Of a stretch of 64,000 nucleotides of DNA, positions 1-64,000 are shown piece by piece; the first letter of the stretch is position 1, and every line of letters begins with the position of its first letter. The DNA lies in assembly GCF_013408425.1 (NCBI RefSeq), contig NZ_JACBYV010000001.1, positions 310,001 to 374,000 of the forward strand, in the 5' to 3' direction. Origin of the DNA: Pseudomonas flavescens. GTDB taxonomy: Bacteria > Pseudomonadota > Gammaproteobacteria > Pseudomonadales > Pseudomonadaceae. The position numbers and the translations under genes are program-made. Under the pieces are notes generated by a model. The model was not told where the DNA came from, ran no database searches, and saw nothing but the letters and a program-made list of their open reading frames with translations.

Positions 1-206
1 ACCGGTTTGTGCAGCATGAAGTAGCGCGCTGCTTTGCCCGCTTGCAGAACCTCGTCATCGAGCTCCACGCGGTGGAAGTCACGCACTTCGGCGCGGCTGT
101 CGCGGCAGACCTGACCGTCGATACGCACCCGCCCTGCGGCGAGCAGCAGGCGCGCCTCCTGACGGTTGAAACGCGGCAGGTTGCTGAGCAAGCGGTCGAT
201 GCGCAT
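1..206 (-). CDS. rsuA: RsuA-family rRNA pseudouridine synthase, N-terminal part only
   Basis: The reverse strand gives 68 codons from an ATG at 206 and runs off the left edge. The visible part is an S4 RNA-binding domain (MRIDRLLSNLPRFNRQEARL, then GRVRIDG) followed by the start of the catalytic domain, YFMLHKPV, the MxxKPxG entry motif of RsuA/RluB/RluE enzymes. Such enzymes isomerise a single uridine in 16S or 23S rRNA. RsuA (16S U516) is preferred because of the short S4 domain and because this gene commonly follows a CWC protein gene in Pseudomonas, but the catalytic Asp lies outside the window. The start is 7 bases after the stop of the upstream gene, so the two are probably co-transcribed. 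Confidence 0.75.
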   Translation of the reverse strand, partial: MRIDRLLSNLPRFNRQEARLLLAAGRVRIDGQVCRDSRAEVRDFHRVELDDEVLQAGKAARYFMLHKP

Positions 207-213
207 GGGCCGC

Positions 214-426
214 TCAGCCGTTTTCCACAGGCAGGGCCTGGGCGCAGCGCGGGCACAGGCAGGCGCGGTCCAGCGCTTCGGGTGGCAGCTCTTGGAGGGC
301 CTGCGGTTCGACCTCCACATCGAAGCACCAGCAGTGGCTCACCACGCCGTCGCTGTCGGCCTGGGCGCAGCGGTTGGGCTGGCCACAGGCGGGGCAGAGG
401 CTGGTGTTCACTGGGTTTCTTCGCAC
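214..426 (-). CDS. small cysteine-rich CWC-family protein
   Basis: This 70-residue protein has two zinc-ribbon-like cysteine pairs, CPACGQPNRC near residues 11-20 and CLCPRC near 56-61, plus the CWCF tetrapeptide (residues 32-35) that names the cysteine-rich CWC family. Metal binding is inferred from the cysteines; the function is unknown. The start overlaps the last codons of the upstream diguanylate cyclase gene by 19 bases, and the stop lies 7 bases before the pseudouridine synthase start, so the three genes look translationally linked. It was accepted as real because of the domain and the tight packing. Confidence 0.8.
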   Translation of the reverse strand: MRRNPVNTSLCPACGQPNRCAQADSDGVVSHCWCFDVEVEPQALQELPPEALDRACLCPRCAQALPVENG

Positions 427-1883
427 ATGCGGTTACGCCCGGCCTGCTTGGCTCGATACAGCGCGCGGTCGGCGCGGGCGATCAGCGCCTGCAGGTCGTC
501 GCCTTCCTGCAGGGTCGCCAGGCCGATGCTGGTGGAGGTGTGCAGGTGCTGGCCGGCGAATTCGAAGTGGCTGCTGGCGGTCTGCTGGCGGATCTTTTCG
601 CCGAGCTGGCGGGCGGCGTCGAGGGCGGTGTCCTTGAGCAGCAGGATGAATTCCTCGCCGCCCCAACGGCAGATGATGTCGGACTGGCGCAGGTTCTGCT
701 GCAGGTGGCGAGCGAAGCCGCGCAGCACGGCATCGCCAGCCAGGTGGCCGTGGCTGTCGTTGAGCTGCTTGAAGCCGTCGAGGTCGAAGAGCAGGGCGCA
801 CAGCGTGCTCTGGCTACGCCGCGCTTCCTGAATGGCCTGGTTGGCCAGCAGTTCGAAACCGCGGCGGTTGGGCAGCTCGGTCAGCGAGTCGGTGGTCGCC
901 AGCGCGGTGATGCGGGCCTGGTAGCGGCGCAGCACCAGGGTGACCAGCAGCAGGACGGTCAGGGTGACGACGCCGCAGATCAGCAGGTTGAGGTAGAGCG
1001 ACTGACGAATGCCCGCCAGCGCGCCGCTCTCGTGCTTGTCGACGAGCAGGTACCAGTCCAGCTCGGGGATGAAGCGCACGTTGAGGAAGTGGCCACGACC
1101 GTGATCCTGATAGAAGAAGTCGCCGCTCTGCGGATGCGGTAGCTTGCTGTGCAGATCCTCGAGGCCTTCCACCTCGCTCAGCAGGTCACCGATGCGTGCG
1201 CCCATGGGGCCGCCGCTGGCGCCGGTGAGCACGATGCGGCCGGTGGTGTCGACGAAGTACACGCTGCGGTCATAGCGCTTTTGGTACTCGTCGATCAGTT
1301 GCACCACGGCGTCCACGGTCAGCCCGACGCCGGTAGCGCCGATGAAGCGGTGCTGGTAGTCGAAGACCTTGTAGTTGATGAAGACCGTCATGCGGTCCTG
1401 GTTGGCCATGTCGATGTCGACATTGATCTCGTAGGGCTCCTTCATGTCGCGCAGGCGGTAGTACCACACGTCACGGCTGGCCTGTTCGTCGATCTGCTTC
1501 AGCACGCCCTTGGCCTGGTAGTAAGTCTTGCTCTGCTCGGAGACGAAGAAGCTGGTGACGGTGCCGTAGTGGCTCTGCACTTCCTGCAGGTAGCGGGTCA
1601 TGGGCTCGAGATCCTGCTCGCCGCCGAGCACCCAGTCACGCAGGAAGGTATCGCGGGACATCATCGAGGAGATGAGGATGGGGCGCACCAGGTCCTTCTG
1701 GATTTCCGAATAGACGTTGTCCGAGGTGAGCGGCAGCTCGGTGTTGACGATGTTGTCGCGGATCGAGTCGAGGGCCGCGTAATAGCTGGCCAGCGAGGTG
1801 GCGATGAAACCGCAGCCGAGCAGAACGAGCAGCAGAAACACCAGCGAGCGTGGGCTGGCGGTTTTGGGTGACGGTGATGGCAT
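408..1883 (-). CDS. membrane diguanylate cyclase with Cache-like sensor domain
   Basis: A 491-residue protein. A signal anchor lies at about residues 13-34 and a second membrane helix at about 300-320, enclosing a periplasmic region of about 265 residues that resembles a dCache sensor. The cytoplasmic GGDEF domain has the active-site variant GGEEF near residue 409, preceded by RQSD at the five-residue spacing of an intact inhibitory I-site (RxxD). It should therefore make c-di-GMP from two GTP with product inhibition. The ligand is unknown. The gene is about 100 bases downstream of the guanidine operon on the same strand. A link to the LapD system in this window is possible because both use c-di-GMP, but nothing in the sequence proves it. 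Confidence 0.88.
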   Translation of the reverse strand: MPSPSPKTASPRSLVFLLLVLLGCGFIATSLASYYAALDSIRDNIVNTELPLTSDNVYSEIQKDLVRPILISSMMSRDTFLRDWVLGGEQDLEPMTRYLQEVQSHYGTVTSFFVSEQSKTYYQAKGVLKQIDEQASRDVWYYRLRDMKEPYEINVDIDMANQDRMTVFINYKVFDYQHRFIGATGVGLTVDAVVQLIDEYQKRYDRSVYFVDTTGRIVLTGASGGPMGARIGDLLSEVEGLEDLHSKLPHPQSGDFFYQDHGRGHFLNVRFIPELDWYLLVDKHESGALAGIRQSLYLNLLICGVVTLTVLLLVTLVLRRYQARITALATTDSLTELPNRRGFELLANQAIQEARRSQSTLCALLFDLDGFKQLNDSHGHLAGDAVLRGFARHLQQNLRQSDIICRWGGEEFILLLKDTALDAARQLGEKIRQQTASSHFEFAGQHLHTSTSIGLATLQEGDDLQALIARADRALYRAKQAGRNRMCEETQ

Positions 1884-1988
1884 CGTGCTGGCTTCTTGGT
1901 AGATGCCGCAATGCTAGGGTCTGTTGACGTTTCAGCGCAAGCCGAGCAGAGCGAAGACCGGGGTTTCGCCCTGCTGTGCTTACGGTCT

Positions 1989-4900
1989 TTACTCAGACTG
2001 TATGGGCACCTGCTCGATGACCGCCACACGCTGACCGGCCCGCACCGGGGAGCCGGGTTGCACGTGAATGTCTCTGACCACGCCGGCGAAGGGCGCGAGC
2101 AGGGGGATTTCCATTTTCATGGATTCGAGGATCACCAGCACATCGCCCGCCTGGACCTCGGCACCTTCCGCGACCTGGACCTGCCAGAGGTTGCCGGCGA
2201 TGTGGCTGTCGACGCTGTGCTGGCCGGCGCCCAGGGGCGCGTTTTCGCTGGGCTCGGCCACGCCTTCGTCACTTTCGAAGTGCGCCTGGCCAGAGTCGAT
2301 CCAGCGCTGGCGCTCGGCGGCGAAGGCGCTGCGTTGCTGGTCGCGGAAGGCGGCGATGCCGTCTGCTTGGTCCGTGAGGAAGCGCTGATAGTCGGCCAGG
2401 GCCAGTTCGCTGTGTTCGATACGCAGGTCGAAGCGGCCCAGCGGGAAGTCACGACGAATGCGCAGCAGCTCGTCCGCGCTGACCGGGTAGAAGCGGATCT
2501 GGTCGAAGAAGCGCAGCAGCCAGGGCTTGCCGTCGAAGGCGGCGACTTCACGGTAGCGGTTCCACATCTGCAGGGTGCGGCCGACGAACTGGTAGCCGCC
2601 GGGGCCCTCCATGCCGTACACGCACATGTAGGCGCCGCCGATACCCACCGAGTTCTCGGCCGTCCAGGTGCGTGCCGGGTTGTACTTGGTGGTGACCAGG
2701 CGGTGGCGCGGGTCGAGCGGCGTGGCCACCGGTGCACCGAGGTAGACGTCGCCCAGGCCCATCACCAGGTAGCTGGCATCGAACACCGTGCGGTGCACCT
2801 CGTCGAGGTTGGGCAGGTCGTTGATGCGGCGAATGAACTCCAGGTTGCTCGGGCACCAGGGCGCGTCCTTGCGTACGGTGGTCATGTACTTGTCGATGGC
2901 CAACTGGCAGGCCGGGTCATCCCAGGACAGCGGCAGATGGACGATGCGCGACGGCACCTTGAGGTCGCCAGTGGCGCACACGGCGTCCCACTCGCCAGCG
3001 ACGATATCGAGCAACTGCTGCAACGCCAGGGTTTCCGGCTGGTAGTGCACCTGCAGGGAACGGATGCCGGGCGTCAGGTCGATCACCCCGGCGATGTCCT
3101 TGGCTTGCAGCGCCTGCATCAGCGCGTGGCCACGGAAGCGCAATACCAGATCCAGCTCGGGCTGGCCGATTTCCAGCAGCAGGTGGGTGTCGCCAGAGAG
3201 GCGTGCGACCAGGCGGGTGTCGTCCTGGCCGAGGTCGAGGACGATGGGTGAAACAAGCGCCTGTGTAGGAGCTGGCTTGCCAGCGATCCGCCGGCGCGAC
3301 TGATCGCCCGCAAGCGGGCTCCTAAAGGTGGCGTCGAGGCTCCGTGCCAGCTCCCGCGCCGTGGCGATATCCACCGGCACGAAGCGCACCTTGTCGCCGG
3401 CCTTGAGTTGGCCGAGCTGCCAGAGGTCGGCTTCGATGATCGTCACCGGGCAGACGAAACCGCCGAGGCTGGGGCCGTCCGGGCCGAGGATCACGGGCAT
3501 GTCGCCGGTGAAATCCACCGCGCCGATGGCGTAGGGGTTGTCGTGGATGTTGGACGGATGCAGGCCCGCTTCGCCGCCACTCTCGCGTATCCATTCCGGC
3601 TTGGGGCCGATCAGCCGCACGCCGGTGCGGCTGGAGTTGAAGTGCACTTCCCAGTCGGTGCCGAGGAAGGTGTCGATATAGGCCGGGGTGAAGTATTCCG
3701 GTGCGCCGTGAGGGCCGTAGATCACCCGCATCTCGCGCACGGCGGGCAGGGCCGTACCGAGTCCGTCTGGTAGTTGCGCGCCGGCTTGCGTGGTGTCGAG
3801 CGGCGGCAGGTGCAGCACGTCTCCGGCGCGCAGTGCGCGGCCAGCGTGGCCGCCGAACTGGCCGAGGGTGAAGGTGCTCTTGCTGCCCAGGTAGTCCGGC
3901 ACCTGAACGCCGCCACGCACGCTCAGGTAGCTGCGCGCACCGGCACCGGCGATGGTGCCCAGGGCGAGGGTGCTGCCGGCGCGGATCAGCAGGGTGGTGT
4001 TCAAGGGCTGGGCCACGCCGTCGACGCTGAGCGGAATCTGCGCGCCGGTGACCGCCACCAGCGCGTCGGTGTTGAAGCGCAGAGTCGGGCCGCTCATGGT
4101 GATCTCAAGGCCGGCGGCGCCTTCCGGGTTGCCGAGCAGGCGATTGCCCAGGCGCAGGGCGCGGCTGTCCATCGGCCCGGAGGGCGGTACGCCGACTGCC
4201 CAGTAGCCGAGGCGACCGGGAAAGTCCTGCACGGTGGTCTGGGTACCGGCAGCCAGTACCTCGAAGGTGCTGGCCTGATAGACCAGATTCTCCAGGCAGC
4301 GGGTCCAGGGTGAGCCGCTGGCGAAGGGCGTGTCGGCGAGGATCTGGCGCAAGTAGTCGCGGTTCGACTCCACGCCGTACAGCAGCGATTCGCCCAGGGC
4401 GGCATTCAGTGCGCTGCTGGCCTGATCGCGGGTGGGTGCCCAGGCGATCAGCTTGGCGATCATCGGGTCGAAGTAGGGGGGAATCTCGCAGCCCGCTTCG
4501 ACCCAGGTGTCGATGCGCAGCGACTGGCCGTCGGCAGGCGGGAACTGCACAGCGGTGAGCAGGCCAGGGCTGGGCTGGAAGTCGCGACCGGGATCTTCGG
4601 CATACAGCCGCGCCTGGATGGCATGGCCGCGGGGGCTCAGGCCCTCGGCCAGCTCGTGCAGCGGCGCCAGGTCGCCGGCTGCCAGTTCGATCATCCAGCG
4701 CACCAGGTCGACGCCCCATACCTGTTCGGTGACGCCGTGCTCGACCTGCAGGCGGGTATTCACTTCGAGGAAGTAGAAGCGCTCCGCGATGCTGTCGTAG
4801 ACGAACTCCACGGTGCCGGCACTGCGGTAGCTGACCGCCCTGGCCAGTTCGATGGCTGCTGCGCAGAGCGCGTCCGCCATGCCGGCTGGCAGGTTGGGTG

Positions 4901-5627
4901 CCGGGGTTTCTTCCAGCACTTTCTGGTTGCGCCGCTGCACCGAGCAGTCGCGCACGCCGAGGGCGAGCACGTCGCCCTGGCCATCGCCGAACACCTGCAC
5001 TTCCAGGTGGCGGGCACGCTGGATGTACTTCTCGATAAATACGCCGCTGTCGCTGAAGTTGTTCTGCCCGAGGCGCTTGACCGCGTCGAAGGCCTCGCTC
5101 AGTTCCTCTGCCGAACGGCACACACGCATGCCGATGCCGCCGCCGCCAGCGGTGCTCTTGAGCATCACTGGGTAGCCGACCTGCTCGCCAGCGACCAGCG
5201 CGGCGTCGAGGTTTTCCAGCAGGTCGGTGCCTTCGAGCATGGGGATGCCGTGCTGTTTGGCCAGCGCGCGGGCGGTGTGCTTGAGGCCGAACACACGCAG
5301 TTGCTCGGGCGTGGGGCCGACGAAGGCGATGCCGGCCGCTTCGCAGGCCTCGGCGAAAGCGGCGTTTTCGGAGAGGAAGCCGTAGCCGGGATGGATCGCC
5401 TTGGCGCCACTGGCTTTGGCGGCCGCGAGGATCTTGTCGACCACCAGGTAGGTGTGTGCAGCAGGGCCGTCGCCGAGGGAAAAGGCTTCGTCGGCCTGCT
5501 GGATGTGCAGGCTGGCCACGTCCGCCTCGGAGTAGACGGCGACACCTTTGACGTCGAGCGCGTGCAGGGTACGCAGGATGCGGCAGGCGATGGCACCGCG
5601 GTTGGCAATCAGAAGTTTTTCGAACAT
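1989..5627 (-). CDS. uca: biotin-dependent urea/guanidine carboxylase
   Basis: A 1212-residue multidomain protein. Order: biotin carboxylase with ATP-grasp (about 1-450, starting MFEKLLIANRGAIACRIL), a KipA/AHS2-type carboxyltransferase part (about 470-765), a KipI/AHS1-type part (about 790-1010), a spacer, and a biotinyl domain (about 1135-1205) with the ESMKM biotin site. The start is the ATG at 5627 behind a GGGAG ribosome site; an upstream in-frame ATG at 5699 lies in intergenic sequence. The family carboxylates urea or guanidine using ATP and bicarbonate. Guanidine is favoured here because two guanidine-type riboswitches and both carboxyguanidine deiminase subunit genes accompany it. Odd feature: residues about 769-788 (RSPLAGDQSRRRIAGKPAPT) are encoded by a REPIN inserted in frame between the two carboxyltransferase parts. 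No allophanate hydrolase gene follows. Confidence 0.92.
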   Translation of the reverse strand: MFEKLLIANRGAIACRILRTLHALDVKGVAVYSEADVASLHIQQADEAFSLGDGPAAHTYLVVDKILAAAKASGAKAIHPGYGFLSENAAFAEACEAAGIAFVGPTPEQLRVFGLKHTARALAKQHGIPMLEGTDLLENLDAALVAGEQVGYPVMLKSTAGGGGIGMRVCRSAEELSEAFDAVKRLGQNNFSDSGVFIEKYIQRARHLEVQVFGDGQGDVLALGVRDCSVQRRNQKVLEETPAPNLPAGMADALCAAAIELARAVSYRSAGTVEFVYDSIAERFYFLEVNTRLQVEHGVTEQVWGVDLVRWMIELAAGDLAPLHELAEGLSPRGHAIQARLYAEDPGRDFQPSPGLLTAVQFPPADGQSLRIDTWVEAGCEIPPYFDPMIAKLIAWAPTRDQASSALNAALGESLLYGVESNRDYLRQILADTPFASGSPWTRCLENLVYQASTFEVLAAGTQTTVQDFPGRLGYWAVGVPPSGPMDSRALRLGNRLLGNPEGAAGLEITMSGPTLRFNTDALVAVTGAQIPLSVDGVAQPLNTTLLIRAGSTLALGTIAGAGARSYLSVRGGVQVPDYLGSKSTFTLGQFGGHAGRALRAGDVLHLPPLDTTQAGAQLPDGLGTALPAVREMRVIYGPHGAPEYFTPAYIDTFLGTDWEVHFNSSRTGVRLIGPKPEWIRESGGEAGLHPSNIHDNPYAIGAVDFTGDMPVILGPDGPSLGGFVCPVTIIEADLWQLGQLKAGDKVRFVPVDIATARELARSLDATFRSPLAGDQSRRRIAGKPAPTQALVSPIVLDLGQDDTRLVARLSGDTHLLLEIGQPELDLVLRFRGHALMQALQAKDIAGVIDLTPGIRSLQVHYQPETLALQQLLDIVAGEWDAVCATGDLKVPSRIVHLPLSWDDPACQLAIDKYMTTVRKDAPWCPSNLEFIRRINDLPNLDEVHRTVFDASYLVMGLGDVYLGAPVATPLDPRHRLVTTKYNPARTWTAENSVGIGGAYMCVYGMEGPGGYQFVGRTLQMWNRYREVAAFDGKPWLLRFFDQIRFYPVSADELLRIRRDFPLGRFDLRIEHSELALADYQRFLTDQADGIAAFRDQQRSAFAAERQRWIDSGQAHFESDEGVAEPSENAPLGAGQHSVDSHIAGNLWQVQVAEGAEVQAGDVLVILESMKMEIPLLAPFAGVVRDIHVQPGSPVRAGQRVAVIEQVPIQSE
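3264..3326. repeat. REPIN (two inverted REP sequences) inside the carboxylase gene
   Basis: Two REP-like units face each other: TAGGAGC at 3266 with palindrome GCTGGCTTGCCAGC (3271-3284), and palindrome GCCCGCAAGCGGGC (3306-3319) with GCTCCTA ending at 3324. This arrangement is the known REPIN form of Pseudomonas intergenic repeats. The unit from 3264 to 3326 is 63 bases, a multiple of three, and is read through in frame by the carboxylase gene. No other copy was noticed in the window, and no RAYT transposase gene is present. Confidence 0.8.
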
Positions 5628-5663
5628 ATCGGCTCCCGAGCCCGTTCGAAGCTGCTGCGCTCC

Positions 5664-5746
5664 ATCACGCGGCGTTGGCAGCCAGTTCGAAATGCTCATT
5701 TGCTACAGCAAACTCCGCTTTCTCACTGGCAGCCGCCTTGCCTGAT
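5664..5746. repeat. 83-bp imperfect palindrome between riboswitch and carboxylase gene
   Basis: The segment is symmetrical around 5705/5706. The centre is TTTGCT-AC-AGCAAA (5699-5712), the flanks GGCAGCCAGT and ACTGGCAGCC pair with one mismatch, and the outer ends ATCACG and CCTGAT also correspond. It would fold into a long hairpin in RNA from either strand. The size and symmetry suggest a dispersed intergenic element, but only one copy is seen here. It lies in the leader of the carboxylase gene. Confidence 0.6.
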
Positions 5747-5784
5747 GTTCGCTCGCGACGCTTCGCTCCGGCCTCGTTGAACGT

Positions 5785-5833
5785 GGCGGGCCGTCCCGCC
5801 GGTATTGGGTCTGCACCACGGTCGTCCGGGGTG
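5785..5833 (-). promoter_or_regulatory. guanidine-II (mini-ykkC) riboswitch candidate
   Basis: On the minus strand two hairpins follow each other: CACCCCGG-ACGA-CCGTGGTG (5833-5814, one C-U mismatch in the stem) and GGCGGG-ACGG-CCCGCC (5800-5785), separated by 13 bases. Two short GC stems each capped by an ACGR tetraloop are the defining features of the guanidine-II riboswitch, which normally controls ribosome access. Purine-rich stretches CGAGG and GGAG follow within 30 bases, but the carboxylase ATG is about 158 bases downstream because of the palindrome at 5664-5746. Position upstream of a carboxylase gene fits guanidine control. Confidence 0.78.
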
Positions 5834-5880
5834 GGGAATTCTTTTTGGCCTCACTCGGTTCCCACAAAGGATTTCGTTTG

Positions 5881-5970
5881 TTAGGAGGCCGGTGTTTTGT
5901 CTCGGGGCGTAGGTTGCAGCACCTGCCCACTCCTGCTCTGGCACAGGGCGAACAACCAGCGTTTGATCAT
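5881..5970 (-). CDS. possible 29-residue peptide coupled to the deiminase gene
   Basis: An ATG at 5970 overlaps the stop of the DUF1989 gene as ATGA, the usual layout for coupled translation, and opens 29 codons to a TAA at 5881-5883. The peptide begins [15 protein letters not shown] and has a short amphipathic start. A GGAGG lies about 13 bases upstream inside the preceding gene. No family is recognised. It may be a real small protein, a remnant of a deleted gene, or chance. Confidence 0.35.
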
Positions 5971-6602
5971 TCCCATACCAGCACCTCCGCAGGCGTGGGG
6001 TTCCAGCCGTTGCAGGGGTTGTTGAGCTGCGGGCAGTTGGAGATCAGCACGATCACGTCGGTCTCGGCGCGCAGCTCGACGTACTTGCCGGGTGCGGAGA
6101 TGCCGTCTTCGAAGGTCAGGCCGCCGTCCGGGGTGACCGGCACGTTCATGAAGAAGTTGATGTTGGCGCCGATGTCGCGTTTCTCCAGGCGCCCGTCGTG
6201 CAGGCTGGCGCGCAGGAAGTTGTCGCGGCAGCTGTGCATGAAGCGCTTGTCCAGGGCGTAGCGCACGGTGTTGCTCTCCTGGGCGCAGGCGCCACCGAGG
6301 GTATCGTGGCGGCCGCAGGTGTCGGCGACGATGGTCAGCAGCGGGTTACCGAGGTTGGAATAGAGCACCGTGCCGGCAGTCAGGTAGACGTTGTTCTGCT
6401 TGCGCAGGGTGCGCTGCGGGTCGAAGCGCTCACGGGGGTTGCGGGCGCTGTAGAACAGCGTGTCGATGGCCTGGTTGCCCTCCAGGTCGTGCAGGCGCAG
6501 GGTCTGCCCGGCCTTGACCTCGAACAGGTAGGGCTCACCCGCTGCGATGGTGTGGCGAAATACGGCGGTCTCGGGATGCAGGTTGCTTTCGGTCAGGCTC
6601 AT
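5967..6602 (-). CDS. DUF1989 protein, carboxyguanidine deiminase subunit (UAAP2 type)
   Basis: A 211-residue cytoplasmic protein of the DUF1989 family, the shorter of the two proteins long annotated as urea carboxylase-associated (UAAP1/UAAP2). The family metal-site motif DTCGRHD is present (residues about 105-111). The pair forms carboxyguanidine deiminase, which removes ammonia from the carboxylase product to give allophanate. The start ATG at 6602 lies 10 bases after the stop of the paired gene, so the subunits are co-translated. Its C-terminal sequence ends in PAEVLVWE, similar in layout to its partner. Which of CgdA and CgdB it is was not decided. Confidence 0.85.
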
Positions 6603-6612
6603 GTCGGCACCC

Positions 6613-7341
6613 TCAGAGGTATTGGCGTTCGGTGTTGTGGAAGGCGCGGCCGTTTTCCGGGCGCGAGGTACGGCAGAGCACGCTGATGCCGTCGCTCTCG
6701 ACCTTGCTCCAGCTCAGCTGCACCGGCTTGGGCGCGTACTGCGGGTTGGGGTCCATCGGGTGCTGCAGGGCGGTGAGCACCACCAGGGTGTCCATCGGTG
6801 CATACAGCTCGATGTAGTCACCGGCCTGGCTGTTGTCGCCGTGAAAGCGAAAGGCGCCGTCGGCATCGACGCTGACCCTGCTGAACAGGTTGAGGGTCAT
6901 CAGCAGGTCTTGCAGGTTGAGGTTCCACTTGCCCATTTCCACCAGCAGGTTGTCCACGCCGTTGCGGAAGAACCCGTTGCGTAGTTCCTGATAGCGCCCC
7001 TGGCCGTATTTCTCGCTCACCTCACTGGCGGAGAGCACGCCACCGAAACTGTCGTGCCAGCCGCAGGTGTCGGCGGTGATCGCCGCGAGCACGCGGCCCA
7101 TGTCCGAGTACAGGCAATGGCCGGCCGTGAGCTTGGCGGTGTGCTGGCCCTTGAGAGTGTCCGGCAGGTTGAGACGCTCGCTTTTCTCTACGGCGTTGAA
7201 CAGCAGCAGGCTGACGTTGGCGCCGCCTTCGAGGTCGGTGATGCGCAGCAACTGGCCGCGCTTGAGGACGAACGAGGTGTGCCCGCCGCCAGGGAGGGTT
7301 TCTTCGTAGAGGGTAGGGCGCAGGGTCAGGGCAGTGGTCAT
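6613..7341 (-). CDS. DUF1989 protein, carboxyguanidine deiminase subunit (UAAP1 type)
   Basis: A 242-residue DUF1989 protein, paralogous to the next gene, with the metal motif [11 protein letters not shown]. The start at 7341 ([14 protein letters not shown]) was chosen because AAGGAG lies 7 bases before it; an in-frame ATG at 7368 would overlap the transporter gene. It is expected to form a heteromer with its neighbour and to act after the carboxylase. The gap to the ATPase gene is 10 bases, so it belongs to the same transcript as the uptake system. The family once carried urea amidolyase-associated names; the guanidine assignment comes from published work on the family and from the riboswitches here. 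Confidence 0.85.
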
Positions 7342-7351
7342 GGCAGTCTCC

Positions 7352-8122
7352 TTACAGGGCCGGGGCAAGATACGCCGGCAGTGCCGCGATGGCGTTTTTG
7401 CGATCGCTGTTCAGGGGGATGTCGTAGGTGATGCGCGCGCCGAAGGCATTCGGTGCGTGCGGGTCAATGCGGGTCTTGTCGAACACCATCAGGCGGGTGC
7501 CGAGGCTGAAGCCTTCGGCGAGATCGTGGGTGACCATGAACACCGTCAGCCCGGTTTCACGCCACAGCTCCAGCAGCAGGGCGTGCATGTCCTTGCGGAT
7601 GCCGGGGTCGAGGGCGCCGAAGGGTTCGTCGAGCAGCAACACCCGGGGTTTCATGATCAATGCCTGGGCGATGGCCAGGCGCTGCTGCATGCCGCCGGAA
7701 AGCTGGCTGGGGTATTTGTCCAGGGCATGGCCGAGGCCGACCTTGCCGAGGATCGCCGCGGCCTGCTCGCGAGCGTCACGCTTGGCCGCGCCGAACAGGC
7801 GACCGAGCAATGGCGCGCGGGGCAGTTCCAGGCCGATGGCGACGTTGTTCAGCACGCTCAGGTGCGGGAACACCGAATAGCGCTGGAACACCACGCCGCG
7901 GCTGGCATCCGGCTCGCCCACGAGTGGCTCGCCACCCAGCAGGATCTCGCCCTTGCTCGGCCGCTCCTGGCCCAGCAGCAGGCGCAGGAAGGTCGACTTG
8001 CCGCAGCCGGACGCGCCGACCAGGGTGCAGAACTCGCCCTCGGCGATGGACAGGTTCAAGCGTTCCAGAACGATCTGGTCGCCATAGGTCTGCCAGACAT
8101 TTTTCACTTCAATGAAGCTCAT
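7352..8122 (-). CDS. ABC transporter ATPase, guanidine/nitrate-taurine type
   Basis: A 256-residue nucleotide-binding subunit. Walker A is GASGCGKST at 36-44, the signature is LSGGMQQRLAIAQAL and Walker B is VLLLDEPFGALD. The start is the ATG at 8122, whose ATGA overlaps the permease stop; the long reading frame further upstream is only frame extension through the permease gene. It should power the adjacent permease. The SsuB/TauB/NrtD subfamily is used for nitrate, sulphonates and small nitrogen compounds; guanidine is the likely substrate given the riboswitches and the enzymes encoded downstream. Confidence 0.9.
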   Translation of the reverse strand: MSFIEVKNVWQTYGDQIVLERLNLSIAEGEFCTLVGASGCGKSTFLRLLLGQERPSKGEILLGGEPLVGEPDASRGVVFQRYSVFPHLSVLNNVAIGLELPRAPLLGRLFGAAKRDAREQAAAILGKVGLGHALDKYPSQLSGGMQQRLAIAQALIMKPRVLLLDEPFGALDPGIRKDMHALLLELWRETGLTVFMVTHDLAEGFSLGTRLMVFDKTRIDPHAPNAFGARITYDIPLNSDRKNAIAALPAYLAPAL

Positions 8123-8940
8123 GCCTTGGCCCCCTCGTACCAGGGAAAGCACAGCCGCGTCAGCTGACGCAGGCCGAGGTCCATCAGCCAGGCGAGCAGG
8201 GTGATCCACACCACGTAAGGCAGGATCACGTCCATCGCCATGTAGCGGCGCACGAGGAAGATGCGGTAACCCAGGCCGTCGGTACTGGCGATGGCTTCGG
8301 CGGCGATCAGGAACAGCCAGGCGGAGCCCAGTACCAGGCGCAGGGCGATCAGCAGGCGCGGCAGCAGTTGTGGCAGCACGACCCGCAGGATCAGCGTCCA
8401 GGTGCTGGCGCCGAGGGTCTGCGCCTTGATCAGCAGCTCCTGGGGGATTTCCCGGGCGCGCTGCTCCAGGTCGCGGGCGAGGATCGGGGTGATACCGATG
8501 ACGATCAGCATGACCTTGGACAGTTCGCCCAGGCCGAAGACGATGAACAGGATCGGCAGTATCGCCAGTGGCGGCACCATCGACAGCACGGTGAGCAGCG
8601 GTGACAGCGGTGCACGCAGCAGCGGCAGGATGCCGGCGGCGATGCCCAGGCAAAGACCGACCAGCGCAGCGATGCCGATGCCCATGCCGAGACGCGTCAG
8701 GCTCGATGCGGTGTCTTGCCAGAAGGCGTAGCCACCGGTGCGCTTGTCTTCGGTGAAGGCCAGGCGGTCGACGGCGGCGATCATCTGGCTGGCGCTGGGC
8801 AGCAGCTTGTCGTTGGGGTTCTCCGCCAGGCGCTGCGCCGAGCCCATGAAATAGGCGAACAGCAGCAGTGCGAAGGGCAGCAACACCAGCAGCAATCGGC
8901 CGGCCCTGTCGGGGTGTCGGTTGATCAGGCGCATGGGCAT
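8119..8940 (-). CDS. ABC transporter permease, guanidine/nitrate-taurine type
   Basis: A 273-residue inner-membrane protein with about six hydrophobic helices (for example at about 16-32, 85-105, 115-140 and 200-217) and a clear EAA loop with the core LIKAQTLGAS (about residues 168-177), which docks the ATPase. It is of the SsuC/TauC/NrtB type. The ATG at 8940 is followed by a second in-frame ATG two codons later at 8934; neither has a strong ribosome site. It overlaps the ATPase gene by 4 bases, and is separated from the binding-protein gene by a 79-base gap holding a hairpin. Confidence 0.9.
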   Translation of the reverse strand: MPMRLINRHPDRAGRLLLVLLPFALLLFAYFMGSAQRLAENPNDKLLPSASQMIAAVDRLAFTEDKRTGGYAFWQDTASSLTRLGMGIGIAALVGLCLGIAAGILPLLRAPLSPLLTVLSMVPPLAILPILFIVFGLGELSKVMLIVIGITPILARDLEQRAREIPQELLIKAQTLGASTWTLILRVVLPQLLPRLLIALRLVLGSAWLFLIAAEAIASTDGLGYRIFLVRRYMAMDVILPYVVWITLLAWLMDLGLRQLTRLCFPWYEGAKA

Positions 8941-8960
8941 CTCGGGTTACGGTGGCCGGA

Positions 8961-8983
8961 GACGAGACGCCGAGCGTCTCGTC
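8961..8983 (-). other. hairpin between binding-protein and permease genes
   Basis: GACGAGACG and CGTCTCGTC form a perfect 9-bp stem around a five-base loop, with no U-run after it. Hairpins here commonly protect the binding-protein message and reduce expression of the membrane genes, which would give an excess of binding protein. This role is inferred. Confidence 0.55.
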
Positions 8984-9019
8984 ACGTGTTCCCAGGCAGT
9001 GCGAGGGAACGCTTGTCCT

Positions 9020-10087
9020 TCAGAGCTGGCCGTCGGCGGCCATCTGCATGTAGGTCGGGTCGAAGCGCAGCTTGAGGTTGCCCTGATCGCCGGTGGTCAC
9101 GTCGTTGGCGAAGGCCATGCCGACGGCGTCCGCGCTCTGCGCGCCTTCGCCGAGCAGGCCGTGATCGAACGAGAAGGCGGCGACCTTGCTCATGGTTTCC
9201 GGCAGCCGTGGGCTCTTGGTGAAGGCCACGGCTTCCTTGGCGCTGTAGAACATCTTGGTGGTCGCCAACTGCGCCTCGTAGCCCTTGAGGTCGGTGCCGG
9301 AGGCCTTGGCCATGTGCTCGCGGGCAGCCTGGCCGGCAGCGCCGCCATCACCCATGGTCGCCATGATTTCGTACCAGGCACCGGTCAGTGCCTTGCCGAG
9401 GGCTGGGTTGTCCTTGAGGGTGTCGCTGTTGACCACCATCAGGTCGATGATTTCGCCGGGAATCTGGCTGGAGTCGAATACCTTGGTCACGCCGGGCGTG
9501 GCTTCGATTTCCGCGAGCAGCGGGTTCCAGGTGGTGACGGCGGTAACGTCCGGGGTCGCGAAGGCGGCGACGATGTCGGCGTCCGAGGTGTTCACCACCT
9601 TCAGGTCGCGTTCGCTGAGGCCGGCCTTTTCCAGGCCGCGGGCGAGCAGGTAGTGCGATACCGAGAGCTCGACCAGGTTGACGTTCTGGCCCTTGAGATC
9701 GCCCAGGGTCTTCTTTTCACCCTTGAGCACGATGCCGTCGTTGCCGTTGGAGAAGTCGCCGACGATCAGTGCCGTGCTGTCGACACCGCCAGCGGCAGGG
9801 ATGGTCAGGGCGTCCATGTTGGTCATGGCGCAGCCGTCGAACTGGCCGGCGCTGTACTGGTTGATCGATTCGACGTAGTCGTTGATCTGCACGACATCGA
9901 TGTCGATGCCGTACTTCTTCGCCCACTTGTCGACGATGCCTTGGGTGGCACCGTACTCCCAGGGCATCCAGCCGGCATAGATGGTCCAGCACACGCTGAA
10001 GCTGTCCTTCTGGGCAGCCTGGCCGTTGAGGGAGATGGCAGCCGCGAGACCGGCGGCGAGAACGGAGAAAAGACGGGGCTTGCGCAT
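9020..10087 (-). CDS. periplasmic substrate-binding protein of the guanidine-type ABC transporter
   Basis: A 355-residue protein beginning MRKPRLFSVLAAGLAAAISL, a classical signal peptide with cleavage near NGQAAQ. The mature part is an SsuA/TauA/NMT1-like binding protein with the lobe motif IYAGWMPWEYG near its start. The ATG at 10087 follows a GGAGG; the frame is open further upstream, but that stretch is the riboswitch leader. It is the first gene of the operon and captures the substrate in the periplasm. Its message follows directly on the guanidine-I riboswitch, which is the main reason to name guanidine as ligand. Confidence 0.88.
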   Translation of the reverse strand: MRKPRLFSVLAAGLAAAISLNGQAAQKDSFSVCWTIYAGWMPWEYGATQGIVDKWAKKYGIDIDVVQINDYVESINQYSAGQFDGCAMTNMDALTIPAAGGVDSTALIVGDFSNGNDGIVLKGEKKTLGDLKGQNVNLVELSVSHYLLARGLEKAGLSERDLKVVNTSDADIVAAFATPDVTAVTTWNPLLAEIEATPGVTKVFDSSQIPGEIIDLMVVNSDTLKDNPALGKALTGAWYEIMATMGDGGAAGQAAREHMAKASGTDLKGYEAQLATTKMFYSAKEAVAFTKSPRLPETMSKVAAFSFDHGLLGEGAQSADAVGMAFANDVTTGDQGNLKLRFDPTYMQMAADGQL

Positions 10088-10153
10088 GGAGACCTCCAGT
10101 TCGAGAAAGGGCGGAGCAGGAGTGCGCGGCATCTCCCATCGCTGGGGGCGCGT

Positions 10154-10250
10154 TCTCCCGGGCTTTTGTCCCGCCGTGTAACCCCTCGAGGAGGTCGCCA
10201 ACTCTCGGACCAGTCATTCGCCTGCTGATTGGCGAATCGGAACCCTAGTC
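10154..10250 (-). promoter_or_regulatory. guanidine-I (ykkC) riboswitch
   Basis: The minus strand contains the conserved blocks of the ykkC class in the right order: CTAGGGTTCCG (10248-10238), ACTGGTCCGAGAG (about 10216-10204) and ACACGGCGGGACAAAAGCCC followed by GGGAGA (ending 10154). These match the known guanidine-I aptamer consensus closely. The aptamer ends about 67 bases before the binding-protein ATG. No clear intrinsic terminator is visible after it, so control could be at translation or by another mode of termination. Confidence 0.92.
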
Positions 10251-10317
10251 GGCTATTGCAAATTGTGATGCCGCTGTCCCGGGCCGCTGCCTGGGATTTT
10301 CCTGCACGCAATGCCTT

Positions 10318-10334
10318 AAGCGAGGATCGTGCCA
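10318..10334 (-). promoter_or_regulatory. sigma-54 promoter of the guanidine operon
   Basis: The minus strand reads TGGCACGATCCTCGCTT. The -24 element TGGCACG is exact, and GG and GC are separated by 10 bases as required; the -12 element is TCGCT instead of TTGCW. Transcription would begin near 10306, about 55 bases before the riboswitch. The rest of the upstream gap, to 10593, shows no gene. Confidence 0.65.
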
Positions 10335-10387
10335 GGCACTGGCGCGTCGTCTAGCCTGAGCGTGGGCGGATTTGCTGGGAAACTCTC

Positions 10388-10404
10388 TGCGCTTTCATGG
10401 TGCG
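10388..10404 (-). promoter_or_regulatory. possible NtrC enhancer site
   Basis: TGCGCT-TTCAT-GGTGCG resembles the NtrC site TGCACC-N5-GGTGCA at 9 of 12 conserved positions. It lies about 55-70 bases upstream of the sigma-54 promoter, a usual enhancer distance. The match is degenerate and was found by eye. Confidence 0.35.
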
Positions 10405-10593
10405 CGATGGGAACTGGTTGCGCGGTTTCGGCGCGCGCTTTCAGTGCGCCCGTTGAGCGCTGCTGAAATCATTTGTTGCGACTCACCGACGAGTGGAGCG
10501 GATTCGGCTGGCGCCGGGTTGTCTGATGGATTGGGAACACTCCCGGCATCGGCAGCCGCCGATGTGCGTTTCGCGGTCGAAGGAGGCCGCCCC

Positions 10594-11049
10594 ATGATCC
10601 GTAAATCCATGCTCGTCGCGTTGTTGGGTTTCTCGCTGACCGGTTGTGCCGTTTATGGCGACAGCGGCTATGGCGGTGGTTATCGAGATTATGATCGTCA
10701 GTATTACCCCGGTGCTCACGTACAGCGCTCCCAGGTTTATGGGGCGCCGCGTGTGTATGTCTACGAGGACCGCCGCTACGACCGTCGCTACTCACCGCCA
10801 CGGCACTATGCGCCGCCTCCACCGCCTCGTTATTTCAACCAGCCCGGTGGCTACGATCCGCGTTACCAGAACCGTCACGACCGCAATCGTGGCGATTACC
10901 GCCCGTCACCACGCCCGGGTTGGGAAGGGCAGCGCCATCACTATCAGCAGCAACAGCGGCACCGCTCCGCGCCCTTGCAGTGGCAACAGCGTGAAGCGCC
11001 TCAACGCATTCAGCGCATCCAGGGTGGCGGCTGGAATCGCGAGCGCTGA
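10594..11049 (+). CDS. tyrosine/proline/arginine-rich lipoprotein, unknown function
   Basis: A 151-residue protein with a lipoprotein signal: MIRKSMLVALLGFSLTGC, lipobox LTGC with Cys18. The ATG at 10594 follows AGGAGG; the frame upstream of it is non-coding leader. After the lipid-anchored Cys the chain is very low in complexity: many Tyr, Arg, Pro, His and Gln, with short repeats such as YDRRY and PPPPPRYF. No catalytic motif is visible. It is transcribed towards lapG, but an 11-bp hairpin lies between them, so it may be a separate unit. Outer-membrane location is expected from Ala-Val after the Cys rather than Asp. Confidence 0.72.
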   Translation: MIRKSMLVALLGFSLTGCAVYGDSGYGGGYRDYDRQYYPGAHVQRSQVYGAPRVYVYEDRRYDRRYSPPRHYAPPPPPRYFNQPGGYDPRYQNRHDRNRGDYRPSPRPGWEGQRHHYQQQQRHRSAPLQWQQREAPQRIQRIQGGGWNRER

Positions 11050-11070
11050 TCTTCACAAACTAAATCTCAC

Positions 11071-11095
11071 CTGATGCGCTCCCGGAGCGCATCAG
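11071..11095. terminator. hairpin after the lipoprotein gene
   Basis: CTGATGCGCTC and GAGCGCATCAG form an 11-bp perfect stem with a three-base loop, 22 bases after the lipoprotein stop. There is no U-run, so it is an atypical terminator or an RNA-stabilising hairpin. Confidence 0.5.
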
Positions 11096-11184
11096 CACGT
11101 TCGTCGCCTGTAGTGGCATCTGGCAATTGTTTTTTACCCGCGTGCGCCGCACCATGACGCTGTTGCTTGTCTGGAAGCATTGTC

Positions 11185-11874
11185 GTGGCCATCGGCGGTT
11201 CTGGCTCTCTCTCAATCCGTTACCGCTGGCCCGTGCTGGTGGCGTTTTTGCTCGCCTTGTTCTTGGCGGCTGGCGGATTGCACGCGCAATGGGATTTCCA
11301 GCGGATCGCCGCCCGCGCCGAGCAACTCTATGGCCCGTTGGGCGCCGGCAAGCCACGCATCGACGCCTGGCAGCGCCTGCTCGACGAGCAGCGTAATGCC
11401 AGCGAGGCCGACAAGCTCAAGGCCATCAACCGGTTCTTCAATCTGCAGCTGCGCTTTCGCGATGACCAGGAAATCTGGGGCGTCACGGATTACTGGGCGA
11501 CGCCGGTCGAGGCCCTGATGCGTGGCGCCGGCGATTGCGAGGATTACGCCATCGCCAAGTATTTCAGCCTGCGTGAGTTGGGTGTGCCGAGCGAAAAGCT
11601 GCGCATCACTTACGTCAAGGCGGTGCGCCTGAACCAGGCGCACATGGTACTGACCTATTACCCGACCCCCACCTCCGTGCCTCTGGTGCTGGATAACCTG
11701 ATCGATGCCATCGATCCGGCGACCGAGCGCCGTGACCTGGTACCCGTGTATGCCTTCAATGCCGAGGGACTCTGGGTGCCAGGGCCAGCAGGCGGCAAGC
11801 AGGTGGGAGACAGCAAGCGCCTTTCGCGCTGGCAGGATTTGTTGAAGAAGATGCGCGCCGAAGGGTTTCCCTGA
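11185..11874 (+). CDS. lapG: LapG periplasmic adhesin protease
   Basis: A transglutaminase-like cysteine protease (family C93). The GTG at 11185 is preferred because GGAAG lies 7 bases before it; a TTG at 11167 is the alternative. A signal peptide/anchor covers about residues 15-34. The catalytic triad is visible as Cys118 (in AGDCEDYA), His153 (QAHMV) and Asp170 (VLDN). The acidic residues on both sides of the Cys, Asp117 and Glu119, correspond to the known calcium ligands of LapG. It cuts LapA after the N-terminal retention module when it is not held by LapD. lapD starts 22 bases after its stop, so the two are co-transcribed. Confidence 0.93.
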   Translation: MAIGGSGSLSIRYRWPVLVAFLLALFLAAGGLHAQWDFQRIAARAEQLYGPLGAGKPRIDAWQRLLDEQRNASEADKLKAINRFFNLQLRFRDDQEIWGVTDYWATPVEALMRGAGDCEDYAIAKYFSLRELGVPSEKLRITYVKAVRLNQAHMVLTYYPTPTSVPLVLDNLIDAIDPATERRDLVPVYAFNAEGLWVPGPAGGKQVGDSKRLSRWQDLLKKMRAEGFP

Positions 11875-11895
11875 GGCGTAGCGAAGGAGTCGTTC

Positions 11896-13827
11896 ATGTC
11901 ACTGTTCAAGCAGCTGTGTGTAGCCATCTGCGTGCTGATGCTGGTGAGTTTCACCGCAAGCGTCGTGGTCAACGTGGAGAGCTCGCGCGAGCAGCAGGTC
12001 AACCAGCTGCGCGCCCATGCCCAGGACGCCGCGACTGCGCTGGGCCTGTCGCTCGGCTCGCATCTGAACGATCCGGCGATGCTGGAGCTGATGGTCAGCT
12101 CGATTTTCGACAGTGGCTACTTCGAGAGCATCCGCGTGATCGGCACGGACGAGAAGGTGCTGACCGAGCGCTCCGGCGCCAACCTCGACGCGGGCGCGCC
12201 ACAGTGGTTCGCCAATCTGGTGGATCTGGCGCCGGCCCAGGGCGACGCTATCGTCAGTGACGGCTGGAACCAGGCGGCCCGCGTCGAGGTGGTCAGCCAT
12301 CCGTATTTCGCCATCGCCAAGCTGTGGCAGACCGCCTACGCCACCTTCCTGTGGCTGGCGCTGATCAGCCTGCTGTGCATCGGCCTGGGCGTGCTGCTGC
12401 TCAAGCGGCAGTTGCGCCCGCTGGAGTACATGGTCGAGCAGTCCAATGCCATCGCTCGCCGGGAGTTCCTCAGTGCATCGAACCTGCCGCGCACCCCGGA
12501 GTTTCGCCGGGTGGTCAACGCCATGAACCAGATGGTGGAGAAGCTCAAGGCACTGTTCGACGAAGAGGCTTCGCGCAGCGAGAAGCTGCACGCCGAGGCC
12601 TATCAGGACAGCCTGACCGGGCTGGCCAACCGCCGTTATTTCGACCTCGACCTGCAGGCCCGGCTGACGGGCGAAGAGCGAGCCAGCAGCGGTGTGCTGT
12701 TCCTGTTGCGGGTCAATGACCTGGTGGGTCTCAACCAGCGCATCGGTGGCCAGCGTACGGACCAGTTGCTCAAGGCCGTGGCCGAGCAGTTGCAGCATGT
12801 CAGCCAGGGGCGCTACCTGCTGGCGCGCAACCGCGGTGGCGAGTTCGCGCTGCTGGCCGCGGGCATCGATCGCCAGGAGGCCGAGCAACTGGCCGAACAA
12901 CTGAGCAATGGCCTGCTTTCGTTGCAGCAGACCGGTGCCAGCGACTGTTTCCCGGTTGCCCATATCGGTATCACCACCTTCGCAGCGGGCGCTTCGAGCA
13001 GCGAGCTGTACAACGCGCTGGATGCGGCACTGGCCGAAGCGATCAGCCAGAACCGCGAGCACTGGGCGTTCGTCGAGCATCGTCAGCAGGCCGCAGTCAG
13101 CGACGAGCACAACGATTGGCACAGCCTGCTCGACAATGCCCTCGAGCAGGGGCGCTTCCTGCCGTACGTGCAGCCGGTGGTCAGTGCCGCCGATCCCACC
13201 CAGGTGCTGCACAACAAGGTGCTGGCCCGTCTGCAGGACGAGCAGGGCGAAACCATCGCCGCTGGGCGTTTCCTGCCCTGGCTGGAGCGATTCGGCTGGA
13301 CCGCACGTCTGGATCTGGTGATGCTCGATGCCCTGCTGGCGCAGTTGCCTGACCATGATGGCAAGGTGGCGCTCAGCCTGTCGGGCATCACCGTGCGCGA
13401 TCCTCAGGCGCTGCAGCAGCTCTACGAACGCTTGCGGCTCAACCCGGCGGTGAGTGGCCGGCTGATTCTGGAGCTGGACGAGGGACAGTTGCCGGGCCCG
13501 GTAGAGCTCGAAGCGATCACCCGCAAACTGCGCAGCCTGGGCGTCGAGCTTGGTTTGCAGCATTTCGGTGGGCGTTTCAGCATGATCGGCAACCTGGCGA
13601 AGTTGGGCCTGGCCTACCTCAAGGTGGATGGCAGCTTCATTCGCGGTATCGATCAGGAAAGTGACAAACGCTTGTTCATCGAAGCCATGCAGCGAGCGGC
13701 CAATAGCATCGATCTGCCATTGATCGCCGAGCGGGTGGAAACCCGCGGCGAGTGGGAAGTGTTGCAGGCTATGGGGGTCAGCGGCGTGCAGGGGCGTCTG
13801 TTCAGCGAGCCTGCGGCCTGGGCCTGA
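11896..13827 (+). CDS. lapD: LapD inside-out c-di-GMP receptor
   Basis: A 643-residue inner-membrane protein: TM1 about 5-25, a periplasmic domain about 26-150, TM2 about 150-173, HAMP, then a GGDEF-like and an EAL-like domain. Both enzymatic domains are degenerate as in known LapD: RGGEF (about 313-317) instead of GGDEF, and KVLARL (about 441-446) where EAL is expected, so it should bind rather than make or degrade c-di-GMP. Trp124 in DGWNQAARVEV matches the tryptophan with which LapD holds LapG. With c-di-GMP bound it sequesters LapG and keeps LapA on the surface. The ATG at 11896 follows AAGGAG. Confidence 0.94.
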   Translation: MSLFKQLCVAICVLMLVSFTASVVVNVESSREQQVNQLRAHAQDAATALGLSLGSHLNDPAMLELMVSSIFDSGYFESIRVIGTDEKVLTERSGANLDAGAPQWFANLVDLAPAQGDAIVSDGWNQAARVEVVSHPYFAIAKLWQTAYATFLWLALISLLCIGLGVLLLKRQLRPLEYMVEQSNAIARREFLSASNLPRTPEFRRVVNAMNQMVEKLKALFDEEASRSEKLHAEAYQDSLTGLANRRYFDLDLQARLTGEERASSGVLFLLRVNDLVGLNQRIGGQRTDQLLKAVAEQLQHVSQGRYLLARNRGGEFALLAAGIDRQEAEQLAEQLSNGLLSLQQTGASDCFPVAHIGITTFAAGASSSELYNALDAALAEAISQNREHWAFVEHRQQAAVSDEHNDWHSLLDNALEQGRFLPYVQPVVSAADPTQVLHNKVLARLQDEQGETIAAGRFLPWLERFGWTARLDLVMLDALLAQLPDHDGKVALSLSGITVRDPQALQQLYERLRLNPAVSGRLILELDEGQLPGPVELEAITRKLRSLGVELGLQHFGGRFSMIGNLAKLGLAYLKVDGSFIRGIDQESDKRLFIEAMQRAANSIDLPLIAERVETRGEWEVLQAMGVSGVQGRLFSEPAAWA

Positions 13828-14166
13828 TCAGATCAGGCCCCGTTCCTCTTCGTTGATCAGGCGGTTCGCACCACCCAAGGCGTCGCGTGCTCGGCTACGG
13901 CCCATCAGCTTGCTCTGGGCCGCTTCCGGCAGGTCGGTGATGCGCACCACGCCTTTCCTGATCAGCAGATCGATCAAGTCTTCCAGCACGCGGATCATGT
14001 CCAGGTCGCTCTGCTTGAGCTGCAGCAGGCTGCTTTCCACGTTCTGGTTGGAAAACCAGGAGCGCGCTTCCTCGCTATCGGCGGGCAATTCGCCGGTCAT
14101 TCCTTCGAAAGGTTCGGGCTGCACACGTTGCAGCTCGCCCTCGGCATTACGTTTTATATAGAACAC
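13828..14166 (-). CDS. small conserved protein of the lap locus, unknown function
   Basis: A 112-residue, soluble, charged protein (MFYIKRNAEGELQRVQPEPF) with no signal peptide, cysteine motif or membrane segment. A helical middle part (about 40-75, rich in Leu, Asp and Arg) is followed by a basic region. I recall similar proteins in other Pseudomonas at this same place between lapD and lapA, sometimes misannotated as tryptophan synthase beta-like. No tryptophan synthase feature can be seen. Its stop codon touches the lapD stop codon tail to tail (13825-13827 and 13828-13830), which leaves no room for a terminator between the convergent genes. Confidence 0.75.
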   Translation of the reverse strand: MFYIKRNAEGELQRVQPEPFEGMTGELPADSEEARSWFSNQNVESSLLQLKQSDLDMIRVLEDLIDLLIRKGVVRITDLPEAAQSKLMGRSRARDALGGANRLINEEERGLI

Positions 14167-14206
14167 GCGCCTTCCCCCGATAAACCTGTGCCTACAGCTT
14201 AGCGCC

Positions 14207-14226
14207 CCGCCACGAAAGTGTGGCGG
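14207..14226 (-). terminator. hairpin after the adhesin gene
   Basis: CCGCCAC and GTGGCGG pair as a 7-bp stem around GAAAGT, 14 bases past the lapA stop. There is no strong U-run in the lapA direction, so termination is plausible but not certain. Confidence 0.4.
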
Positions 14227-14239
14227 AGCATTGGGCCTA

Positions 14240-17200
14240 TCATGGATCGACTTTGATCGTGTGGTTGGCGATCAACGTGTTGATGTCGTAGCTCGGCAGG
14301 CTGGCGTGGCCCAGATCGATCTGCACATCGGCTTTGGCGGCAACCTGTTGCGTGGTGGTGTCGCCGTTGCTGAACTCGCCTTTGGTGCTGATCAGCAGGG
14401 TGGAGCTGCCGTTGTCCGTTACCAGTTTCAGGTAGCTGTCCAGGTTGTTGCTGTGATCCTGCAGCAGGGAGCTGAGGTCGATGGTGTCGCCCTCGGCCAC
14501 GCTGAAGTCCTTGATCACGTCCTTGCCGAAGTCGCCTTTCTGCCAGACGAAGGTATCGGCACCGGCGCCGCCGAACAGGATGTCGTCACCCGATCCACCG
14601 ATCAGGAAGTCATTGCCGCCCTGACCATAGAGGATGTCGTTACCGGCACCGCCGTACAGGTGATCCGAGCCACCACGGGTGTCACCTGCCACGTTGAAGG
14701 TCTCGTGGTTGGCGCGGATGTAGTCGTACATATCGGCATTGGTCGGCGCGATGCCGTTCTTCAGCTCCAGGAAAACTTCCAGGGCATGGGTGCCTGCGCC
14801 GTTATGCAGCTCGGTCGGCTTGGCCGGGTTGCCATTGACTCCCCACGGCAGCGCGTCGGTATTGATGACGTCACCGAAGATGATGTCGTTGCCTTCGCCA
14901 CCATAGATGGTGTCGCTGCCGACCGAGATCGGAACGTTGGCGTTGGAACCGCCGTGCAGGGCCACGGTGAGCCCGTCAGCGGTATTGACGATATCCGCCT
15001 TGCCGACCGGCACCGTGGTGTAGTTGACCTGGGCGATGTTGTCGATCCACATGGTGGCGTTGCTGTTGCCACTGCTCTTGTCTTCGACACTGAATGCTAG
15101 GCGGTAGGTGCCGGCACCGACAGCCGAGGTCTCCACGGTCGTCCAGTTACTGTTGGTGAAGCCACCGCCCGTCTGCACATCGACCCAGGTGCCGTTGACC
15201 TGCTGTTGCAGCTTCCAGCTCATGGTGTCGGCGTTGCCGGTACTGGTGGTGGTGTAGTTGAACTTCAGGCTGCTGTAGCCACCCTCGTCGATGGTGACGC
15301 TCGGCGTGTAGGCTCTGGTGGCGCTGCCGCTGAACGTATCGACGATCCTCAGGGTGCCACCGTTGCTGGTCTGGGTGCTGACCGAGCTGCCGCCACCCGT
15401 CCCTTCGGTCGTCCAGGTGTTCAGGTTGTTCCAGCCGGTGGAGCCGCCATTGAAGTTCGCCAGCACCGTCTCCGACGACGCGAGGCGGGTGGTGCCCATG
15501 CTCGCGGCGGTGTTGTCGAACAGGCCGAGGTTCTTCTCGCTGACACCGTTGCCGATACCGATGGCGTGAACGGCGGTCTTGCTGGCCAGCACGTTGTAGG
15601 TGTCGAGGGAGCCGAGCAGCACTTCATCGTTGGTGGTCGAGCCATTGCCACTGACGGTCGTGGTATTGCCGTTGTAGTAGAAGGTCGGGTCACCGTCGGA
15701 GAGGAAGAACGTCAGGTTCTCGTAGCCCGCAGCGGCAGTCTTGCCCGCGGTGCTCTGGGCGTCGAACCAGGCGGATGCCTCCTTGAACGAGCTTTCATAG
15801 TTGGTGCCGCCGCTGGCGGTGAGTTTCTGGATTTCCGCCAGCAGATCGTTGAGCTTGGCACCGGACTGGAGTTCGGAAACCTTGTAGTTCAGGGTCACTT
15901 CCCCGGCGAAACCGACCAGGGCGATGTTGACCACCCCATCGTGGCCGGCAAGGGTCGTCACGAACTTGGACAGCGCGTCCTTGGTCAGCGTCATGCGGTT
16001 GCCCTGCATGCTGCCTGAGGTGTCGACCAGCAAGGCGATGTTGTAGTTAGTCGCCGGTTGGATGGTGGTCAGCGTACCGCCGGTGTCGCCAAGCAGCACG
16101 TCGTTGCCGTTGCCGCCGCGAATGGTGTTGTCACCATTGTCGTTGGCGCCGTCGCCAGCCAGGTGGATCACGTCGGCCGGTTTGGTCACCTTCAGGGTGG
16201 CGGTGGCGGTGTCCGAGCCGCCCTTGCCGTCACTGATGGTGTACTGGAAGGTAGCGTCACCGTAGAAGCCTTCCTTCGGTGTGAAGATGACGTTGCCGTT
16301 GCTCAGGCTGACGGTGCCATTGGTGGCGCTCTGCACGCTGGTAATGGACAGTGCGTCGCCGTTCGGATCGGTGTCGTTGCCGAGCAGGGTGCTGCCGGCG
16401 ATGGTCAGGCTGTCGCCGGACTCCACCACCAGGCTCGAGGTCGTCGGCACGTGGTAGAGCATGTCCGAGTCGACGACCTTGTAGGTGCCGCCCTGGCCGA
16501 TTTCGACCTTGAGACGAGCGTCGCTGCCCTGGTCCCAGTAGATGATCTCGATTTGCTGGGCGCCAGCCTGAGCCGCCGTGATGGTGAACGAGTTGCCGGT
16601 TAACGTACCGGTCGACTGGTTGTTGTTGAACTCGGCGACCACCTGGCCATTGATGCGGATGCTGTATCCGTCGTCCGCCGTCACCCTGAACTGATAGGTG
16701 CCGGCCGCCAGGTTCATGAAGCCGCTCATCTTGATGATGGCGTCGGAGGTGTTGCCCGGGTCAGTCGACAGCGAGTTGGCCTTGGTGCCATTGCCCGTGG
16801 TGGTGTTCACACCCAGGAAATTCTGCAGGTTGGTGCCATTGCCCAGACCGGACGCATTGCTCAGGTTGCCGTAATCCAGCGTGGTGGCGTTGAAGGTCGC
16901 CGCCGGCGTGTGGCCATCGATGAACTGACGAACCTGGCTGAGGTTGGTCAGGTTGGCGCCGTCGTTGTTCGCTCCGGTGCTCGAATCGTTGTAGCCGTAG
17001 TACTCGGCTTTCAGGCCCGTGACCTTGGTGTAGCTGTCGTCCTTGGCATCGGGTGTGCCGTCGATGATGCCGCCGGTTGCAGTTTGCCCGCCGATCTCCA
17101 GGCGCACCGTTTCCAGCGGTTCGGCGACCACGTTGTCGGCGAGCGTCTGCACGGTCACCGAGAAGCTGGTAACCCCGGCCGGCACGGTGATCTTCCCGGT

Positions 17201-20200
17201 GCTGGCGTCATAGGTCACGCCATTGCTGAAGCTCTGCGCGGTCAGCTTGTAATCGACATTCGCGGTCGCGGTACCCGTGGCATTGAAGGACAGCGAAGTC
17301 GGCGTCGAGCTGGCATTGCTCAGGGTGACGTTGAAGACCAGGTTGTTGCCTTCGACCACGTTGTCATCAGCGGTGCCGGCCTGGCCGACCTCGATGGTCC
17401 TGACCGTTGGTACCGCATCGTTGTCGATGATGGTCGCCGTGCCGCTCTTGCCGCCGACGGTCAGGGTGAAGGTCTCGGTCTGCTCGTAGACGGTGTCGTT
17501 GATGGTCGGCACCGTGACGGTGAAGCTGGTCACGCCTGCAGGCACGGTGACGGTTCCGTTCGCCGCGTTGTAGGTGACCCCGTTGCTGAAGCTCTGGTTG
17601 CTCAGCGCCGCGTTGTAGTCACTGCCCGCCACAGCCGTGCCAGGGTTCAGCACCAGGCTGAGGGTGGTGGCGGTACTGCTGGCATTGCTCAGGTTGACGG
17701 TGAATACGGCGTTGTCGCCTTCATCGACCTGGCCACCCGCGCTGTCGACAGCCGAGCTCACGGTGCTGACGGTCGGTACGGCATCGTTGTCGATGATTGT
17801 CGCGGTACCCGTCTTGCCACCTACTGTCAGCGTGAAGTTTTCGGTCGGCTCGTAGACGGTGTCGTTGATGGTGGGAACCGTGACGGTAAAGCTGGATACC
17901 CCAGCCGGCACGGTGACCTGACCGGTGATGGCGTTGTACACCACACCGTTGCTGAAGCTCTGATTGTTCAGCGCCGCGTTGTAGTCGCTACCAGCGGTCG
18001 CGCTGCCCGGATTCAGCGCGATGCTGAAGGTGGTCGGCGTGCTGCTGGCGTTGGTCAGGTTGACGGTGAAGACCGCGTTGTCACCTTCATCCACCTGGCC
18101 GCCCGCACTGTCGACAGCCGAGCTCACGGTGCTGACGGTAGGCGTGGCGTCGTTATCGATGATGGTCGCGATACCGGTTTTGCCACCTACGGTCAGGCTG
18201 AAGGTTTCGGTCGGCTCGGCGACTGTGTCGTTGATGGTCGGCACGGTGACGGTGAAGCTGGTCACTCCAGCCGGTACGGTGACGACGCCGGTGGCCGCGT
18301 TGTAAGTGACCCCATTGCTGAAGCTCTGGTTGTTCAGCGTGGCGTTGTAATCGAGACCGGCCACGGCCGTGCCAGGGTTGAGCGCCAGGCTGAAGCTGGT
18401 GGCGGTACTGCTGGCATTGGTCAGGTTGACGGTGAACACGGCGTTGTCGCCTTCGTCGACCTGGCCACCGGTGCTATCCACCGCGGAGCTGACGGTACTG
18501 ATCGTCGGTACGGCATCGTTGTCGACGATGGTCGCGGTGCCGGTCTGACCGCCTACGGTCAGGGAGAACGTCTCGGTTGGCTCATAGACGGTGTCGTTGA
18601 GGGTCGGCACGGTGACGGTGAAGCTGGTCACCCCAGCCGGCACGGTGACCTGACCAGTCGTGGCGTTGTAGGTCACGCCATTGCTGAAGCTCTGATTGCT
18701 CAGCGCCGCGTTGTAGTCGCTACCCGCCACGGCCGTGCCAGGGTTCAACGCCAGGCTGAAGGTGGTCGGCGTGCTGCTGGCGTTGGTGAGGTTGACGGTG
18801 AAGACGGCGTTGTCGCCCTCATCGACCTGGCCGCCTGCGCTATCGACAGCGGAGCTCACGGTGCTGACGGTCGGCGCGGCATCGTTGTCGATGATGGTCG
18901 CGGTACCGGTCTGGCCGCCCACGGTCAGGCTGAAGGTTTCAGTCGGCTCGCTGACGGTGTCATTGATGGTCGGTACGGTGACCGTGAAGCTGGTGACGCC
19001 AGCCGGCACCGTCACGACACCGGTGCTTGCGTTATAGGTCACGCCATTGCTGAAGCTCTGGTTGGTCAGTGTGCCGTTGTAGTCGCTACCCGCCGTCGCG
19101 CTACCGGCATTCAGTGCCAGGCTGAAGGTCGTGGCAGTGCTGCTGGCGTTGGTCAGGTTGACGGTGAATACGGCGTTGTCGCCTTCGTCGACCTGGCCAC
19201 CGGTGCTGTCCACCGCCGCGCTGACGGTGCTGACGGTCGGCACGGCATCGTTGTCGATGATGGTCGCCGTGCCGGTTTTCCCGCCAACAGTCAGGCTGAA
19301 GGTTTCGGTCGGCTCGCTGACGGTGTCATTGATGGTCGGTACGGTGACCGTGAAGCTGGTCACTCCTGCCGGCACAGTGATCTGACCCGTGGTGGCGTTG
19401 TACGTGACCCCATTGCTGAAGCTCTGGTTGGTCAGCGTACCGTTGTAATCGCTACCCGCCGTCGCAGTACCGGCATTCAGTGCGAGGCTGAACGTGGTCG
19501 GCGTGCTGCTGGCGTTGGTGAGGTTGATCGTGAATACAGCGTTATCGCCTTCATCGACCTGGCCGCCTGCGCTATCGACAGCCGAACTGACAGTACTGAC
19601 CGTCGGCACGGCATCGTTGTCGATGATGGTCGCGGTACCGGTTTTGCCACCCACATTGAGCGTAAAGGTTTCGGTTGGCTCGCTGACGGTGTCATTGATG
19701 GTCGCTACCGTGACGGTGAAGCTGGTCACGCCAGCCGGTACGGTGACCTCGCCAGTGGTGGCGTTGTAGGTCACTCCGTTGCTGAAGCTCTGATTGCTCA
19801 GGGTGCCGTTGTAATCACTCCCTGCAGTCGCAGTGCCAGGGTTCAGTGCGAGACTGAAGGTGGTCGGCGTGCTACTGGCGTTGGTGAGGTTGACGGTGAA
19901 TACCGCGTTGTCGCCTTCGTCGACCTGACCACCGGTGCTGTCCACGGCAGCGCTGACGGTGCTGACGGTAGGCGCCGCATCGTTGTCGATGATGGTGGCA
20001 GTACCGGTCTGGCCGCCCACGGTCAGGCTGAAGGTTTCAGTCGGCTCGCTGACGGTGTCGTTGATGGTCGGTACGGTAACCGTGAAGCTGGTGACGCCAG
20101 CCGGCACCGTCACGACGCCGGTGCTTGCGTTATAGGTCACGCCATTGCTGAAGCTCTGATTGGTCAGTGTGCCGTTGTAATCACTGCCTGCCGTCGCGGT

Positions 20201-23200
20201 ACCGGCATTCAGCGCCAGGCTGAAGGTGGTCGGCGTGCTGCTGGCGTTGGTGAGGTTGACGGTGAACACGGCGTTATCGCCTTCGTCGACCTGACCACCG
20301 GTGCTGTCCACGGCAGCGCTGACGGTGCTGACGGTCGGCGCCGCATCGTTGTCGATGATGGTCGCCGTACCGATCTTGCCACCCACATTGAGCGTGAAGG
20401 TTTCAGTAGGCTCGCTGACAGTGTCGTTGATGGTTGGCACGGTGACCGTGAAGCTGGTGACACCCGCAGGCACGGTGACCTGGCCAGTAGCGGCGTTGTA
20501 GGTGACGCCATTGCTGAAGCTCTGGTTGGTCAGGGCCGCGTTGTAGTCGCTACCTGCTGTGGCAGTACCCGGATTCAGCGAGATGCTGAACGTGGTCGGG
20601 GTGCTGCTGGCGTTGGTCAGGTTGACGGTGAATATGGCGTTGTCGCCTTCGTCGACCTGGCCACCGGTGCTGTCCACCGCCGCGCTGACGGTGCTCACAG
20701 TCGGCGCCGCATCGTTGTCGATGATGGTCGCAGTGCCGGTTTTCCCGCCAACAGTCAGGCTGAAGTTTTCGGTCGGCTCGCTGACAGTGTCGTTGATGGT
20801 CGGAACCGTGACCGTGAAGCTGGTGACACCCGCAGGTACGGTGACCTGGCCTGTAGCGGCGTTGTAGGTCACGCCATTGCTGAGGCTCTGGTTGGTCAGC
20901 GTACCGTTGTAATCGCTACCTGCTGTGGCAGTACCTGGATTCAGCGAGATGCTGAGCGTGGTCGGCGTGCTGCTGGCGTTGGTGAGGTTTACGGTGAAGA
21001 CGGCGTTATCGCCTTCATCCACTTGGCCACCAGTGCTGTCCACGGCAGCGCTGACGGTGCTGACGGTCGGCGCCGCATCGTTGTCGATGATGGTGGCAGT
21101 ACCGGTCTGGCCGCCCACGGTCAGGCTGAAGGTTTCAGCCGGCTCGCTGACGGTGTCATTGATGGTCGGAACCGTGACCGTGAAGCTGGTGACGCCAGCC
21201 GGCACCATCACGACGCCGGTGCTTGCGTTATAGGTCACGCCATTGCTGAAGCTCTGGTTGGTCAGCGTACCGTTGTAATCACTGCCTGCCGTCGCGGTAC
21301 CGGCATTCAGCGCCAGGCTGAAGGTGGTCGGCGTGCTGCTGGCATTGGTCAGGTTTACGGTGAATACGGCGTTGTCGCCTTCGTCGACCTGGCCACCCGC
21401 GCTATCGACAGCGGAGCTCACGGTGCTGACGGTCGGCGCGGCATCGTTGTCGATGATGGTCGCGGTACCGATCTTGCCACCCACATTGAGCGTGAAGGTT
21501 TCAGTAGGCTCGCTGACGGTGTCATTGATGGTGGGAACCGTGACGGTGAAGCTGGTGACGCCAGCTGGCACGGTGACCTGGCCGGTGGCGGCGTTGTAGG
21601 TCACGCCATTGCTGAAGCTCTGGTTGGTCAGCGTACCGTTGTAGTCGCTACCCGCCGTCGCGGTACCGGCATTTAGCGCCAGGCTGAACGTGGTCGGCGT
21701 GCTGCTGGCGTTGGTCAGGTTGACGGTGAATATGGCGTTGTCGCCTTCGTCGACCTGGCCACCGGTGCTGTCCACCGCCGCGCTGACGGTGCTCACAGTC
21801 GGCGCCGCATCGTTGTCGATGATGGTCGCAGTGCCGGTTTTCCCGCCAACAGTCAGGCTGAAGTTTTCGGTCGGCTCGCTGACGGTGTCGTTGATGGTTG
21901 GCACGGTGACCGTGAAGCTGGTGACACCCGCAGGTACGGTGACCTGGCCTGTAGCGGCGTTGTAGGTGACGCCATTGCTGAAGCTCTGGTTGGTCAGCGT
22001 ACCGTTGTAGTCGCTACCCGCCGTCGCGGTACCGGCATTCAGTGCAAGACTGAAGGTGGTCGGCGTGCTGCTGGCGTTGGTGAGGTTGACGGTGAATACG
22101 GCGTTGTCGCCTTCATCCACTTGGCCACCGGTGCTGTCCACCGCCGCGCTCACAGTGCTGACGGTCGGCGCCGCATCGTTGTCGATGATGGTCGCGGTAC
22201 CGGTCTGGCCACCTACTGTCAGCGTGAAGTTTTCGCTCGGCTCACTGACGGTATCGTTGATGGTTGGCACGGTGACCGTGAAGCTGGTGACACCCGCAGG
22301 CACGGTGACCTGGCCAGTAGCGGCGTTGTAGGTGACCCCGTTGCTGAAGCTCTGGTTGGTCAGGGCTGCGTTGTAATCGCTACCGGCAGTCGCCGTACCC
22401 GGGTTGAGGGACAGGTTGAAGGTCGATGCCGTGCTGCTGGCGTTGGTGAGGTTGACGGTGAAGACGGCATTGTCGCCTTCGTCCACCTGGCCACCGGTGC
22501 TGTCCACGGCAGCGCTGACTGCGCCGATGCCAGGAGCGACTTCGGTACCGATGATGGTGATGGTGGCGGTGGCGGTTGCAGTACCGCCATAACCATCACC
22601 TACGGTGTAGGTGAAGCTCTGGGTCTTGACCTCACCCGATTTGAGGTTGTTGTCATTGGCGGCAAAGTTGAAGCTGCCATCGGCATTGACGGTCAGTACA
22701 CCCGTTGCCAGCGCGACCTTGCCGTCGGCAGGGACGTCAGCGCCATTGATCTTGATGACCCCGAGCGTCTGGTTGGCCTGGGCATCGCTGTCGTTGTTGA
22801 GCAGACCTTTGCCCTGGTCGATGACCAGCGTCTGGCTTTCATTGACCACATAGGCGCTGTTGGCAGAGGCCGGGCCGGACCCGGAAAAACCGGTCAGGAA
22901 GTAGTCGGACCCATCACCTGCGCCGTTGGCCGTAGGCAGTGCTTCGAAGCGGATGCTGTCGAACACTTGCGTGCCGGTATTGAGCGAGAAGGTGCCGGAG
23001 CCGCCACCGCTGAGCTTGAAGGTGCCACTGGCCACTTCAACGCCCTCGTACATCGCCACCCAACGACCCACTTCGCCACCTTCTTCTGCGGCGATCAGGC
23101 GACTTACGCTGAAGTTGGCCTGGTTGAGGTTGCCGCTGAAGTTCAGGGTGATGGATTCGGATTTGCCGGTGGTCGGGTCGTATTCCAGCTGGTCTGGGAC

Positions 23201-26200
23201 CTGATTGACCACGGCGCGTGGCGAGCCTGCGACGCCCAGAGCGTTCTGGTTGCCGTCGACGGTCAGTTGCAGCAGGTTGGCGTTGTCGCCATTGCCATCT
23301 CGTGCCTGGATTACCGTCTTCTGATTGTTACTGTCGTTCTGCGCCCAGTTGTTGGTGGCTGAACCCCCACCCAGGTCACCGATCGTCACGGTGTAAGGGC
23401 TGCCGACAGGGTCGTCGACGGCCACTGGATTACTGTTCACCAGAGCCTGGTCGCTGCCCTTGCCGGACGTGTTGCCGAACTGATCCTGCAGCGTTGCCTC
23501 GACGGTGATGGTCTTGCCTTCACCTGGGTTGGCGAAGGTGGTGTCGACATGACCCGTGGTGATTTGCGCCGCAGTCAGTGTGAAGGTATTGATGGTCGTG
23601 CCATCGGTGACACTGATGATATCGCCGGCCACGGAGCCGGCTGGCAAGCCGACTCGTACATCGATCGCACCGCTGAGCTCGTTCTGACCGATCACCCCGT
23701 CGTTGTTGATGTCTTCACGAATTTCTACGGTTGGAGCCGCACCTGTGGCACCTGCCAGCGTATCGACGCGGGCGCTGTCGGTTCCCTTGTTCGACGTGTT
23801 GCCGAACTGGTCACGCAGGGTGGCTTCGACGGTGAGGGTATTGCCTTCGCCCGGGTTGGCGAAGGTAGTCGTGACGAAGCCTGCAGTGATTTGCGCTGCA
23901 GTCAGAGTAATGGTCTGCGGCGTAGTGCCGTTGGTGATCACCAGCGTATCGCCAGTCACTGCACCAGCTGGCAGACCTACGCGTACGTCGATCTCTCCAT
24001 TGAGCTCGGACTTGCTGATCACGCCGTCGTTGTTGGCGTCTTCGGTGATGGTGACGACCGGAGCAGCACCCGTGGTGCCGGCCAGGGTGTCGACCTTGGC
24101 GGTGTCGGTACCTTTTTCGGAGGTGTTGCCGAACTGGTCGCGCAGGGTGGCCTCGACGGTGATGCTGTTGCCTTCGCCTGGGTTGGCGAAGGTAGTCGTG
24201 ACGAAGCCCGCAGTGATTTGTGCAGCCGTGAGCGTGATGGTTTGCGGGGTGGTGCCGTTGGTGATCACCAGCGTATCGCCAGCCACTGCACCGGCTGGCA
24301 GACCTACGCGTACGTCGATGTCTCCGTTGAGTTCAGCCTTGCTGATCACGCCGTCGTTGTTGGTGTCTTCGGTGATGGTGACGACCGGAGCAGCACCCGT
24401 GGTGCCGGCCAGGGTGTCGACCTTGGCGGTGTCGGTACCTTTCTCGGAGGTGTTGCCGAACTGGTCACGCAGGGTGGCCTCGACGGTCAGCGTGTTGCCT
24501 TCGCCCGGGTTGGCGAAGGTGGTTGTCACGAAGCCTGCAGTGATTTGCGCAGCCGTGAGCGTGATGGTCTGCGGCGTAGTGCCGTTGGTGATCACCAGCG
24601 TATCGCCAGCCACTGCACCGGCTGGCAGGCCTACGCGTACGTCAATATCTCCGTTGAGTTCAGCCTTGCTGATCACGCCGTCGTTGTTGGCGTCTTCGGT
24701 GATGGTGACGACTGGAGCAGCACCGGTGGTGCCGGCCAGGGTGTCGACCTTGGCGGTGTCGGTACCTTTCTCGGAGGTGTTGCCGAACTGGTCACGCAGG
24801 GTAGCTTCGACGGTGAGGGTGTTGCCTTCACCCGGGTTGGCGAAGGTAGTTGTGACGAAGCCTGCGGTGATTTGTGCTGCAGTCAGGGTAATGGTCTGCG
24901 GCGTGGTGCCGTTGGTGATGACCAGCGTGTCGCCAGCCACCGCACCAGCTGGCAGGCCTACGCGTACGTCGATCTCTCCGTTGAGTTCAGCCTTGCTGAT
25001 CACGCCGTCGTTGTTGGCGTCTTCGGTGATGGTGACGACCGGAGCAGCACCCGTGGTGCCGGCCAGGGTGTCGACCTTGGCGGTGTCGGTACCTTTTTCG
25101 GAGGTGTTGCCGAACTGGTCACGCAGGGTAGCTTCGACGGTGATGCTGTTGCCTTCGCCCGGGTTGGCGAAGGTAGTTGTGACGAAGCCTGCGGTGATTT
25201 GTGCTGCAGTCAGGGTAATGGTCTGCGGCGTGGTGCCGTTGGTGATGACCAGCGTGTCGCCAGCCACCGCACCAGCTGGCAGGCCTACGCGTACGTCGAT
25301 CTCTCCGTTGAGTTCAGCCTTGCTGATCACGCCGTCGTTGTTGGCGTCTTCGGTGATGGTGACGACCGGAGCAGCACCCGTGGTGCCGGCCAGGGTGTCG
25401 ACCTTGGCGGTGTCGGTACCTTTTTCGGAGGTGTTGCCGAACTGGTCACGCAGGGTAGCTTCGACGGTGATGCTGTTGCCTTCGCCCGGGTTGGCGAAGG
25501 TGGTTGTCACGAAGCCTGCGGTGATTTGCGCTGCAGTCAGGGTAATGGTCTGCGGCGTCGTGCCGTTGGTGATCACCAGCGTATCGCCAGCCACTGCACC
25601 AGCCGGCAGGCCTACGCGTACGTCGATCTCTCCATTGAGCTCGGACTTGCTGATCACGCCGTCGTTGTTGGCGTCTTCGGTGATGGTGACGACTGGGGCC
25701 GCGCCGGTGTCGCCGGCAAGGGTGTCGATAGCGCCGTTGTCGGTAGCGCTGCCAGTATTGCCAGCTGGATCCGTAACCTGAGCATCAACGGTGTACGGGC
25801 CTTCAGCCAGTGTCTGCGGTACATCGACGGTGTAGCCGCCGCCAGCCAGAACCGGCGTGGTGAAGGTAAAGCTCGTGCCGTTCTGGGTAACGGTCAGGGT
25901 GACGATGCTGCCCACCGGCGCATCGGTCGTACCGGTAATGGTCGGGGTGGTGTCGTTGCTAATCGCCGGAGCATCGACGCTGATGGTCGGTGCGGTGGTG
26001 TCGACGCTATAGCCTTCGGTATCGGAGGCGGTGCCAACGTTGCCGGCGGCATCTGTAGTGCTGATGCTGGCGGTAATGGTCTGGCCAGCGTCGGCGACCA
26101 GGTCGGCGCCCGGCACATTGATGCTGAAGCCCAGAGTGCCGTTGGTGTTGGTGACCAGACCGGTGAAGGTCTTGCCATTGACGGTCAGGGTGACGGTGTC

Positions 26201-29200
26201 GCCAACCTTGGCGTCGCCGCCGACGGTGCCGGTAACCGGAATCTGCTGACCGGCCTCGGTACTGTTGATCACGTCATCGGCAGTGATGTTGGCATCGAGA
26301 GTGATGGTGGGCACTGGAGCAGTGGTGTCGACGCTATAGCCTTCGGTATCGGAGGCGGTGCCGACGTTACCGGCAGCATCGGTGGTGCTGATGCTGGCGG
26401 TGATGGTCTGGCCAGCGTCGGCAACCAGGTCGGCGCCTGGAACATTGATACTGAAGCCCAGAGTGCCGTTGGTGTTGCTCACCAGGCCAGTGAAGGTCTT
26501 GCCATTGACGGTCAGGGTGACGGTGTCACCAACCTTGGCGTCGCCGCCGACGGTGCCGGTGACCGGGATCAACTGACCGGCCTCGGTGCTGTTGATCACG
26601 TCATCAGCGGTGATGTTGGCGTCGAGGGTGATGGTCGGCACTGGAGCAGTGTTGTCGACGCTATAGCCTTCGGTGTCGGAGGCGGTGCCGACGTTGCCGG
26701 CAGCATCGGTGGTGCTGATGCTGGCATCGACGGTGCGGTCGCTATCAGCCGCCAATTCGGCGCCTGGGACATTGATGCTGAAGCCCAGAGTGCCGTTGGT
26801 GTTGGTGACCAGACCGGTGAAGGTCTTGCCATTGACGGTCAGGGTGACGGTGTCACCAACCTTGGCGTCGCCGCCGACGGTGCCGGTAACCGGGATCTGC
26901 TGACCGGCTTCGGTGCTGTTGATCACGTCATCGGCGGTGATGTTGGCATCGAGTGTGATGGTCGGCACTGGAGCAGTGGTGTCGACGCTATAGCCTTCGG
27001 TATCGGAGGCGGTGCCGACGTTGCCGGCAGCATCGGTGGTGCTGATGCTGGCGGTGATGGTCTGGCCAGCGTCGGCCACCAGGTCGGCGCCTGGAACATT
27101 GATGCTGAAGCCCAGAGTGCCGTTGGTGTTGGTGACCAGACCGGTAAAGGTCTTGCCATTGACGGTCAGGGTAACGGTGTCACCAACCTTGGCGTCGCCG
27201 CCAACGGTGCCGGTAACCGGGATCTGCTGACCGGCTTCGGTGCTGTTGATCACGTCATCGGCGGTGATGTTGGCATCGAGAGTGATGGTGGGCACTGGAG
27301 CAGTGGTGTCGACGCTATAGCCTTCGGTGTCGGAGGCGGTGCCAACGTTGCCGGCAGCATCGGTGGTGCTGATGCTCGCATCGATGGTGCGGTCGCTATC
27401 AGCCGCCAAGTCGGCGCCCGGCACATTGATGCTGAAGCCCAAGGTCCCATTGGTGTTGGTGACCAGACCGGTAAAGGTCTTGCCATTGACGGTCAGGGTA
27501 ACGGTGTCACCAACCTTGGCGTCGCCGCCGACGGTGCCGGTAACCGGAATCTGCTGACCGGCCTCGGTGCTGTTGATCACGTCATCGGCAGTGATGTTGG
27601 CATCGAGAGTGATGGTGGGCACTGGAGCAGTGGTGTCGACGCTATAGCCTTCAGTGTCGGAGGCGGTGCCGACGTTACCGGCTGCATCGGTGGTGCTGAT
27701 GCTGGCGGTAATGGTCTGGCCAGCGTCGGCAACCAGGTCGGCGCCTGGAACATTGATGCTAAAGCCCAGAGTGCCGTTGGTATTGGTGACCAGGCCGGTG
27801 AAGTTCTTGCCATTGACGGTCAGGGTAACGGTGTCACCAACCTTGGCGTCGCCGCCAACGGTGCCGGTAACCGGAATCTGCTGACCGGCTTCGGTGCTGT
27901 TGATCACGTCATCAGCGGTGATGTTGGCGTCGAGGGTGATGGTTGGCACTGGAGCAGTGGTGTCGACGCTATAGCCTTCGGTATCGGAGGCGGTGCCAAC
28001 GTTGCCGGCGGCATCGGTGGTGCTGATGCTGGCGGTAATGGTCTGGCCAGCGTCGGCGACCAAGTCGGCGCCTGGGACATTGATGCTGAAGGTTTTGTCA
28101 GCCAGAACCAACCCAGTGAAGGTCTTGCCATTGACGGTCAGGGTAACGGTGTCACCACCCTTGGCGTCGCCGCCAACGGTGCCGGTGACCGGAATCTGCT
28201 GACCGGCCTCGGTGCTGTTGATCACGTCATCAGCGGTGATATTGGCATCGAGGGTGATGGTCGGCACTGGAGCAGTGGTGTCGACACTATAGCCTTCGGT
28301 GTCGGAGGCGGTGCCGACGTTACCGGCAGCATCGGTGGTGCTGATGCTGGCGGTAATGGTCTGGCCAGCGTCGGCAACCAAGTCGGCGCCTGGAACATTG
28401 ATACTGAAGCCCAGAGTGCCGTTGGTGTTGCTCACCAGGCCAGTGAAGGTCTTGCCATTGACGGTCAAGGTGACGGTGTCACCAACCTTGGCGTCGCCGC
28501 CGACGGTGCCGGTAACCGGAATCTGCTGACCGGCTTCGGTGCTGTTGATCACGTCATCGGCAGTGATATTGGCATCGAGAGTGATGGTTGGCACTGGAGC
28601 AGTGGTGTCGACGCTATAGCCTTCAGTGTCGGAGGCGGTGCCAACGTTGCCGGCTGCATCTGTAGTGCTGATGCTGGCAGTGATGGTCTGGCCAGCGTCG
28701 GCGACCAAGTCGGCGCCTGGAACATTGATGCTGAAGCCCAGAGTGCCGTTGGTGTTGGTGACCAGACCGGTAAAGGTCTTGCCATTGACGGTCAGGGTAA
28801 CGGTGTCACCAACCTTGGCGTCGCCGCCAACGGTGCCGGTGACCGGAATCTGCTGACCGGCCTCGGTGCTGTTGATCACGTCATCGGCGGTGATGTTGGC
28901 ATCGAGAGTGATGGTCGGCACTGGAGCTGTAACGTCGATAGCACCGCTGTCAGTGGCCGAACCGATGTTGCCAGCCGGATCCGAGACCTGAGCGACGACG
29001 GTGTATGGACCTTCGGCCAATGCTTGCGGCACATCGACGGTATAGGTGCTGCCAGCCAGAACCGGCGTAGTCACGGTAATGACGGTGCTGCCCTGTGTAA
29101 TGGTCAGGGTGACGGTGCTGCCCACTGGCGCATCGGTTGTGCCGGTGATGGTAGGTGTCGTGTCGTTGGTGATTGCAGGGGCATCGACTGTGATGCTCGG

Positions 29201-32200
29201 GGCTGTGGTGTCGATGGCACCGCTATCGGTAGCGCTGCCGGTGTTGCCCGCAGCATCCGTGACCTCTGCGTCGACGCTATAAGGGCCTTCACTCAACGCT
29301 TGTGGCACGTCCACGCTGTAAGTGCCGCCAGCCAGCACGGGAGTGGTCACGTTGAAGACGGTAGTACCCTGAGTGATTGTCAGAGTCACGGTGCTGCCCA
29401 CCGGCGCGTCGGTCGTGCCGGTGATGGTTGGCGTCGTGTCGTTGGTGGTTGCTGGTGCATCCACGGTGATTGCCGGGGCAGTGGTATTGATTGCTCCGGT
29501 GTCGGTCGCCGTACCGGTATTGCCAGCCGGATCAGTGACCTGAGCGCCAACGGTATACGGGCCCTCAGCCAATGCCTGCGGCACATCGACGGTATAAGTG
29601 CCACCAGCCAGAACCGGCGTGGTCACGGTAATGACGTTGGTGCCTTGAGTAATGGTCAGAGTAACGGTGCTACCCACTGGCGCATCGGTTGTGCCAGAGA
29701 TAGTTGGAGTGGTGTCATTGCTGACAGCCGGCGCATCAACGGTAATCGCAGGAGCGGTAGTGTCGATTGCACCGCTATCGGTAGCGGTACCGGTATTGCC
29801 AGCCGGATCGGTAACTTGAGCGCCAACGGTATACGGGCCCTCAGCCAATGCCTGCGGCACATCAACGGTATAGGTGCCACCAGTCAGAACGGGCGTGGTC
29901 ACGGTAATAACGTTGGTGCCCTGGGTGATCGTCAGCGTGACAGTGCTACCAACCGGAGCATCGGTTGTACCGGTAATGGTCGGCGTCGTGTCATTGCTGA
30001 CAGCTGGAGCATCAACGGTAATCGCCGGAGCAGTGGTGTCGATTGCACCGCTATCGGTCGCGGTACCGGTATTGCCTGCTGGATCAGTAACTTGAGCACC
30101 AACGGTGTACGGGCCCTCAGCCAGTGCCTGCGGCACATCAACGGTGTAGGTGCCACCAGCCAACACCGGCGTGGTCACGGTAATGACGTTGGTGCCTTGG
30201 GTAATGGTCAGCGTGACAGTGCTGCCAACCGGCGCATCGGTGGTGCCGGAGATGGTCGGGGTTGTGTCGTTGGTAATCGCAGGGGCATCAACGGTGATGG
30301 TCGGCGGCGTCGTGTCGATTGCACCGCTATCGGTAGCCGAACCAGTATTGCCAGCTGGATCGGTAACTTGAGCGCCAACGGTGTAAGGGCCTTCAGCCAA
30401 CGCTTGCGGTACATCGACGGTATAGGTGCCACCAGCCAGAACCGGGGTGGTCAGGGTAATGACGGTAGTGCCCTGGGTGATCGTCAGCGTGACAGTGCTA
30501 CCAACCGGAGCATCGGTTGTACCGGTAATGGTCGGCGTAGTGTCATTGCTGACAGCCGGCGCATCGACGGTAATCGCCGGAGCAGTGGTGTCGATGGCAC
30601 CGCTATCGGTCGCGGTACCGGTATTGCCTGCTGGATCAGTGACCTGAGCGCCAACGGTGTACGGGCCCTCGGCCAGTGCCTGCGGCACATCAACGGTATA
30701 GGTGCCACCAGCCAGAACCGGGGTAGTCACGGTAATGACGGTGCTGCCTTGGGTGATCGTCAGCGTGACAGTGCTGCCAACCGGCGCATCGGTTGTGCCG
30801 GTAATGGTCGGGGTGGTGTCGTTGGTAATCGCCGGCGCATCAACGGTAATTGCCGGAGCAGTGGTATCGATTGCACCGCTATCGGTAGCGGAACCAGTGT
30901 TGCCAGCCGGATCAGTGACCTGAGCGCCAACGGTATACGGGCCCTCAGCCAATGCCTGCGGCACATCAACGGTATAGGTGCCACCAGCCAGAACCGGGGT
31001 AGTCACGGTAATGACATTGGTGCCCTGAGTAATCGTCAGTGTGACAGTGCTACCAACCGGCGCATCGGTGGTGCCGGATATGGTCGGCGTAGTGTCATTG
31101 CTGACAGCCGGCGCATCGACAGTAATTGCCGGAGCAGTGGTATCGATTGCACCGCTATCGGTCGCGGTACCGGTATTGCCTGCTGGATCAGTGACCTGAG
31201 CGCCAACGGTGTACGGGCCCTCGGCCAGTGCCTGCGGCACATCAACGGTATAGGTGCCACCAGCCAGAACCGGGGTAGTCACGGTAATGACGGTGCTGCC
31301 TTGGGTGATCGTCAGCGTGACAGTGCTGCCAACCGGCGCATCGGTTGTGCCGGTAATGGTCGGGGTGGTGTCGTTGGTAATCGCCGGCGCATCAACGGTA
31401 ATTGCCGGAGCAGTGGTATCGATTGCACCGCTATCGGTAGCGGAACCAGTGTTGCCAGCCGGATCAGTGACCTGAGCGCCAACGGTATACGGGCCCTCAG
31501 CCAATGCCTGCGGCACATCAACGGTATAGGTGCCACCAGCCAGAACCGGGGTAGTCACGGTGATGACGGTGCTGCCTTGGGTGATCGTCAGCGTGACAGT
31601 GCTGCCAGCCGGCGCATCGGTGGTGCCGGAGATGGTCGGGGTGGTGTCGTTACTGACAGCAGGCGCATCGACGGTAATCGCAGGAGCAGTGGTGTCGATG
31701 GCACCAGAGTCGGTAGCCGAACCTGTGTTGCCAGCCGGATCGGTAACTTGAGCGCCAACGGTGTAAGGGCCTTCAGCCAATGCTTGCGGTACATCGACAG
31801 TATAAGTGCCACCAGCCAGAACGGGCGTGGTCACGGTAATGACGGTAGTGCCCTGAGTAATCGTCAGGGTGACAATGCTGCCAACCGGCGCATCGGTGGT
31901 GCCGGAGATGGTCGGGGTGGTGTCGTTACTGACAGCAGGCGCATCGACGGTAATCGCAGGAGCAGTGGTATCTATTGCACCGCTATCGGTAGCTGAACCT
32001 GTGTTGCCTGCTGGATCGGTAACTTGAGCGCCAACGGTATACGGGCCCTCAGCCAATGCCTGCGGCACATCAACGGTATAAGTGCCACCAGCCAGAACCG
32101 GGGTAGTAACGGTAATGACATTGGTGCCCTGAGTGATTGTCAGAGTCACGGTGCTGCCGACCGGCGCATCGGTGGTGCCGGAGATGGTCGGCGTAGTGTC

Positions 32201-33361
32201 ATTACTGACAGCCGGCGCATCGACGGTAATCGCAGGAGCGGTTGTATCGATAGCGCCAGAGTCGGTAGCCGAACCTGTGTTGCCAGCCGGATCAGTGACC
32301 TGAGCACCAACGGTGTAAGGACCTTCAGCCAATGCCTGCGGTACATCGACGGTATAAGTGCCGCCAGCCAGAACCGGGGTAGTCACGATAATGACGGTGC
32401 TGCCTTGGGTTATCGTCAACGTTACGTTGCTGCCAACCGGTGCATCTGTCGTGCCGGTGATGGTCGGTGTGGTATCGCTGGTGACCGCCGGTGCATTGAC
32501 GGTAATCACAGGCGCGGTGGTGTCCACGGTGTACGGACGATCGGCTGTAGCGGTGCCTGTATTGCCTGCAGCATCCACGCTGCTGAGCGTGGCGGTAATG
32601 CTGCTGAAGCCGCGCAGGTCGCCTGTGCCGACCGCAATGCTGAAGCCAAGGGTGCCGTTGCCGAGATCAATGACGGAACCGCTGTAGAGATTGCCGCCCA
32701 CGTTCAGAGTGATCGAATCACCGACGTTCGCTTCGCCGCCGACCGTGCCAGTCACCACGATCGTGGCCCCGCCCAGTTCCGCGCTGTTGAGCAGATCGTC
32801 ACCGCTGATCGGATCGATGCTGATGGTGACGACCGGGGCGGTGGTGTCCGAGCCATCCGCCGTGGTTGCAGCGGTGTTGGCAAAGATGGCCGGGTCGTTG
32901 TCTTCGATGAGATTGGAACCCGGCGTGCCTGGACCAGCAGTCTCGAAACCGATCGTCGGATCGACGCGCTGCGCGGTTTCACTCAGCATGACCGTGCTAT
33001 GGCCACCACCAGCACTACCACCGCCGCCGCCTGCGCCGGGACCTGCTGCGGTTGGTTCCAGCTCGGTGGTCGGGTCGAAGCCGGCAGCCAGCGCCTGTTC
33101 GAGTTCGCTGTTCGCCGCCTGGCTTGCGCTATCGGCAACGTCCTGCGTTTCAGGGTTACCGGCTTGCCAGGAGCTGTTGGCGCCCAGCTTGACGACTTCG
33201 CCGTCTGCCAGCTCAAGAGTAACGGAGCCGCCATCCGCGATGGTGACTTGCTCACCCGCGAAGACGCGGTCGCCTTCGAAGACCTGGCGTCTGAACCCGT
33301 CAACCGACATGACGAATACCTGGCCAATCAACGATTTGATGACAGCGGCGAAATTACTCAT
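14240..33361 (-). CDS. lapA: LapA-type giant RTX adhesin (6373 residues)
   Basis: The start is the ATG at 33361 behind GGAG (MSNFAAVIKSLIGQVFV). Order of parts (approximate residues): retention module 1-65; LapG site TAAG at 104-107; Gly/Ser-rich linker; one diverged Ig-like unit 180-280; 13 Ig-like units of 92 residues (281-1476); 9 units of 109 (1477-2455); one more 92-residue unit; 7 units of 109 with EF-hand loops (2547-3309); a unique stretch with a VCBS/cadherin-like part (3310-3607); 15 Calx-beta units of about 122 (3608-5434); PA14-like (5438-5631); cadherin-like (to 5728); a short RTX block; von Willebrand A with DTSGS MIDAS (5769-5960); a beta-sandwich; RTX repeats such as GGAGNDILYGQGGNDF (6144-6268); and a type I secretion tail ending HTIKVDP. 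It is exported by LapEBC, held in LapE by its N-terminus and released by LapG. Confidence 0.95.
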   Translation of the reverse strand: MSNFAAVIKSLIGQVFVMSVDGFRRQVFEGDRVFAGEQVTIADGGSVTLELADGEVVKLGANSSWQAGNPETQDVADSASQAANSELEQALAAGFDPTTELEPTAAGPGAGGGGGSAGGGHSTVMLSETAQRVDPTIGFETAGPGTPGSNLIEDNDPAIFANTAATTADGSDTTAPVVTISIDPISGDDLLNSAELGGATIVVTGTVGGEANVGDSITLNVGGNLYSGSVIDLGNGTLGFSIAVGTGDLRGFSSITATLSSVDAAGNTGTATADRPYTVDTTAPVITVNAPAVTSDTTPTITGTTDAPVGSNVTLTITQGSTVIIVTTPVLAGGTYTVDVPQALAEGPYTVGAQVTDPAGNTGSATDSGAIDTTAPAITVDAPAVSNDTTPTISGTTDAPVGSTVTLTITQGTNVITVTTPVLAGGTYTVDVPQALAEGPYTVGAQVTDPAGNTGSATDSGAIDTTAPAITVDAPAVSNDTTPTISGTTDAPVGSIVTLTITQGTTVITVTTPVLAGGTYTVDVPQALAEGPYTVGAQVTDPAGNTGSATDSGAIDTTAPAITVDAPAVSNDTTPTISGTTDAPAGSTVTLTITQGSTVITVTTPVLAGGTYTVDVPQALAEGPYTVGAQVTDPAGNTGSATDSGAIDTTAPAITVDAPAITNDTTPTITGTTDAPVGSTVTLTITQGSTVITVTTPVLAGGTYTVDVPQALAEGPYTVGAQVTDPAGNTGTATDSGAIDTTAPAITVDAPAVSNDTTPTISGTTDAPVGSTVTLTITQGTNVITVTTPVLAGGTYTVDVPQALAEGPYTVGAQVTDPAGNTGSATDSGAIDTTAPAITVDAPAITNDTTPTITGTTDAPVGSTVTLTITQGSTVITVTTPVLAGGTYTVDVPQALAEGPYTVGAQVTDPAGNTGTATDSGAIDTTAPAITVDAPAVSNDTTPTITGTTDAPVGSTVTLTITQGTTVITLTTPVLAGGTYTVDVPQALAEGPYTVGAQVTDPAGNTGSATDSGAIDTTPPTITVDAPAITNDTTPTISGTTDAPVGSTVTLTITQGTNVITVTTPVLAGGTYTVDVPQALAEGPYTVGAQVTDPAGNTGTATDSGAIDTTAPAITVDAPAVSNDTTPTITGTTDAPVGSTVTLTITQGTNVITVTTPVLTGGTYTVDVPQALAEGPYTVGAQVTDPAGNTGTATDSGAIDTTAPAITVDAPAVSNDTTPTISGTTDAPVGSTVTLTITQGTNVITVTTPVLAGGTYTVDVPQALAEGPYTVGAQVTDPAGNTGTATDTGAINTTAPAITVDAPATTNDTTPTITGTTDAPVGSTVTLTITQGTTVFNVTTPVLAGGTYSVDVPQALSEGPYSVDAEVTDAAGNTGSATDSGAIDTTAPSITVDAPAITNDTTPTITGTTDAPVGSTVTLTITQGSTVITVTTPVLAGSTYTVDVPQALAEGPYTVVAQVSDPAGNIGSATDSGAIDVTAPVPTITLDANITADDVINSTEAGQQIPVTGTVGGDAKVGDTVTLTVNGKTFTGLVTNTNGTLGFSINVPGADLVADAGQTITASISTTDAAGNVGTASDTEGYSVDTTAPVPTITLDANITADDVINSTEAGQQIPVTGTVGGDAKVGDTVTLTVNGKTFTGLVSNTNGTLGFSINVPGADLVADAGQTITASISTTDAAGNVGTASDTEGYSVDTTAPVPTITLDANITADDVINSTEAGQQIPVTGTVGGDAKGGDTVTLTVNGKTFTGLVLADKTFSINVPGADLVADAGQTITASISTTDAAGNVGTASDTEGYSVDTTAPVPTITLDANITADDVINSTEAGQQIPVTGTVGGDAKVGDTVTLTVNGKNFTGLVTNTNGTLGFSINVPGADLVADAGQTITASISTTDAAGNVGTASDTEGYSVDTTAPVPTITLDANITADDVINSTEAGQQIPVTGTVGGDAKVGDTVTLTVNGKTFTGLVTNTNGTLGFSINVPGADLAADSDRTIDASISTTDAAGNVGTASDTEGYSVDTTAPVPTITLDANITADDVINSTEAGQQIPVTGTVGGDAKVGDTVTLTVNGKTFTGLVTNTNGTLGFSINVPGADLVADAGQTITASISTTDAAGNVGTASDTEGYSVDTTAPVPTITLDANITADDVINSTEAGQQIPVTGTVGGDAKVGDTVTLTVNGKTFTGLVTNTNGTLGFSINVPGAELAADSDRTVDASISTTDAAGNVGTASDTEGYSVDNTAPVPTITLDANITADDVINSTEAGQLIPVTGTVGGDAKVGDTVTLTVNGKTFTGLVSNTNGTLGFSINVPGADLVADAGQTITASISTTDAAGNVGTASDTEGYSVDTTAPVPTITLDANITADDVINSTEAGQQIPVTGTVGGDAKVGDTVTLTVNGKTFTGLVTNTNGTLGFSINVPGADLVADAGQTITASISTTDAAGNVGTASDTEGYSVDTTAPTISVDAPAISNDTTPTITGTTDAPVGSIVTLTVTQNGTSFTFTTPVLAGGGYTVDVPQTLAEGPYTVDAQVTDPAGNTGSATDNGAIDTLAGDTGAAPVVTITEDANNDGVISKSELNGEIDVRVGLPAGAVAGDTLVITNGTTPQTITLTAAQITAGFVTTTFANPGEGNSITVEATLRDQFGNTSEKGTDTAKVDTLAGTTGAAPVVTITEDANNDGVISKAELNGEIDVRVGLPAGAVAGDTLVITNGTTPQTITLTAAQITAGFVTTTFANPGEGNSITVEATLRDQFGNTSEKGTDTAKVDTLAGTTGAAPVVTITEDANNDGVISKAELNGEIDVRVGLPAGAVAGDTLVITNGTTPQTITLTAAQITAGFVTTTFANPGEGNTLTVEATLRDQFGNTSEKGTDTAKVDTLAGTTGAAPVVTITEDANNDGVISKAELNGDIDVRVGLPAGAVAGDTLVITNGTTPQTITLTAAQITAGFVTTTFANPGEGNTLTVEATLRDQFGNTSEKGTDTAKVDTLAGTTGAAPVVTITEDTNNDGVISKAELNGDIDVRVGLPAGAVAGDTLVITNGTTPQTITLTAAQITAGFVTTTFANPGEGNSITVEATLRDQFGNTSEKGTDTAKVDTLAGTTGAAPVVTITEDANNDGVISKSELNGEIDVRVGLPAGAVTGDTLVITNGTTPQTITLTAAQITAGFVTTTFANPGEGNTLTVEATLRDQFGNTSNKGTDSARVDTLAGATGAAPTVEIREDINNDGVIGQNELSGAIDVRVGLPAGSVAGDIISVTDGTTINTFTLTAAQITTGHVDTTFANPGEGKTITVEATLQDQFGNTSGKGSDQALVNSNPVAVDDPVGSPYTVTIGDLGGGSATNNWAQNDSNNQKTVIQARDGNGDNANLLQLTVDGNQNALGVAGSPRAVVNQVPDQLEYDPTTGKSESITLNFSGNLNQANFSVSRLIAAEEGGEVGRWVAMYEGVEVASGTFKLSGGGSGTFSLNTGTQVFDSIRFEALPTANGAGDGSDYFLTGFSGSGPASANSAYVVNESQTLVIDQGKGLLNNDSDAQANQTLGVIKINGADVPADGKVALATGVLTVNADGSFNFAANDNNLKSGEVKTQSFTYTVGDGYGGTATATATITIIGTEVAPGIGAVSAAVDSTGGQVDEGDNAVFTVNLTNASSTASTFNLSLNPGTATAGSDYNAALTNQSFSNGVTYNAATGQVTVPAGVTSFTVTVPTINDTVSEPSENFTLTVGGQTGTATIIDNDAAPTVSTVSAAVDSTGGQVDEGDNAVFTVNLTNASSTPTTFSLALNAGTATAGSDYNGTLTNQSFSNGVTYNAATGQVTVPAGVTSFTVTVPTINDTVSEPTENFSLTVGGKTGTATIIDNDAAPTVSTVSAAVDSTGGQVDEGDNAIFTVNLTNASSTPTTFSLALNAGTATAGSDYNGTLTNQSFSNGVTYNAATGQVTVPAGVTSFTVTVPTINDTVSEPTETFTLNVGGKIGTATIIDNDAAPTVSTVSSAVDSAGGQVDEGDNAVFTVNLTNASSTPTTFSLALNAGTATAGSDYNGTLTNQSFSNGVTYNASTGVVMVPAGVTSFTVTVPTINDTVSEPAETFSLTVGGQTGTATIIDNDAAPTVSTVSAAVDSTGGQVDEGDNAVFTVNLTNASSTPTTLSISLNPGTATAGSDYNGTLTNQSLSNGVTYNAATGQVTVPAGVTSFTVTVPTINDTVSEPTENFSLTVGGKTGTATIIDNDAAPTVSTVSAAVDSTGGQVDEGDNAIFTVNLTNASSTPTTFSISLNPGTATAGSDYNAALTNQSFSNGVTYNAATGQVTVPAGVTSFTVTVPTINDTVSEPTETFTLNVGGKIGTATIIDNDAAPTVSTVSAAVDSTGGQVDEGDNAVFTVNLTNASSTPTTFSLALNAGTATAGSDYNGTLTNQSFSNGVTYNASTGVVTVPAGVTSFTVTVPTINDTVSEPTETFSLTVGGQTGTATIIDNDAAPTVSTVSAAVDSTGGQVDEGDNAVFTVNLTNASSTPTTFSLALNPGTATAGSDYNGTLSNQSFSNGVTYNATTGEVTVPAGVTSFTVTVATINDTVSEPTETFTLNVGGKTGTATIIDNDAVPTVSTVSSAVDSAGGQVDEGDNAVFTINLTNASSTPTTFSLALNAGTATAGSDYNGTLTNQSFSNGVTYNATTGQITVPAGVTSFTVTVPTINDTVSEPTETFSLTVGGKTGTATIIDNDAVPTVSTVSAAVDSTGGQVDEGDNAVFTVNLTNASSTATTFSLALNAGSATAGSDYNGTLTNQSFSNGVTYNASTGVVTVPAGVTSFTVTVPTINDTVSEPTETFSLTVGGQTGTATIIDNDAAPTVSTVSSAVDSAGGQVDEGDNAVFTVNLTNASSTPTTFSLALNPGTAVAGSDYNAALSNQSFSNGVTYNATTGQVTVPAGVTSFTVTVPTLNDTVYEPTETFSLTVGGQTGTATIVDNDAVPTISTVSSAVDSTGGQVDEGDNAVFTVNLTNASSTATSFSLALNPGTAVAGLDYNATLNNQSFSNGVTYNAATGVVTVPAGVTSFTVTVPTINDTVAEPTETFSLTVGGKTGIATIIDNDATPTVSTVSSAVDSAGGQVDEGDNAVFTVNLTNASSTPTTFSIALNPGSATAGSDYNAALNNQSFSNGVVYNAITGQVTVPAGVSSFTVTVPTINDTVYEPTENFTLTVGGKTGTATIIDNDAVPTVSTVSSAVDSAGGQVDEGDNAVFTVNLSNASSTATTLSLVLNPGTAVAGSDYNAALSNQSFSNGVTYNAANGTVTVPAGVTSFTVTVPTINDTVYEQTETFTLTVGGKSGTATIIDNDAVPTVRTIEVGQAGTADDNVVEGNNLVFNVTLSNASSTPTSLSFNATGTATANVDYKLTAQSFSNGVTYDASTGKITVPAGVTSFSVTVQTLADNVVAEPLETVRLEIGGQTATGGIIDGTPDAKDDSYTKVTGLKAEYYGYNDSSTGANNDGANLTNLSQVRQFIDGHTPAATFNATTLDYGNLSNASGLGNGTNLQNFLGVNTTTGNGTKANSLSTDPGNTSDAIIKMSGFMNLAAGTYQFRVTADDGYSIRINGQVVAEFNNNQSTGTLTGNSFTITAAQAGAQQIEIIYWDQGSDARLKVEIGQGGTYKVVDSDMLYHVPTTSSLVVESGDSLTIAGSTLLGNDTDPNGDALSITSVQSATNGTVSLSNGNVIFTPKEGFYGDATFQYTISDGKGGSDTATATLKVTKPADVIHLAGDGANDNGDNTIRGGNGNDVLLGDTGGTLTTIQPATNYNIALLVDTSGSMQGNRMTLTKDALSKFVTTLAGHDGVVNIALVGFAGEVTLNYKVSELQSGAKLNDLLAEIQKLTASGGTNYESSFKEASAWFDAQSTAGKTAAAGYENLTFFLSDGDPTFYYNGNTTTVSGNGSTTNDEVLLGSLDTYNVLASKTAVHAIGIGNGVSEKNLGLFDNTAASMGTTRLASSETVLANFNGGSTGWNNLNTWTTEGTGGGSSVSTQTSNGGTLRIVDTFSGSATRAYTPSVTIDEGGYSSLKFNYTTTSTGNADTMSWKLQQQVNGTWVDVQTGGGFTNSNWTTVETSAVGAGTYRLAFSVEDKSSGNSNATMWIDNIAQVNYTTVPVGKADIVNTADGLTVALHGGSNANVPISVGSDTIYGGEGNDIIFGDVINTDALPWGVNGNPAKPTELHNGAGTHALEVFLELKNGIAPTNADMYDYIRANHETFNVAGDTRGGSDHLYGGAGNDILYGQGGNDFLIGGSGDDILFGGAGADTFVWQKGDFGKDVIKDFSVAEGDTIDLSSLLQDHSNNLDSYLKLVTDNGSSTLLISTKGEFSNGDTTTQQVAAKADVQIDLGHASLPSYDINTLIANHTIKVDP
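17060..22540 (-). repeat. Calx-beta repeat array of lapA, 366-bp period, 15 units
   Basis: Fourteen close copies and one diverged copy (nearest 17060) of a unit of about 122 residues. Each contains VDEGDNAVFTVNLTNASS and a conserved VPAGVTSFTVTVPTINDTV stretch, typical of calcium-binding Calx-beta domains. The copies alternate among a few variants (SAAVDST/SSAVDSA, NASTGVV/NAATGQV, GKTG/GQTG), which suggests past block duplication or gene conversion. Confidence 0.9.
23436..25723 (-). repeat. EF-hand-bearing repeat array of lapA, 327-bp period, 7 units
   Basis: Seven units of 109 residues with the cores TEDANNDGVISKAELNG and TITLTAAQITAGFVTTTF. The first core is a canonical 12-residue EF-hand loop. 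The unit nearest 23436 is the most diverged. Units between about 24863 and 25530 are nearly identical in DNA over a whole period. Confidence 0.9.
25997..28931 (-). repeat. Ig-like repeat array of lapA, 327-bp period, 9 units
   Basis: Nine copies of a 109-residue unit with TITLDANITADDVINSTEAG and TASISTTDAAGNVGTASDTE. The third copy (28200-27880) is three residues shorter and has Gly for Val in GDAKGGDT. Two copies carry ADSDRT in place of ADAGQT. This array is followed on the coding strand by one lone 92-residue unit (25996-25724). Confidence 0.9.
28932..32523 (-). repeat. Ig-like repeat array of lapA, 276-bp period, 13 units
   Basis: Thirteen copies of a 92-residue unit with NDTTPTITGTTDAPVGSTVT and LAEGPYTVGAQVTDPAGNTG. 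The units at the 28.9-29.6 kb end are the most diverged. The pair at 31036-31588 is almost the same as the pair at 30484-31036, a 552-bp higher-order duplication. Confidence 0.9.
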
Positions 33362-33672
33362 AAAACAGCTCCATGCGCGCACGCGCGAGGTAATCCTGTG
33401 AAATACGTCTATACCGGTTATAGCGGATATTGCAAAAAACGGATCGTCATATAATTGGCGGGTATTTATAATTGAATCAATTTCGCCAGACTATTGACCC
33501 TTTGGGTCTGATCATAAACAATCGCACGCGGTGATGTCACTTTGATATTTTCAGATTTTTGACGCGCCGTGAATCACTGTAAACCAAGCGGCAATGATAG
33601 GCTGTCGGCTGGTCATGCAGCGACTTGATATTTACCGACAAGCTGTCGGCTTTTATAGGGAATTCACAGATC
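33362..33672. promoter_or_regulatory. divergent lapA/lapE control region
   Basis: This 311-bp gap is clearly more AT-rich than its neighbours and must hold the promoters of lapA (leftward) and lapEBC (rightward). Visible elements: GTCATATAATTGGC at 33446-33459, which resembles a FleQ box (GTCaNTAAAtTGAC) with three mismatches, and a small inverted repeat GACCC-TTT-GGGTC at 33496-33508. FleQ controls lap genes in P. putida, which makes the first worth noting. No certain -35/-10 pair was chosen. Confidence 0.4.
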
Positions 33673-35019
33673 ATGCGTTTCATTGCCATTCTTCCTCTTG
33701 CCCTCGCGATTTCCGTTTCTGCCCAGGGGCAGACGCTCACCGAGGCCATGCAGAATGCACTCAACGTGCATCCTGAAATCCAGTCGGGCATCAACGCCCG
33801 GATGGCGGTCGAAGAGGAAATGAAGGCTGCCAAGGCCGGTTACCTGCCGCGGGTCGAACTGCAGGCCGGATATGGTCGCGAAGGCACCGACAACAACAGT
33901 ACCCGTGGCGTCGATGATCGCGGCTATCGCACGCTCAACCGTTCCGAATCCAGCCTGACCGTCCAGCAGATGCTGTTCGACGGTTTCGCCACCCGAGGCG
34001 AAGTGGCTCGCCAGCGTGCGACCGTCAACGCCCGCGCCTATGCATTGTTGGCGAATTCCGAGCGCACCGCGCTGGAAGTGGCTCAGGTCTATCTCGAGGT
34101 ACTGCAGCGTCAGGATCTGTTGCGCCTTGCAGAAGAGAACCTGCGCAGCCATGAACGCATCTACGATCAGATCTCCTTGCGCAGTGAGCGTGGGGTAGGG
34201 CGCATGGCCGACCTGGATCAGGCTGAAGCCCGCCTTGCCCAGGCGCGCAACAACCTGCTCACCGAACAGACCAATCTGGCCGATGCTCAGGTCACCTACC
34301 TCAGTGTCGTGGGGCGCGAAGCTACCGATTTGAGCATGCCTGACAGCATGGGTGTGTATCTGCCCGAAAGCCTGACTGCCGCCCGTGACGAATTGATGGC
34401 CAACAACCCCAACATCAGCTCCGCCGAGGCCGATGTGAAGGCGACCGAGGCGCAGTACCAGACGGCCAAGTCTTCGTATTACCCGCGCTTCGATGCGGAG
34501 CTGTCCACCGGGGCCAATCACAACGTCGATGGCGTCGAGGGGCAGAGCAACGAATGGCAGGCGATGGTGCGCATGCGCTACAACCTGTACGCCGGTGGCA
34601 GCGACAGCGCCAACATACGTTCCAAGGCCTACCTGAGCAACCAGGCGATGGATATCCGCAACAACGCATTGCGGGTGCTCAACGAAGAGGTCGGTCTGGC
34701 CTGGAACGCGTTGCAGAATGCCCGTGCGCAGTTACCGATCGCCCAGCAGTACGTCGATCACAGTTCCCGCGTGCGTGATTCCTATCAGAAGCAGTTCGGC
34801 CTGGGCGAGCGCACCCTGCTCGATCTGCTGGACAGCGAGAACGAGTACTTCACAGCCGCTCGTCGCCTGGAAGAAGTGCGTTTCACCGAGCTGTTCACCC
34901 ACTACCGCATCAAGGCAACCGCCGGCACGCTGCTCAAGAGCCAGGGCATCGCGGCGCCGGTCGCCTCGGTACCGCTGGATGTCATCAAGGCCGATGTGCA
35001 ACTGCCCAAGTTGAACTAG
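33673..35019 (+). CDS. lapE: LapE, TolC-family outer-membrane channel
   Basis: A 448-residue protein with a signal peptide (MRFIAILPLALAISVSAQGQ) and the two-fold TolC/OEP helical repeat. The ATG at 33673 is chosen because the signal peptide begins there; a TTG at 33625 in the same frame would add an unlikely tail. It forms the outer-membrane part of the type I exporter and is where the LapA retention module plugs the channel in known systems. The following gene starts 33 bases after its stop, so lapE, lapB and lapC form one operon transcribed away from lapA. Confidence 0.92.
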   Translation: MRFIAILPLALAISVSAQGQTLTEAMQNALNVHPEIQSGINARMAVEEEMKAAKAGYLPRVELQAGYGREGTDNNSTRGVDDRGYRTLNRSESSLTVQQMLFDGFATRGEVARQRATVNARAYALLANSERTALEVAQVYLEVLQRQDLLRLAEENLRSHERIYDQISLRSERGVGRMADLDQAEARLAQARNNLLTEQTNLADAQVTYLSVVGREATDLSMPDSMGVYLPESLTAARDELMANNPNISSAEADVKATEAQYQTAKSSYYPRFDAELSTGANHNVDGVEGQSNEWQAMVRMRYNLYAGGSDSANIRSKAYLSNQAMDIRNNALRVLNEEVGLAWNALQNARAQLPIAQQYVDHSSRVRDSYQKQFGLGERTLLDLLDSENEYFTAARRLEEVRFTELFTHYRIKATAGTLLKSQGIAAPVASVPLDVIKADVQLPKLN

Positions 35020-35052
35020 AGTCAGGTTTTTCAGGTAAAGGGTAATTGTTCA

Positions 35053-37209
35053 GTGGCAGTAGAACCTGATCCATCCCAGCCGCGTAACGATCCTCGCGAC
35101 CGCTACGACGACCCCCTGCTGGATAGTCTGCTGTCGTTGTGCAGTCTTCATCAGAAATCCGTCAGCAGGGCCATGCTCACCGCTGGGCTGCCCCTTCCCA
35201 AGCAGCGCCTGAGCGCCGAGCTGTTGCCGCGTGCAGCGGCTCGTGCCGGGCTGCAGGGGCGCTGGTTGCGCCGCAGTCTGCAAAAGATCCCCGAGCTGGC
35301 GATGCCTGCGCTGTTGCTGTTGCGCGATGGTCGTAGTGCTCTGTTGCTGGGCTGGGAGGCCGATGGCCAGGCGCGAATCATGCCCAGCGAGACCGAGGGT
35401 GGCGAGGTTCGGGTCAGCGTCGAGACCCTGGCCGAGGACTACAGCGGGCGCGTGTTCTTCGCCCAGCCTCAGCACAAGTTCGATTTCACCCGCGGCGAGC
35501 TGATTCCGCGGGCGGGTTCCTGGTTCCGTGACACCCTCATGCGATCGCGCTGGCTGTATATCGATGCGGTCGCTGCCAGTCTGTTGATCAACCTGATCGG
35601 TCTGGTCACTCCATTGTTCGTGATGAACGTCTACGATCGTGTGGTGCCGAACCAGGCGGAAGCGACCCTGTGGGTGCTGGCCGTTGGTATCTGTGGGGTG
35701 TTCATCTTCGATCTGCTGCTCAAGACACTGCGGGGCCTGTGTCTGGATCTGGCGGGCAAGAAGACCGACATGATCGTCTCGGCCACGCTGTTCGAGCGAA
35801 TCATCGGCATGGCGATGAAGCATCGACCGGCGCGGGTCGGCAGCTTCGCCCAGAACATTCACGAATTTCAGAGCCTGCGTGATTTCCTCGCCTCGCTGAC
35901 CCTGGCCAGCGTCATCGACCTGCCGTTCACCATCCTGATTCTTGCCGTGATCGCTTACCTTGGCGGGCATCTGGTGTGGATCCCCATTCTCGCGTTTCCG
36001 CTGGTCGCCCTGATTGGCTGGGCCCTGCAGCGGCCCTTGGCACAGACCATGGAGCGCAGCATGGCGCTGGCAGCCGAGCGCCAGTCCGGGCTGATCGAAA
36101 GTCTGGCTGGCCTCGATGCGGTGAAGGTCAACAACGCCGAAAGCGAACGCCAATACATGTGGGAGCAGACCATCGGCACCCTCGGTCGCTTCGAGCTGAA
36201 GGCACGCATGTTGTCGAGCCTGGCGATGAACTCGACGCTGCTGCTGCAGCAACTGGCGGGTGTGGTGGTCATCGTGCTCGGCGTTTATCAGATCATCGCT
36301 GGCAACCTGAGCATGGGCGGGTTGATCGCCTGTTACATGCTCAGCTCGCGCGCGTTGGGGCCCTTGGCGCAGGTTTCCGGTCTGCTGATCCGTTATCAGC
36401 AGGCCCGCGTGACCCTCGAATCCGTCAATCAAATGATGGAGCTGCCGCAGGAACGCCAGGCAGACGAGCGCCCGCTGAAACGCCAGACGCTGCAGGGCGG
36501 GATCGAATTCCGCCAGCTGGATTTCCATTACCCCGACCAGCAACAGGCCGCGTTGCAGAACATCAATCTGATGATTCGTCCTGGCGAGAAGGTCGGCATC
36601 ATTGGCCGTAGCGGTTCGGGCAAGAGCTCCCTGGCCAAGCTCATCGTGGGCCTCTACCAGGCCGATGCCGGCAGCTTGCTGGTCGACGGCATCGATGTGC
36701 GCCAGCTGGATGTCAGCGACGTTCGCTACAACATCGGCTACGTCCCCCAGGATATTCAGCTGTTCGCCGGTACGCTGCGGGACAACCTGGTATCCGGTGC
36801 ACGTTACGCCGAGGATGAGCTGGTGCTGCAGGCCGCCGAGCTTGCCGGCGTGCACGAATTCGCACGGCTGCACCCCAATGGTTACGAGTTGCAGGTGGGC
36901 GAGCGCGGTCAGAACCTCTCCGGTGGCCAGCGCCAGAACGTCGCGCTGGCTCGTGCATTGTTGCTCGACCCGCCGATTCTGCTTCTCGACGAACCCACCA
37001 GTGCCATGGACAACACCGGTGAGGAACGCCTCAAGCAGCGCCTTTCCGCGATCAGCAAGAACAAGACCTTGCTGCTGGTAACACACCGCGCCTCGATGCT
37101 TACCCTGGTCGAGCGTCTGGTCATCGTCGACCGTGGCCGCATCATCGCCGATGGCCCGAAAGAGAGCGTCATGGAGGCGTTGAAGAAGGGGCAGATCAGT
37201 GTCAGTTAG
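35053..37209 (+). CDS. lapB: LapB, type I secretion ABC transporter/permease
   Basis: A 718-residue fused membrane/ATPase protein. The N-terminal part (about 20-150) is a C39-like domain without a catalytic Cys, as in exporters of RTX adhesins. The membrane domain spans about 165-440 and the ATPase domain about 480-718, with GRSGSGKSS (Walker A), LSGGQRQNVALARAL (signature) and ILLLDEPTSAMD (Walker B). The start is a GTG at 35053 behind AAAGGG. It should energise LapA export from the uncleaved C-terminal signal. The last 11 bases overlap lapC. Confidence 0.93.
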   Translation: MAVEPDPSQPRNDPRDRYDDPLLDSLLSLCSLHQKSVSRAMLTAGLPLPKQRLSAELLPRAAARAGLQGRWLRRSLQKIPELAMPALLLLRDGRSALLLGWEADGQARIMPSETEGGEVRVSVETLAEDYSGRVFFAQPQHKFDFTRGELIPRAGSWFRDTLMRSRWLYIDAVAASLLINLIGLVTPLFVMNVYDRVVPNQAEATLWVLAVGICGVFIFDLLLKTLRGLCLDLAGKKTDMIVSATLFERIIGMAMKHRPARVGSFAQNIHEFQSLRDFLASLTLASVIDLPFTILILAVIAYLGGHLVWIPILAFPLVALIGWALQRPLAQTMERSMALAAERQSGLIESLAGLDAVKVNNAESERQYMWEQTIGTLGRFELKARMLSSLAMNSTLLLQQLAGVVVIVLGVYQIIAGNLSMGGLIACYMLSSRALGPLAQVSGLLIRYQQARVTLESVNQMMELPQERQADERPLKRQTLQGGIEFRQLDFHYPDQQQAALQNINLMIRPGEKVGIIGRSGSGKSSLAKLIVGLYQADAGSLLVDGIDVRQLDVSDVRYNIGYVPQDIQLFAGTLRDNLVSGARYAEDELVLQAAELAGVHEFARLHPNGYELQVGERGQNLSGGQRQNVALARALLLDPPILLLDEPTSAMDNTGEERLKQRLSAISKNKTLLLVTHRASMLTLVERLVIVDRGRIIADGPKESVMEALKKGQISVS

Positions 37210-38572
37210 GGACTCTTTCAAGCGCTTTTGGGGCGGTGTTTCTGCTTACTTCGGTCCCCGTGACGAAGTGGGCGACGAGCCGCTGCCGGAAGTTCGCAAG
37301 GCCCTTATCGAGGATGCACCCAGGGTCATGCGTCTCACGCTCTGGGGCATCATCGCCTTCGTCGTGTTCTGCCTGTTGTGGGCCAACTTCGCCGAGGTCG
37401 ATGAAGTCACCCGGGGCGATGGCAAGGCCATACCATCCTCGCGGGTGCAGAAGATCCAGAACCTCGAGGGCGGCATCGTTTCCGAACTGTTCGTTCACGA
37501 GGGGCAGGTTGTCGAGGCCGGCACCCCGTTGCTGCGTCTCGACGACACGCGCTTTGCCTCCAACGTCGGTGAAACCGAGGCTGACCGTCTGTCGCTGGCC
37601 ATGCGCGTGGAACGCCTGAGCGCGGAAGTCGAAGGACGCGAATTGGCGATCCCGGACGACATCGCCGAGAAGGCGCCAGGCCTGGCACAGAGCGAAAGGC
37701 AGTTGTTCCTCAGTCGCCAGCAACAGCTGCTGGACGAAGTGGCGGGTTTGCAGGAGCAGTTGACCCAGCGCCGCCAGGAAGTGCGTGAGTTCGTCTCCAA
37801 GCAAGGCCAGTTCCGCAATAGCCTGGAGCTGTTGCGCCAGGAAATTCGCATGTCCGAGCCGTTGGTGGCGGATGGTGCGGTATCGCCAGTAGAAGTGCTG
37901 AGGCTCAAGCGAGCCGAGGTGGAAAGCCGCGGTCAGTTGGAGGCCACTGGCCTGGCCATCCCCCGTGCGGAGGCGGCGATCAAGGAAGTGGAGCGCAAGA
38001 TCGACGAAACTCGCGGGCGTTTCCGCAGCGAGGCGCTGACCCAACTGAACGAGGCGCGTACCGACCTGAGCAAGATCCAGTCGACCGGCAAGGCGCTCGA
38101 AGACCGGGTCAACCGTACCCTGGTCACCTCGCCGGTGCGCGGTATCGTCAAGCAGTTGCTGGTCAACACCATTGGCGGGGTGATCCAGCCCGGTAGCGAC
38201 ATGGTCGAGATCGTGCCCATCGATGACACCCTGCTGGTCGAGGCACGCATCCGCCCACAAGACATCGCCTTCCTGCATCCGGGGCAGGAAGCGGTGGTCA
38301 AGTTCACCGCCTATGACTACACCATCTACGGCGGCCTCAAGGCCAAGCTGGAGCAGATCGGTGCGGACACCGTGACCGACGAGGAAGGCAACAGCTTCTA
38401 CCTGATCAAGCTGCGTACCGAGAAAAGCCACCTCGGCACCGAAGAGCGGCCTTTGCTGATCATCCCCGGCATGGTTACCTCGGTGGATATCATCACGGGC
38501 AAGAAGAGCGTGCTCAGCTACCTGCTCAAGCCGATCATCCGCGCCCGCGCCGAAGCTTTACGCGAGCGCTGA
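37199..38572 (+). CDS. lapC: LapC, HlyD-type membrane-fusion protein
   Basis: A 457-residue periplasmic adaptor. It has one inner-membrane helix at about 45-65 (LWGIIAFVVFCLLWANF), a lipoyl-like half motif (LEGGIVSELFVHEGQVVEAG), a long coiled-coil hairpin at about 120-320 and a second lipoyl half (LVTSPVRGIVKQLLVNTIGG). The GTG start at 37199 lies inside the end of lapB, so translation is coupled. It bridges LapB and LapE. The C-terminus is followed by a stem-loop shared with the convergent hydratase-family gene. Confidence 0.92.
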   Translation: MSVRDSFKRFWGGVSAYFGPRDEVGDEPLPEVRKALIEDAPRVMRLTLWGIIAFVVFCLLWANFAEVDEVTRGDGKAIPSSRVQKIQNLEGGIVSELFVHEGQVVEAGTPLLRLDDTRFASNVGETEADRLSLAMRVERLSAEVEGRELAIPDDIAEKAPGLAQSERQLFLSRQQQLLDEVAGLQEQLTQRRQEVREFVSKQGQFRNSLELLRQEIRMSEPLVADGAVSPVEVLRLKRAEVESRGQLEATGLAIPRAEAAIKEVERKIDETRGRFRSEALTQLNEARTDLSKIQSTGKALEDRVNRTLVTSPVRGIVKQLLVNTIGGVIQPGSDMVEIVPIDDTLLVEARIRPQDIAFLHPGQEAVVKFTAYDYTIYGGLKAKLEQIGADTVTDEEGNSFYLIKLRTEKSHLGTEERPLLIIPGMVTSVDIITGKKSVLSYLLKPIIRARAEALRER

Positions 38573-38583
38573 ACCCTGTCTCA

Positions 38584-38607
38584 CTCGGCTAGCGACACCT
38601 AGCCGAG
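38584..38607. terminator. shared hairpin between lapC and the convergent hydratase gene
   Basis: CTCGGCTAG and CTAGCCGAG form a perfect 9-bp stem around CGACAC. It lies 12 bases after the lapC stop, and its right arm contains the stop codon of the gene on the other strand (38599-38601). It can fold in both transcripts but lacks U-runs. Confidence 0.5.
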
Positions 38608-39702
38608 GCGAGCCAGCGGGTGCTCGCCGTCTAGCTTGGCGAAGTGTGACTCGACCACCTGCGTCGGCACGCTGGCCACATCCGGCCAATGCCAGTGCGG
38701 GGTGTGGTCCTTGTCGATCAGCCTGGCCCGCACTCCTTCAGCGAATTCCGGAAGTCGGCAGCAGTTCAGGCTCATGCCATATTCCATTCGAAACACCTGG
38801 GCCAGAGACAGGTGCCGTGCTCGCCGGATCTGCTCCCACACCAGATGACCCGTCAGCGGACATCCTCCCAGCAGGGTCCTGGCGGCTTTGGCCAGCAGGG
38901 CATCCTCGTCATTCTCCAGAGCCGCTAGCGCCTTCCAGCTGAGGGGCAGGTTGGACTGGTCGAGCAGCCTGTCGATACGCTCCCTGCGCGGTAGCCACTG
39001 GGCACTTGGCAGTTCGCTGCGTGCCTGGCGTTCCAGAGCCTGGAGCAGGCTGTGCAGCTGCAGATCCGGCTGCTCACGCCAGTTCAGTTGAATCAACCCG
39101 TCGATCAACGCGTCCTGCTGGGTATCGAGCATGAAACGATCGGCCAGATTCAGGTCGAGAGCGTCGCGGGCGTTCATCGGGCTGGCCGTCAGGCCGAAGA
39201 ACAGGCCGAGCTTGCCGGGCAGCCTGGACAGGAAATGGCTGGCACCGACATCCGGGAACAGGCCGATGCTGACCTCGGGCATGGCCAGGCGGCTACTCGG
39301 CGTGACGATACGAATCCCTGCGCCCTGCAGCAACCCCATGCCGCCGCCCAGCACGTGGCCGTGCGCCCAGCAGATCAGGGGTTTGCGGTAAGTGTGCAGG
39401 TAATGGTCGAGGCGGTATTCACGGGCGAAGAAACGCTGCGCCAGGTCTGGTGTTTCACCCGGGTTGGCCAGGCAGCGCTTGGCCAGTTGCACCACGTCTC
39501 CCCCGGCGCAGAACGCCTTGCCGCCATTGCCGCGCAGCAGTACGCAGGCGATGCGCGGGTCATCGGCCCAGGCCTGCAGACGATCCTGCAGGGCGTCGAT
39601 CATCGGCAGTGACAGGGCGTTGAGGCTGTTGGGAGCGTCCAGGCTGGCGATCCCGATCAGATAACCATGCAGGCTGGAGCGTTCTTCAAAGGTGACATTC
39701 AT
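38599..39702 (-). CDS. enoyl-CoA hydratase/isomerase-family, 3-hydroxyisobutyryl-CoA hydrolase-like
   Basis: A 367-residue crotonase-fold protein of the longer, 3-hydroxyisobutyryl-CoA hydrolase-like type. The oxyanion-hole sequences FCAGGDV and GHVLGGGMGL, the PEVSIGLFPDVGASHFLSRL stretch and a C-terminal extension past residue 260 are characteristic. The ATG at 39702 (MNVTFEERSS) is used; sequence further upstream overlaps the neighbouring gene in a different frame. By order it corresponds to PA0744. The reaction may be thioester hydrolysis in valine breakdown or a hydratase step; sequence alone does not decide. Confidence 0.82.
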   Translation of the reverse strand: MNVTFEERSSLHGYLIGIASLDAPNSLNALSLPMIDALQDRLQAWADDPRIACVLLRGNGGKAFCAGGDVVQLAKRCLANPGETPDLAQRFFAREYRLDHYLHTYRKPLICWAHGHVLGGGMGLLQGAGIRIVTPSSRLAMPEVSIGLFPDVGASHFLSRLPGKLGLFFGLTASPMNARDALDLNLADRFMLDTQQDALIDGLIQLNWREQPDLQLHSLLQALERQARSELPSAQWLPRRERIDRLLDQSNLPLSWKALAALENDEDALLAKAARTLLGGCPLTGHLVWEQIRRARHLSLAQVFRMEYGMSLNCCRLPEFAEGVRARLIDKDHTPHWHWPDVASVPTQVVESHFAKLDGEHPLARLG

Positions 39703-39733
39703 GTCGATTTCCAGAGGCTGTTGCCAGTAAACA

Positions 39734-40552
39734 TCAGGTGTTGCGCCACTGCGCCGGGCGCTTCTCCAGGAAGGCGTTGACCCCCTCGCGAGTGTCGGCA
39801 GCATCGAACAGGTCGACGAAGCGCTCGCGCTCCGCGGGTAACCAGGTGTTGGGCGCCCGTTCACGGGCGCCCTGGATAAGTGGCTTGATGGCGCGCACCG
39901 CCACCGGGCTCTGGCTGGCCACCTTGGAGGCCAGCAGTAGGGCATGGCCACGCGCTTCGCCGTCGTCCACCACTTGTTCGACCAGGCCGATGCGCAGGGC
40001 CGTCTGCGCATCGACCCGCTCGCCACAGAGGATCATCCGCTTGGCCCAGCCTTCGCCCACCAGCCAGGGCAGATGCTGGGTGCCACCTGCGCAGGGCAGC
40101 AGGCCGACGCTGGCCTCCGGCAGCGCCATCTGTGCTTGGCGTTCGGCGATTCGAATGTCGCAGGCTAGCGCGCACTCCAGCCCACCGCCCATGGCGTAGC
40201 CATTGATTGCGGCAATCGACACGCCGCGAAAGTCACGAAGTCGCTCGAAGGCTTCGCCGAAACGGCTGGCCATTTCCCGGGCGCGGGCCTTGTCGCCGTC
40301 GGCGAACAGCTTCAGGTCGGCACCGGCGGAAAAGAACTTGCCGCCCTGGCCGGTGATTACCAATGCGTAAATATCGTCGTCACGGTCCAGGTGTTCGATC
40401 AGGTGCTTGAGGCCGATCAGTGACTCGCGATCCCAGGTGTTGGCTGGCGGATTGTTGATGGTCAGCAGGGCCGTGTGGCCATGCTTCTCCACGGTGAGTT
40501 TGTGGGTGAGGTCGAAGATACCGGGTTTGTAAGGTTCGATTGCCGTACTCAT
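39734..40552 (-). CDS. dspI: enoyl-CoA hydratase, DspI (PA0745)-like
   Basis: A 272-residue crotonase-family enzyme with FFSAGADLKLF and YAMGGGLECALACDIRIAE for the oxyanion hole, and the acid/base region PEASVGLLPCAGG. Length and gene order match PA0745 of P. aeruginosa, known as DspI, the enzyme needed for the cis-2-decenoic acid dispersion signal; I rely on memory for that sequence. The next gene on this strand starts 31 bases downstream, so the two are an operon. In PAO1 acyl-CoA dehydrogenase genes follow upstream; here a binding-protein gene is found instead. A general fatty-acid or amino-acid role remains possible. Confidence 0.8.
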   Translation of the reverse strand: MSTAIEPYKPGIFDLTHKLTVEKHGHTALLTINNPPANTWDRESLIGLKHLIEHLDRDDDIYALVITGQGGKFFSAGADLKLFADGDKARAREMASRFGEAFERLRDFRGVSIAAINGYAMGGGLECALACDIRIAERQAQMALPEASVGLLPCAGGTQHLPWLVGEGWAKRMILCGERVDAQTALRIGLVEQVVDDGEARGHALLLASKVASQSPVAVRAIKPLIQGARERAPNTWLPAERERFVDLFDAADTREGVNAFLEKRPAQWRNT

Positions 40553-40577
40553 GGGGCGTCCTCTGCAGTGCCTCTAC

Positions 40578-41825
40578 TTACTGTAGCGTCAATGGTTGCC
40601 CGGCGTTGCGTCGTTCGGTCTGCCAGGTGGCCAGATCGGGCAGGCCAGTGCCGCCATCCAGGCGTTCGACGATTTCGAAGTAGTCCTGCTTGAGCGGGTC
40701 CTTGAGCACTTCGGAGCGGTGTTTCACTTTCACGGCATACACCGTCTGCACGTTCTGGTGGTCGAAACCGCGCCATTGCTGGCGGTCCTTGAGCAGCGTA
40801 TAGCTGTGGCCTTCCAACGCCTTGATCAGGGCTTCGCTGTCCAGGCTGCCGGCACGCTTGGCTGCATCCGCCCATTGCTGAACGATGCTGTAGGCCGACG
40901 CCGCCGAGCTGGATGGATACATGGCGTAGCGCTCGCTGTAAGCCTTGACGAAGGCTTTGCCGGGGGCCGAGTTTTCCAGCTCCGGTACGCGCCAGGTCCA
41001 GGGTTCGGTACCGACTACACCCTCCATCAAGCCTGGCCCTGCCTGTTCGACGATGCTTTGCGTGAGGTTGGGGGCGACGATCTGCATGCGTGAGGTGAGG
41101 CCGAGGTCCTTGGCGATGCGCATCGCACGCACCAGATCCTCTCCAAACAACACCAGCGCCAGTACCTCGGCATTGCTGGCAGCTGCCTGGGTCAGTGCGT
41201 TCTGGTAATCGCCCAGATTGGCGCCGGGAAAGGGCACCTTGAGACCTGGGTGCTTGGCTGAGTCTTCGGTTTTGGTGGTCTGGCGCAGCGAGCTCTCGGT
41301 GGTATTGCCCCAGGTGTAATCGGCGGTGACGTAGAAGTAGCGTTTGTCGGGCAACTGTTTGTTCAGGTACTGCCCCAATACCCGGGCACTCATCCAGGCG
41401 TTGTTGCACTCGCGGAACATGTAGCGGTGCCCATCTTTGCCGGTGGTGTCGTTCGAGTAGGTGAGGGTGCCGAAGTACAGCAGCCCGTGCTGCGCCGCTC
41501 GCTTGCCTGCGGCAATGGCCACTGCGCTGGAGGCTCCGCCGAAGAGCATCGACGCACCTTCCTTGGCCAGTTTGTCGACATTGCGTTCGGCCTTTTCCGG
41601 CCGGGACGCGTCGTCCAGGCTGGACAGGCGCAGGCTTCGACCCAGCACGCCACCTTGAGCGTTGAGCTCGTCGATGGCCAGCAAGGCACCACGCATCTGC
41701 GCGAGGCCTTCCTCCTTGTAGCTCCCGGTGCGTGGGTAGTTGAGACCCAGGGTGATGGGGTCGGCGGCCTGCGCACAGGCATTGAATCCGACGCACAGGG
41801 CGAGAAAGGCGAGCAATCGTCTCAT
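40578..41825 (-). CDS. periplasmic binding protein, branched-chain amino acid type, without transporter partners
   Basis: A 415-residue protein with a signal peptide (MRRLLAFLALCVGFNACAQA, cleavage near AQA-ADP) and a Peripla_BP_6 fold: GLNYPRTGSYKEEGLAQMRG and the hinge region AIDELNAQGGVLGR. These proteins usually serve Liv-type ABC importers or act as sensor partners. No permease or ATPase gene lies beside it. It is read in the same direction as the two hydratase-family genes with a 25-base gap, which suggests a shared transcript and perhaps a related acid as ligand (inference). Confidence 0.82.
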   Translation of the reverse strand: MRRLLAFLALCVGFNACAQAADPITLGLNYPRTGSYKEEGLAQMRGALLAIDELNAQGGVLGRSLRLSSLDDASRPEKAERNVDKLAKEGASMLFGGASSAVAIAAGKRAAQHGLLYFGTLTYSNDTTGKDGHRYMFRECNNAWMSARVLGQYLNKQLPDKRYFYVTADYTWGNTTESSLRQTTKTEDSAKHPGLKVPFPGANLGDYQNALTQAAASNAEVLALVLFGEDLVRAMRIAKDLGLTSRMQIVAPNLTQSIVEQAGPGLMEGVVGTEPWTWRVPELENSAPGKAFVKAYSERYAMYPSSSAASAYSIVQQWADAAKRAGSLDSEALIKALEGHSYTLLKDRQQWRGFDHQNVQTVYAVKVKHRSEVLKDPLKQDYFEIVERLDGGTGLPDLATWQTERRNAGQPLTLQ

Positions 41826-42019
41826 GATGCGTTCCTTGTTTTTATTGGGGTGCTGGCCGCTCCGTTTTACGCTTTTCTCAGCCTGATGTGTGATTCGCTT
41901 TTGGCATAAGAATCGGCTTCCTTCGATCTTTTTCTTGGGGGTGTGCCGGGCTGTCAGCCTTGACTTGATCTGTGCGCTTCTCTAGCGTGCCGATTCCATT
42001 GATTTACCCGGGAGCAGGC

Positions 42020-42712
42020 ATGTCCGCCGCAGATAAGGTCAAGCTGGAAGCCGGCTGGAAACAGGCGCTTTACGAGGAGTTCGACAAACCTTACATGAGC
42101 GCCCTGGGCGACTTTCTGCGTCAGGAGAAGGCCGCTGGCAAGGAGATCTATCCGCCGGGCCCGCTGATTTTCAATGCGCTCGATTCCACCCCCCTGGATC
42201 GGGTCAAGGTGGTGATCATCGGCCAGGACCCCTATCACGGCCCAGGCCAGGCGCATGGCCTGTGCTTCTCGGTGCAGCCGGGCGTGGCCACTCCGCCGTC
42301 GCTGGTGAACATCTACAAAGAACTCAAGCGCGACCTGAACATCGACATTCCCGGCCACGGCTATCTGCAATCCTGGGCCGAGCAGGGCGTGCTGCTGCTC
42401 AACACATCGCTGACCGTGGAGCGCGCCAATGCCGGCTCCCACGCCGCCAAGGGCTGGCAGCCATTTACCGATCGGATCATCTCGGTAGTCAGCGAGCAAC
42501 GTCCGCGTCTGGTGTTCCTGCTGTGGGGGGCACATGCACAGAGCAAGGAGCGGCTGATCGATACCGGCAAGCATCTGGTGCTGCGTTCGCCGCATCCGTC
42601 ACCGCTGTCCGCGCATCGCGGCTTCATCGGTAACGGTCACTTCAGTCGCACCAACAAATTCCTCGAGCAGCACGGCCTGGCACCTATCGACTGGCGCTTG
42701 CCGGCTGCCTAG
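42020..42712 (+). CDS. ung: uracil-DNA glycosylase
   Basis: A 230-residue family 1 UDG. The water-activating motif [13 protein letters not shown] is complete and the DNA-intercalation loop [11 protein letters not shown] is present. The ATG at 42020 is preferred because GGGAG precedes it by about 6 bases and because usual Ung proteins begin close to this point; the frame is open to 41972. It removes uracil from DNA as the first step of base-excision repair. It stands alone, divergent from the binding-protein gene. Confidence 0.95.
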
Positions 42713-42770
42713 GGGGCTGCTGACGTTTCAGCACGGCGGTGCGTCAACGTCAACAGATCCCAAAGGCTGG

Positions 42771-43625
42771 TCAGCCAGTGCAGATCTGGCCTGCCAGATC
42801 GCTTTGTATGGATGCGAAACGTTTGGCCGCCTGAGTTCGCTGTTTGTCATCGGCGGCGGCCAGCAGGTCACTGAGCAGGGCGGCCATGGCCTGGCGTGAT
42901 GCGGCGTAGGCTTGCTTCGCCTGCTCGTCATGGGCGCCGCGTCGGTTCTCCAATACGTGAGTCATGCGCTCGGGGAAGTCCGCTTCATTGCGTGCGTCCA
43001 GCACGCTACGAAACTCATCCTGCCAGCGCGCACGATTTTCCAGCCACTGGCGATTCTGCTCGCGGCGCTCGCTGGCCCAGGCGGCGATTCGTGCGCGTTG
43101 TGCATCATTCAGTTTTCCGAACCAGGGCGTCAGGCGTTTCTCCAGGCGCTCGGCACGCTCGCTGATCTGGGTTTCCAGGGGCGGCTCGAGAAACTCCTGG
43201 CGATCTTCGAGGTTGTCCTTGTCCATGCGCGCATAGAGGCGCTGCACCTGCTCCGGGCGTAGGTCACGCAGCAACGAAACCGCAGTGGAATTGGTCTCTT
43301 GCACGATGGCGTGAAATGCCTGCTCGGCGTCGAGCATCTGCGCTTCGAGCTGTCCTGCGTCGGGTGCGGGCTCTTGCAGCAGGCCCTGGGTGCGTTGCAG
43401 CCAGTCCACGTAACGCGGCAGCTCGGCACTGCAATGCCAGTCGAGATGCGCCTGCAGGCGCGGCTTGAGCCAGGCTTTTTGCTGCGAGTCGAGATCCAGG
43501 TACTGATTCACTCGCCAGGGGATCACCCAGTCGAGATTGCGATAGGCCAGGCTGGTCTGGCTGCAGGCGCTCACCAGCAGGCCGATCGCCAGCAACAGGG
43601 ACAGGCTTTTCAGATAACCAGTCAT
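42771..43625 (-). CDS. DUF6279-like lipoprotein
   Basis: A 284-residue protein with signal peptide and lipobox VSAC (Cys21; MTGYLKSLSLLLAIGLLVSA). The mature part starts with YRNLDWVIPWRVNQYLDLD, typical of the DUF6279 lipoproteins of Pseudomonas, and is otherwise almost wholly helical, with many Glu, Arg and Gln. The function is unknown. It is convergent with ung (58 bases between the stops) and stands alone on its strand. Confidence 0.8.
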   Translation of the reverse strand: MTGYLKSLSLLLAIGLLVSACSQTSLAYRNLDWVIPWRVNQYLDLDSQQKAWLKPRLQAHLDWHCSAELPRYVDWLQRTQGLLQEPAPDAGQLEAQMLDAEQAFHAIVQETNSTAVSLLRDLRPEQVQRLYARMDKDNLEDRQEFLEPPLETQISERAERLEKRLTPWFGKLNDAQRARIAAWASERREQNRQWLENRARWQDEFRSVLDARNEADFPERMTHVLENRRGAHDEQAKQAYAASRQAMAALLSDLLAAADDKQRTQAAKRFASIQSDLAGQICTG

Positions 43626-43710
43626 GTATCAACGCCTCTTCGCGAGTACTCCGGAAGACGAGAGTACGTCAGCGATGTGGACAGCGGTCGGTCTGACATA
43701 TTTGGCTAAA

Positions 43711-43736
43711 AAAGAGCCCGGTATCGACCGGGCTCT
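43711..43736 (-). terminator. intrinsic terminator of the tricarboxylate/AbrB operon
   Basis: AGAGCCCGGT and ACCGGGCTCT form a 10-bp stem with a short TCG loop, followed on the minus strand by a T-run (the AAAAAA at 43708-43713 on the plus strand). It lies just beyond the stop of the AbrB-type gene, so it should end the tct transcript. Confidence 0.85.
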
Positions 43737-43742
43737 GCTGTT

Positions 43743-44798
43743 TCAGGTGAGTGGCAGGCGCCTCATCCACAGGCGGAACAAGGGTTCGGCCAGAAACATC
43801 ACCATGAACAGGCGCAACGCCTGCAGTGCCGTCACCAGCGCTACCGACAGGTGCAGGGCTTCTGCGGTCAGGCACAGTTCGGTGATGCCGCCGGGCATCA
43901 TGCCGAGCATCAGCGACACCGACTCGATACCGGCCAGCCAGCCGAGGGCGGTACCGAGCAGCGCAGTGCCTGCCATGGCCAGCAAGGTGAACAGCAGCAC
44001 GCGAGCCAGAAAACCGGGTGCACTGCGAAAGAAGGCTCGGTCGAAATGACAACCCAGAGCGCAGCCGATCAGCCATTGGCCGAGCTGGCCGAGCCATTGC
44101 GGCGTGCCGATATGCAGATCGAACGCCACGCTTGCCGCAGCGCACAACGTCAGCGGGCCGAGCATCCACGGGTTGGGCTGCCCCAGGCGGCGCCAAAGCA
44201 CCGCCAGCAGGGCACCTGCAGGCAGCAGAATCGCCAGCCAGAACCAGTCCACCGCTGCTGCAGGCGGTGGCTCCATGCTCGGCAGCCCCCAGGTGAACAA
44301 AGCCGGAATCAGCAGGATCACCATCAGCAGGCGCATACTGTGGGCGGCGGCGATGCGGGCCGGTTGTGCACCGTGGCGCAGTGCCAGATTGACCATTTCA
44401 CTGGCGCCGCCCGGCATGCTGGCGAAGAACGCCGTGGCACGGTCGACACCCGAGCGGCGCAGCCCGGCGATACCGATCACGCTGAGCGCAAGCGTGGCGA
44501 CCACACCGACGGCAATGACCGCCAGGTTGCCCACCACCTGCTCCAGCACTTCCCCGGTGAAATGCAGGCCGATACCCGCAGCCACCAGCCATTGACCGAC
44601 CTGCCGTCCGCCGGGCATTTCCCGGCTGAGAACGCCAGAGCAGCGCAGGGCGATCACCGCCAGCAGCGAACCGATCACCCAAGGCAAAGGCCAGCCGACG
44701 AGGCTGGCCAGGTAGCCACCGAGTGCGCCAACCAGTGGCGTGGGCCACCAGTTGCGCAGGTGCTTCGGGTTGTCGTGCGGGTCGACGCTATCAGGCAT
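43743..44798 (-). CDS. AbrB-family membrane protein
   Basis: A 351-residue, very hydrophobic protein with about ten membrane helices in two halves. Both halves carry the family hallmark MPGG (FASMPGGASEMV near 126 and GMMPGGITELCL near 300). The family is often labelled putative ammonia monooxygenase or AbrB, on weak grounds; transport or regulation is more likely. The start overlaps the end of tctA by 8 bases, so it is the last gene of the tctCBA operon. A link to the carboxylate transport of that operon is inferred. Confidence 0.85.
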   Translation of the reverse strand: MPDSVDPHDNPKHLRNWWPTPLVGALGGYLASLVGWPLPWVIGSLLAVIALRCSGVLSREMPGGRQVGQWLVAAGIGLHFTGEVLEQVVGNLAVIAVGVVATLALSVIGIAGLRRSGVDRATAFFASMPGGASEMVNLALRHGAQPARIAAAHSMRLLMVILLIPALFTWGLPSMEPPPAAAVDWFWLAILLPAGALLAVLWRRLGQPNPWMLGPLTLCAAASVAFDLHIGTPQWLGQLGQWLIGCALGCHFDRAFFRSAPGFLARVLLFTLLAMAGTALLGTALGWLAGIESVSLMLGMMPGGITELCLTAEALHLSVALVTALQALRLFMVMFLAEPLFRLWMRRLPLT

Positions 44799-46305
44799 TG
44801 GCCGCTTCGGCCTTGCGTAGACTGCGTCGACGCCAGCTGCGGTAGAAGGGCAGGGCGATCATCGCCACGATCAGTGTCCACACGCCCCAGGTGATCGGGC
44901 TGGCGAACAGAATGCCCAGCTCGCCATTGGAGATCGACAGCGCACGACGCAGGTTCTGCTCCATCAGGCCACCGAGGATGAAACCGAGCAGAATCGCCGA
45001 GAGCGGGAAGTCCATCTTGCGCAATATGTAGCCGGCGACGCCGATACCGATCATCAGGAACAGATCGAACGCAGTGGCGTGCACGGCGTAAACGCCGATC
45101 GAGGTGATGATGGCGATGGCCGGCACCAGGGCCCAGTACGGCACGGCGAGGATCTTGGTGAAGATCTTGATCATCGGCACGTTCATCACGATCAGCATGA
45201 TGTTGGCGACGAACAGCGAGGCGATCAGGCCCCAGACGATGTCCGGCTGGTCGCGGAACAGCAGCGGGCCAGGGGTGATGTTGTACAGCGTGAGGGCGCC
45301 GAGCATCACTGCGGTGGTGCCTGAACCGGGTACGCCGAGGGTCAGCATCGGCACCATGGAGCCGCATGCCGAGGCGCTGTTGGCGGTTTCTGGTGCGGCC
45401 AGGCCACGCAGGTCACCCTCGCCGAACTTGTTGTCCTTGGTGGCCAGGCGTTTTTCGCTCATGTAGGCCACGGCACTGGCCAGGGTCGCACCGGCGCCCG
45501 GCAGGATGCCCAGACCGAAGCCGACTGCGCCGCTGCGCAGGTTGGTGGCCAGCACCGACATGCCTTCCTTGAGATTGAACAGCATGCGGCCCTTGGCTTC
45601 TATTGCTTTCTGGCCATGGTGAGTGCGCTCGAGCAGAACGAGGATCTCGCTGACCGAGAACAGACCAAGCACCAGCACCACGAACTGGATGCCGTCGGCC
45701 AGGCCGAGGCTGCCGAAGGTGAAACGGTACACGCCACTGTTGGAGTCGATACCGACACAGGACAGGAACAAGCCGATGCAGGCGGCAATCGCGGTCTTCA
45801 TCGGTTTGTTGCCGGCCATGCCTGCCAGACAGACGATGGCGAACACCATCAGCACGAAGTACTCGGCGGGGCCGAAGGCGACCGCCCAACTGGCCAGCAG
45901 GGGCGCGAAGATCACCACACCGCAGGTCGCCATCAGGCCACCGACGAACGAACTCCAGGCGGAGATCGACAGGGCCACGCCCGCTTTACCCTGACGTGCC
46001 AGCGGGTAGCCGTCGAGGGTGGTCATCACGGCCGATGCTTCGCCCGGGATGTTGAGCAGGATCGAAGAAATACGGCCACCGTATTCACAGCCCAGGTACA
46101 CGGCTGCGAGCAGGATCAGCGCGGTTTCCGGTGGCAGGCCGAGGGCGAAGGCGATGGGGATCAGCAGTGCCACGCCGTTGATCGGGCCCAGGCCCGGTAG
46201 CAGGCCGACGATGGTGCCGATCAGGGTGCCGCACAGTGCGGTGAACAGGTTGTAGGGGCTCAGGGCGACGCCGAAGCCCTGACCCAGGTAGCTAAAGGTA
46301 TCCAC
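44791..46305 (-). CDS. tctA: TctA, large membrane subunit of a tripartite tricarboxylate transporter
   Basis: A 504-residue protein with about twelve helices. Typical TctA stretches are seen: GLLPGLGPINGVALLIP (about 38-54), GEASAVMTTLDGYPLARQGK and SGSTTAVMLGAL-type sequence near 330 (PGSGTTAVMLGALTLYN). It carries the solute across the inner membrane with the cation gradient, after delivery by TctC. The start ATG is 3 bases past the stop of tctB. Confidence 0.92.
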   Translation of the reverse strand: MDTFSYLGQGFGVALSPYNLFTALCGTLIGTIVGLLPGLGPINGVALLIPIAFALGLPPETALILLAAVYLGCEYGGRISSILLNIPGEASAVMTTLDGYPLARQGKAGVALSISAWSSFVGGLMATCGVVIFAPLLASWAVAFGPAEYFVLMVFAIVCLAGMAGNKPMKTAIAACIGLFLSCVGIDSNSGVYRFTFGSLGLADGIQFVVLVLGLFSVSEILVLLERTHHGQKAIEAKGRMLFNLKEGMSVLATNLRSGAVGFGLGILPGAGATLASAVAYMSEKRLATKDNKFGEGDLRGLAAPETANSASACGSMVPMLTLGVPGSGTTAVMLGALTLYNITPGPLLFRDQPDIVWGLIASLFVANIMLIVMNVPMIKIFTKILAVPYWALVPAIAIITSIGVYAVHATAFDLFLMIGIGVAGYILRKMDFPLSAILLGFILGGLMEQNLRRALSISNGELGILFASPITWGVWTLIVAMIALPFYRSWRRRSLRKAEAANA

Positions 46306-46308
46306 GGA

Positions 46309-46767
46309 TCAGATCTCCAGAGAGGACAGGATGCCGAGAGGCAGGGGAACGTCGAGAATCTTGTCGAACAGCAGGTACAGGCCGACCGCCAGCACCACAC
46401 CGGAAATCACGCTGGCGACCCAGGTGCCTTCGTACAGGCGGGCCATGGCGATGCCGAAGATCAGGCTGGCCGGCACGAAGCCCAGCGGCTCGAACAGCGC
46501 GGCGTAGATGGTGAGGATCACCACGCAGCCAACCACCTTGCGGATCACGTGCTTGTCGAGCGGTGGCTCATCGCTGTGCGACGTGCTGCCGGACGGCTTC
46601 TTGACCAGCAGATAGATGGCGCCCAGACCCATGAGGATCAGCAGCAGCAGCGGGTAGGCGCGAGGACCGACCGGCTCGTAGGAGAAGGGCGCGTGATAGC
46701 CCCAGGCGACGATGCCCAGCGCGACGCAGGCGAGCAGCAGCACCACGCCGAAAATGCGTTGTGACAT
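46309..46767 (-). CDS. tctB: TctB, small membrane subunit of a tripartite tricarboxylate transporter
   Basis: A 152-residue protein with four helices (starting MSQRIFGVVLLLACVALGIV) and the FSYEPVGPRAYP loop usual for TctB. The ATG at 46767 follows GAGGA; an earlier in-frame ATG at 46803 lies in the hairpin leader region. It is required with TctA for transport. Confidence 0.88.
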   Translation of the reverse strand: MSQRIFGVVLLLACVALGIVAWGYHAPFSYEPVGPRAYPLLLLILMGLGAIYLLVKKPSGSTSHSDEPPLDKHVIRKVVGCVVILTIYAALFEPLGFVPASLIFGIAMARLYEGTWVASVISGVVLAVGLYLLFDKILDVPLPLGILSSLEI

Positions 46768-46806
46768 GAGGAAATCCTCGTTTTTTAGCAATGGCAAAAG
46801 CACCCC

Positions 46807-46821
46807 CTGGGCAATGCCCAG
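46807..46821 (-). other. hairpin between tctC and tctB
   Basis: CTGGGC-AAT-GCCCAG forms a 6-bp stem 37 bases after the tctC stop. As in other binding-protein operons it may protect the tctC message and lower tctBA levels (inference). Confidence 0.4.
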
Positions 46822-46857
46822 AGGATGAAAGGAGTCGTATGTGGTTGGCGCCGCGTG

Positions 46858-47841
46858 TTACTGCTGGATCAGGCCGAATTCCTGGGCCAGTTCCTTGTAC
46901 TGGGCGACTTGCTTCTTCACGTAGCCGTCCAGCTCTTCGCCAGTCATGGCGAATGGGTACAGCTCGCGGTCTTCACGCAGCTTGGCGAAGTCTTCGGAGG
47001 CCAGCAGTTGGTCGAAGGCGTTCTTCCACCAGGTGTAGGCTTCTTCGCTGACCTTCGGGCCGAGGTAGAAACCACGGATTACCGGCCAGACCACATCAAA
47101 GCCCTGCTCTTTGGCCGTCGGGATGCTGGACACCACGCTGCCTGGCAGGCGCTCTTCGGAGAACACCGCGAGAATGCGCATGTCACCGCTTTCGATGTGT
47201 GGAACGGAGTCGGAGATGTCGGTACTGGCAACCTGAATGTGGCCGCCGAGCAATGCGGTGGCCAGCTCGCCACCGCCTTCCATCGCCACGTAGCGCAGCT
47301 CGCGTGGGTCGATGCCGGCTGCGCGGGCGATCAGTGCGGTTTGCATCCAGTCCTGGCTGCCCACTGTGCCGCCGGAACCGATGACGACCTTGCCCGGGTT
47401 GTCCTTGAGCGCCTTGACCAGGTCGTCCAGGGTCTTGTACGGCGAGTCCTTGCGTACCGCCAGGGCGCCGTAGCTGGTGCCGACACCGGCCAGCCACTTC
47501 ACGGCGTTTTCGTCGAAGCGGCCGAACTTGCCTTGAGCCAGGTTGAGCAGCGAACCGCTGGAGAAGGCCGTGATGGTGCCCGCATCGGCAGGGCGCTGAG
47601 CAACCACTGCGTTGTAGGCCACTGCACCCACGCCGCCAGGCATGTAGGTCACACGCATCGGCGACTTCAGCAGCTTGCTTTCCACCAGGGCGCTTTGCGC
47701 CAGTTTGCAGGTCAGGTCGAAGCCACCGCCAGGCGCCGCCGGTGCGATGCACTCGGGGCGGCGCGGCTCATCGGCCAGCAAGGGGCCGGCGAAGGCCATG
47801 CAGGCGGCTGTAAGGGCTATACGGGTGAACGTAGTTTTCAT
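46858..47841 (-). CDS. tctC: TctC, periplasmic tricarboxylate-binding protein
   Basis: A 327-residue protein with signal peptide (MKTTFTRIALTAACMAFAGP, cleavage near LLA-DEP) and the TctC/Bug fold: ECIAPAAPGGGFDLTC near the mature N-terminus and VIGSGGTVGSQDWMQT near 140. It is the first gene of tctCBA and is directly behind the porin gene. The ligand is probably citrate, cis-aconitate or a related tricarboxylate, by analogy with opdH and tctDE next to it. Confidence 0.9.
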   Translation of the reverse strand: MKTTFTRIALTAACMAFAGPLLADEPRRPECIAPAAPGGGFDLTCKLAQSALVESKLLKSPMRVTYMPGGVGAVAYNAVVAQRPADAGTITAFSSGSLLNLAQGKFGRFDENAVKWLAGVGTSYGALAVRKDSPYKTLDDLVKALKDNPGKVVIGSGGTVGSQDWMQTALIARAAGIDPRELRYVAMEGGGELATALLGGHIQVASTDISDSVPHIESGDMRILAVFSEERLPGSVVSSIPTAKEQGFDVVWPVIRGFYLGPKVSEEAYTWWKNAFDQLLASEDFAKLREDRELYPFAMTGEELDGYVKKQVAQYKELAQEFGLIQQ

Positions 47842-47869
47842 GAAAGATCCCTCTGGTTTTTATTTTGAG

Positions 47870-49135
47870 TTACCAAATCGGCATGGTGTAGCCGACGATG
47901 ATTCGATTTTCGTCCGCATCCCGGGCGAAATCGGAGCGGAAGCTGGCATTGCGCAGACGTACATAGACGTCTTTCAGGGCGCCGCTCTGCACCACGTACT
48001 TGATTTCGGTGTTGCGCTCCCATTCGCCGCCGGTCTGGTCGCTGCCAGTGATCTTGGCATCGTCACCGCTGATGTAGCGGGTCATGAAGCTCAGGCCCGG
48101 AATGCCGACCTTGGCGAAGTCGAAGTCGTAGCGCGCCTGCCAGGAGCGCTCGTCGGCGTTGGCGAAATCGTTGATCTGCACGAAGTTGACCAGGAACGGG
48201 TCACTGCCATCGATGTAGGCGAAGCCGGTGTCGCCGCTCATGTCCTGATAGCCCAGGCCGAACTTGTGGCCGCTGATGGCATAGCTGACCATGCCGTTGA
48301 GGGCGCGGTTGTCGACCTTGCCGGCCTTGGCGGCGCCGCTGTCATCGCTCAGCGTCAGGCGCAGATCGGAGGACAGAGTACCGCCGCCCAGCGCGTGGCT
48401 GGTTTGCAGGCCGAAGAAATGCTGGCGATAGATATCGTCCAGGTCGGCGAAGTAGTAGCGACCCGTCACGCCTTTGGTGAAGGTGTAATCGAAACCGGCC
48501 AGATCCAGATGATCGGCCGTGATGTTGCCTGCATAGCGCCCGTTCTTGCTGTTGAGCACGATGTCTTCGGAGTTGGTGGAAGCGCGGTCGATGACCTTGT
48601 CCAGGCGCCCGCCCGTGAAGGTCAGGCCGTCCAGTTCGGAGGAGGTGAGCAGGCCACCTTCGAACACCTGTGGCAGCAGGCGGCTGTCGCTGGCCTTGAC
48701 CACGGGCAGCTCGGGAATGTGCGAACCATAGCGCAGCTCGGTTTCGGAGACCTTGACCTTGGCGGTCAGGCCCAGGCGGGAGAACTCATCCGGCGTGCCG
48801 CCGTCGTCCTGAACCGGAAGCAGGTCGGTGCCGGTGCGGCCGCCGCCTGAGTCCAGCTTGACGCCGAGCATGCCCATTGCATCGACACCGACACCGACGG
48901 TGCCTTCGGTGAAGCCGGAACGCAGGTCGAGCAGGAAACCCTGACCCCATTCTTCGCGCTTGTTCTGGCCGGTGCCTTCGCGGAAATCACGGTTCAGGTA
49001 GATATTGGTAGTGGTCAGGCTGGCGGAGCTGTCTTCGATGAAGGCGGCGTGAGCCATGGGGGCGAGCAGGGCGGTTGGCAGTGCGAGGCTGAGCAGGCTC
49101 AACGACGAAATAGCCTGACGGGGGGCGGTCGGCAT
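47870..49135 (-). CDS. opdH: OprD-family porin, OpdH-like
   Basis: A 421-residue outer-membrane protein with signal peptide (cleavage near MAHA-AFI) and the OprD-family beginning (SSASLTTTNIYLNRDFREG), ending in the aromatic-terminal strand IIVGYTMPIW. The ATG at 49135 (MPTAPRQAI) is favoured because GGAG lies 9 bases before it; an ATG at 49150 has no ribosome site. In P. aeruginosa the porin at this place is OpdH, used for cis-aconitate and other tricarboxylates. It forms an operon with tctCBA (28-base gap). Confidence 0.88.
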   Translation of the reverse strand: MPTAPRQAISSLSLLSLALPTALLAPMAHAAFIEDSSASLTTTNIYLNRDFREGTGQNKREEWGQGFLLDLRSGFTEGTVGVGVDAMGMLGVKLDSGGGRTGTDLLPVQDDGGTPDEFSRLGLTAKVKVSETELRYGSHIPELPVVKASDSRLLPQVFEGGLLTSSELDGLTFTGGRLDKVIDRASTNSEDIVLNSKNGRYAGNITADHLDLAGFDYTFTKGVTGRYYFADLDDIYRQHFFGLQTSHALGGGTLSSDLRLTLSDDSGAAKAGKVDNRALNGMVSYAISGHKFGLGYQDMSGDTGFAYIDGSDPFLVNFVQINDFANADERSWQARYDFDFAKVGIPGLSFMTRYISGDDAKITGSDQTGGEWERNTEIKYVVQSGALKDVYVRLRNASFRSDFARDADENRIIVGYTMPIW

Positions 49136-49236
49136 GCGTGGTAACTCCATTGTTATTTTTGTCACGACCGCACACCACTGTGCAGGTCGTTCTATGAGCG
49201 GATCTGGCCGCTCTGCGGTGATCCTAGAAGTGCAAC

Positions 49237-49263
49237 CTTTCACCAACCTTTCAGCGGTGAAAG
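49237..49263. promoter_or_regulatory. inverted repeat between opdH and tctD, possible TctD operator
   Basis: CTTTCACC (49237-49244) and GGTGAAAG (49256-49263) are a perfect 8-bp inverted repeat, and ACCTTTCA also occurs twice as a direct repeat nearby. It sits in the divergent control region of the porin operon and the tctDE genes. Binding by TctD or by a catabolite regulator is inferred. Confidence 0.45.
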
Positions 49264-49370
49264 TTGTTGCCTGTGTGCCGCTGTCGCACGCCGTAACTGC
49301 CAAGTTCGCGCGCGAACGGTAAACTCTTGCCACACATGGCGGTCAGTCATGGTTCGGTGTGGAGGTTGCA

Positions 49371-50042
49371 GTGCGAATTCTGCTGGTCGAAGATCATCCG
49401 CAATTGGCGGCGAGCGTTACCCAGGCGCTCAAGAGTGTCGGTTGGACAGTGGATGTTCTGCATGATGGCGTGGCCGCGGACTTGGCGCTGAGCAGCGAGG
49501 AATACGCCTTGGCGATCCTCGACGTGGGGCTGCCGCGCATGGACGGTTTCGAGGTGCTGGCGCGCCTGCGCGCGCGGGGCAAGACCGTTCCGGTGCTGAT
49601 GCTCACCGCGCGTGGTGAGGTCAAGGACCGGGTGCACGGCCTCAATCTGGGGGCCGACGATTATCTGGCCAAACCGTTCGAATTGAGCGAGCTGGAGGCG
49701 AGGGTCAAGGCCCTGCTGCGACGCAGCATGCTGGGTGGTGAACAGCAGTTGCGCTGCGGTGATCTGGTCTATGACCTGGATACCCGGCGCTTCACGCTGC
49801 TCGAGGAGAGCCTCAATCTGACGTCCCGCGAGCAGGCGGTGCTCGAGGCGATGATCTCCCGACCGGGGCGGGTCATGAGCAAGGAGCAGCTGGCCTCGCA
49901 GGTCTTCGGTCTGGATGAGGACGCCAGCGCCGATTCCATCGAAATCTACGTTCACCGTCTGCGCAAGAAGCTCGAGGGCGGCTCGGTACGCATCGTCACC
50001 TTCCGTGGGCTCGGCTACCTGCTGGAAGCCACGAGTGGATAG
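49371..50042 (+). CDS. tctD: TctD, OmpR-family response regulator
   Basis: A 223-residue regulator: receiver domain (1-115, phospho-acceptor in LAILDVGLPRMDG, switch Lys in YLAKPFELSEL) and a winged-helix DNA-binding domain (about 125-220, DSIEIYVHRLRKKL and GLGYLLE). The GTG at 49371 is chosen because GGAGG lies 5 bases before it. It should switch on the divergent opdH-tctCBA operon when tricarboxylates are sensed. It overlaps tctE by 8 bases. Confidence 0.92.
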   Translation: MRILLVEDHPQLAASVTQALKSVGWTVDVLHDGVAADLALSSEEYALAILDVGLPRMDGFEVLARLRARGKTVPVLMLTARGEVKDRVHGLNLGADDYLAKPFELSELEARVKALLRRSMLGGEQQLRCGDLVYDLDTRRFTLLEESLNLTSREQAVLEAMISRPGRVMSKEQLASQVFGLDEDASADSIEIYVHRLRKKLEGGSVRIVTFRGLGYLLEATSG

Positions 50043-51426
50043 GCCAGGCAGCCTGCGTGGCCGGCTTATCCGGCGCCTGGCTCTGTTGTTCACGGTGATT
50101 CTGCTGGTCAGTAGCCTGACTGCCTACTGGAGTGCCCGGCACGCCGCCGACACGGCCTATGACCGCACCCTGCTGGCATCTGCCCGGGCGATTTCCGACG
50201 GCCTTTATGCCGTGGAAGGGATGTTGAGTGCCAACGTGCCCTACATCGCGCTCGACACCTTCGCTTACGACAGTGCCGGACGTATCTACTATCAGGTGCT
50301 AGGTCCCAAGGGGGAGCTGGTGTCGGGCTACGAAGACCTGCCCGCCGCGCCGCCGGATACTCCGCGCACCAATGATTATCCGGCCCTGGCCAAGTTCTAT
50401 GACGGTGATTACCGCGGCCAGGGCGTGCGTGTGGTGAGCTTCCTGCAGCCGGTGAGCGAGCCGGGCTATAGCGGCGTCGCCGAGATTCGCGTGGCGGAGA
50501 CCCAGGGTGCCCGGGAGCGCATGACCCGCGATCTGTTGTTCGGCACGTTGTGGCGCATGGGCCTGCTGTCGATGAGTGCGCTGCTGCTGGTCTGGCTTGC
50601 CGTGAGTGCCGGCCTGCGCCCGCTGGAAAGCCTGCGCCGTACGGTGGCGGCGCGCAGCAGCGACGATCTGCGCCCGCTGCCCGACGGCGACATGCCCCGT
50701 GAACTGCGCCCTCTGGTCAATGCGCTGAACCAGTTCAATGACCGCCTGCGCGGGCTGTTCGAGCGTCAGTCGCAGTTCATTGCCGACGCGTCCCACGAAT
50801 TGCGAACACCGTTGGCGGCGCTCAAGGCCCGGGTCGAACTTGGCTTGCGTGACCAGCAGCCCGAGGTCTGGCACGCAACGCTGGAAGATGCCGCGCTGAA
50901 TGCCGATCGCCTGACGCATCTGGCTAACCAGTTACTGTCCCTGGCGCGTATCGAAAGTGGTGCGCGAGCGATCGCCGAGGGTGGCGCGCTGCGTCTGGAC
51001 CTCAGCCAGCTGGCCCGCGAGCTGGGCATGGCCCTGGCGCCATTGGCTCATTCCCGTGGGGTCGCCCTGGCGCTGGAGGCCGAGCAGCCGGTTTGGATCC
51101 GCGGCGAGCCGACGCTGCTCAACGAGTTGCTGTGCAATCTGGTCGACAACGCCATGGCTTACACCAAGGCGGGCGGCAACGTGATCCTGCGCGTACTGGA
51201 GTCGGGCGTACTGGAGGTCGAGGATGATGGCCCGGGCATTCCCGAGGAGGATCGGGAGCGGGTGTTCGAACGCTTCTATCGGCGTCAGGCCCATGGGCTG
51301 GGTGCTGGCCTCGGGTTAGCCATCGTTGGCGAAATCTGCCGTGCCCATCGTGCCGCCATCAGCTTGCACCAGGCCAGCCCCCAGGGCTTGCTGGTGCGTG
51401 TGGCGTTTCACAGCGAGGCGGATTAG
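50035..51426 (+). CDS. tctE: TctE, sensor histidine kinase
   Basis: A 463-residue membrane kinase. TM1 about 15-35, a periplasmic domain to about 165, TM2 about 170-195, HAMP-like linker, the phospho-acceptor box ASHELRTPLAALK (about 253-265), the N box NLVDNAM and the G boxes DDGPGIP and GLGLAIV. The periplasmic part includes the 2CSK_N-type domain usual for TctE. GTG start at 50035 overlapping tctD. It should phosphorylate TctD. Confidence 0.92.
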   Translation: MDRPGSLRGRLIRRLALLFTVILLVSSLTAYWSARHAADTAYDRTLLASARAISDGLYAVEGMLSANVPYIALDTFAYDSAGRIYYQVLGPKGELVSGYEDLPAAPPDTPRTNDYPALAKFYDGDYRGQGVRVVSFLQPVSEPGYSGVAEIRVAETQGARERMTRDLLFGTLWRMGLLSMSALLLVWLAVSAGLRPLESLRRTVAARSSDDLRPLPDGDMPRELRPLVNALNQFNDRLRGLFERQSQFIADASHELRTPLAALKARVELGLRDQQPEVWHATLEDAALNADRLTHLANQLLSLARIESGARAIAEGGALRLDLSQLARELGMALAPLAHSRGVALALEAEQPVWIRGEPTLLNELLCNLVDNAMAYTKAGGNVILRVLESGVLEVEDDGPGIPEEDRERVFERFYRRQAHGLGAGLGLAIVGEICRAHRAAISLHQASPQGLLVRVAFHSEAD

Positions 51427-51446
51427 AGCGCTGCCGTTTCAGGGCA

Positions 51447-51468
51447 GGGGCGAGCACTGGCTCGCCCC
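51447..51468. terminator. bidirectional hairpin between tctE and the HDOD gene
   Basis: GGGGCGAG-CACTGG-CTCGCCCC is a perfect 8-bp stem in the 49-base gap between two convergent genes. No long U-run on either side. Confidence 0.6.
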
Positions 51469-51475
51469 GTGGCTG

Positions 51476-52312
51476 TCACTGCAGCATGGCCATGGCAGCG
51501 TCCATGGCTGCGGACAGATCTTCGTCCGAATGAAGGTCCATGTCAGGCTTGATACCCAATTTGGCGAAAGCCGGAATCCGATTCCAGTCCAGTTGCGTGT
51601 AGGGGTGTGGCGTACCGATGAAGCTTTGCAGGGTGGCTACCTGGACCAGGTCCACATAGTCGACCTTGGCGCTGTCGCGGCTGAAATTCAGGTACTGGCC
51701 GGGCACGCAGGCGATCATTTCCGGGAATTCCCAGGTGCGCAGGATCTTGTCACCGATGATCGGATGGATCTGCTCGATCACATGGTTGAGGCTGATCGAG
51801 TCGGCCAGCAGCTCGCTGTGCTCTTCGGCGTAGGTGAGGATCGGCAGCACGCCAATCTGATGCACCAGCCCGGCCAGGGTCGCCTGATCCGGCATCAAGC
51901 GGGTGTAGTGGCGGCTCAGTACGTGGCAGATACCGGCGATCTCGGTGCTCTTGTTCCACACTTCGCGCATCTTGCGGTCGACCACGTCGGTGGTGGCCTG
52001 GAACATCTGCTCCATCGCCAGGCCGGTGGCCAGGTTGCAGGTGTAGTTGATGCCGAGACGGCCGATCGCCATCTGCAGGTCGGTGATTTCGCGGTTGGTG
52101 CGCAGCAACGGGCTGTTCACCACCTTGATGATGCGTGCAGTCAGGGCCGCGTCGTTACCGATGACCTTGCTCAGCTCCGGGATGCCTACGTTGGGATCTT
52201 CCGCTGCCTCGCGAACTTTCAGGGCGACCTCGGGCAGGGTCGGGAGAACCAGCTCATCGTTGTCGATGGCCCTGGTGAGATCCAGTTGGACTTTCTCGGC
52301 GAGTTTGCTCAT
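51476..52312 (-). CDS. HDOD-domain protein
   Basis: A 278-residue soluble protein that is almost entirely one HDOD domain (about 15-220, with LPTLPEVALKVREAAEDP and IIKVVNSPLL). HDOD proteins are HD-like folds without the metal-binding catalytic residues; they act in signalling, often near c-di-GMP or stress pathways. No output domain is fused. It is monocistronic or read with ygfZ, which lies 48 bases upstream. Confidence 0.88.
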   Translation of the reverse strand: MSKLAEKVQLDLTRAIDNDELVLPTLPEVALKVREAAEDPNVGIPELSKVIGNDAALTARIIKVVNSPLLRTNREITDLQMAIGRLGINYTCNLATGLAMEQMFQATTDVVDRKMREVWNKSTEIAGICHVLSRHYTRLMPDQATLAGLVHQIGVLPILTYAEEHSELLADSISLNHVIEQIHPIIGDKILRTWEFPEMIACVPGQYLNFSRDSAKVDYVDLVQVATLQSFIGTPHPYTQLDWNRIPAFAKLGIKPDMDLHSDEDLSAAMDAAMAMLQ

Positions 52313-52360
52313 GAAATTCTCGTTATCGGCAGAGTGGTGGCGGACTGAGCGCAGTGTACG

Positions 52361-53302
52361 TCAGCGCTGGATCTCGCGGTTGCTGTCCAGCGTGTACGGC
52401 AGGTCCAGCAGGTCGAGCGGCAGGCCTTCCGGTGTGCCGAGATGGATATTGCCATCGTTGGCCGCATCCTCCTGCAGCACGGCCAGCAATTCCACGCCCG
52501 TTGCGCTGGGCGCAGCCAGCACCACTTCGCCAACCGAGCTGCGGTGTACGGGGGAGAACAGTTCGGCGCCTGGTTGCGGCGCCTGGTCGGTGTTCAGGGT
52601 CAGGCGATAGAGGCGCCGCTTGAGCTTGCCGAGGTACTGCATGCGGGCAACGATTTCCTGTCCGGTGTAGCAGCCCTTCTTGAAGCTGACGCCGCCGACT
52701 GCCTGCAGGTTGATCATCTGCGGGATGAACAGCTCGCGGGTCGCGCCGGTCACCTGGCCGATACCCGCACGGATCTGCGCCAGCAGCCAGTCGTTGAGCG
52801 TCCCCTGAGGCAGTCGCTCACTCAGTTGCAGGCGAATGCCTTCAGCCTGCTCGGCCGGCGTCCAGAGTTCTGCACGGCCATCGCTCAGGCGGATGGCCAG
52901 CAGGCTCTCGGTACTGGCGACGCTGTCGGTTTCCGCAGCGAGCTCCAGGCCCAGTGCCTGCAGCGCGCCTTCGCCACCGCTCAGGCCGAAGCGAACCCAG
53001 GCCTCGCTTTCATCGCCGAGCTTGGCCTTGGAAAACACCACGTATTTCTGCAGGTCGGCGAGTTGCGCCTCCAGCAGGTCACGATCCATGGCCAGCAGGA
53101 AGCCTTCGGCCACGCTGACGATACGGAAGCTGGAGAGCATGCGCCCTTTTGGCGTGCAGCGAGCGCCCAGGCTCGAGCCGCTGGCACCCAGATAGTTGAT
53201 GTTGCAGGTGATCTGGCCCTGCAGGAATTTCCCGGCATCGGGGCCGCGCACGGCAAGGATGCCTTCATGGGTGAGTGGGCAGAAGAAAGCGCTATCGGCC
53301 AT
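52361..53302 (-). CDS. ygfZ: YgfZ, tetrahydrofolate-binding iron-sulphur enzyme maintenance protein
   Basis: A 313-residue GcvT-like folate-binding protein with the signature [14 protein letters not shown] (about 207-220), whose Cys is essential in E. coli YgfZ. It supports repair or assembly of some Fe-S enzymes. It is divergent from sdhE, which encodes a factor for a flavin- and Fe-S-containing complex; the linkage is conserved in gammaproteobacteria. Confidence 0.92.
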
Positions 53303-53499
53303 GGTCGAGAGAATCGCAGGCAGAGAATGAGGTTGCCATGATAAGAGCAGCGGCGAGCCTCAAGCTACAGGCTTCGGTGGGAAAAAACGCTGGCCGACGG
53401 CAGGTCATGAGTCTGGCACTGCGCTCGACCTGCACCCGTGACGGCCGCGCACGCTTGCAGCTCTTGTTATACTGCCGGCCCTTTTCCAGGAGCAGCCCC

Positions 53500-53754
53500 A
53501 TGGTCGACGCCACTGAACTCAATCGCCTCTTCTGGCACAGCCGACGCGGGATGCTCGAACTGGACGTGTTGCTGGTGCCCTTCGTGCGCGAGGTGTACGC
53601 GACGCTCAACGACGAGGATCGCGCTCGCTACCGCAAGCTGCTCGAGTGCGAGGATCAAGACATGTTCGGCTGGTTCATGCAGCGCGGCGAGCCCGAAGAC
53701 GCGGATCTGCGCTACATCGTTCGCATGATCCTGGACCGTGTCCAGCCCAAGTAA
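53500..53754 (+). CDS. sdhE: SdhE, flavinylation factor for succinate dehydrogenase
   Basis: An 84-residue helical protein with the family motif RRGMLELD (residues 15-22), needed for covalent FAD attachment to SdhA. The ATG at 53500 follows AGGAG and gives the usual length; the frame is open upstream but there it is intergenic. A TATACT at 53468-53473 may be the -10 element. It overlaps the next gene by 17 bases. Confidence 0.92.
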
Positions 53755-54190
53755 GCGCTTCGAGTGTCACTGGCAGCCGTCGCGGCGGTTGCTGGAAGTC
53801 TACCTATGCGCCCAGGCGCTGGCGCTGCTGACCCTTCTACTGATCGATATCCCGCTCTGGGCGCGAATTTCGGCGCTGCTACTGCTCGCCGCCCACGCCG
53901 CCTGGGTTCTGCCGCGGCACGTATTGCTGAGCAGCCCCGCTGTCTTTTGCGGGCTGCGTCATGATGATCTGGGCTGGCAGGCTCGCCGCGAGGCGGGTGA
54001 CTGGCTGCCTGTCACCTTGCTACCCGACAGTGTCGCGCTGCCGTGGCTGGTGATCGTGCGGTTCCGCCTGCCTGGCGAGTACCGGGTCCGCAGCCTTTGC
54101 CTGCTTGCCGACAGCATGCCCCACGACGCCCACCGGCGTTTGCGGGTGCACCTGAAGTTCAGCCGTCAGCGTTGGCGGGTCGCAGAATAG
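53738..54190 (+). CDS. ygfX: YgfX-type membrane protein
   Basis: A 150-residue protein with a membrane hairpin of two helices (about 22-62) and a C-terminal soluble part, of the YgfX family usually paired with SdhE. GTG start at 53738 inside the end of sdhE. In E. coli YgfX (CptA) has been reported as a cytoskeleton-inhibiting toxin and SdhE as its partner; that role is disputed. Its last 32 bases overlap the 3' end of nadB on the other strand. Confidence 0.82.
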
Positions 54191-55775
54191 TGTCCCGCGC
54201 CTGCGCCAGCAGGTCCGGATAGTCCAGCGTGTAGTGCAGGCCTCTAGATTCCTTGCGCTCCATGGCCGAGAGAATCATCAACTCGGCCACCTGTGCCAGG
54301 TTGCGCAGTTCGATCAGATCCCGACTGACCTTGTAGTTGCTGTAGAACTCGTCGATTTCGTCGAGCAGCAGGCGCACGCGATGCTGGGCGCGCTGCAGGC
54401 GCTTGGTGGTCCGCACGATGCCGACGTAGTCCCACATGAAACGCCGCAGCTCGTCCCAGTTGTGGGCGATGATCACGTCTTCATCCGAGTCGGTGACCTG
54501 GCTGGCGTCCCAGGAGGGCAGCTCCGCAGGCATCTGCACCTGATCCAGATTGGCGACGATGTCGGCGGCCGCCGAGCGCGCATAGACGAAGCATTCGAGC
54601 AGGGAGTTGCTGGCCATGCGATTGGCCCCGTGCAGGCCGGTGAAGCTGGTTTCACCAATGGCATACAGTCCAGGCACATCGCTACGTCCAGCCTGATCGA
54701 CGAGCACGCCGCCGCAGGTGTAGTGCGCCGCAGGTACCACGGGAATCGCCTGCCGGGTGATGTCGATACCGAACTCCAGGCAGCGCTGATGAACGGTCGG
54801 GAAGTGGCTTTTGACGAAGTCCGCGGGCTTGTGGCTGATGTCCAGGTAAACGCAGTCGACGCCCAGGCGCTTCATTTCATGGTCGATGGCGCGGGCGACG
54901 ATATCTCGCGGTGCCAGCTCTTCGCGTGGGTCGAAGCGCGGCATGAAGCGCTCGCCATTGGGCAGGCGCAGCAGGGCGCCTTCGCCGCGCAGTGCCTCGG
55001 TGATCAGAAAGCTTTTGGCCTGGGGGTGATAGAGGCAGGTTGGGTGGAACTGGTTGAATTCTAGATTGCCGACCCGGCAGCCGGCGCGCCAAGCCATGGC
55101 GATGCCGTCACCGCAGGCGCCGTCCGGGTTGCTGGTGTAGAGGTAGACCTTGGCTGCGCCGCCCGTGGCAAGAATGACGAAACGCGCGTGATGGGTGTCC
55201 ACTTCGCCGCTGCGTCTGTCCAGCACGTAAGCGCCCAGGCAGCGCTGGCCCTCGCGCCCGAGCTTGCGTTCGGTGATCAGGTCCACGGCGACGCGCTGCT
55301 CGAGCAGCTCGACATTGCTGCGCTGGCGGGTACGTTCGAGCAGGGTATTGAAGATCGCAGCGCCGGTTGCATCGGCCGCATGGATGATCCGTCGATGGCT
55401 ATGGCCACCTTCGCGGGTCAGGTGGAACTCGAAACCGCCGTCCTCGCGATCGTGTTCATCGTCGCGGGTGAAGGGCACGCCCTGATCGATCAGCCACTGG
55501 ATGGCCTCGCGGCTGTGCTCGACGGTGAAGCGCACGGCGTCTTCACGGCACAGGCCGCCGCCGGCATTCAAGGTGTCGTCTACATGCGAGTCGACCGTGT
55601 CGCTGCCGTCCAGCACCGCTGCCACGCCACCTTGCGCCCAGTACGTCGAGCCATTGGCCAGCTCACCCTTGCTCAGTACGGCGATGCTCAGGTGTTCGGG
55701 GAGCGTCAGGGCCAGGGTCAGGCCTGCGGCGCCGCTGCCGATGACCAGGACGTCGTGCTGGAAATGTTGGCTCAT
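54159..55775 (-). CDS. nadB: L-aspartate oxidase
   Basis: A 538-residue flavoenzyme, the normal length. The dinucleotide motif [13 protein letters not shown] is at about 10-22, and GGVAAVLDG and [12 protein letters not shown] lie in the FAD/substrate regions. The ATG at 55775 ([11 protein letters not shown]) is used; the frame extends to 55973 through non-coding sequence. It oxidises L-aspartate to iminoaspartate, the first step of NAD synthesis. It is divergent from algU, as in P. aeruginosa. Confidence 0.95.
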
Positions 55776-55954
55776 TATTCGAGTAATCCGCTGGGTGCCG
55801 CCCACTAGTATATAGAGGGGGGCAGCGGCACAATAGCCAGTCCGGTGGGTTGTCTCGAGCAGAAGGTGTATCGTTGCGAGCTGGCGATGTGCCTGCCAAG
55901 GTTGTCTGTCGTAAAGTGGTGCTGGAGCTTCATATGCTCCTCTATGGCCAGGAT

Positions 55955-55981
55955 GAACTTTTTTAGTAGTCAAGGTTCTAT
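55955..55981 (+). promoter_or_regulatory. distal AlgU (sigma-22) promoter of algU
   Basis: GAACTT (55955-55960), 16 bases, TCTAT (55977-55981). This fits the AlgU/RpoE consensus GAACTT-N16/17-TCtga and implies autoregulation. The leader to the algU ATG is about 260 bases. Confidence 0.75.
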
Positions 55982-56161
55982 AGCGGAGTCGCCCCGGAGA
56001 GGGATTATGTCTGGTGGCTCGAGCGAATGAAGGTCGCGTCAGCGGGGTTCGTTTCGACAGTCAGGCGATCTAAGACTATTCGCGCAGCAGGGACATAGCT
56101 CTGGTGCGCTGTTTCGTGCAAAACCAGAAAATGTTTTGCGGGAAGCTTGTTCGGAGGGGGA

Positions 56162-56188
56162 GAACTTTTGCACATGGCTCGAGTCTAT
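56162..56188 (+). promoter_or_regulatory. proximal AlgU (sigma-22) promoter of algU
   Basis: GAACTT (56162-56167), 16 bases, TCTAT (56184-56188), 60 bases before the algU ATG. It has the same form and spacing as the distal one. P. aeruginosa algU also has two AlgU-dependent starts. Confidence 0.75.
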
Positions 56189-56247
56189 TTTTGCAGATCG
56201 ATCCTCTGGCAGACGCAGATCTCCTACGAGCTCAACGAGGAGTATTC

Positions 56248-56829
56248 ATGCTAACCCAGGAAGAGGATCAGCAGCTGGTCGAGCGCGTTCAGCGCGGTGA
56301 CAAGCGAGCGTTTGATCTGTTGGTGCTGAAGTACCAGCACAAGATTCTCGGGTTGATCGTGCGGTTCGTGCACGACACCCATGAAGCTCAGGATGTGGCG
56401 CAGGAAGCTTTTGTAAAAGCTTATCGGGCGCTGGGAAACTTTCGCGGTGACAGTGCGTTCTATACATGGCTGTACCGCATCGCCATCAACACGGCGAAGA
56501 ATCATCTGGTGTCTCGCGGTCGGCGACCACCGGATAACGATGTAAGCGCAGAGGATGCAGAGTTCTACGACGGCGATCATGCCCTCAAGGACATCGAGTC
56601 TCCCGAGCGTGCGTTGTTGAGGGATGAAATCGAGGCAACCGTGCATCGGAGCATCCAGCAACTGCCAGAAGATTTACGAACGGCGCTAACGTTACGTGAA
56701 TTTGATGGTCTGAGTTACGAAGACATTGCGAGCGTCATGCAATGTCCTGTTGGCACCGTGCGTTCGCGAATCTTTCGGGCGCGTGAAGCCATCGACAAGT
56801 CCCTGCAACCGCTGTTGCAGGAAGCCTGA
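56248..56829 (+). CDS. algU: AlgU, ECF sigma factor (sigma-22/RpoE)
   Basis: A 193-residue ECF sigma factor: region 2 (about 20-90, with DVAQEAFVKAYRALGNFRGD) and region 4 (about 130-185, with LTLREFDGLSYEDIASVM). The ATG at 56248 follows GAGGAG. It directs envelope-stress and alginate genes and its own operon from the two promoters upstream. The antisigma gene follows after 31 bases. Confidence 0.96.
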   Translation: MLTQEEDQQLVERVQRGDKRAFDLLVLKYQHKILGLIVRFVHDTHEAQDVAQEAFVKAYRALGNFRGDSAFYTWLYRIAINTAKNHLVSRGRRPPDNDVSAEDAEFYDGDHALKDIESPERALLRDEIEATVHRSIQQLPEDLRTALTLREFDGLSYEDIASVMQCPVGTVRSRIFRAREAIDKSLQPLLQEA

Positions 56830-56860
56830 GACAGCGGCGACAGCCAAGAGAGGAACCGCT

Positions 56861-57457
56861 ATGAGTCGTGAAGCCCTGCAGGAATCGCTGTCCGCGGTGA
56901 TGGATAACGAAGCGGATGAACTTGAACTTCGGCGTGTGCTCGGTGCGAGCGACGATGCCGAGTTGCGTGCTACCTGGTCGCGTTACCAGGTCGCCCGTGC
57001 CGTGATGCACAAAGATCTTCTTGTGCCACGTCTGGACATCGCCGCAGCCGTTTCCGCTGCCCTGGAAAACGATGTCACGCCAGTGATGCAGGAAGACAAG
57101 AAGGTCGTACGTGGCCCTTGGCGCAGCCTCGGTCGTGTAGCTGTTGCAGCTACCGTAACCGTAGCAGTGCTGGCCGGTGTACGCTTCTACAATCAGGACG
57201 ATGTTGCAGGAGCCCAGCTGGCTCAGCAGCAGACTCAGCCATCCATAGCTCTGCCGCAGGCTCAAGGGCCGGCGATTCTGGCGGGTTTCAACACTTCGGA
57301 TGAACAGCCGAGCGTGGAAACCGTCTCTGCAGAAGGCGAAGGCTGGCATGAGCAGCGTCTGCCCGAGTACCTGCGTCAGCATGCTCAGCAGTCCGCTCCT
57401 GGCGCTACCGAGAACGCACTGCCGTTCGCCCGGTCCGCGAGTGTAGAAGAGCGTTAA
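56861..57457 (+). CDS. mucA: MucA, anti-sigma factor for AlgU
   Basis: A 198-residue protein: cytoplasmic AlgU-binding part (MSREALQESLSAVMDNEADE), one membrane helix (about 87-105, VAVAATVTVAVLAGV), and a periplasmic part that MucB covers. The length is close to that of P. aeruginosa MucA, so no truncating mucoid-type mutation is seen. Start chosen at 56861 behind GAGG. Confidence 0.94.
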   Translation: MSREALQESLSAVMDNEADELELRRVLGASDDAELRATWSRYQVARAVMHKDLLVPRLDIAAAVSAALENDVTPVMQEDKKVVRGPWRSLGRVAVAATVTVAVLAGVRFYNQDDVAGAQLAQQQTQPSIALPQAQGPAILAGFNTSDEQPSVETVSAEGEGWHEQRLPEYLRQHAQQSAPGATENALPFARSASVEER

Positions 57458-57468
57458 GAAGGACGCGC

Positions 57469-58422
57469 ATGCGCTTCATTCCCGCTACTTCCCTGGTGCT
57501 CGGCAGCCTATTGGCAATCCCCGCCATAGCTGCCGACGCTCAGGACTGGTTGCAAAGGCTTAACAAGGCCGAAAGCAGCCAAAGCTTTCAGGGCACCTTC
57601 GTTTACGAACGCAACGGCACTCTCTCAACCCACAGCATCTGGCGTCAGGTCGAGCCGGGTGGAGGTGTGCGCGAGCGGCTGTTGCAGCTCGATGGTGCCC
57701 CTGAGGAAGTGCTTCGGGTCAATGGCCAGGCGCAGTGCGCCAGTGGCTCTTCATCCGCAGAGCTGGTCGATGACCAGGCCTGGCCGAGCCATGACCTGAA
57801 CACCGAGCAACTGGGTGAGTGGTACGAGATGCGGGTGACGGGTGAATCACGTGTCGCGGGGCGTCCTGCGGTGGTTCTCGGGTTATTGCCGCGTGATCAG
57901 TACCGATATGGCGTGGAGCTGCATCTGGATCGTGAAACGGGTCTGCCCCTGAAGTCGTTGCTGGTCAGCGATAAGGGCGTGTTGCTCGAGCGCTTCCAGT
58001 TCACCCAGCTCGATACCGCGCAAGCGCAACCCGCCAAGGTGCTGCAGCCTTCAGCTGATTGCGCACCTGTACGCCTCGTCAAAGCCGACAAGAAGCGGCC
58101 AGAACTCTGGCGCTCCGACTGGGTTCCGCCTGGTTTCAGCCTCAGCGCTGTCACTCAACGTCGAAGCCCCGCCTCCACAGATAACGTCGACTGCCTGATC
58201 TACGATGACGGGCTGGCGCGTTTTTCCGTGTTCCTCGAACCTCTGCATGACGCCACGGTCGCCGATGCGCGTAGCCAATTGGGCCCAACCGTGGCCGTTT
58301 CGCGACGCCTGACAACTGATGATGGAGATGTCATGGTTACGGTCGTGGGAGAAATTCCGCTTGGAACGGCGGAGCGCGTCGCCATGTCGATGCGCGCTGA
58401 CGATGTGCATGCAACTCCGTAA
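57469..58422 (+). CDS. mucB: MucB, periplasmic regulator of MucA
   Basis: A 317-residue RseB-type protein with signal peptide (cleavage near AIAA-DAQ). It contains the lipid-sensing N-terminal domain (DWLQRLNKAESSQSFQGTFV) and a C-terminal domain that binds MucA. It shields MucA from AlgW proteolysis. It starts 11 bases after mucA. Confidence 0.93.
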   Translation: MRFIPATSLVLGSLLAIPAIAADAQDWLQRLNKAESSQSFQGTFVYERNGTLSTHSIWRQVEPGGGVRERLLQLDGAPEEVLRVNGQAQCASGSSSAELVDDQAWPSHDLNTEQLGEWYEMRVTGESRVAGRPAVVLGLLPRDQYRYGVELHLDRETGLPLKSLLVSDKGVLLERFQFTQLDTAQAQPAKVLQPSADCAPVRLVKADKKRPELWRSDWVPPGFSLSAVTQRRSPASTDNVDCLIYDDGLARFSVFLEPLHDATVADARSQLGPTVAVSRRLTTDDGDVMVTVVGEIPLGTAERVAMSMRADDVHATP

Positions 58423-58530
58423 GGGTCGGTGATAACGATCTCGGACGATTTTGCCGCTGTATCGTCATGTTCTGTTTTACCGATGGCCCCCGCAGGGGGC
58501 TCGTTTGTTCTGGATGGGGAAGAATCTGTA

Positions 58531-59970
58531 ATGTCGATGCCTAGCCTGAAAACCTATGCGGCCGCGCTTTTCGCGGTGTTCATGATGGGGCAGTCCATTG
58601 CTGCGCATGCGCAGTTGCCGGACTTCACGCCACTCGTCGAAGCCGCTTCGCCCGCCGTGGTCAATATCAGCACCCGGCAGAAAGTGCCGAACGCCGTTGC
58701 CAGCAGTGGCGGGTTGTCCGTTCCGGATCTGGAAGGTCTGCCGCCAATGTTTCGCGAGTTCTTCGAGCGCAGCATTCCCCAGCAGCCTCGTTCGCCCGGT
58801 GGCGGTGGTCGTCAGCGTGAGGCTCAGTCATTGGGCTCGGGTTTCATCATTTCCAAGGATGGCTACATCCTGACCAACAACCATGTGGTCGCCGATGCCG
58901 ATGAAATCATCGTGCGTTTGTCCGACCGCAGTGAGCTGGAGGCCAAGCTGATCGGTACCGATCCGCGCAGCGACGTCGCTCTGCTCAAGGTGGAGGCCAA
59001 CGACCTGCCTACCGTGAAGCTCGGCAACTCCGACAACCTCAAGGTCGGTGAGTGGGTGCTGGCCATCGGTTCTCCGTTCGGCTTCGATCATTCGGTGACC
59101 GCCGGTATCGTCAGTGCCAAGGGCCGCAGCCTGCCCAACGAGAGCTATGTGCCGTTCATCCAGACCGACGTGGCGATCAATCCCGGCAATTCGGGTGGCC
59201 CGCTGTTCAATCTGGATGGCGAGGTGGTGGGTATCAATTCGCAGATCTTTACCCGCTCCGGTGGTTTCATGGGGCTGTCCTTCGCCATTCCGATGAGCGT
59301 GGCGATGGATGTGGCCGACCAGCTGAAGGCCAGTGGCAAGGTCAGTCGCGGCTGGCTGGGGGTGGTCATCCAGGAAGTGAACAAGGATCTCGCCGAGTCC
59401 TTCGGTCTGGAGAAACCGGCCGGTGCGCTGGTCGCTCAGGTGCTTGAAGACGGCCCGGCCGCCAAGGGCGGTTTGCAGGTCGGGGATGTGATCCTCAGCC
59501 TGGACGGCAAGCCGATCATCATGTCTGCCGATCTGCCTCATCTGGTGGGTGCATTGAAGCCAGGCACCAAGGCCAATCTGGAGATCGTCCGCGAAGGTGC
59601 GCGCAAGACCCTGAAGCTGGCCGTCGGTACCATGCCCGCCGATGATGGCGATGACGCTACCGAAAGCGCTACCCCAGGCGTGGAGCGCAGCAGCAACCGC
59701 CTGGGCGTGAGCGTCGCCGAGCTGACCGAAGAGCAGAAGAAGGCTCTGGATCTGAAAGGCGGTGTGGTCATCCGCGAAGTGCAGGACGGTCCTGCAGCGC
59801 TGATCGGTCTGCGTCCTGGTGACGTGATCACGCACCTGAACAATCAGGCTATCGGGTCGGCGAAGAACTTCACCGAGGTGGCTCAGTCGCTGCCCAAGAA
59901 CCGTTCGGTCTCCATGCGCGTGTTGCGCCAGGGCCGGGCCAGCTTCATCACCTTCAAGCTGGCCGAATAG
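58531..59970 (+). CDS. mucD: MucD, periplasmic HtrA/DegP-type serine protease
   Basis: A 479-residue protease with signal peptide (cleavage near AHA-QLP). The catalytic triad is His118 (NNHVVAD), Asp148 (RSDVALLK) and Ser221 (NPGNSGGPL), followed by two PDZ domains (about 270-360 and 385-475). The ATG at 58531 gives a normal signal peptide; the open frame from 58429 is leader. It degrades misfolded envelope proteins and dampens AlgU activation. No mucC lies between mucB and mucD: the gap is 108 bases. Confidence 0.94.
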   Translation: MSMPSLKTYAAALFAVFMMGQSIAAHAQLPDFTPLVEAASPAVVNISTRQKVPNAVASSGGLSVPDLEGLPPMFREFFERSIPQQPRSPGGGGRQREAQSLGSGFIISKDGYILTNNHVVADADEIIVRLSDRSELEAKLIGTDPRSDVALLKVEANDLPTVKLGNSDNLKVGEWVLAIGSPFGFDHSVTAGIVSAKGRSLPNESYVPFIQTDVAINPGNSGGPLFNLDGEVVGINSQIFTRSGGFMGLSFAIPMSVAMDVADQLKASGKVSRGWLGVVIQEVNKDLAESFGLEKPAGALVAQVLEDGPAAKGGLQVGDVILSLDGKPIIMSADLPHLVGALKPGTKANLEIVREGARKTLKLAVGTMPADDGDDATESATPGVERSSNRLGVSVAELTEEQKKALDLKGGVVIREVQDGPAALIGLRPGDVITHLNNQAIGSAKNFTEVAQSLPKNRSVSMRVLRQGRASFITFKLAE

Positions 59971-60005
59971 GCCAGGCTGAGCAGCCGCTCTGGTTGATGA
60001 TCAGG

Positions 60006-60032
60006 AAGGGGTGATGAAAATCGCCCCTTTTT
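60006..60032 (+). terminator. intrinsic terminator after mucD
   Basis: AGGGGTGAT-GAAA-ATCGCCCCT followed by TTTT; one G-T pair in the stem. It should end the algU-mucABD transcript. Confidence 0.85.
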
Positions 60033-60192
60033 CATGTCCGTGCGCGGCGATTTTTTGTTTCCGCGAGTGCTGCCGAGGCTAAATAGCGCCTTCATGCGCT
60101 TGTCCTGACGTGACGTAGGGGCAAGCACTCGGTTAAACTTCGCGGCTATTTTCGGCGGGCAGTCGCCTGCGGCCTTTTTCGAGTGTTGTCCT

Positions 60193-61992
60193 GTGAGTGA
60201 CCTGAGTCATATCCGCAATTTTTCCATCATTGCCCACATTGACCACGGCAAGTCGACACTGGCTGACCGGTTCATCCAGATGTGCGGCGGTCTGACCGCG
60301 CGCGAGATGGAGGCTCAGGTTCTCGACTCCATGGACCTGGAGCGCGAGCGCGGCATCACCATCAAGGCCCACAGCGTCACCCTGTACTACAAGGCGCAGG
60401 ACGGCATTACCTATCAGCTGAACTTCATCGATACGCCAGGGCACGTCGACTTCACCTATGAGGTGAGCCGCTCGCTGGCTGCCTGTGAAGGCGCGTTGCT
60501 GGTCGTCGATGCGGGTCAGGGTGTCGAGGCGCAGTCGGTCGCCAACTGCTACACCGCCATCGAGCAGGGGCTGGAAGTCATGCCCGTGCTGAACAAGATG
60601 GATCTGCCCCAGGCCGACCCGGATCGCGTCAAGGAAGAGATCGAGAAGATCATCGGTATCGACGCCACCGACGCCGTTGCCTGTAGCGCCAAGAGCGGCA
60701 TGGGCGTCGACGAAGTGCTCGAGCGCCTGGTGCACACCATCCCGGCGCCGACCGGTGAGATCGACGCGCCGCTGCAAGCGCTGATCATCGACTCCTGGTT
60801 CGACAACTACCTGGGCGTCGTTTCCCTGGTGCGTGTACGTCACGGCCGGGTGAAGAAGGGCGACAAGATTCTGGTCAAGTCCACTGGCAAGGTGCACCTG
60901 GTCGACAGCGTGGGGGTGTTCAATCCCAAGCACACCGCGACCGCGGATCTCAAGGCCGGTGAAGTGGGCTTCATCATCGCCAGCATCAAGGACATTCACG
61001 GCGCACCGGTGGGCGATACCCTGACCCTCAGCTCGACGCCCGACGTCGAAGTGCTGGCGGGTTTCAAGCGTATCCAGCCACAGGTCTACGCCGGACTGTT
61101 CCCGGTCAGCTCAGATGACTTCGAGGACTTCCGCGATGCACTGCAGAAGCTGACTCTCAACGACTCGTCATTGCAGTACCTGCCGGAGAGCTCCGACGCC
61201 CTGGGCTTCGGCTTCCGTTGTGGCTTCCTCGGCATGCTGCACATGGAAATCATCCAGGAGCGCCTCGAACGCGAGTACGACCTGGACCTGATCACCACCG
61301 CACCGAGCGTTATTTTCGAGGTGGTGCTCAAGACCGGTGAAACGATTTACGTCGACAACCCGTCCAAGCTGCCGGATGTTTCCTCGGTGGAGGATTTCCG
61401 CGAGCCGATCGTTGCTGCGACCATTCTGGTACCGCAGGAACACCTGGGTAACGTCATCACCCTGTGTATCGAGAAGCGTGGCGTTCAGCGCGACATGCAG
61501 TTCCTCGGCACCCAGGTTCAGGTTCGCTACGACCTGCCGATGAACGAAGTGGTGCTCGATTTCTTCGATCGTCTGAAGTCCACCAGCCGTGGTTACGCCT
61601 CGCTGGATTACCATTTCGACCGCTACCAGTCGGCCAATCTGGTCAAACTGGACGTGTTGATCAACGGCGACAAGGTCGACGCCCTGGCGCTGATCGTGCA
61701 CCGTGACAACGCCCACTACAAAGGGCGTCAGTTGACCGAGAAGATGAAAGAGCTGATCCCTCGGCAGATGTTCGACGTTGCCATCCAGGCCGCCATTGGC
61801 GGGCAGATCGTCGCGCGTACCACTGTCAAGGCATTGAGAAAGAACGTTCTGGCCAAGTGCTACGGCGGTGACGTGAGTCGTAAGCGCAAGCTGTTGGAAA
61901 AACAGAAGGCCGGTAAGAAGCGCATGAAGCAGGTCGGCAACGTGGAAATTCCGCAGGAAGCCTTCCTTGCTGTACTCAAGTTGGATAGTTAG
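60193..61992 (+). CDS. lepA: LepA (EF4), ribosome-associated GTPase
   Basis: A 599-residue translational GTPase: G1 AHIDHGKST (near residues 14-22), G3 DTPGHVDF, G4 NKMDLP, followed by domains II-IV and the LepA-specific C-terminus ([17 protein letters not shown]). GTG start at 60193. It acts on ribosomes in translation or their biogenesis. lepB starts 5 bases after its stop. Confidence 0.96.
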
Positions 61993-61997
61993 GGCCT

Positions 61998-62852
61998 ATG
62001 TCATTTAATTTTCCGCTGTTGCTGGTCATCGCCGTCGCCGTGTGCGGCGCTCTGGCTCTGTTCGATCTGGTCTTTCTGGCGCCCCGGCGTCGCGCGGCGA
62101 TCGCCAGCTATCAGGGCAAGGTCGAGCAAGCCGACGAGGCAGTGGTCGAGAAACTCAACAAGGAGCCGTTGCTGGTCGAATACGGCAAGTCGTTCTTTCC
62201 GGTACTGGCCATCGTGCTGGTGCTGCGCTCCTTCTTGGTCGAGCCGTTTCAGATCCCGTCCGGCTCGATGATTCCGACCCTCGAGGTCGGCGATTTCATC
62301 CTGGTCAACAAGTTCGCCTACGGCATTCGCCTGCCGGTGCTGGACACCAAGGTGATCGAAGTGGGTGACCCGCAGCGCGGCGACGTCATGGTGTTCCGCT
62401 ATCCGAGCGACCCCAACGTCAACTACATCAAGCGCGTGATCGGTCTACCGGGCGATCATGTGCGCTATAGCAGCGAGAAACGCCTGTTCGTCAATGGCAA
62501 GCCGGTCGCCGAGCAACTGATCGGCGAAGAGCCGGGCAGCCTGGGCAGCGCCACGCTGTACAGCGAGCATCTGGGTGAAGTGGAACACCGCATCCGCAAG
62601 GAAATGAGCCGCTACCGTGCCGAGCCAGGCAAGGAGTGGACGATTCCCGAGGGGCACTACTTCATGATGGGCGACAACCGCGACAACTCCAACGACAGCC
62701 GCTACTGGAACGACCCGAGCATTCCCAAGGATGTACTGGGCATGGTTCCGGATCGCAACATCGTCGGCAAGGCGTTCGCCATCTGGATGAGCTGGCCGGA
62801 TCCGAAGTTCAAGAGTCTGCCGAACTTCTCCCGCGTTGGGCTCATTCACTGA
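61998..62852 (+). CDS. lepB: signal peptidase I
   Basis: A 284-residue inner-membrane protease with two N-terminal membrane helices (about 5-28 and 66-82). The catalytic Ser90 (PSGSMIPTL) and Lys145 (NYIKRVIGLPGD) fall at the same numbers as in E. coli LepB, and box E (MGDNRDNSNDSR) is present. It removes signal peptides of secreted proteins. Confidence 0.96.
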   Translation: MSFNFPLLLVIAVAVCGALALFDLVFLAPRRRAAIASYQGKVEQADEAVVEKLNKEPLLVEYGKSFFPVLAIVLVLRSFLVEPFQIPSGSMIPTLEVGDFILVNKFAYGIRLPVLDTKVIEVGDPQRGDVMVFRYPSDPNVNYIKRVIGLPGDHVRYSSEKRLFVNGKPVAEQLIGEEPGSLGSATLYSEHLGEVEHRIRKEMSRYRAEPGKEWTIPEGHYFMMGDNRDNSNDSRYWNDPSIPKDVLGMVPDRNIVGKAFAIWMSWPDPKFKSLPNFSRVGLIH

Positions 62853-62959
62853 TCTGATGAAAATTTGCGGCGCCGTTCAATACGGCGCCGCCAGCTATCT
62901 ATAGTCTTCTCATGCGCCTGACGCGCATGACTGGAACTATCTGGATATTGGGGAAGAAC

Positions 62960-63337
62960 ATGAAATTCGCACGCTCGCAGCAAGGTCTGTCGATTGTGAG
63001 TTGGCTGGTTGTGCTCGCTGTGGTGGCGTTTCTCGCCAGCACTGCGTTCAAGGTGGTTCCGCACTACCTCGACTACATGTCGATGGAAAAGATCATCACC
63101 TCGGTGGAAACCGACAAGTTGCAGGACGTCAGAACCGTGGGTGATTTCTATGCCCACGTCAGCCGCGGCATGACGGTCAACAGTATTCGTGACCTGAACC
63201 CGCAGGACGTCCTCAAGGTGACAATCGTCAACAATGAGTTTCTCGCCCACCTGAAGTATGAAAAACGCGAATCGCTGATCGAGAACATCGATCTGGTGGT
63301 TAATTTCGATAAAGAATTCCGTGTGCGAATGCCGTGA
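62960..63337 (+). CDS. DUF4845 membrane-anchored protein
   Basis: A 125-residue protein with an N-terminal pilin-like hydrophobic helix (about 9-32, [20 protein letters not shown]) and the DUF4845 body. The ATG at 62960 follows GGGGAAGA. It is regularly found between lepB and rnc in Pseudomonas; its role is unknown. Its TGA overlaps the rnc GTG start. Confidence 0.85.
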
Positions 63338-64000
63338 GTGTTTCGTTGACCCGCCTCGAGCGCCAGCTCGGGCATAGCTTCAAGGACCAGGATCTGATGA
63401 TCCTGGCGCTGACCCACCGTAGTTTCGCCGGTCGCAATAACGAGCGTCTGGAGTTCCTCGGTGATGCAATCCTCAATTTCGTTGCCGGTGAAGCGCTCTA
63501 CGAGCGTTTCCCCCAGGCCCGTGAAGGGCAGCTTTCGCGGCTGCGTGCGCGTCTGGTGAAGGGCGAGACCCTGGCCATACTGGCCCGTGGTTTCGACCTG
63601 GGCGAATACCTGCGTCTGGGCTCCGGTGAGCTGAAGAGTGGTGGCTTCCGCCGCGACTCCATCCTCGCCGACGCGCTCGAGGCCCTGATCGGTGCCATTT
63701 ATCTGGATGCCGGCATGGACGTTGCCCGCGAGCGCGTACTGGCCTGGTTGACCAACGAGCTGGATGGCCTGACCCTGGTCGACACCAACAAGGACCCCAA
63801 GACGCGTCTGCAGGAATTCCTGCAGTCACGTGCCTGCGAGCTGCCGCGTTACGAGGTGGTCGACATTCAGGGCGAGCCCCATTGCCGGACATTCGTGGTC
63901 GAATGTCAGGTCAATCTACTCAATGACAAGACCCTGGGCCAAGGTGCCAGCCGCCGTATTGCCGAACAGGTAGCGGCGACGGCAGCGCTGATCGCTCTGG
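63334..64000 (+). CDS. rnc: ribonuclease III, truncated by the window end
   Basis: The visible 222 codons include the endonuclease domain with the signature [12 protein letters not shown] (about 33-44) and [13 protein letters not shown], and most of the double-stranded RNA-binding domain (from about 155, [11 protein letters not shown]). GTG start at 63334, coupled to the preceding stop. It processes rRNA precursors and cleaves structured RNAs. Only a few residues should be missing. Confidence 0.94.

Follow-up and report, generated by a model that had tools for sequence, protein, structure and literature searches.

Guanidine-I and guanidine-II riboswitches in one Pseudomonas operon, with a palindromic repeat between the second aptamer and the carboxylase gene

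Introduction

Two classes of guanidine riboswitch have been described in one operon of Vreelandella boliviensis, with guanidine-I at its head and guanidine-II before the carboxylase gene (PMC12508155, Nat Commun 2025). Both RNAs were subjected to in-line probing and, as stated in that report, bind guanidine, with apparent KD values of 44 and 93 µM (PMC12508155). The same layout is described for Raoultella, Erwinia and Klebsiella in a 2025 review, which also states that guanidine carboxylases carry an aspartate at the substrate site where urea carboxylases have an asparagine (PMC12186494). In the available text of a review on tandem riboswitches, none of the guanidine classes is reported in tandem (PMC9481103).

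Here we analysed a 64-kb window of DNA. A reading made from the sequence alone had placed both guanidine classes in one catabolic operon of this window, and had suggested that the first controls uptake and the whole message and the second adjusts the carboxylase alone. The two-class layout is already known, and the local peculiarity is a 131-base repeat between guanidine-II and the start codon.

Results

Two riboswitches in a guanidine-use operon

The window was scanned with cmscan at gathering thresholds, which gave exactly two matches, RF00442 and RF01068. Guanidine-I scored 89.8 bits (gathering 63, E 8e-15) over its full length (model positions 1-107 of 107). Guanidine-II scored 39.5 bits (gathering 32, E 2.3e-4, or 3.4e-5 when positions 3000-12500 were scanned alone) and covered model positions 1-48 of 48, with loops ACGA and ACGG and a single non-pairing position (C.U) in P1. 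The operon has the following features, in the order of transcription.

10153..10259, minus strand: guanidine-I (ykkC) riboswitch aptamer, RF00442 (cmscan)
10109..10121, minus strand: CUCCUGCUCCGCC segment, predicted partner of the 3' part of the guanidine-I aptamer (folds)
9020..10087, minus strand: periplasmic substrate-binding protein of an uptake ABC transporter (TIGR03427, 581 bits, cut-off 334)
8119..8940, minus strand: ABC transporter permease (PF00528)
7352..8122, minus strand: ABC transporter ATP-binding protein (PF00005)
6613..7341, minus strand: UAAP1 (DUF1989, TIGR03425, 327 bits, cut-off 206), cgdA-type carboxyguanidine deaminase subunit
5967..6602, minus strand: UAAP2 (DUF1989, TIGR03424, 328 bits, cut-off 285), cgdB-type carboxyguanidine deaminase subunit
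5881..5976, minus strand: conserved small ORF of 31 aa in the window, whose start overlaps the cgdB end
5786..5833, minus strand: guanidine-II (mini-ykkC) riboswitch aptamer, RF01068 (cmscan)
5833-5814 and 5800-5785, minus strand: P1 of guanidine-II, and P2 read as a 6-bp stem
5772..5776, minus strand: what is left of the ancestral Shine-Dalgarno sequence (CGAGG), adjoining P2 and now with no start codon nearby (alignment with five insert-free relatives)
5641..5771, minus strand: insert of 131 bases, lying between the guanidine-II aptamer and the gca start and representing one copy of a palindromic repeat that is dispersed in the genome
5633..5638, minus strand: Shine-Dalgarno sequence CGGGAG, now serving gca
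1989..5627, minus strand: gca, guanidine (urea-type) carboxylase (TIGR02712, 1865 bits, cut-off 1304)

Both classes are present in the operon as the sequence-only reading had it, with guanidine-II directly before the carboxylase gene, between cgdB and gca. The end points given in that reading lay 0 to 9 bases from the Rfam boundaries, and its two hairpins 13 bases apart are recovered with P2 as the 6-bp stem. It had proposed an Rfam search and a comparison of the same gap in relatives, and the former gave the significant guanidine-II match at 5786-5833.

Guanidine-I precedes the importer genes and lies about 4.3 kb from guanidine-II, before a different gene and on the same strand. Judged by their families, the genes that lie from one element to the other are those expected of a guanidine-use operon. 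The name cgd is that of the literature, and deaminase activity is here predicted from family membership; from the riboswitches, we infer guanidine rather than urea as the substrate of gca. Very probably, the operon is of the known type for guanidine assimilation, with an uptake ABC transporter, a carboxyguanidine deaminase of two DUF1989 proteins, and a guanidine carboxylase. It contains no allophanate hydrolase gene, and the gene next after gca encodes a GGDEF protein. The sole allophanate hydrolase over cut-off in the genome (C1:4138207-4139874) is about 3.8 Mb away, beside a paralogous carboxylase. We rejected a longer gca ORF starting at 5699: by eye, an in-frame stop separates this ATG from MFEKLL in genome G063, and the ATG has no evident Shine-Dalgarno sequence upstream. 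The small ORF has no Pfam or NCBIfam match, and its motif is absent in 48 rows of our locus table. We take it for a conserved microprotein gene between cgdB and guanidine-II. Guanidine metabolism would with it have a new component, one that is open to test.

Predicted switching of the two elements

Guanidine-I occurs once in the genome and would act as an ON switch in the 5' leader. As long as no guanidine is bound, the aptamer's 3' part would pair with the downstream segment CUCCUGCUCCGCC to form a helix that folding predicts to be terminator-like; with guanidine bound, the aptamer would retain its 3' strand and the message would be made. The aptamer's GGGAG is predicted to pair into the downstream tail in 95 of 98 unique leaders, that of the window included. 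A weak U-tract, CUUUCUCG, directly follows the segment. The longest U run in the window's leader is 3, and 16 of 117 unique tails from relatives contain at least four Us. A terminator scan gave none on the operon strand, and neither did a search of the tails for short perfect-stem terminators, a criterion too strict for an interrupted stem. Given the poor U-tract and the negative scan, termination may depend on Rho, or some other mechanism may be at work. We also considered a purely translational switch, since CUCC could pair with the Shine-Dalgarno GGAG, and the word YTCC is present in 105 of the 117 tails. This is disfavoured, as the fold over the 3' part of the aptamer gives the terminator-like helix instead.

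Guanidine-II occurs twice in the genome; the second copy ends 18 bases upstream of a gene for a SugE-type SMR exporter. On the operon message it would act at the level of translation, turning the carboxylase ON. A hairpin that is predicted immediately 3' of P2 in most relatives would sequester the Shine-Dalgarno sequence, and guanidine binding would release it. When the spacers between guanidine-II and gca were folded alone, half or more of the pairing of the Shine-Dalgarno Gs was predicted for 42 of 55 short spacers and for 37 of 39 longer ones. In folds of short stretches, the helix after P2 had a median z of only -1.55 and -1.29 against simple shuffles. Pairing of the P1-P2 linker with the first gca codons appeared in some folds; the group that includes the window gave no sign of it, and we set this pairing aside.

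Distribution in relatives

We searched 115 genomes, 71 of them of the same genus, and 42 of these 71 carry a carboxylase orthologue. Both elements are found at all 42 loci, guanidine-II in the same gap as here. Guanidine-I lies 4.2-4.6 kb upstream (3.2 kb in G063), and some loci have further copies farther up. The distance from guanidine-II to the start codon is 11-46 bases at 40 of the 42 loci and 158 at the remaining two. Both guanidine-II loops were present in 79 of 80 named loci, and guanidine-I by a strict pattern in 73 of 80; five of the seven loci lacking it start within 4.5 kb of a contig end. Outside the genus, guanidine-I with an adjacent guanidine-II was found at three of nine orthologues examined. 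In these sequences, the two-class layout is the rule in Pseudomonas where the carboxylase is present, and the pair is not general beyond it.

A repeat inserted between guanidine-II and gca

The window genome has the 158-base distance, and the close coupling of guanidine-II to a Shine-Dalgarno sequence, a pattern of the relatives that is outside the Rfam definition, is missing here. The insert lies immediately beyond the ancestral Shine-Dalgarno sequence and brings a replacement site. A palindromic repeat has landed just behind the old site and supplied the new one. The four inserts are 89-98% identical to one another, while the stronger matches among other copies in the window genome reach 71-84% where they align. 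The insert requires three changes on a quick carboxylase tree (29 rows, four with the insert), but because of this closer likeness a single insertion, followed by losses or by recombination between neighbouring sequences, seems more probable than three hits. Membership of the insert in sX9 (RF02228) was rejected (20.9 bits, E 2.7, gathering 44); one of 14 other repeat copies scanned gave 23.6 bits (E 3.1), also sub-threshold.

With the repeat lying in the 158-base gap, it would be premature to take fine control of gca by guanidine-II for granted here. Possibly the insert has severed the link, leaving the aptamer as a relic or acting only on an orphaned Shine-Dalgarno sequence, with gca under guanidine-I alone. 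Consistent with this, the old CGAGG still stands by the aptamer without a start codon, and gca uses a new site about 135 bases on. Moreover, the aptamer is 87.5% identical between the window and P. daroniae, below the 90.4-92% of the gca gene, and in each of the two genomes P1 has lost pairs or has weaker ones. However, the four aligned sequences that carry the insert do not differ in P2 or in either loop, the aptamer remains alignable whereas the 85 bases before it no longer are (38.5%), and the insert, at 98.5% in P. daroniae, is better conserved than the gene. We regard such an uncoupling as a serious possibility, though short of an even chance.

The insert is predicted to fold as a single long hairpin. 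With the repeat folded out in this way, the new Shine-Dalgarno sequence may remain beside the aptamer, and the nearness of the two could be restored. A further possibility is that the dispersed repeat was co-opted as the expression platform of guanidine-II. In this model, the old CGAGG would pair with the strand adjoining the new site, ribosome binding would return to the side of the aptamer, and the sequence would since have been held more tightly than gca. We put this forward as a tentative and rather doubtful model.

Probably one message rather than two

Alternatively, a promoter in the stretch from cgdB to gca might give guanidine-II a transcript of its own, so that each of two units has one riboswitch. 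The gap from the cgdB stop to P1 would leave space for this, being 133 bases in the window and 157 in the median of 124 loci. However, at 13 of the 124 loci guanidine-II starts at most 30 bases after cgdB, so that a promoter of its own has little room, and in the window the overlapping small ORF occupies most of the gap. No sigma-70-like promoter was found at 5560-6050, where 0.1 was expected by chance, which makes this weak evidence. Two separate units are improbable. A fortuitous match of guanidine-II to two GC-rich hairpins, for all the small size of the motif and its E value in the window, is hardly credible and was rejected, since relatives keep both elements in the same positions (at 42 of 42 loci in the genus, with the two loops at 79 of the 80 named loci).

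Discussion

Collectively, our results suggest a division of labour by an ordinary mechanism, in which guanidine-I likely gates the head of the message and guanidine-II the translation start of the carboxylase; the switching of both elements is proposed here, with a parallel in the in-line probing published for V. boliviensis (PMC12508155). The staged control proposed in the sequence-only reading is upheld as the best reading in its division of labour, while the fine adjustment of the carboxylase is left in doubt by the insert. That reading knew of no well-described example and thought the arrangement perhaps new; both views are superseded by the published layouts (PMC12508155, PMC12186494) and by its regular presence in the genus.

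With the two-class layout usual in Pseudomonas, many genomes are available in which to ask why one ligand is sensed twice per message. Relatives with and without the insert amount to a natural experiment, which addresses both the distance that an aptamer can be moved from its ribosome site and the capacity of dispersed repeats to turn into riboswitch platforms.

The E. coli sugE guanidine-II element shares the two ACGR-loop hairpins and is likewise proposed to be a translational ON switch. Its putative anti-Shine-Dalgarno sequence is described in the linker (PMC9094411), whereas the partner predicted here follows P2. As in tandem riboswitches, more than one riboswitch is placed on one message; the review, as far as its available text indicates, apparently counts those close together in one leader, in contrast to the kilobases and different genes that separate the two elements here (PMC9481103). 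Raoultella terrigena, Erwinia rhapontici and Klebsiella michiganensis, of a different bacterial order, also have importer and deaminase under guanidine-I and then the carboxylase under guanidine-II, but their guanidine-II part is described as including the allophanate hydrolase absent here (PMC12186494). The operon of V. boliviensis matches ours in guanidine-I in the 5' leader, guanidine-II between cgdB and gca, the ABC transporter, cgdAB and gca. It continues after gca with mgdH, mgdL and atzF, as reported, all three of which our operon lacks (PMC12508155), and in the window, unlike in V. boliviensis as described, a repeat separates guanidine-II from gca.

Two guanidine riboswitch classes in one operon

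The sequence-only reading had placed a guanidine-I (ykkC) riboswitch (Gd-I) at the head of a catabolic operon and a guanidine-II (mini-ykkC) riboswitch (Gd-II) inside it. When the whole window was scanned against Rfam at gathering thresholds, the covariance search bore out both elements with full-length matches above gathering, and no matches beyond these two were returned from the entire 64 kb. The minus-strand genes from 10087 to 1989 share their strand with both riboswitches:

10259-10153, minus strand, Gd-I (Rfam, full length)
10087-1989, minus strand, operon, in order: substrate-binding protein (TIGR03427), permease, ATPase, UAAP1 (cgdA), UAAP2 (cgdB), urea-type carboxylase (TIGR02712; gca)
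5881-5976, minus strand, conserved small open reading frame (ORF) overlapping the cgdB end (pN/pS and profile)
5833-5786, minus strand, Gd-II (Rfam, full length)

Following the literature, UAAP1 and UAAP2 are taken as putative carboxyguanidine deaminase subunits (CgdAB). The genome holds a single Gd-I and two Gd-II, the operon copy and another (34.9 bits; locus extract L117 2001-2050, G000:C1:2784670-2784719), 18 bases past which a SugE-type SMR exporter gene begins. The operon may depend on a distant allophanate hydrolase, the sole one over the cut-off in the genome (C1:4138207). This gene adjoins a carboxylase paralogue, 55% identical (region G000:C1:4138207-4143843), and a distance comparison found no guanidine riboswitch near that paralogue.

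Both Rfam families and the carboxylase were searched in 115 related genomes (71 of the same genus, the window's included); runs spanning more than 40 genomes applied stricter filters, at which weak matches are lost. The layout was upheld when the corresponding gap was compared, both riboswitches being present at 42 of 42 same-genus carboxylase orthologues. Distances were measured for 51 orthologues in all; of the nine from other genera, three had Gd-I with an adjacent Gd-II, two had both with Gd-II 1.5-2.6 kb away (one below its cut-off), three had Gd-I only and one Gd-II only. Neither riboswitch was found at the three paralogues measured of the 11 listed (54-55% identity). Sites not near gca numbered 60 of 108 for Gd-II and three for Gd-I. 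Among 80 named loci, which partly overlap in species with the searched genomes, both Gd-II loops preceded gca in 79, the 80th showing one loop by pattern, and a strict pattern recovered Gd-I in 73. Five genomes (G013, G014, G028, G054 and G063) carry a second or third Gd-I, which lies either at least 1.4 kb upstream of the one heading the operon or in the stretch from that one to gca.

A repeat insertion before gca

In 40 of the 42 same-genus loci, 11-46 bases separate the Gd-II aptamer from the gca start codon; the remaining two, those of the window's genome and of G063, have 158. In the window this interval holds a 131-base palindromic repeat copy (5641-5771), and alignment with five insert-free relatives put the insertion point directly behind the ancestral CGAGG Shine-Dalgarno. 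The insert belongs to a dispersed repeat with 40 matches in the genome at E up to 10, and 14 at E <0.01, the gca locus itself counted. Of the 80 named loci, those of P. daroniae and P. composti have the same insertion. A wider search of 398 same-genus genomes, not all of which need carry gca, found it in 4, the window's included; loci in the two sets may be of the same species. A strong repeat match occurred in 18 of the 398, and in 14 of these it lay elsewhere or was not seen at gca. Placed on a quick 29-carboxylase tree, the insert label needs three changes. The insertion is the single feature separating this locus from nearly all relatives seen.

Identity to P. daroniae is 98.5% over the 131-base insert, 90.4% over the first 2200 bases of gca (92% over the first 300), 87.5% in the Gd-II aptamer and 38.5% in the 85 bases that precede it. 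The insert shares 92.4% with G063 and 89.3% with P. composti; the corresponding values for the gene are 86.4% and 86.8%, and for the aptamer 81.2% in both. At the gene's rate, two or fewer differences in 131 have a probability of 0.0002-0.0014 under a simple binomial that ignores gene conversion.

Folded as a consensus, the four inserts are predicted to form one long hairpin with a CGAG/CUCG base beside P2, the second Gd-II hairpin. Two pairs changed on both sides yet were kept; since seven were each disrupted in a single sequence and the term for covariation was +0.19, covariation alone does not support the hairpin. In the four insert-bearing sequences the new Shine-Dalgarno is predicted to be unpaired with a mean probability of 0.15-0.18. 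These results would fit a rebuilt expression platform, and just as well a passive insert whose copies happen to resemble each other because they spread recently.

A match to the cobalamin riboswitch aptamer (98.2 bits; L128 1446-1587, G000:C1 near 4684535) has a 142-base insertion in one of its loops, filled by another copy of the same palindromic repeat; in this genome the repeat therefore occurs both within a riboswitch and immediately after a different one, Gd-II. A further copy lies 27 bases from a sub-threshold gabT RNA match (L120 1412-1473, 37.8 bits against a gathering score of 45). Inside gca, a REP-like inverted repeat (about 3263-3325) is translated in frame and sits in the linker between carboxyltransferase subdomains. 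With 8-mers classed by what we take to be the REP motif, 62 of 121 unique linkers of relatives (27,126 bases) carried a REP-type word, against three in the 389,849 bases of carboxylase sequence outside the linkers. These counts mark the linker as a hotspot at which REP-like sequences insert into a coding gene.

A small ORF between cgdB and Gd-II

In 76 of 124 loci the cgdB end is overlapped by a small ORF, 25-59 codons long, with a similar 16-residue core. The start codon takes its A from a GTA or ATA codon preceding TGG; such a codon was present in 75 of the 76 loci with the motif versus 6 of the 48 without, and two of these six look like diverged members. The small ORF is under purifying selection: across 71 unique 16-codon cores, pN/pS was 0.28 in frame, while the two remaining sense frames gave 1.15 and 2.17 and the antisense frames 0.53-2.07. 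It was missing from 48 loci, including insert-bearing G063 and P. composti. A profile built from loci that have the ORF gave one match each in 31 of 115 relatives, all in the cgdB-gca gap by coordinate comparison. Among 369 genomes of the class it scored strongly in the window's genome only; weak matches in 11 others (best E 3.9e-4) look like chance. Three members tested had no Pfam or NCBIfam match. We would guess that the product is a translationally coupled partner of CgdAB.

Proposed mechanism and published precedents

For Gd-I, the GGGAG at the aptamer end is predicted to pair with a downstream segment in 95 of 98 unique leaders, followed by a weak tract (mean 2.4 Us per 8 bases). For Gd-II, the fold predicted past P2 is a hairpin that encloses the Shine-Dalgarno; half or more of the Shine-Dalgarno Gs are paired in 42 of the 55 short spacers and in 37 of the 39 longer ones. 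The longer spacers contain a further predicted inner hairpin of variable sequence; the post-P2 loop has therefore taken up extra sequence before. By analogy with the class model in the accessible text of PMC9094411, we infer that guanidine binding to Gd-II would open the hairpin holding the Shine-Dalgarno, although that model places the anti-Shine-Dalgarno elsewhere than in the post-P2 hairpin predicted here.

The two-class layout had been put forward as possibly new, but it is already in print. The accessible text of PMC9481103 reports no tandem guanidine riboswitches; we take the tandem arrangement meant there to differ from the present layout. In Vreelandella boliviensis, according to the accessible part of PMC12508155 (2025), the 5' leader carries Gd-I and the cgdB-gca interval carries Gd-II, both RNAs were in-line probed, and the authors propose transcriptional plus translational control, as we do here. 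The accessible part of a review (PMC12186494, 2025) describes a like arrangement in Raoultella, Erwinia and Klebsiella. The present locus is a real and well-conserved instance of this published arrangement.
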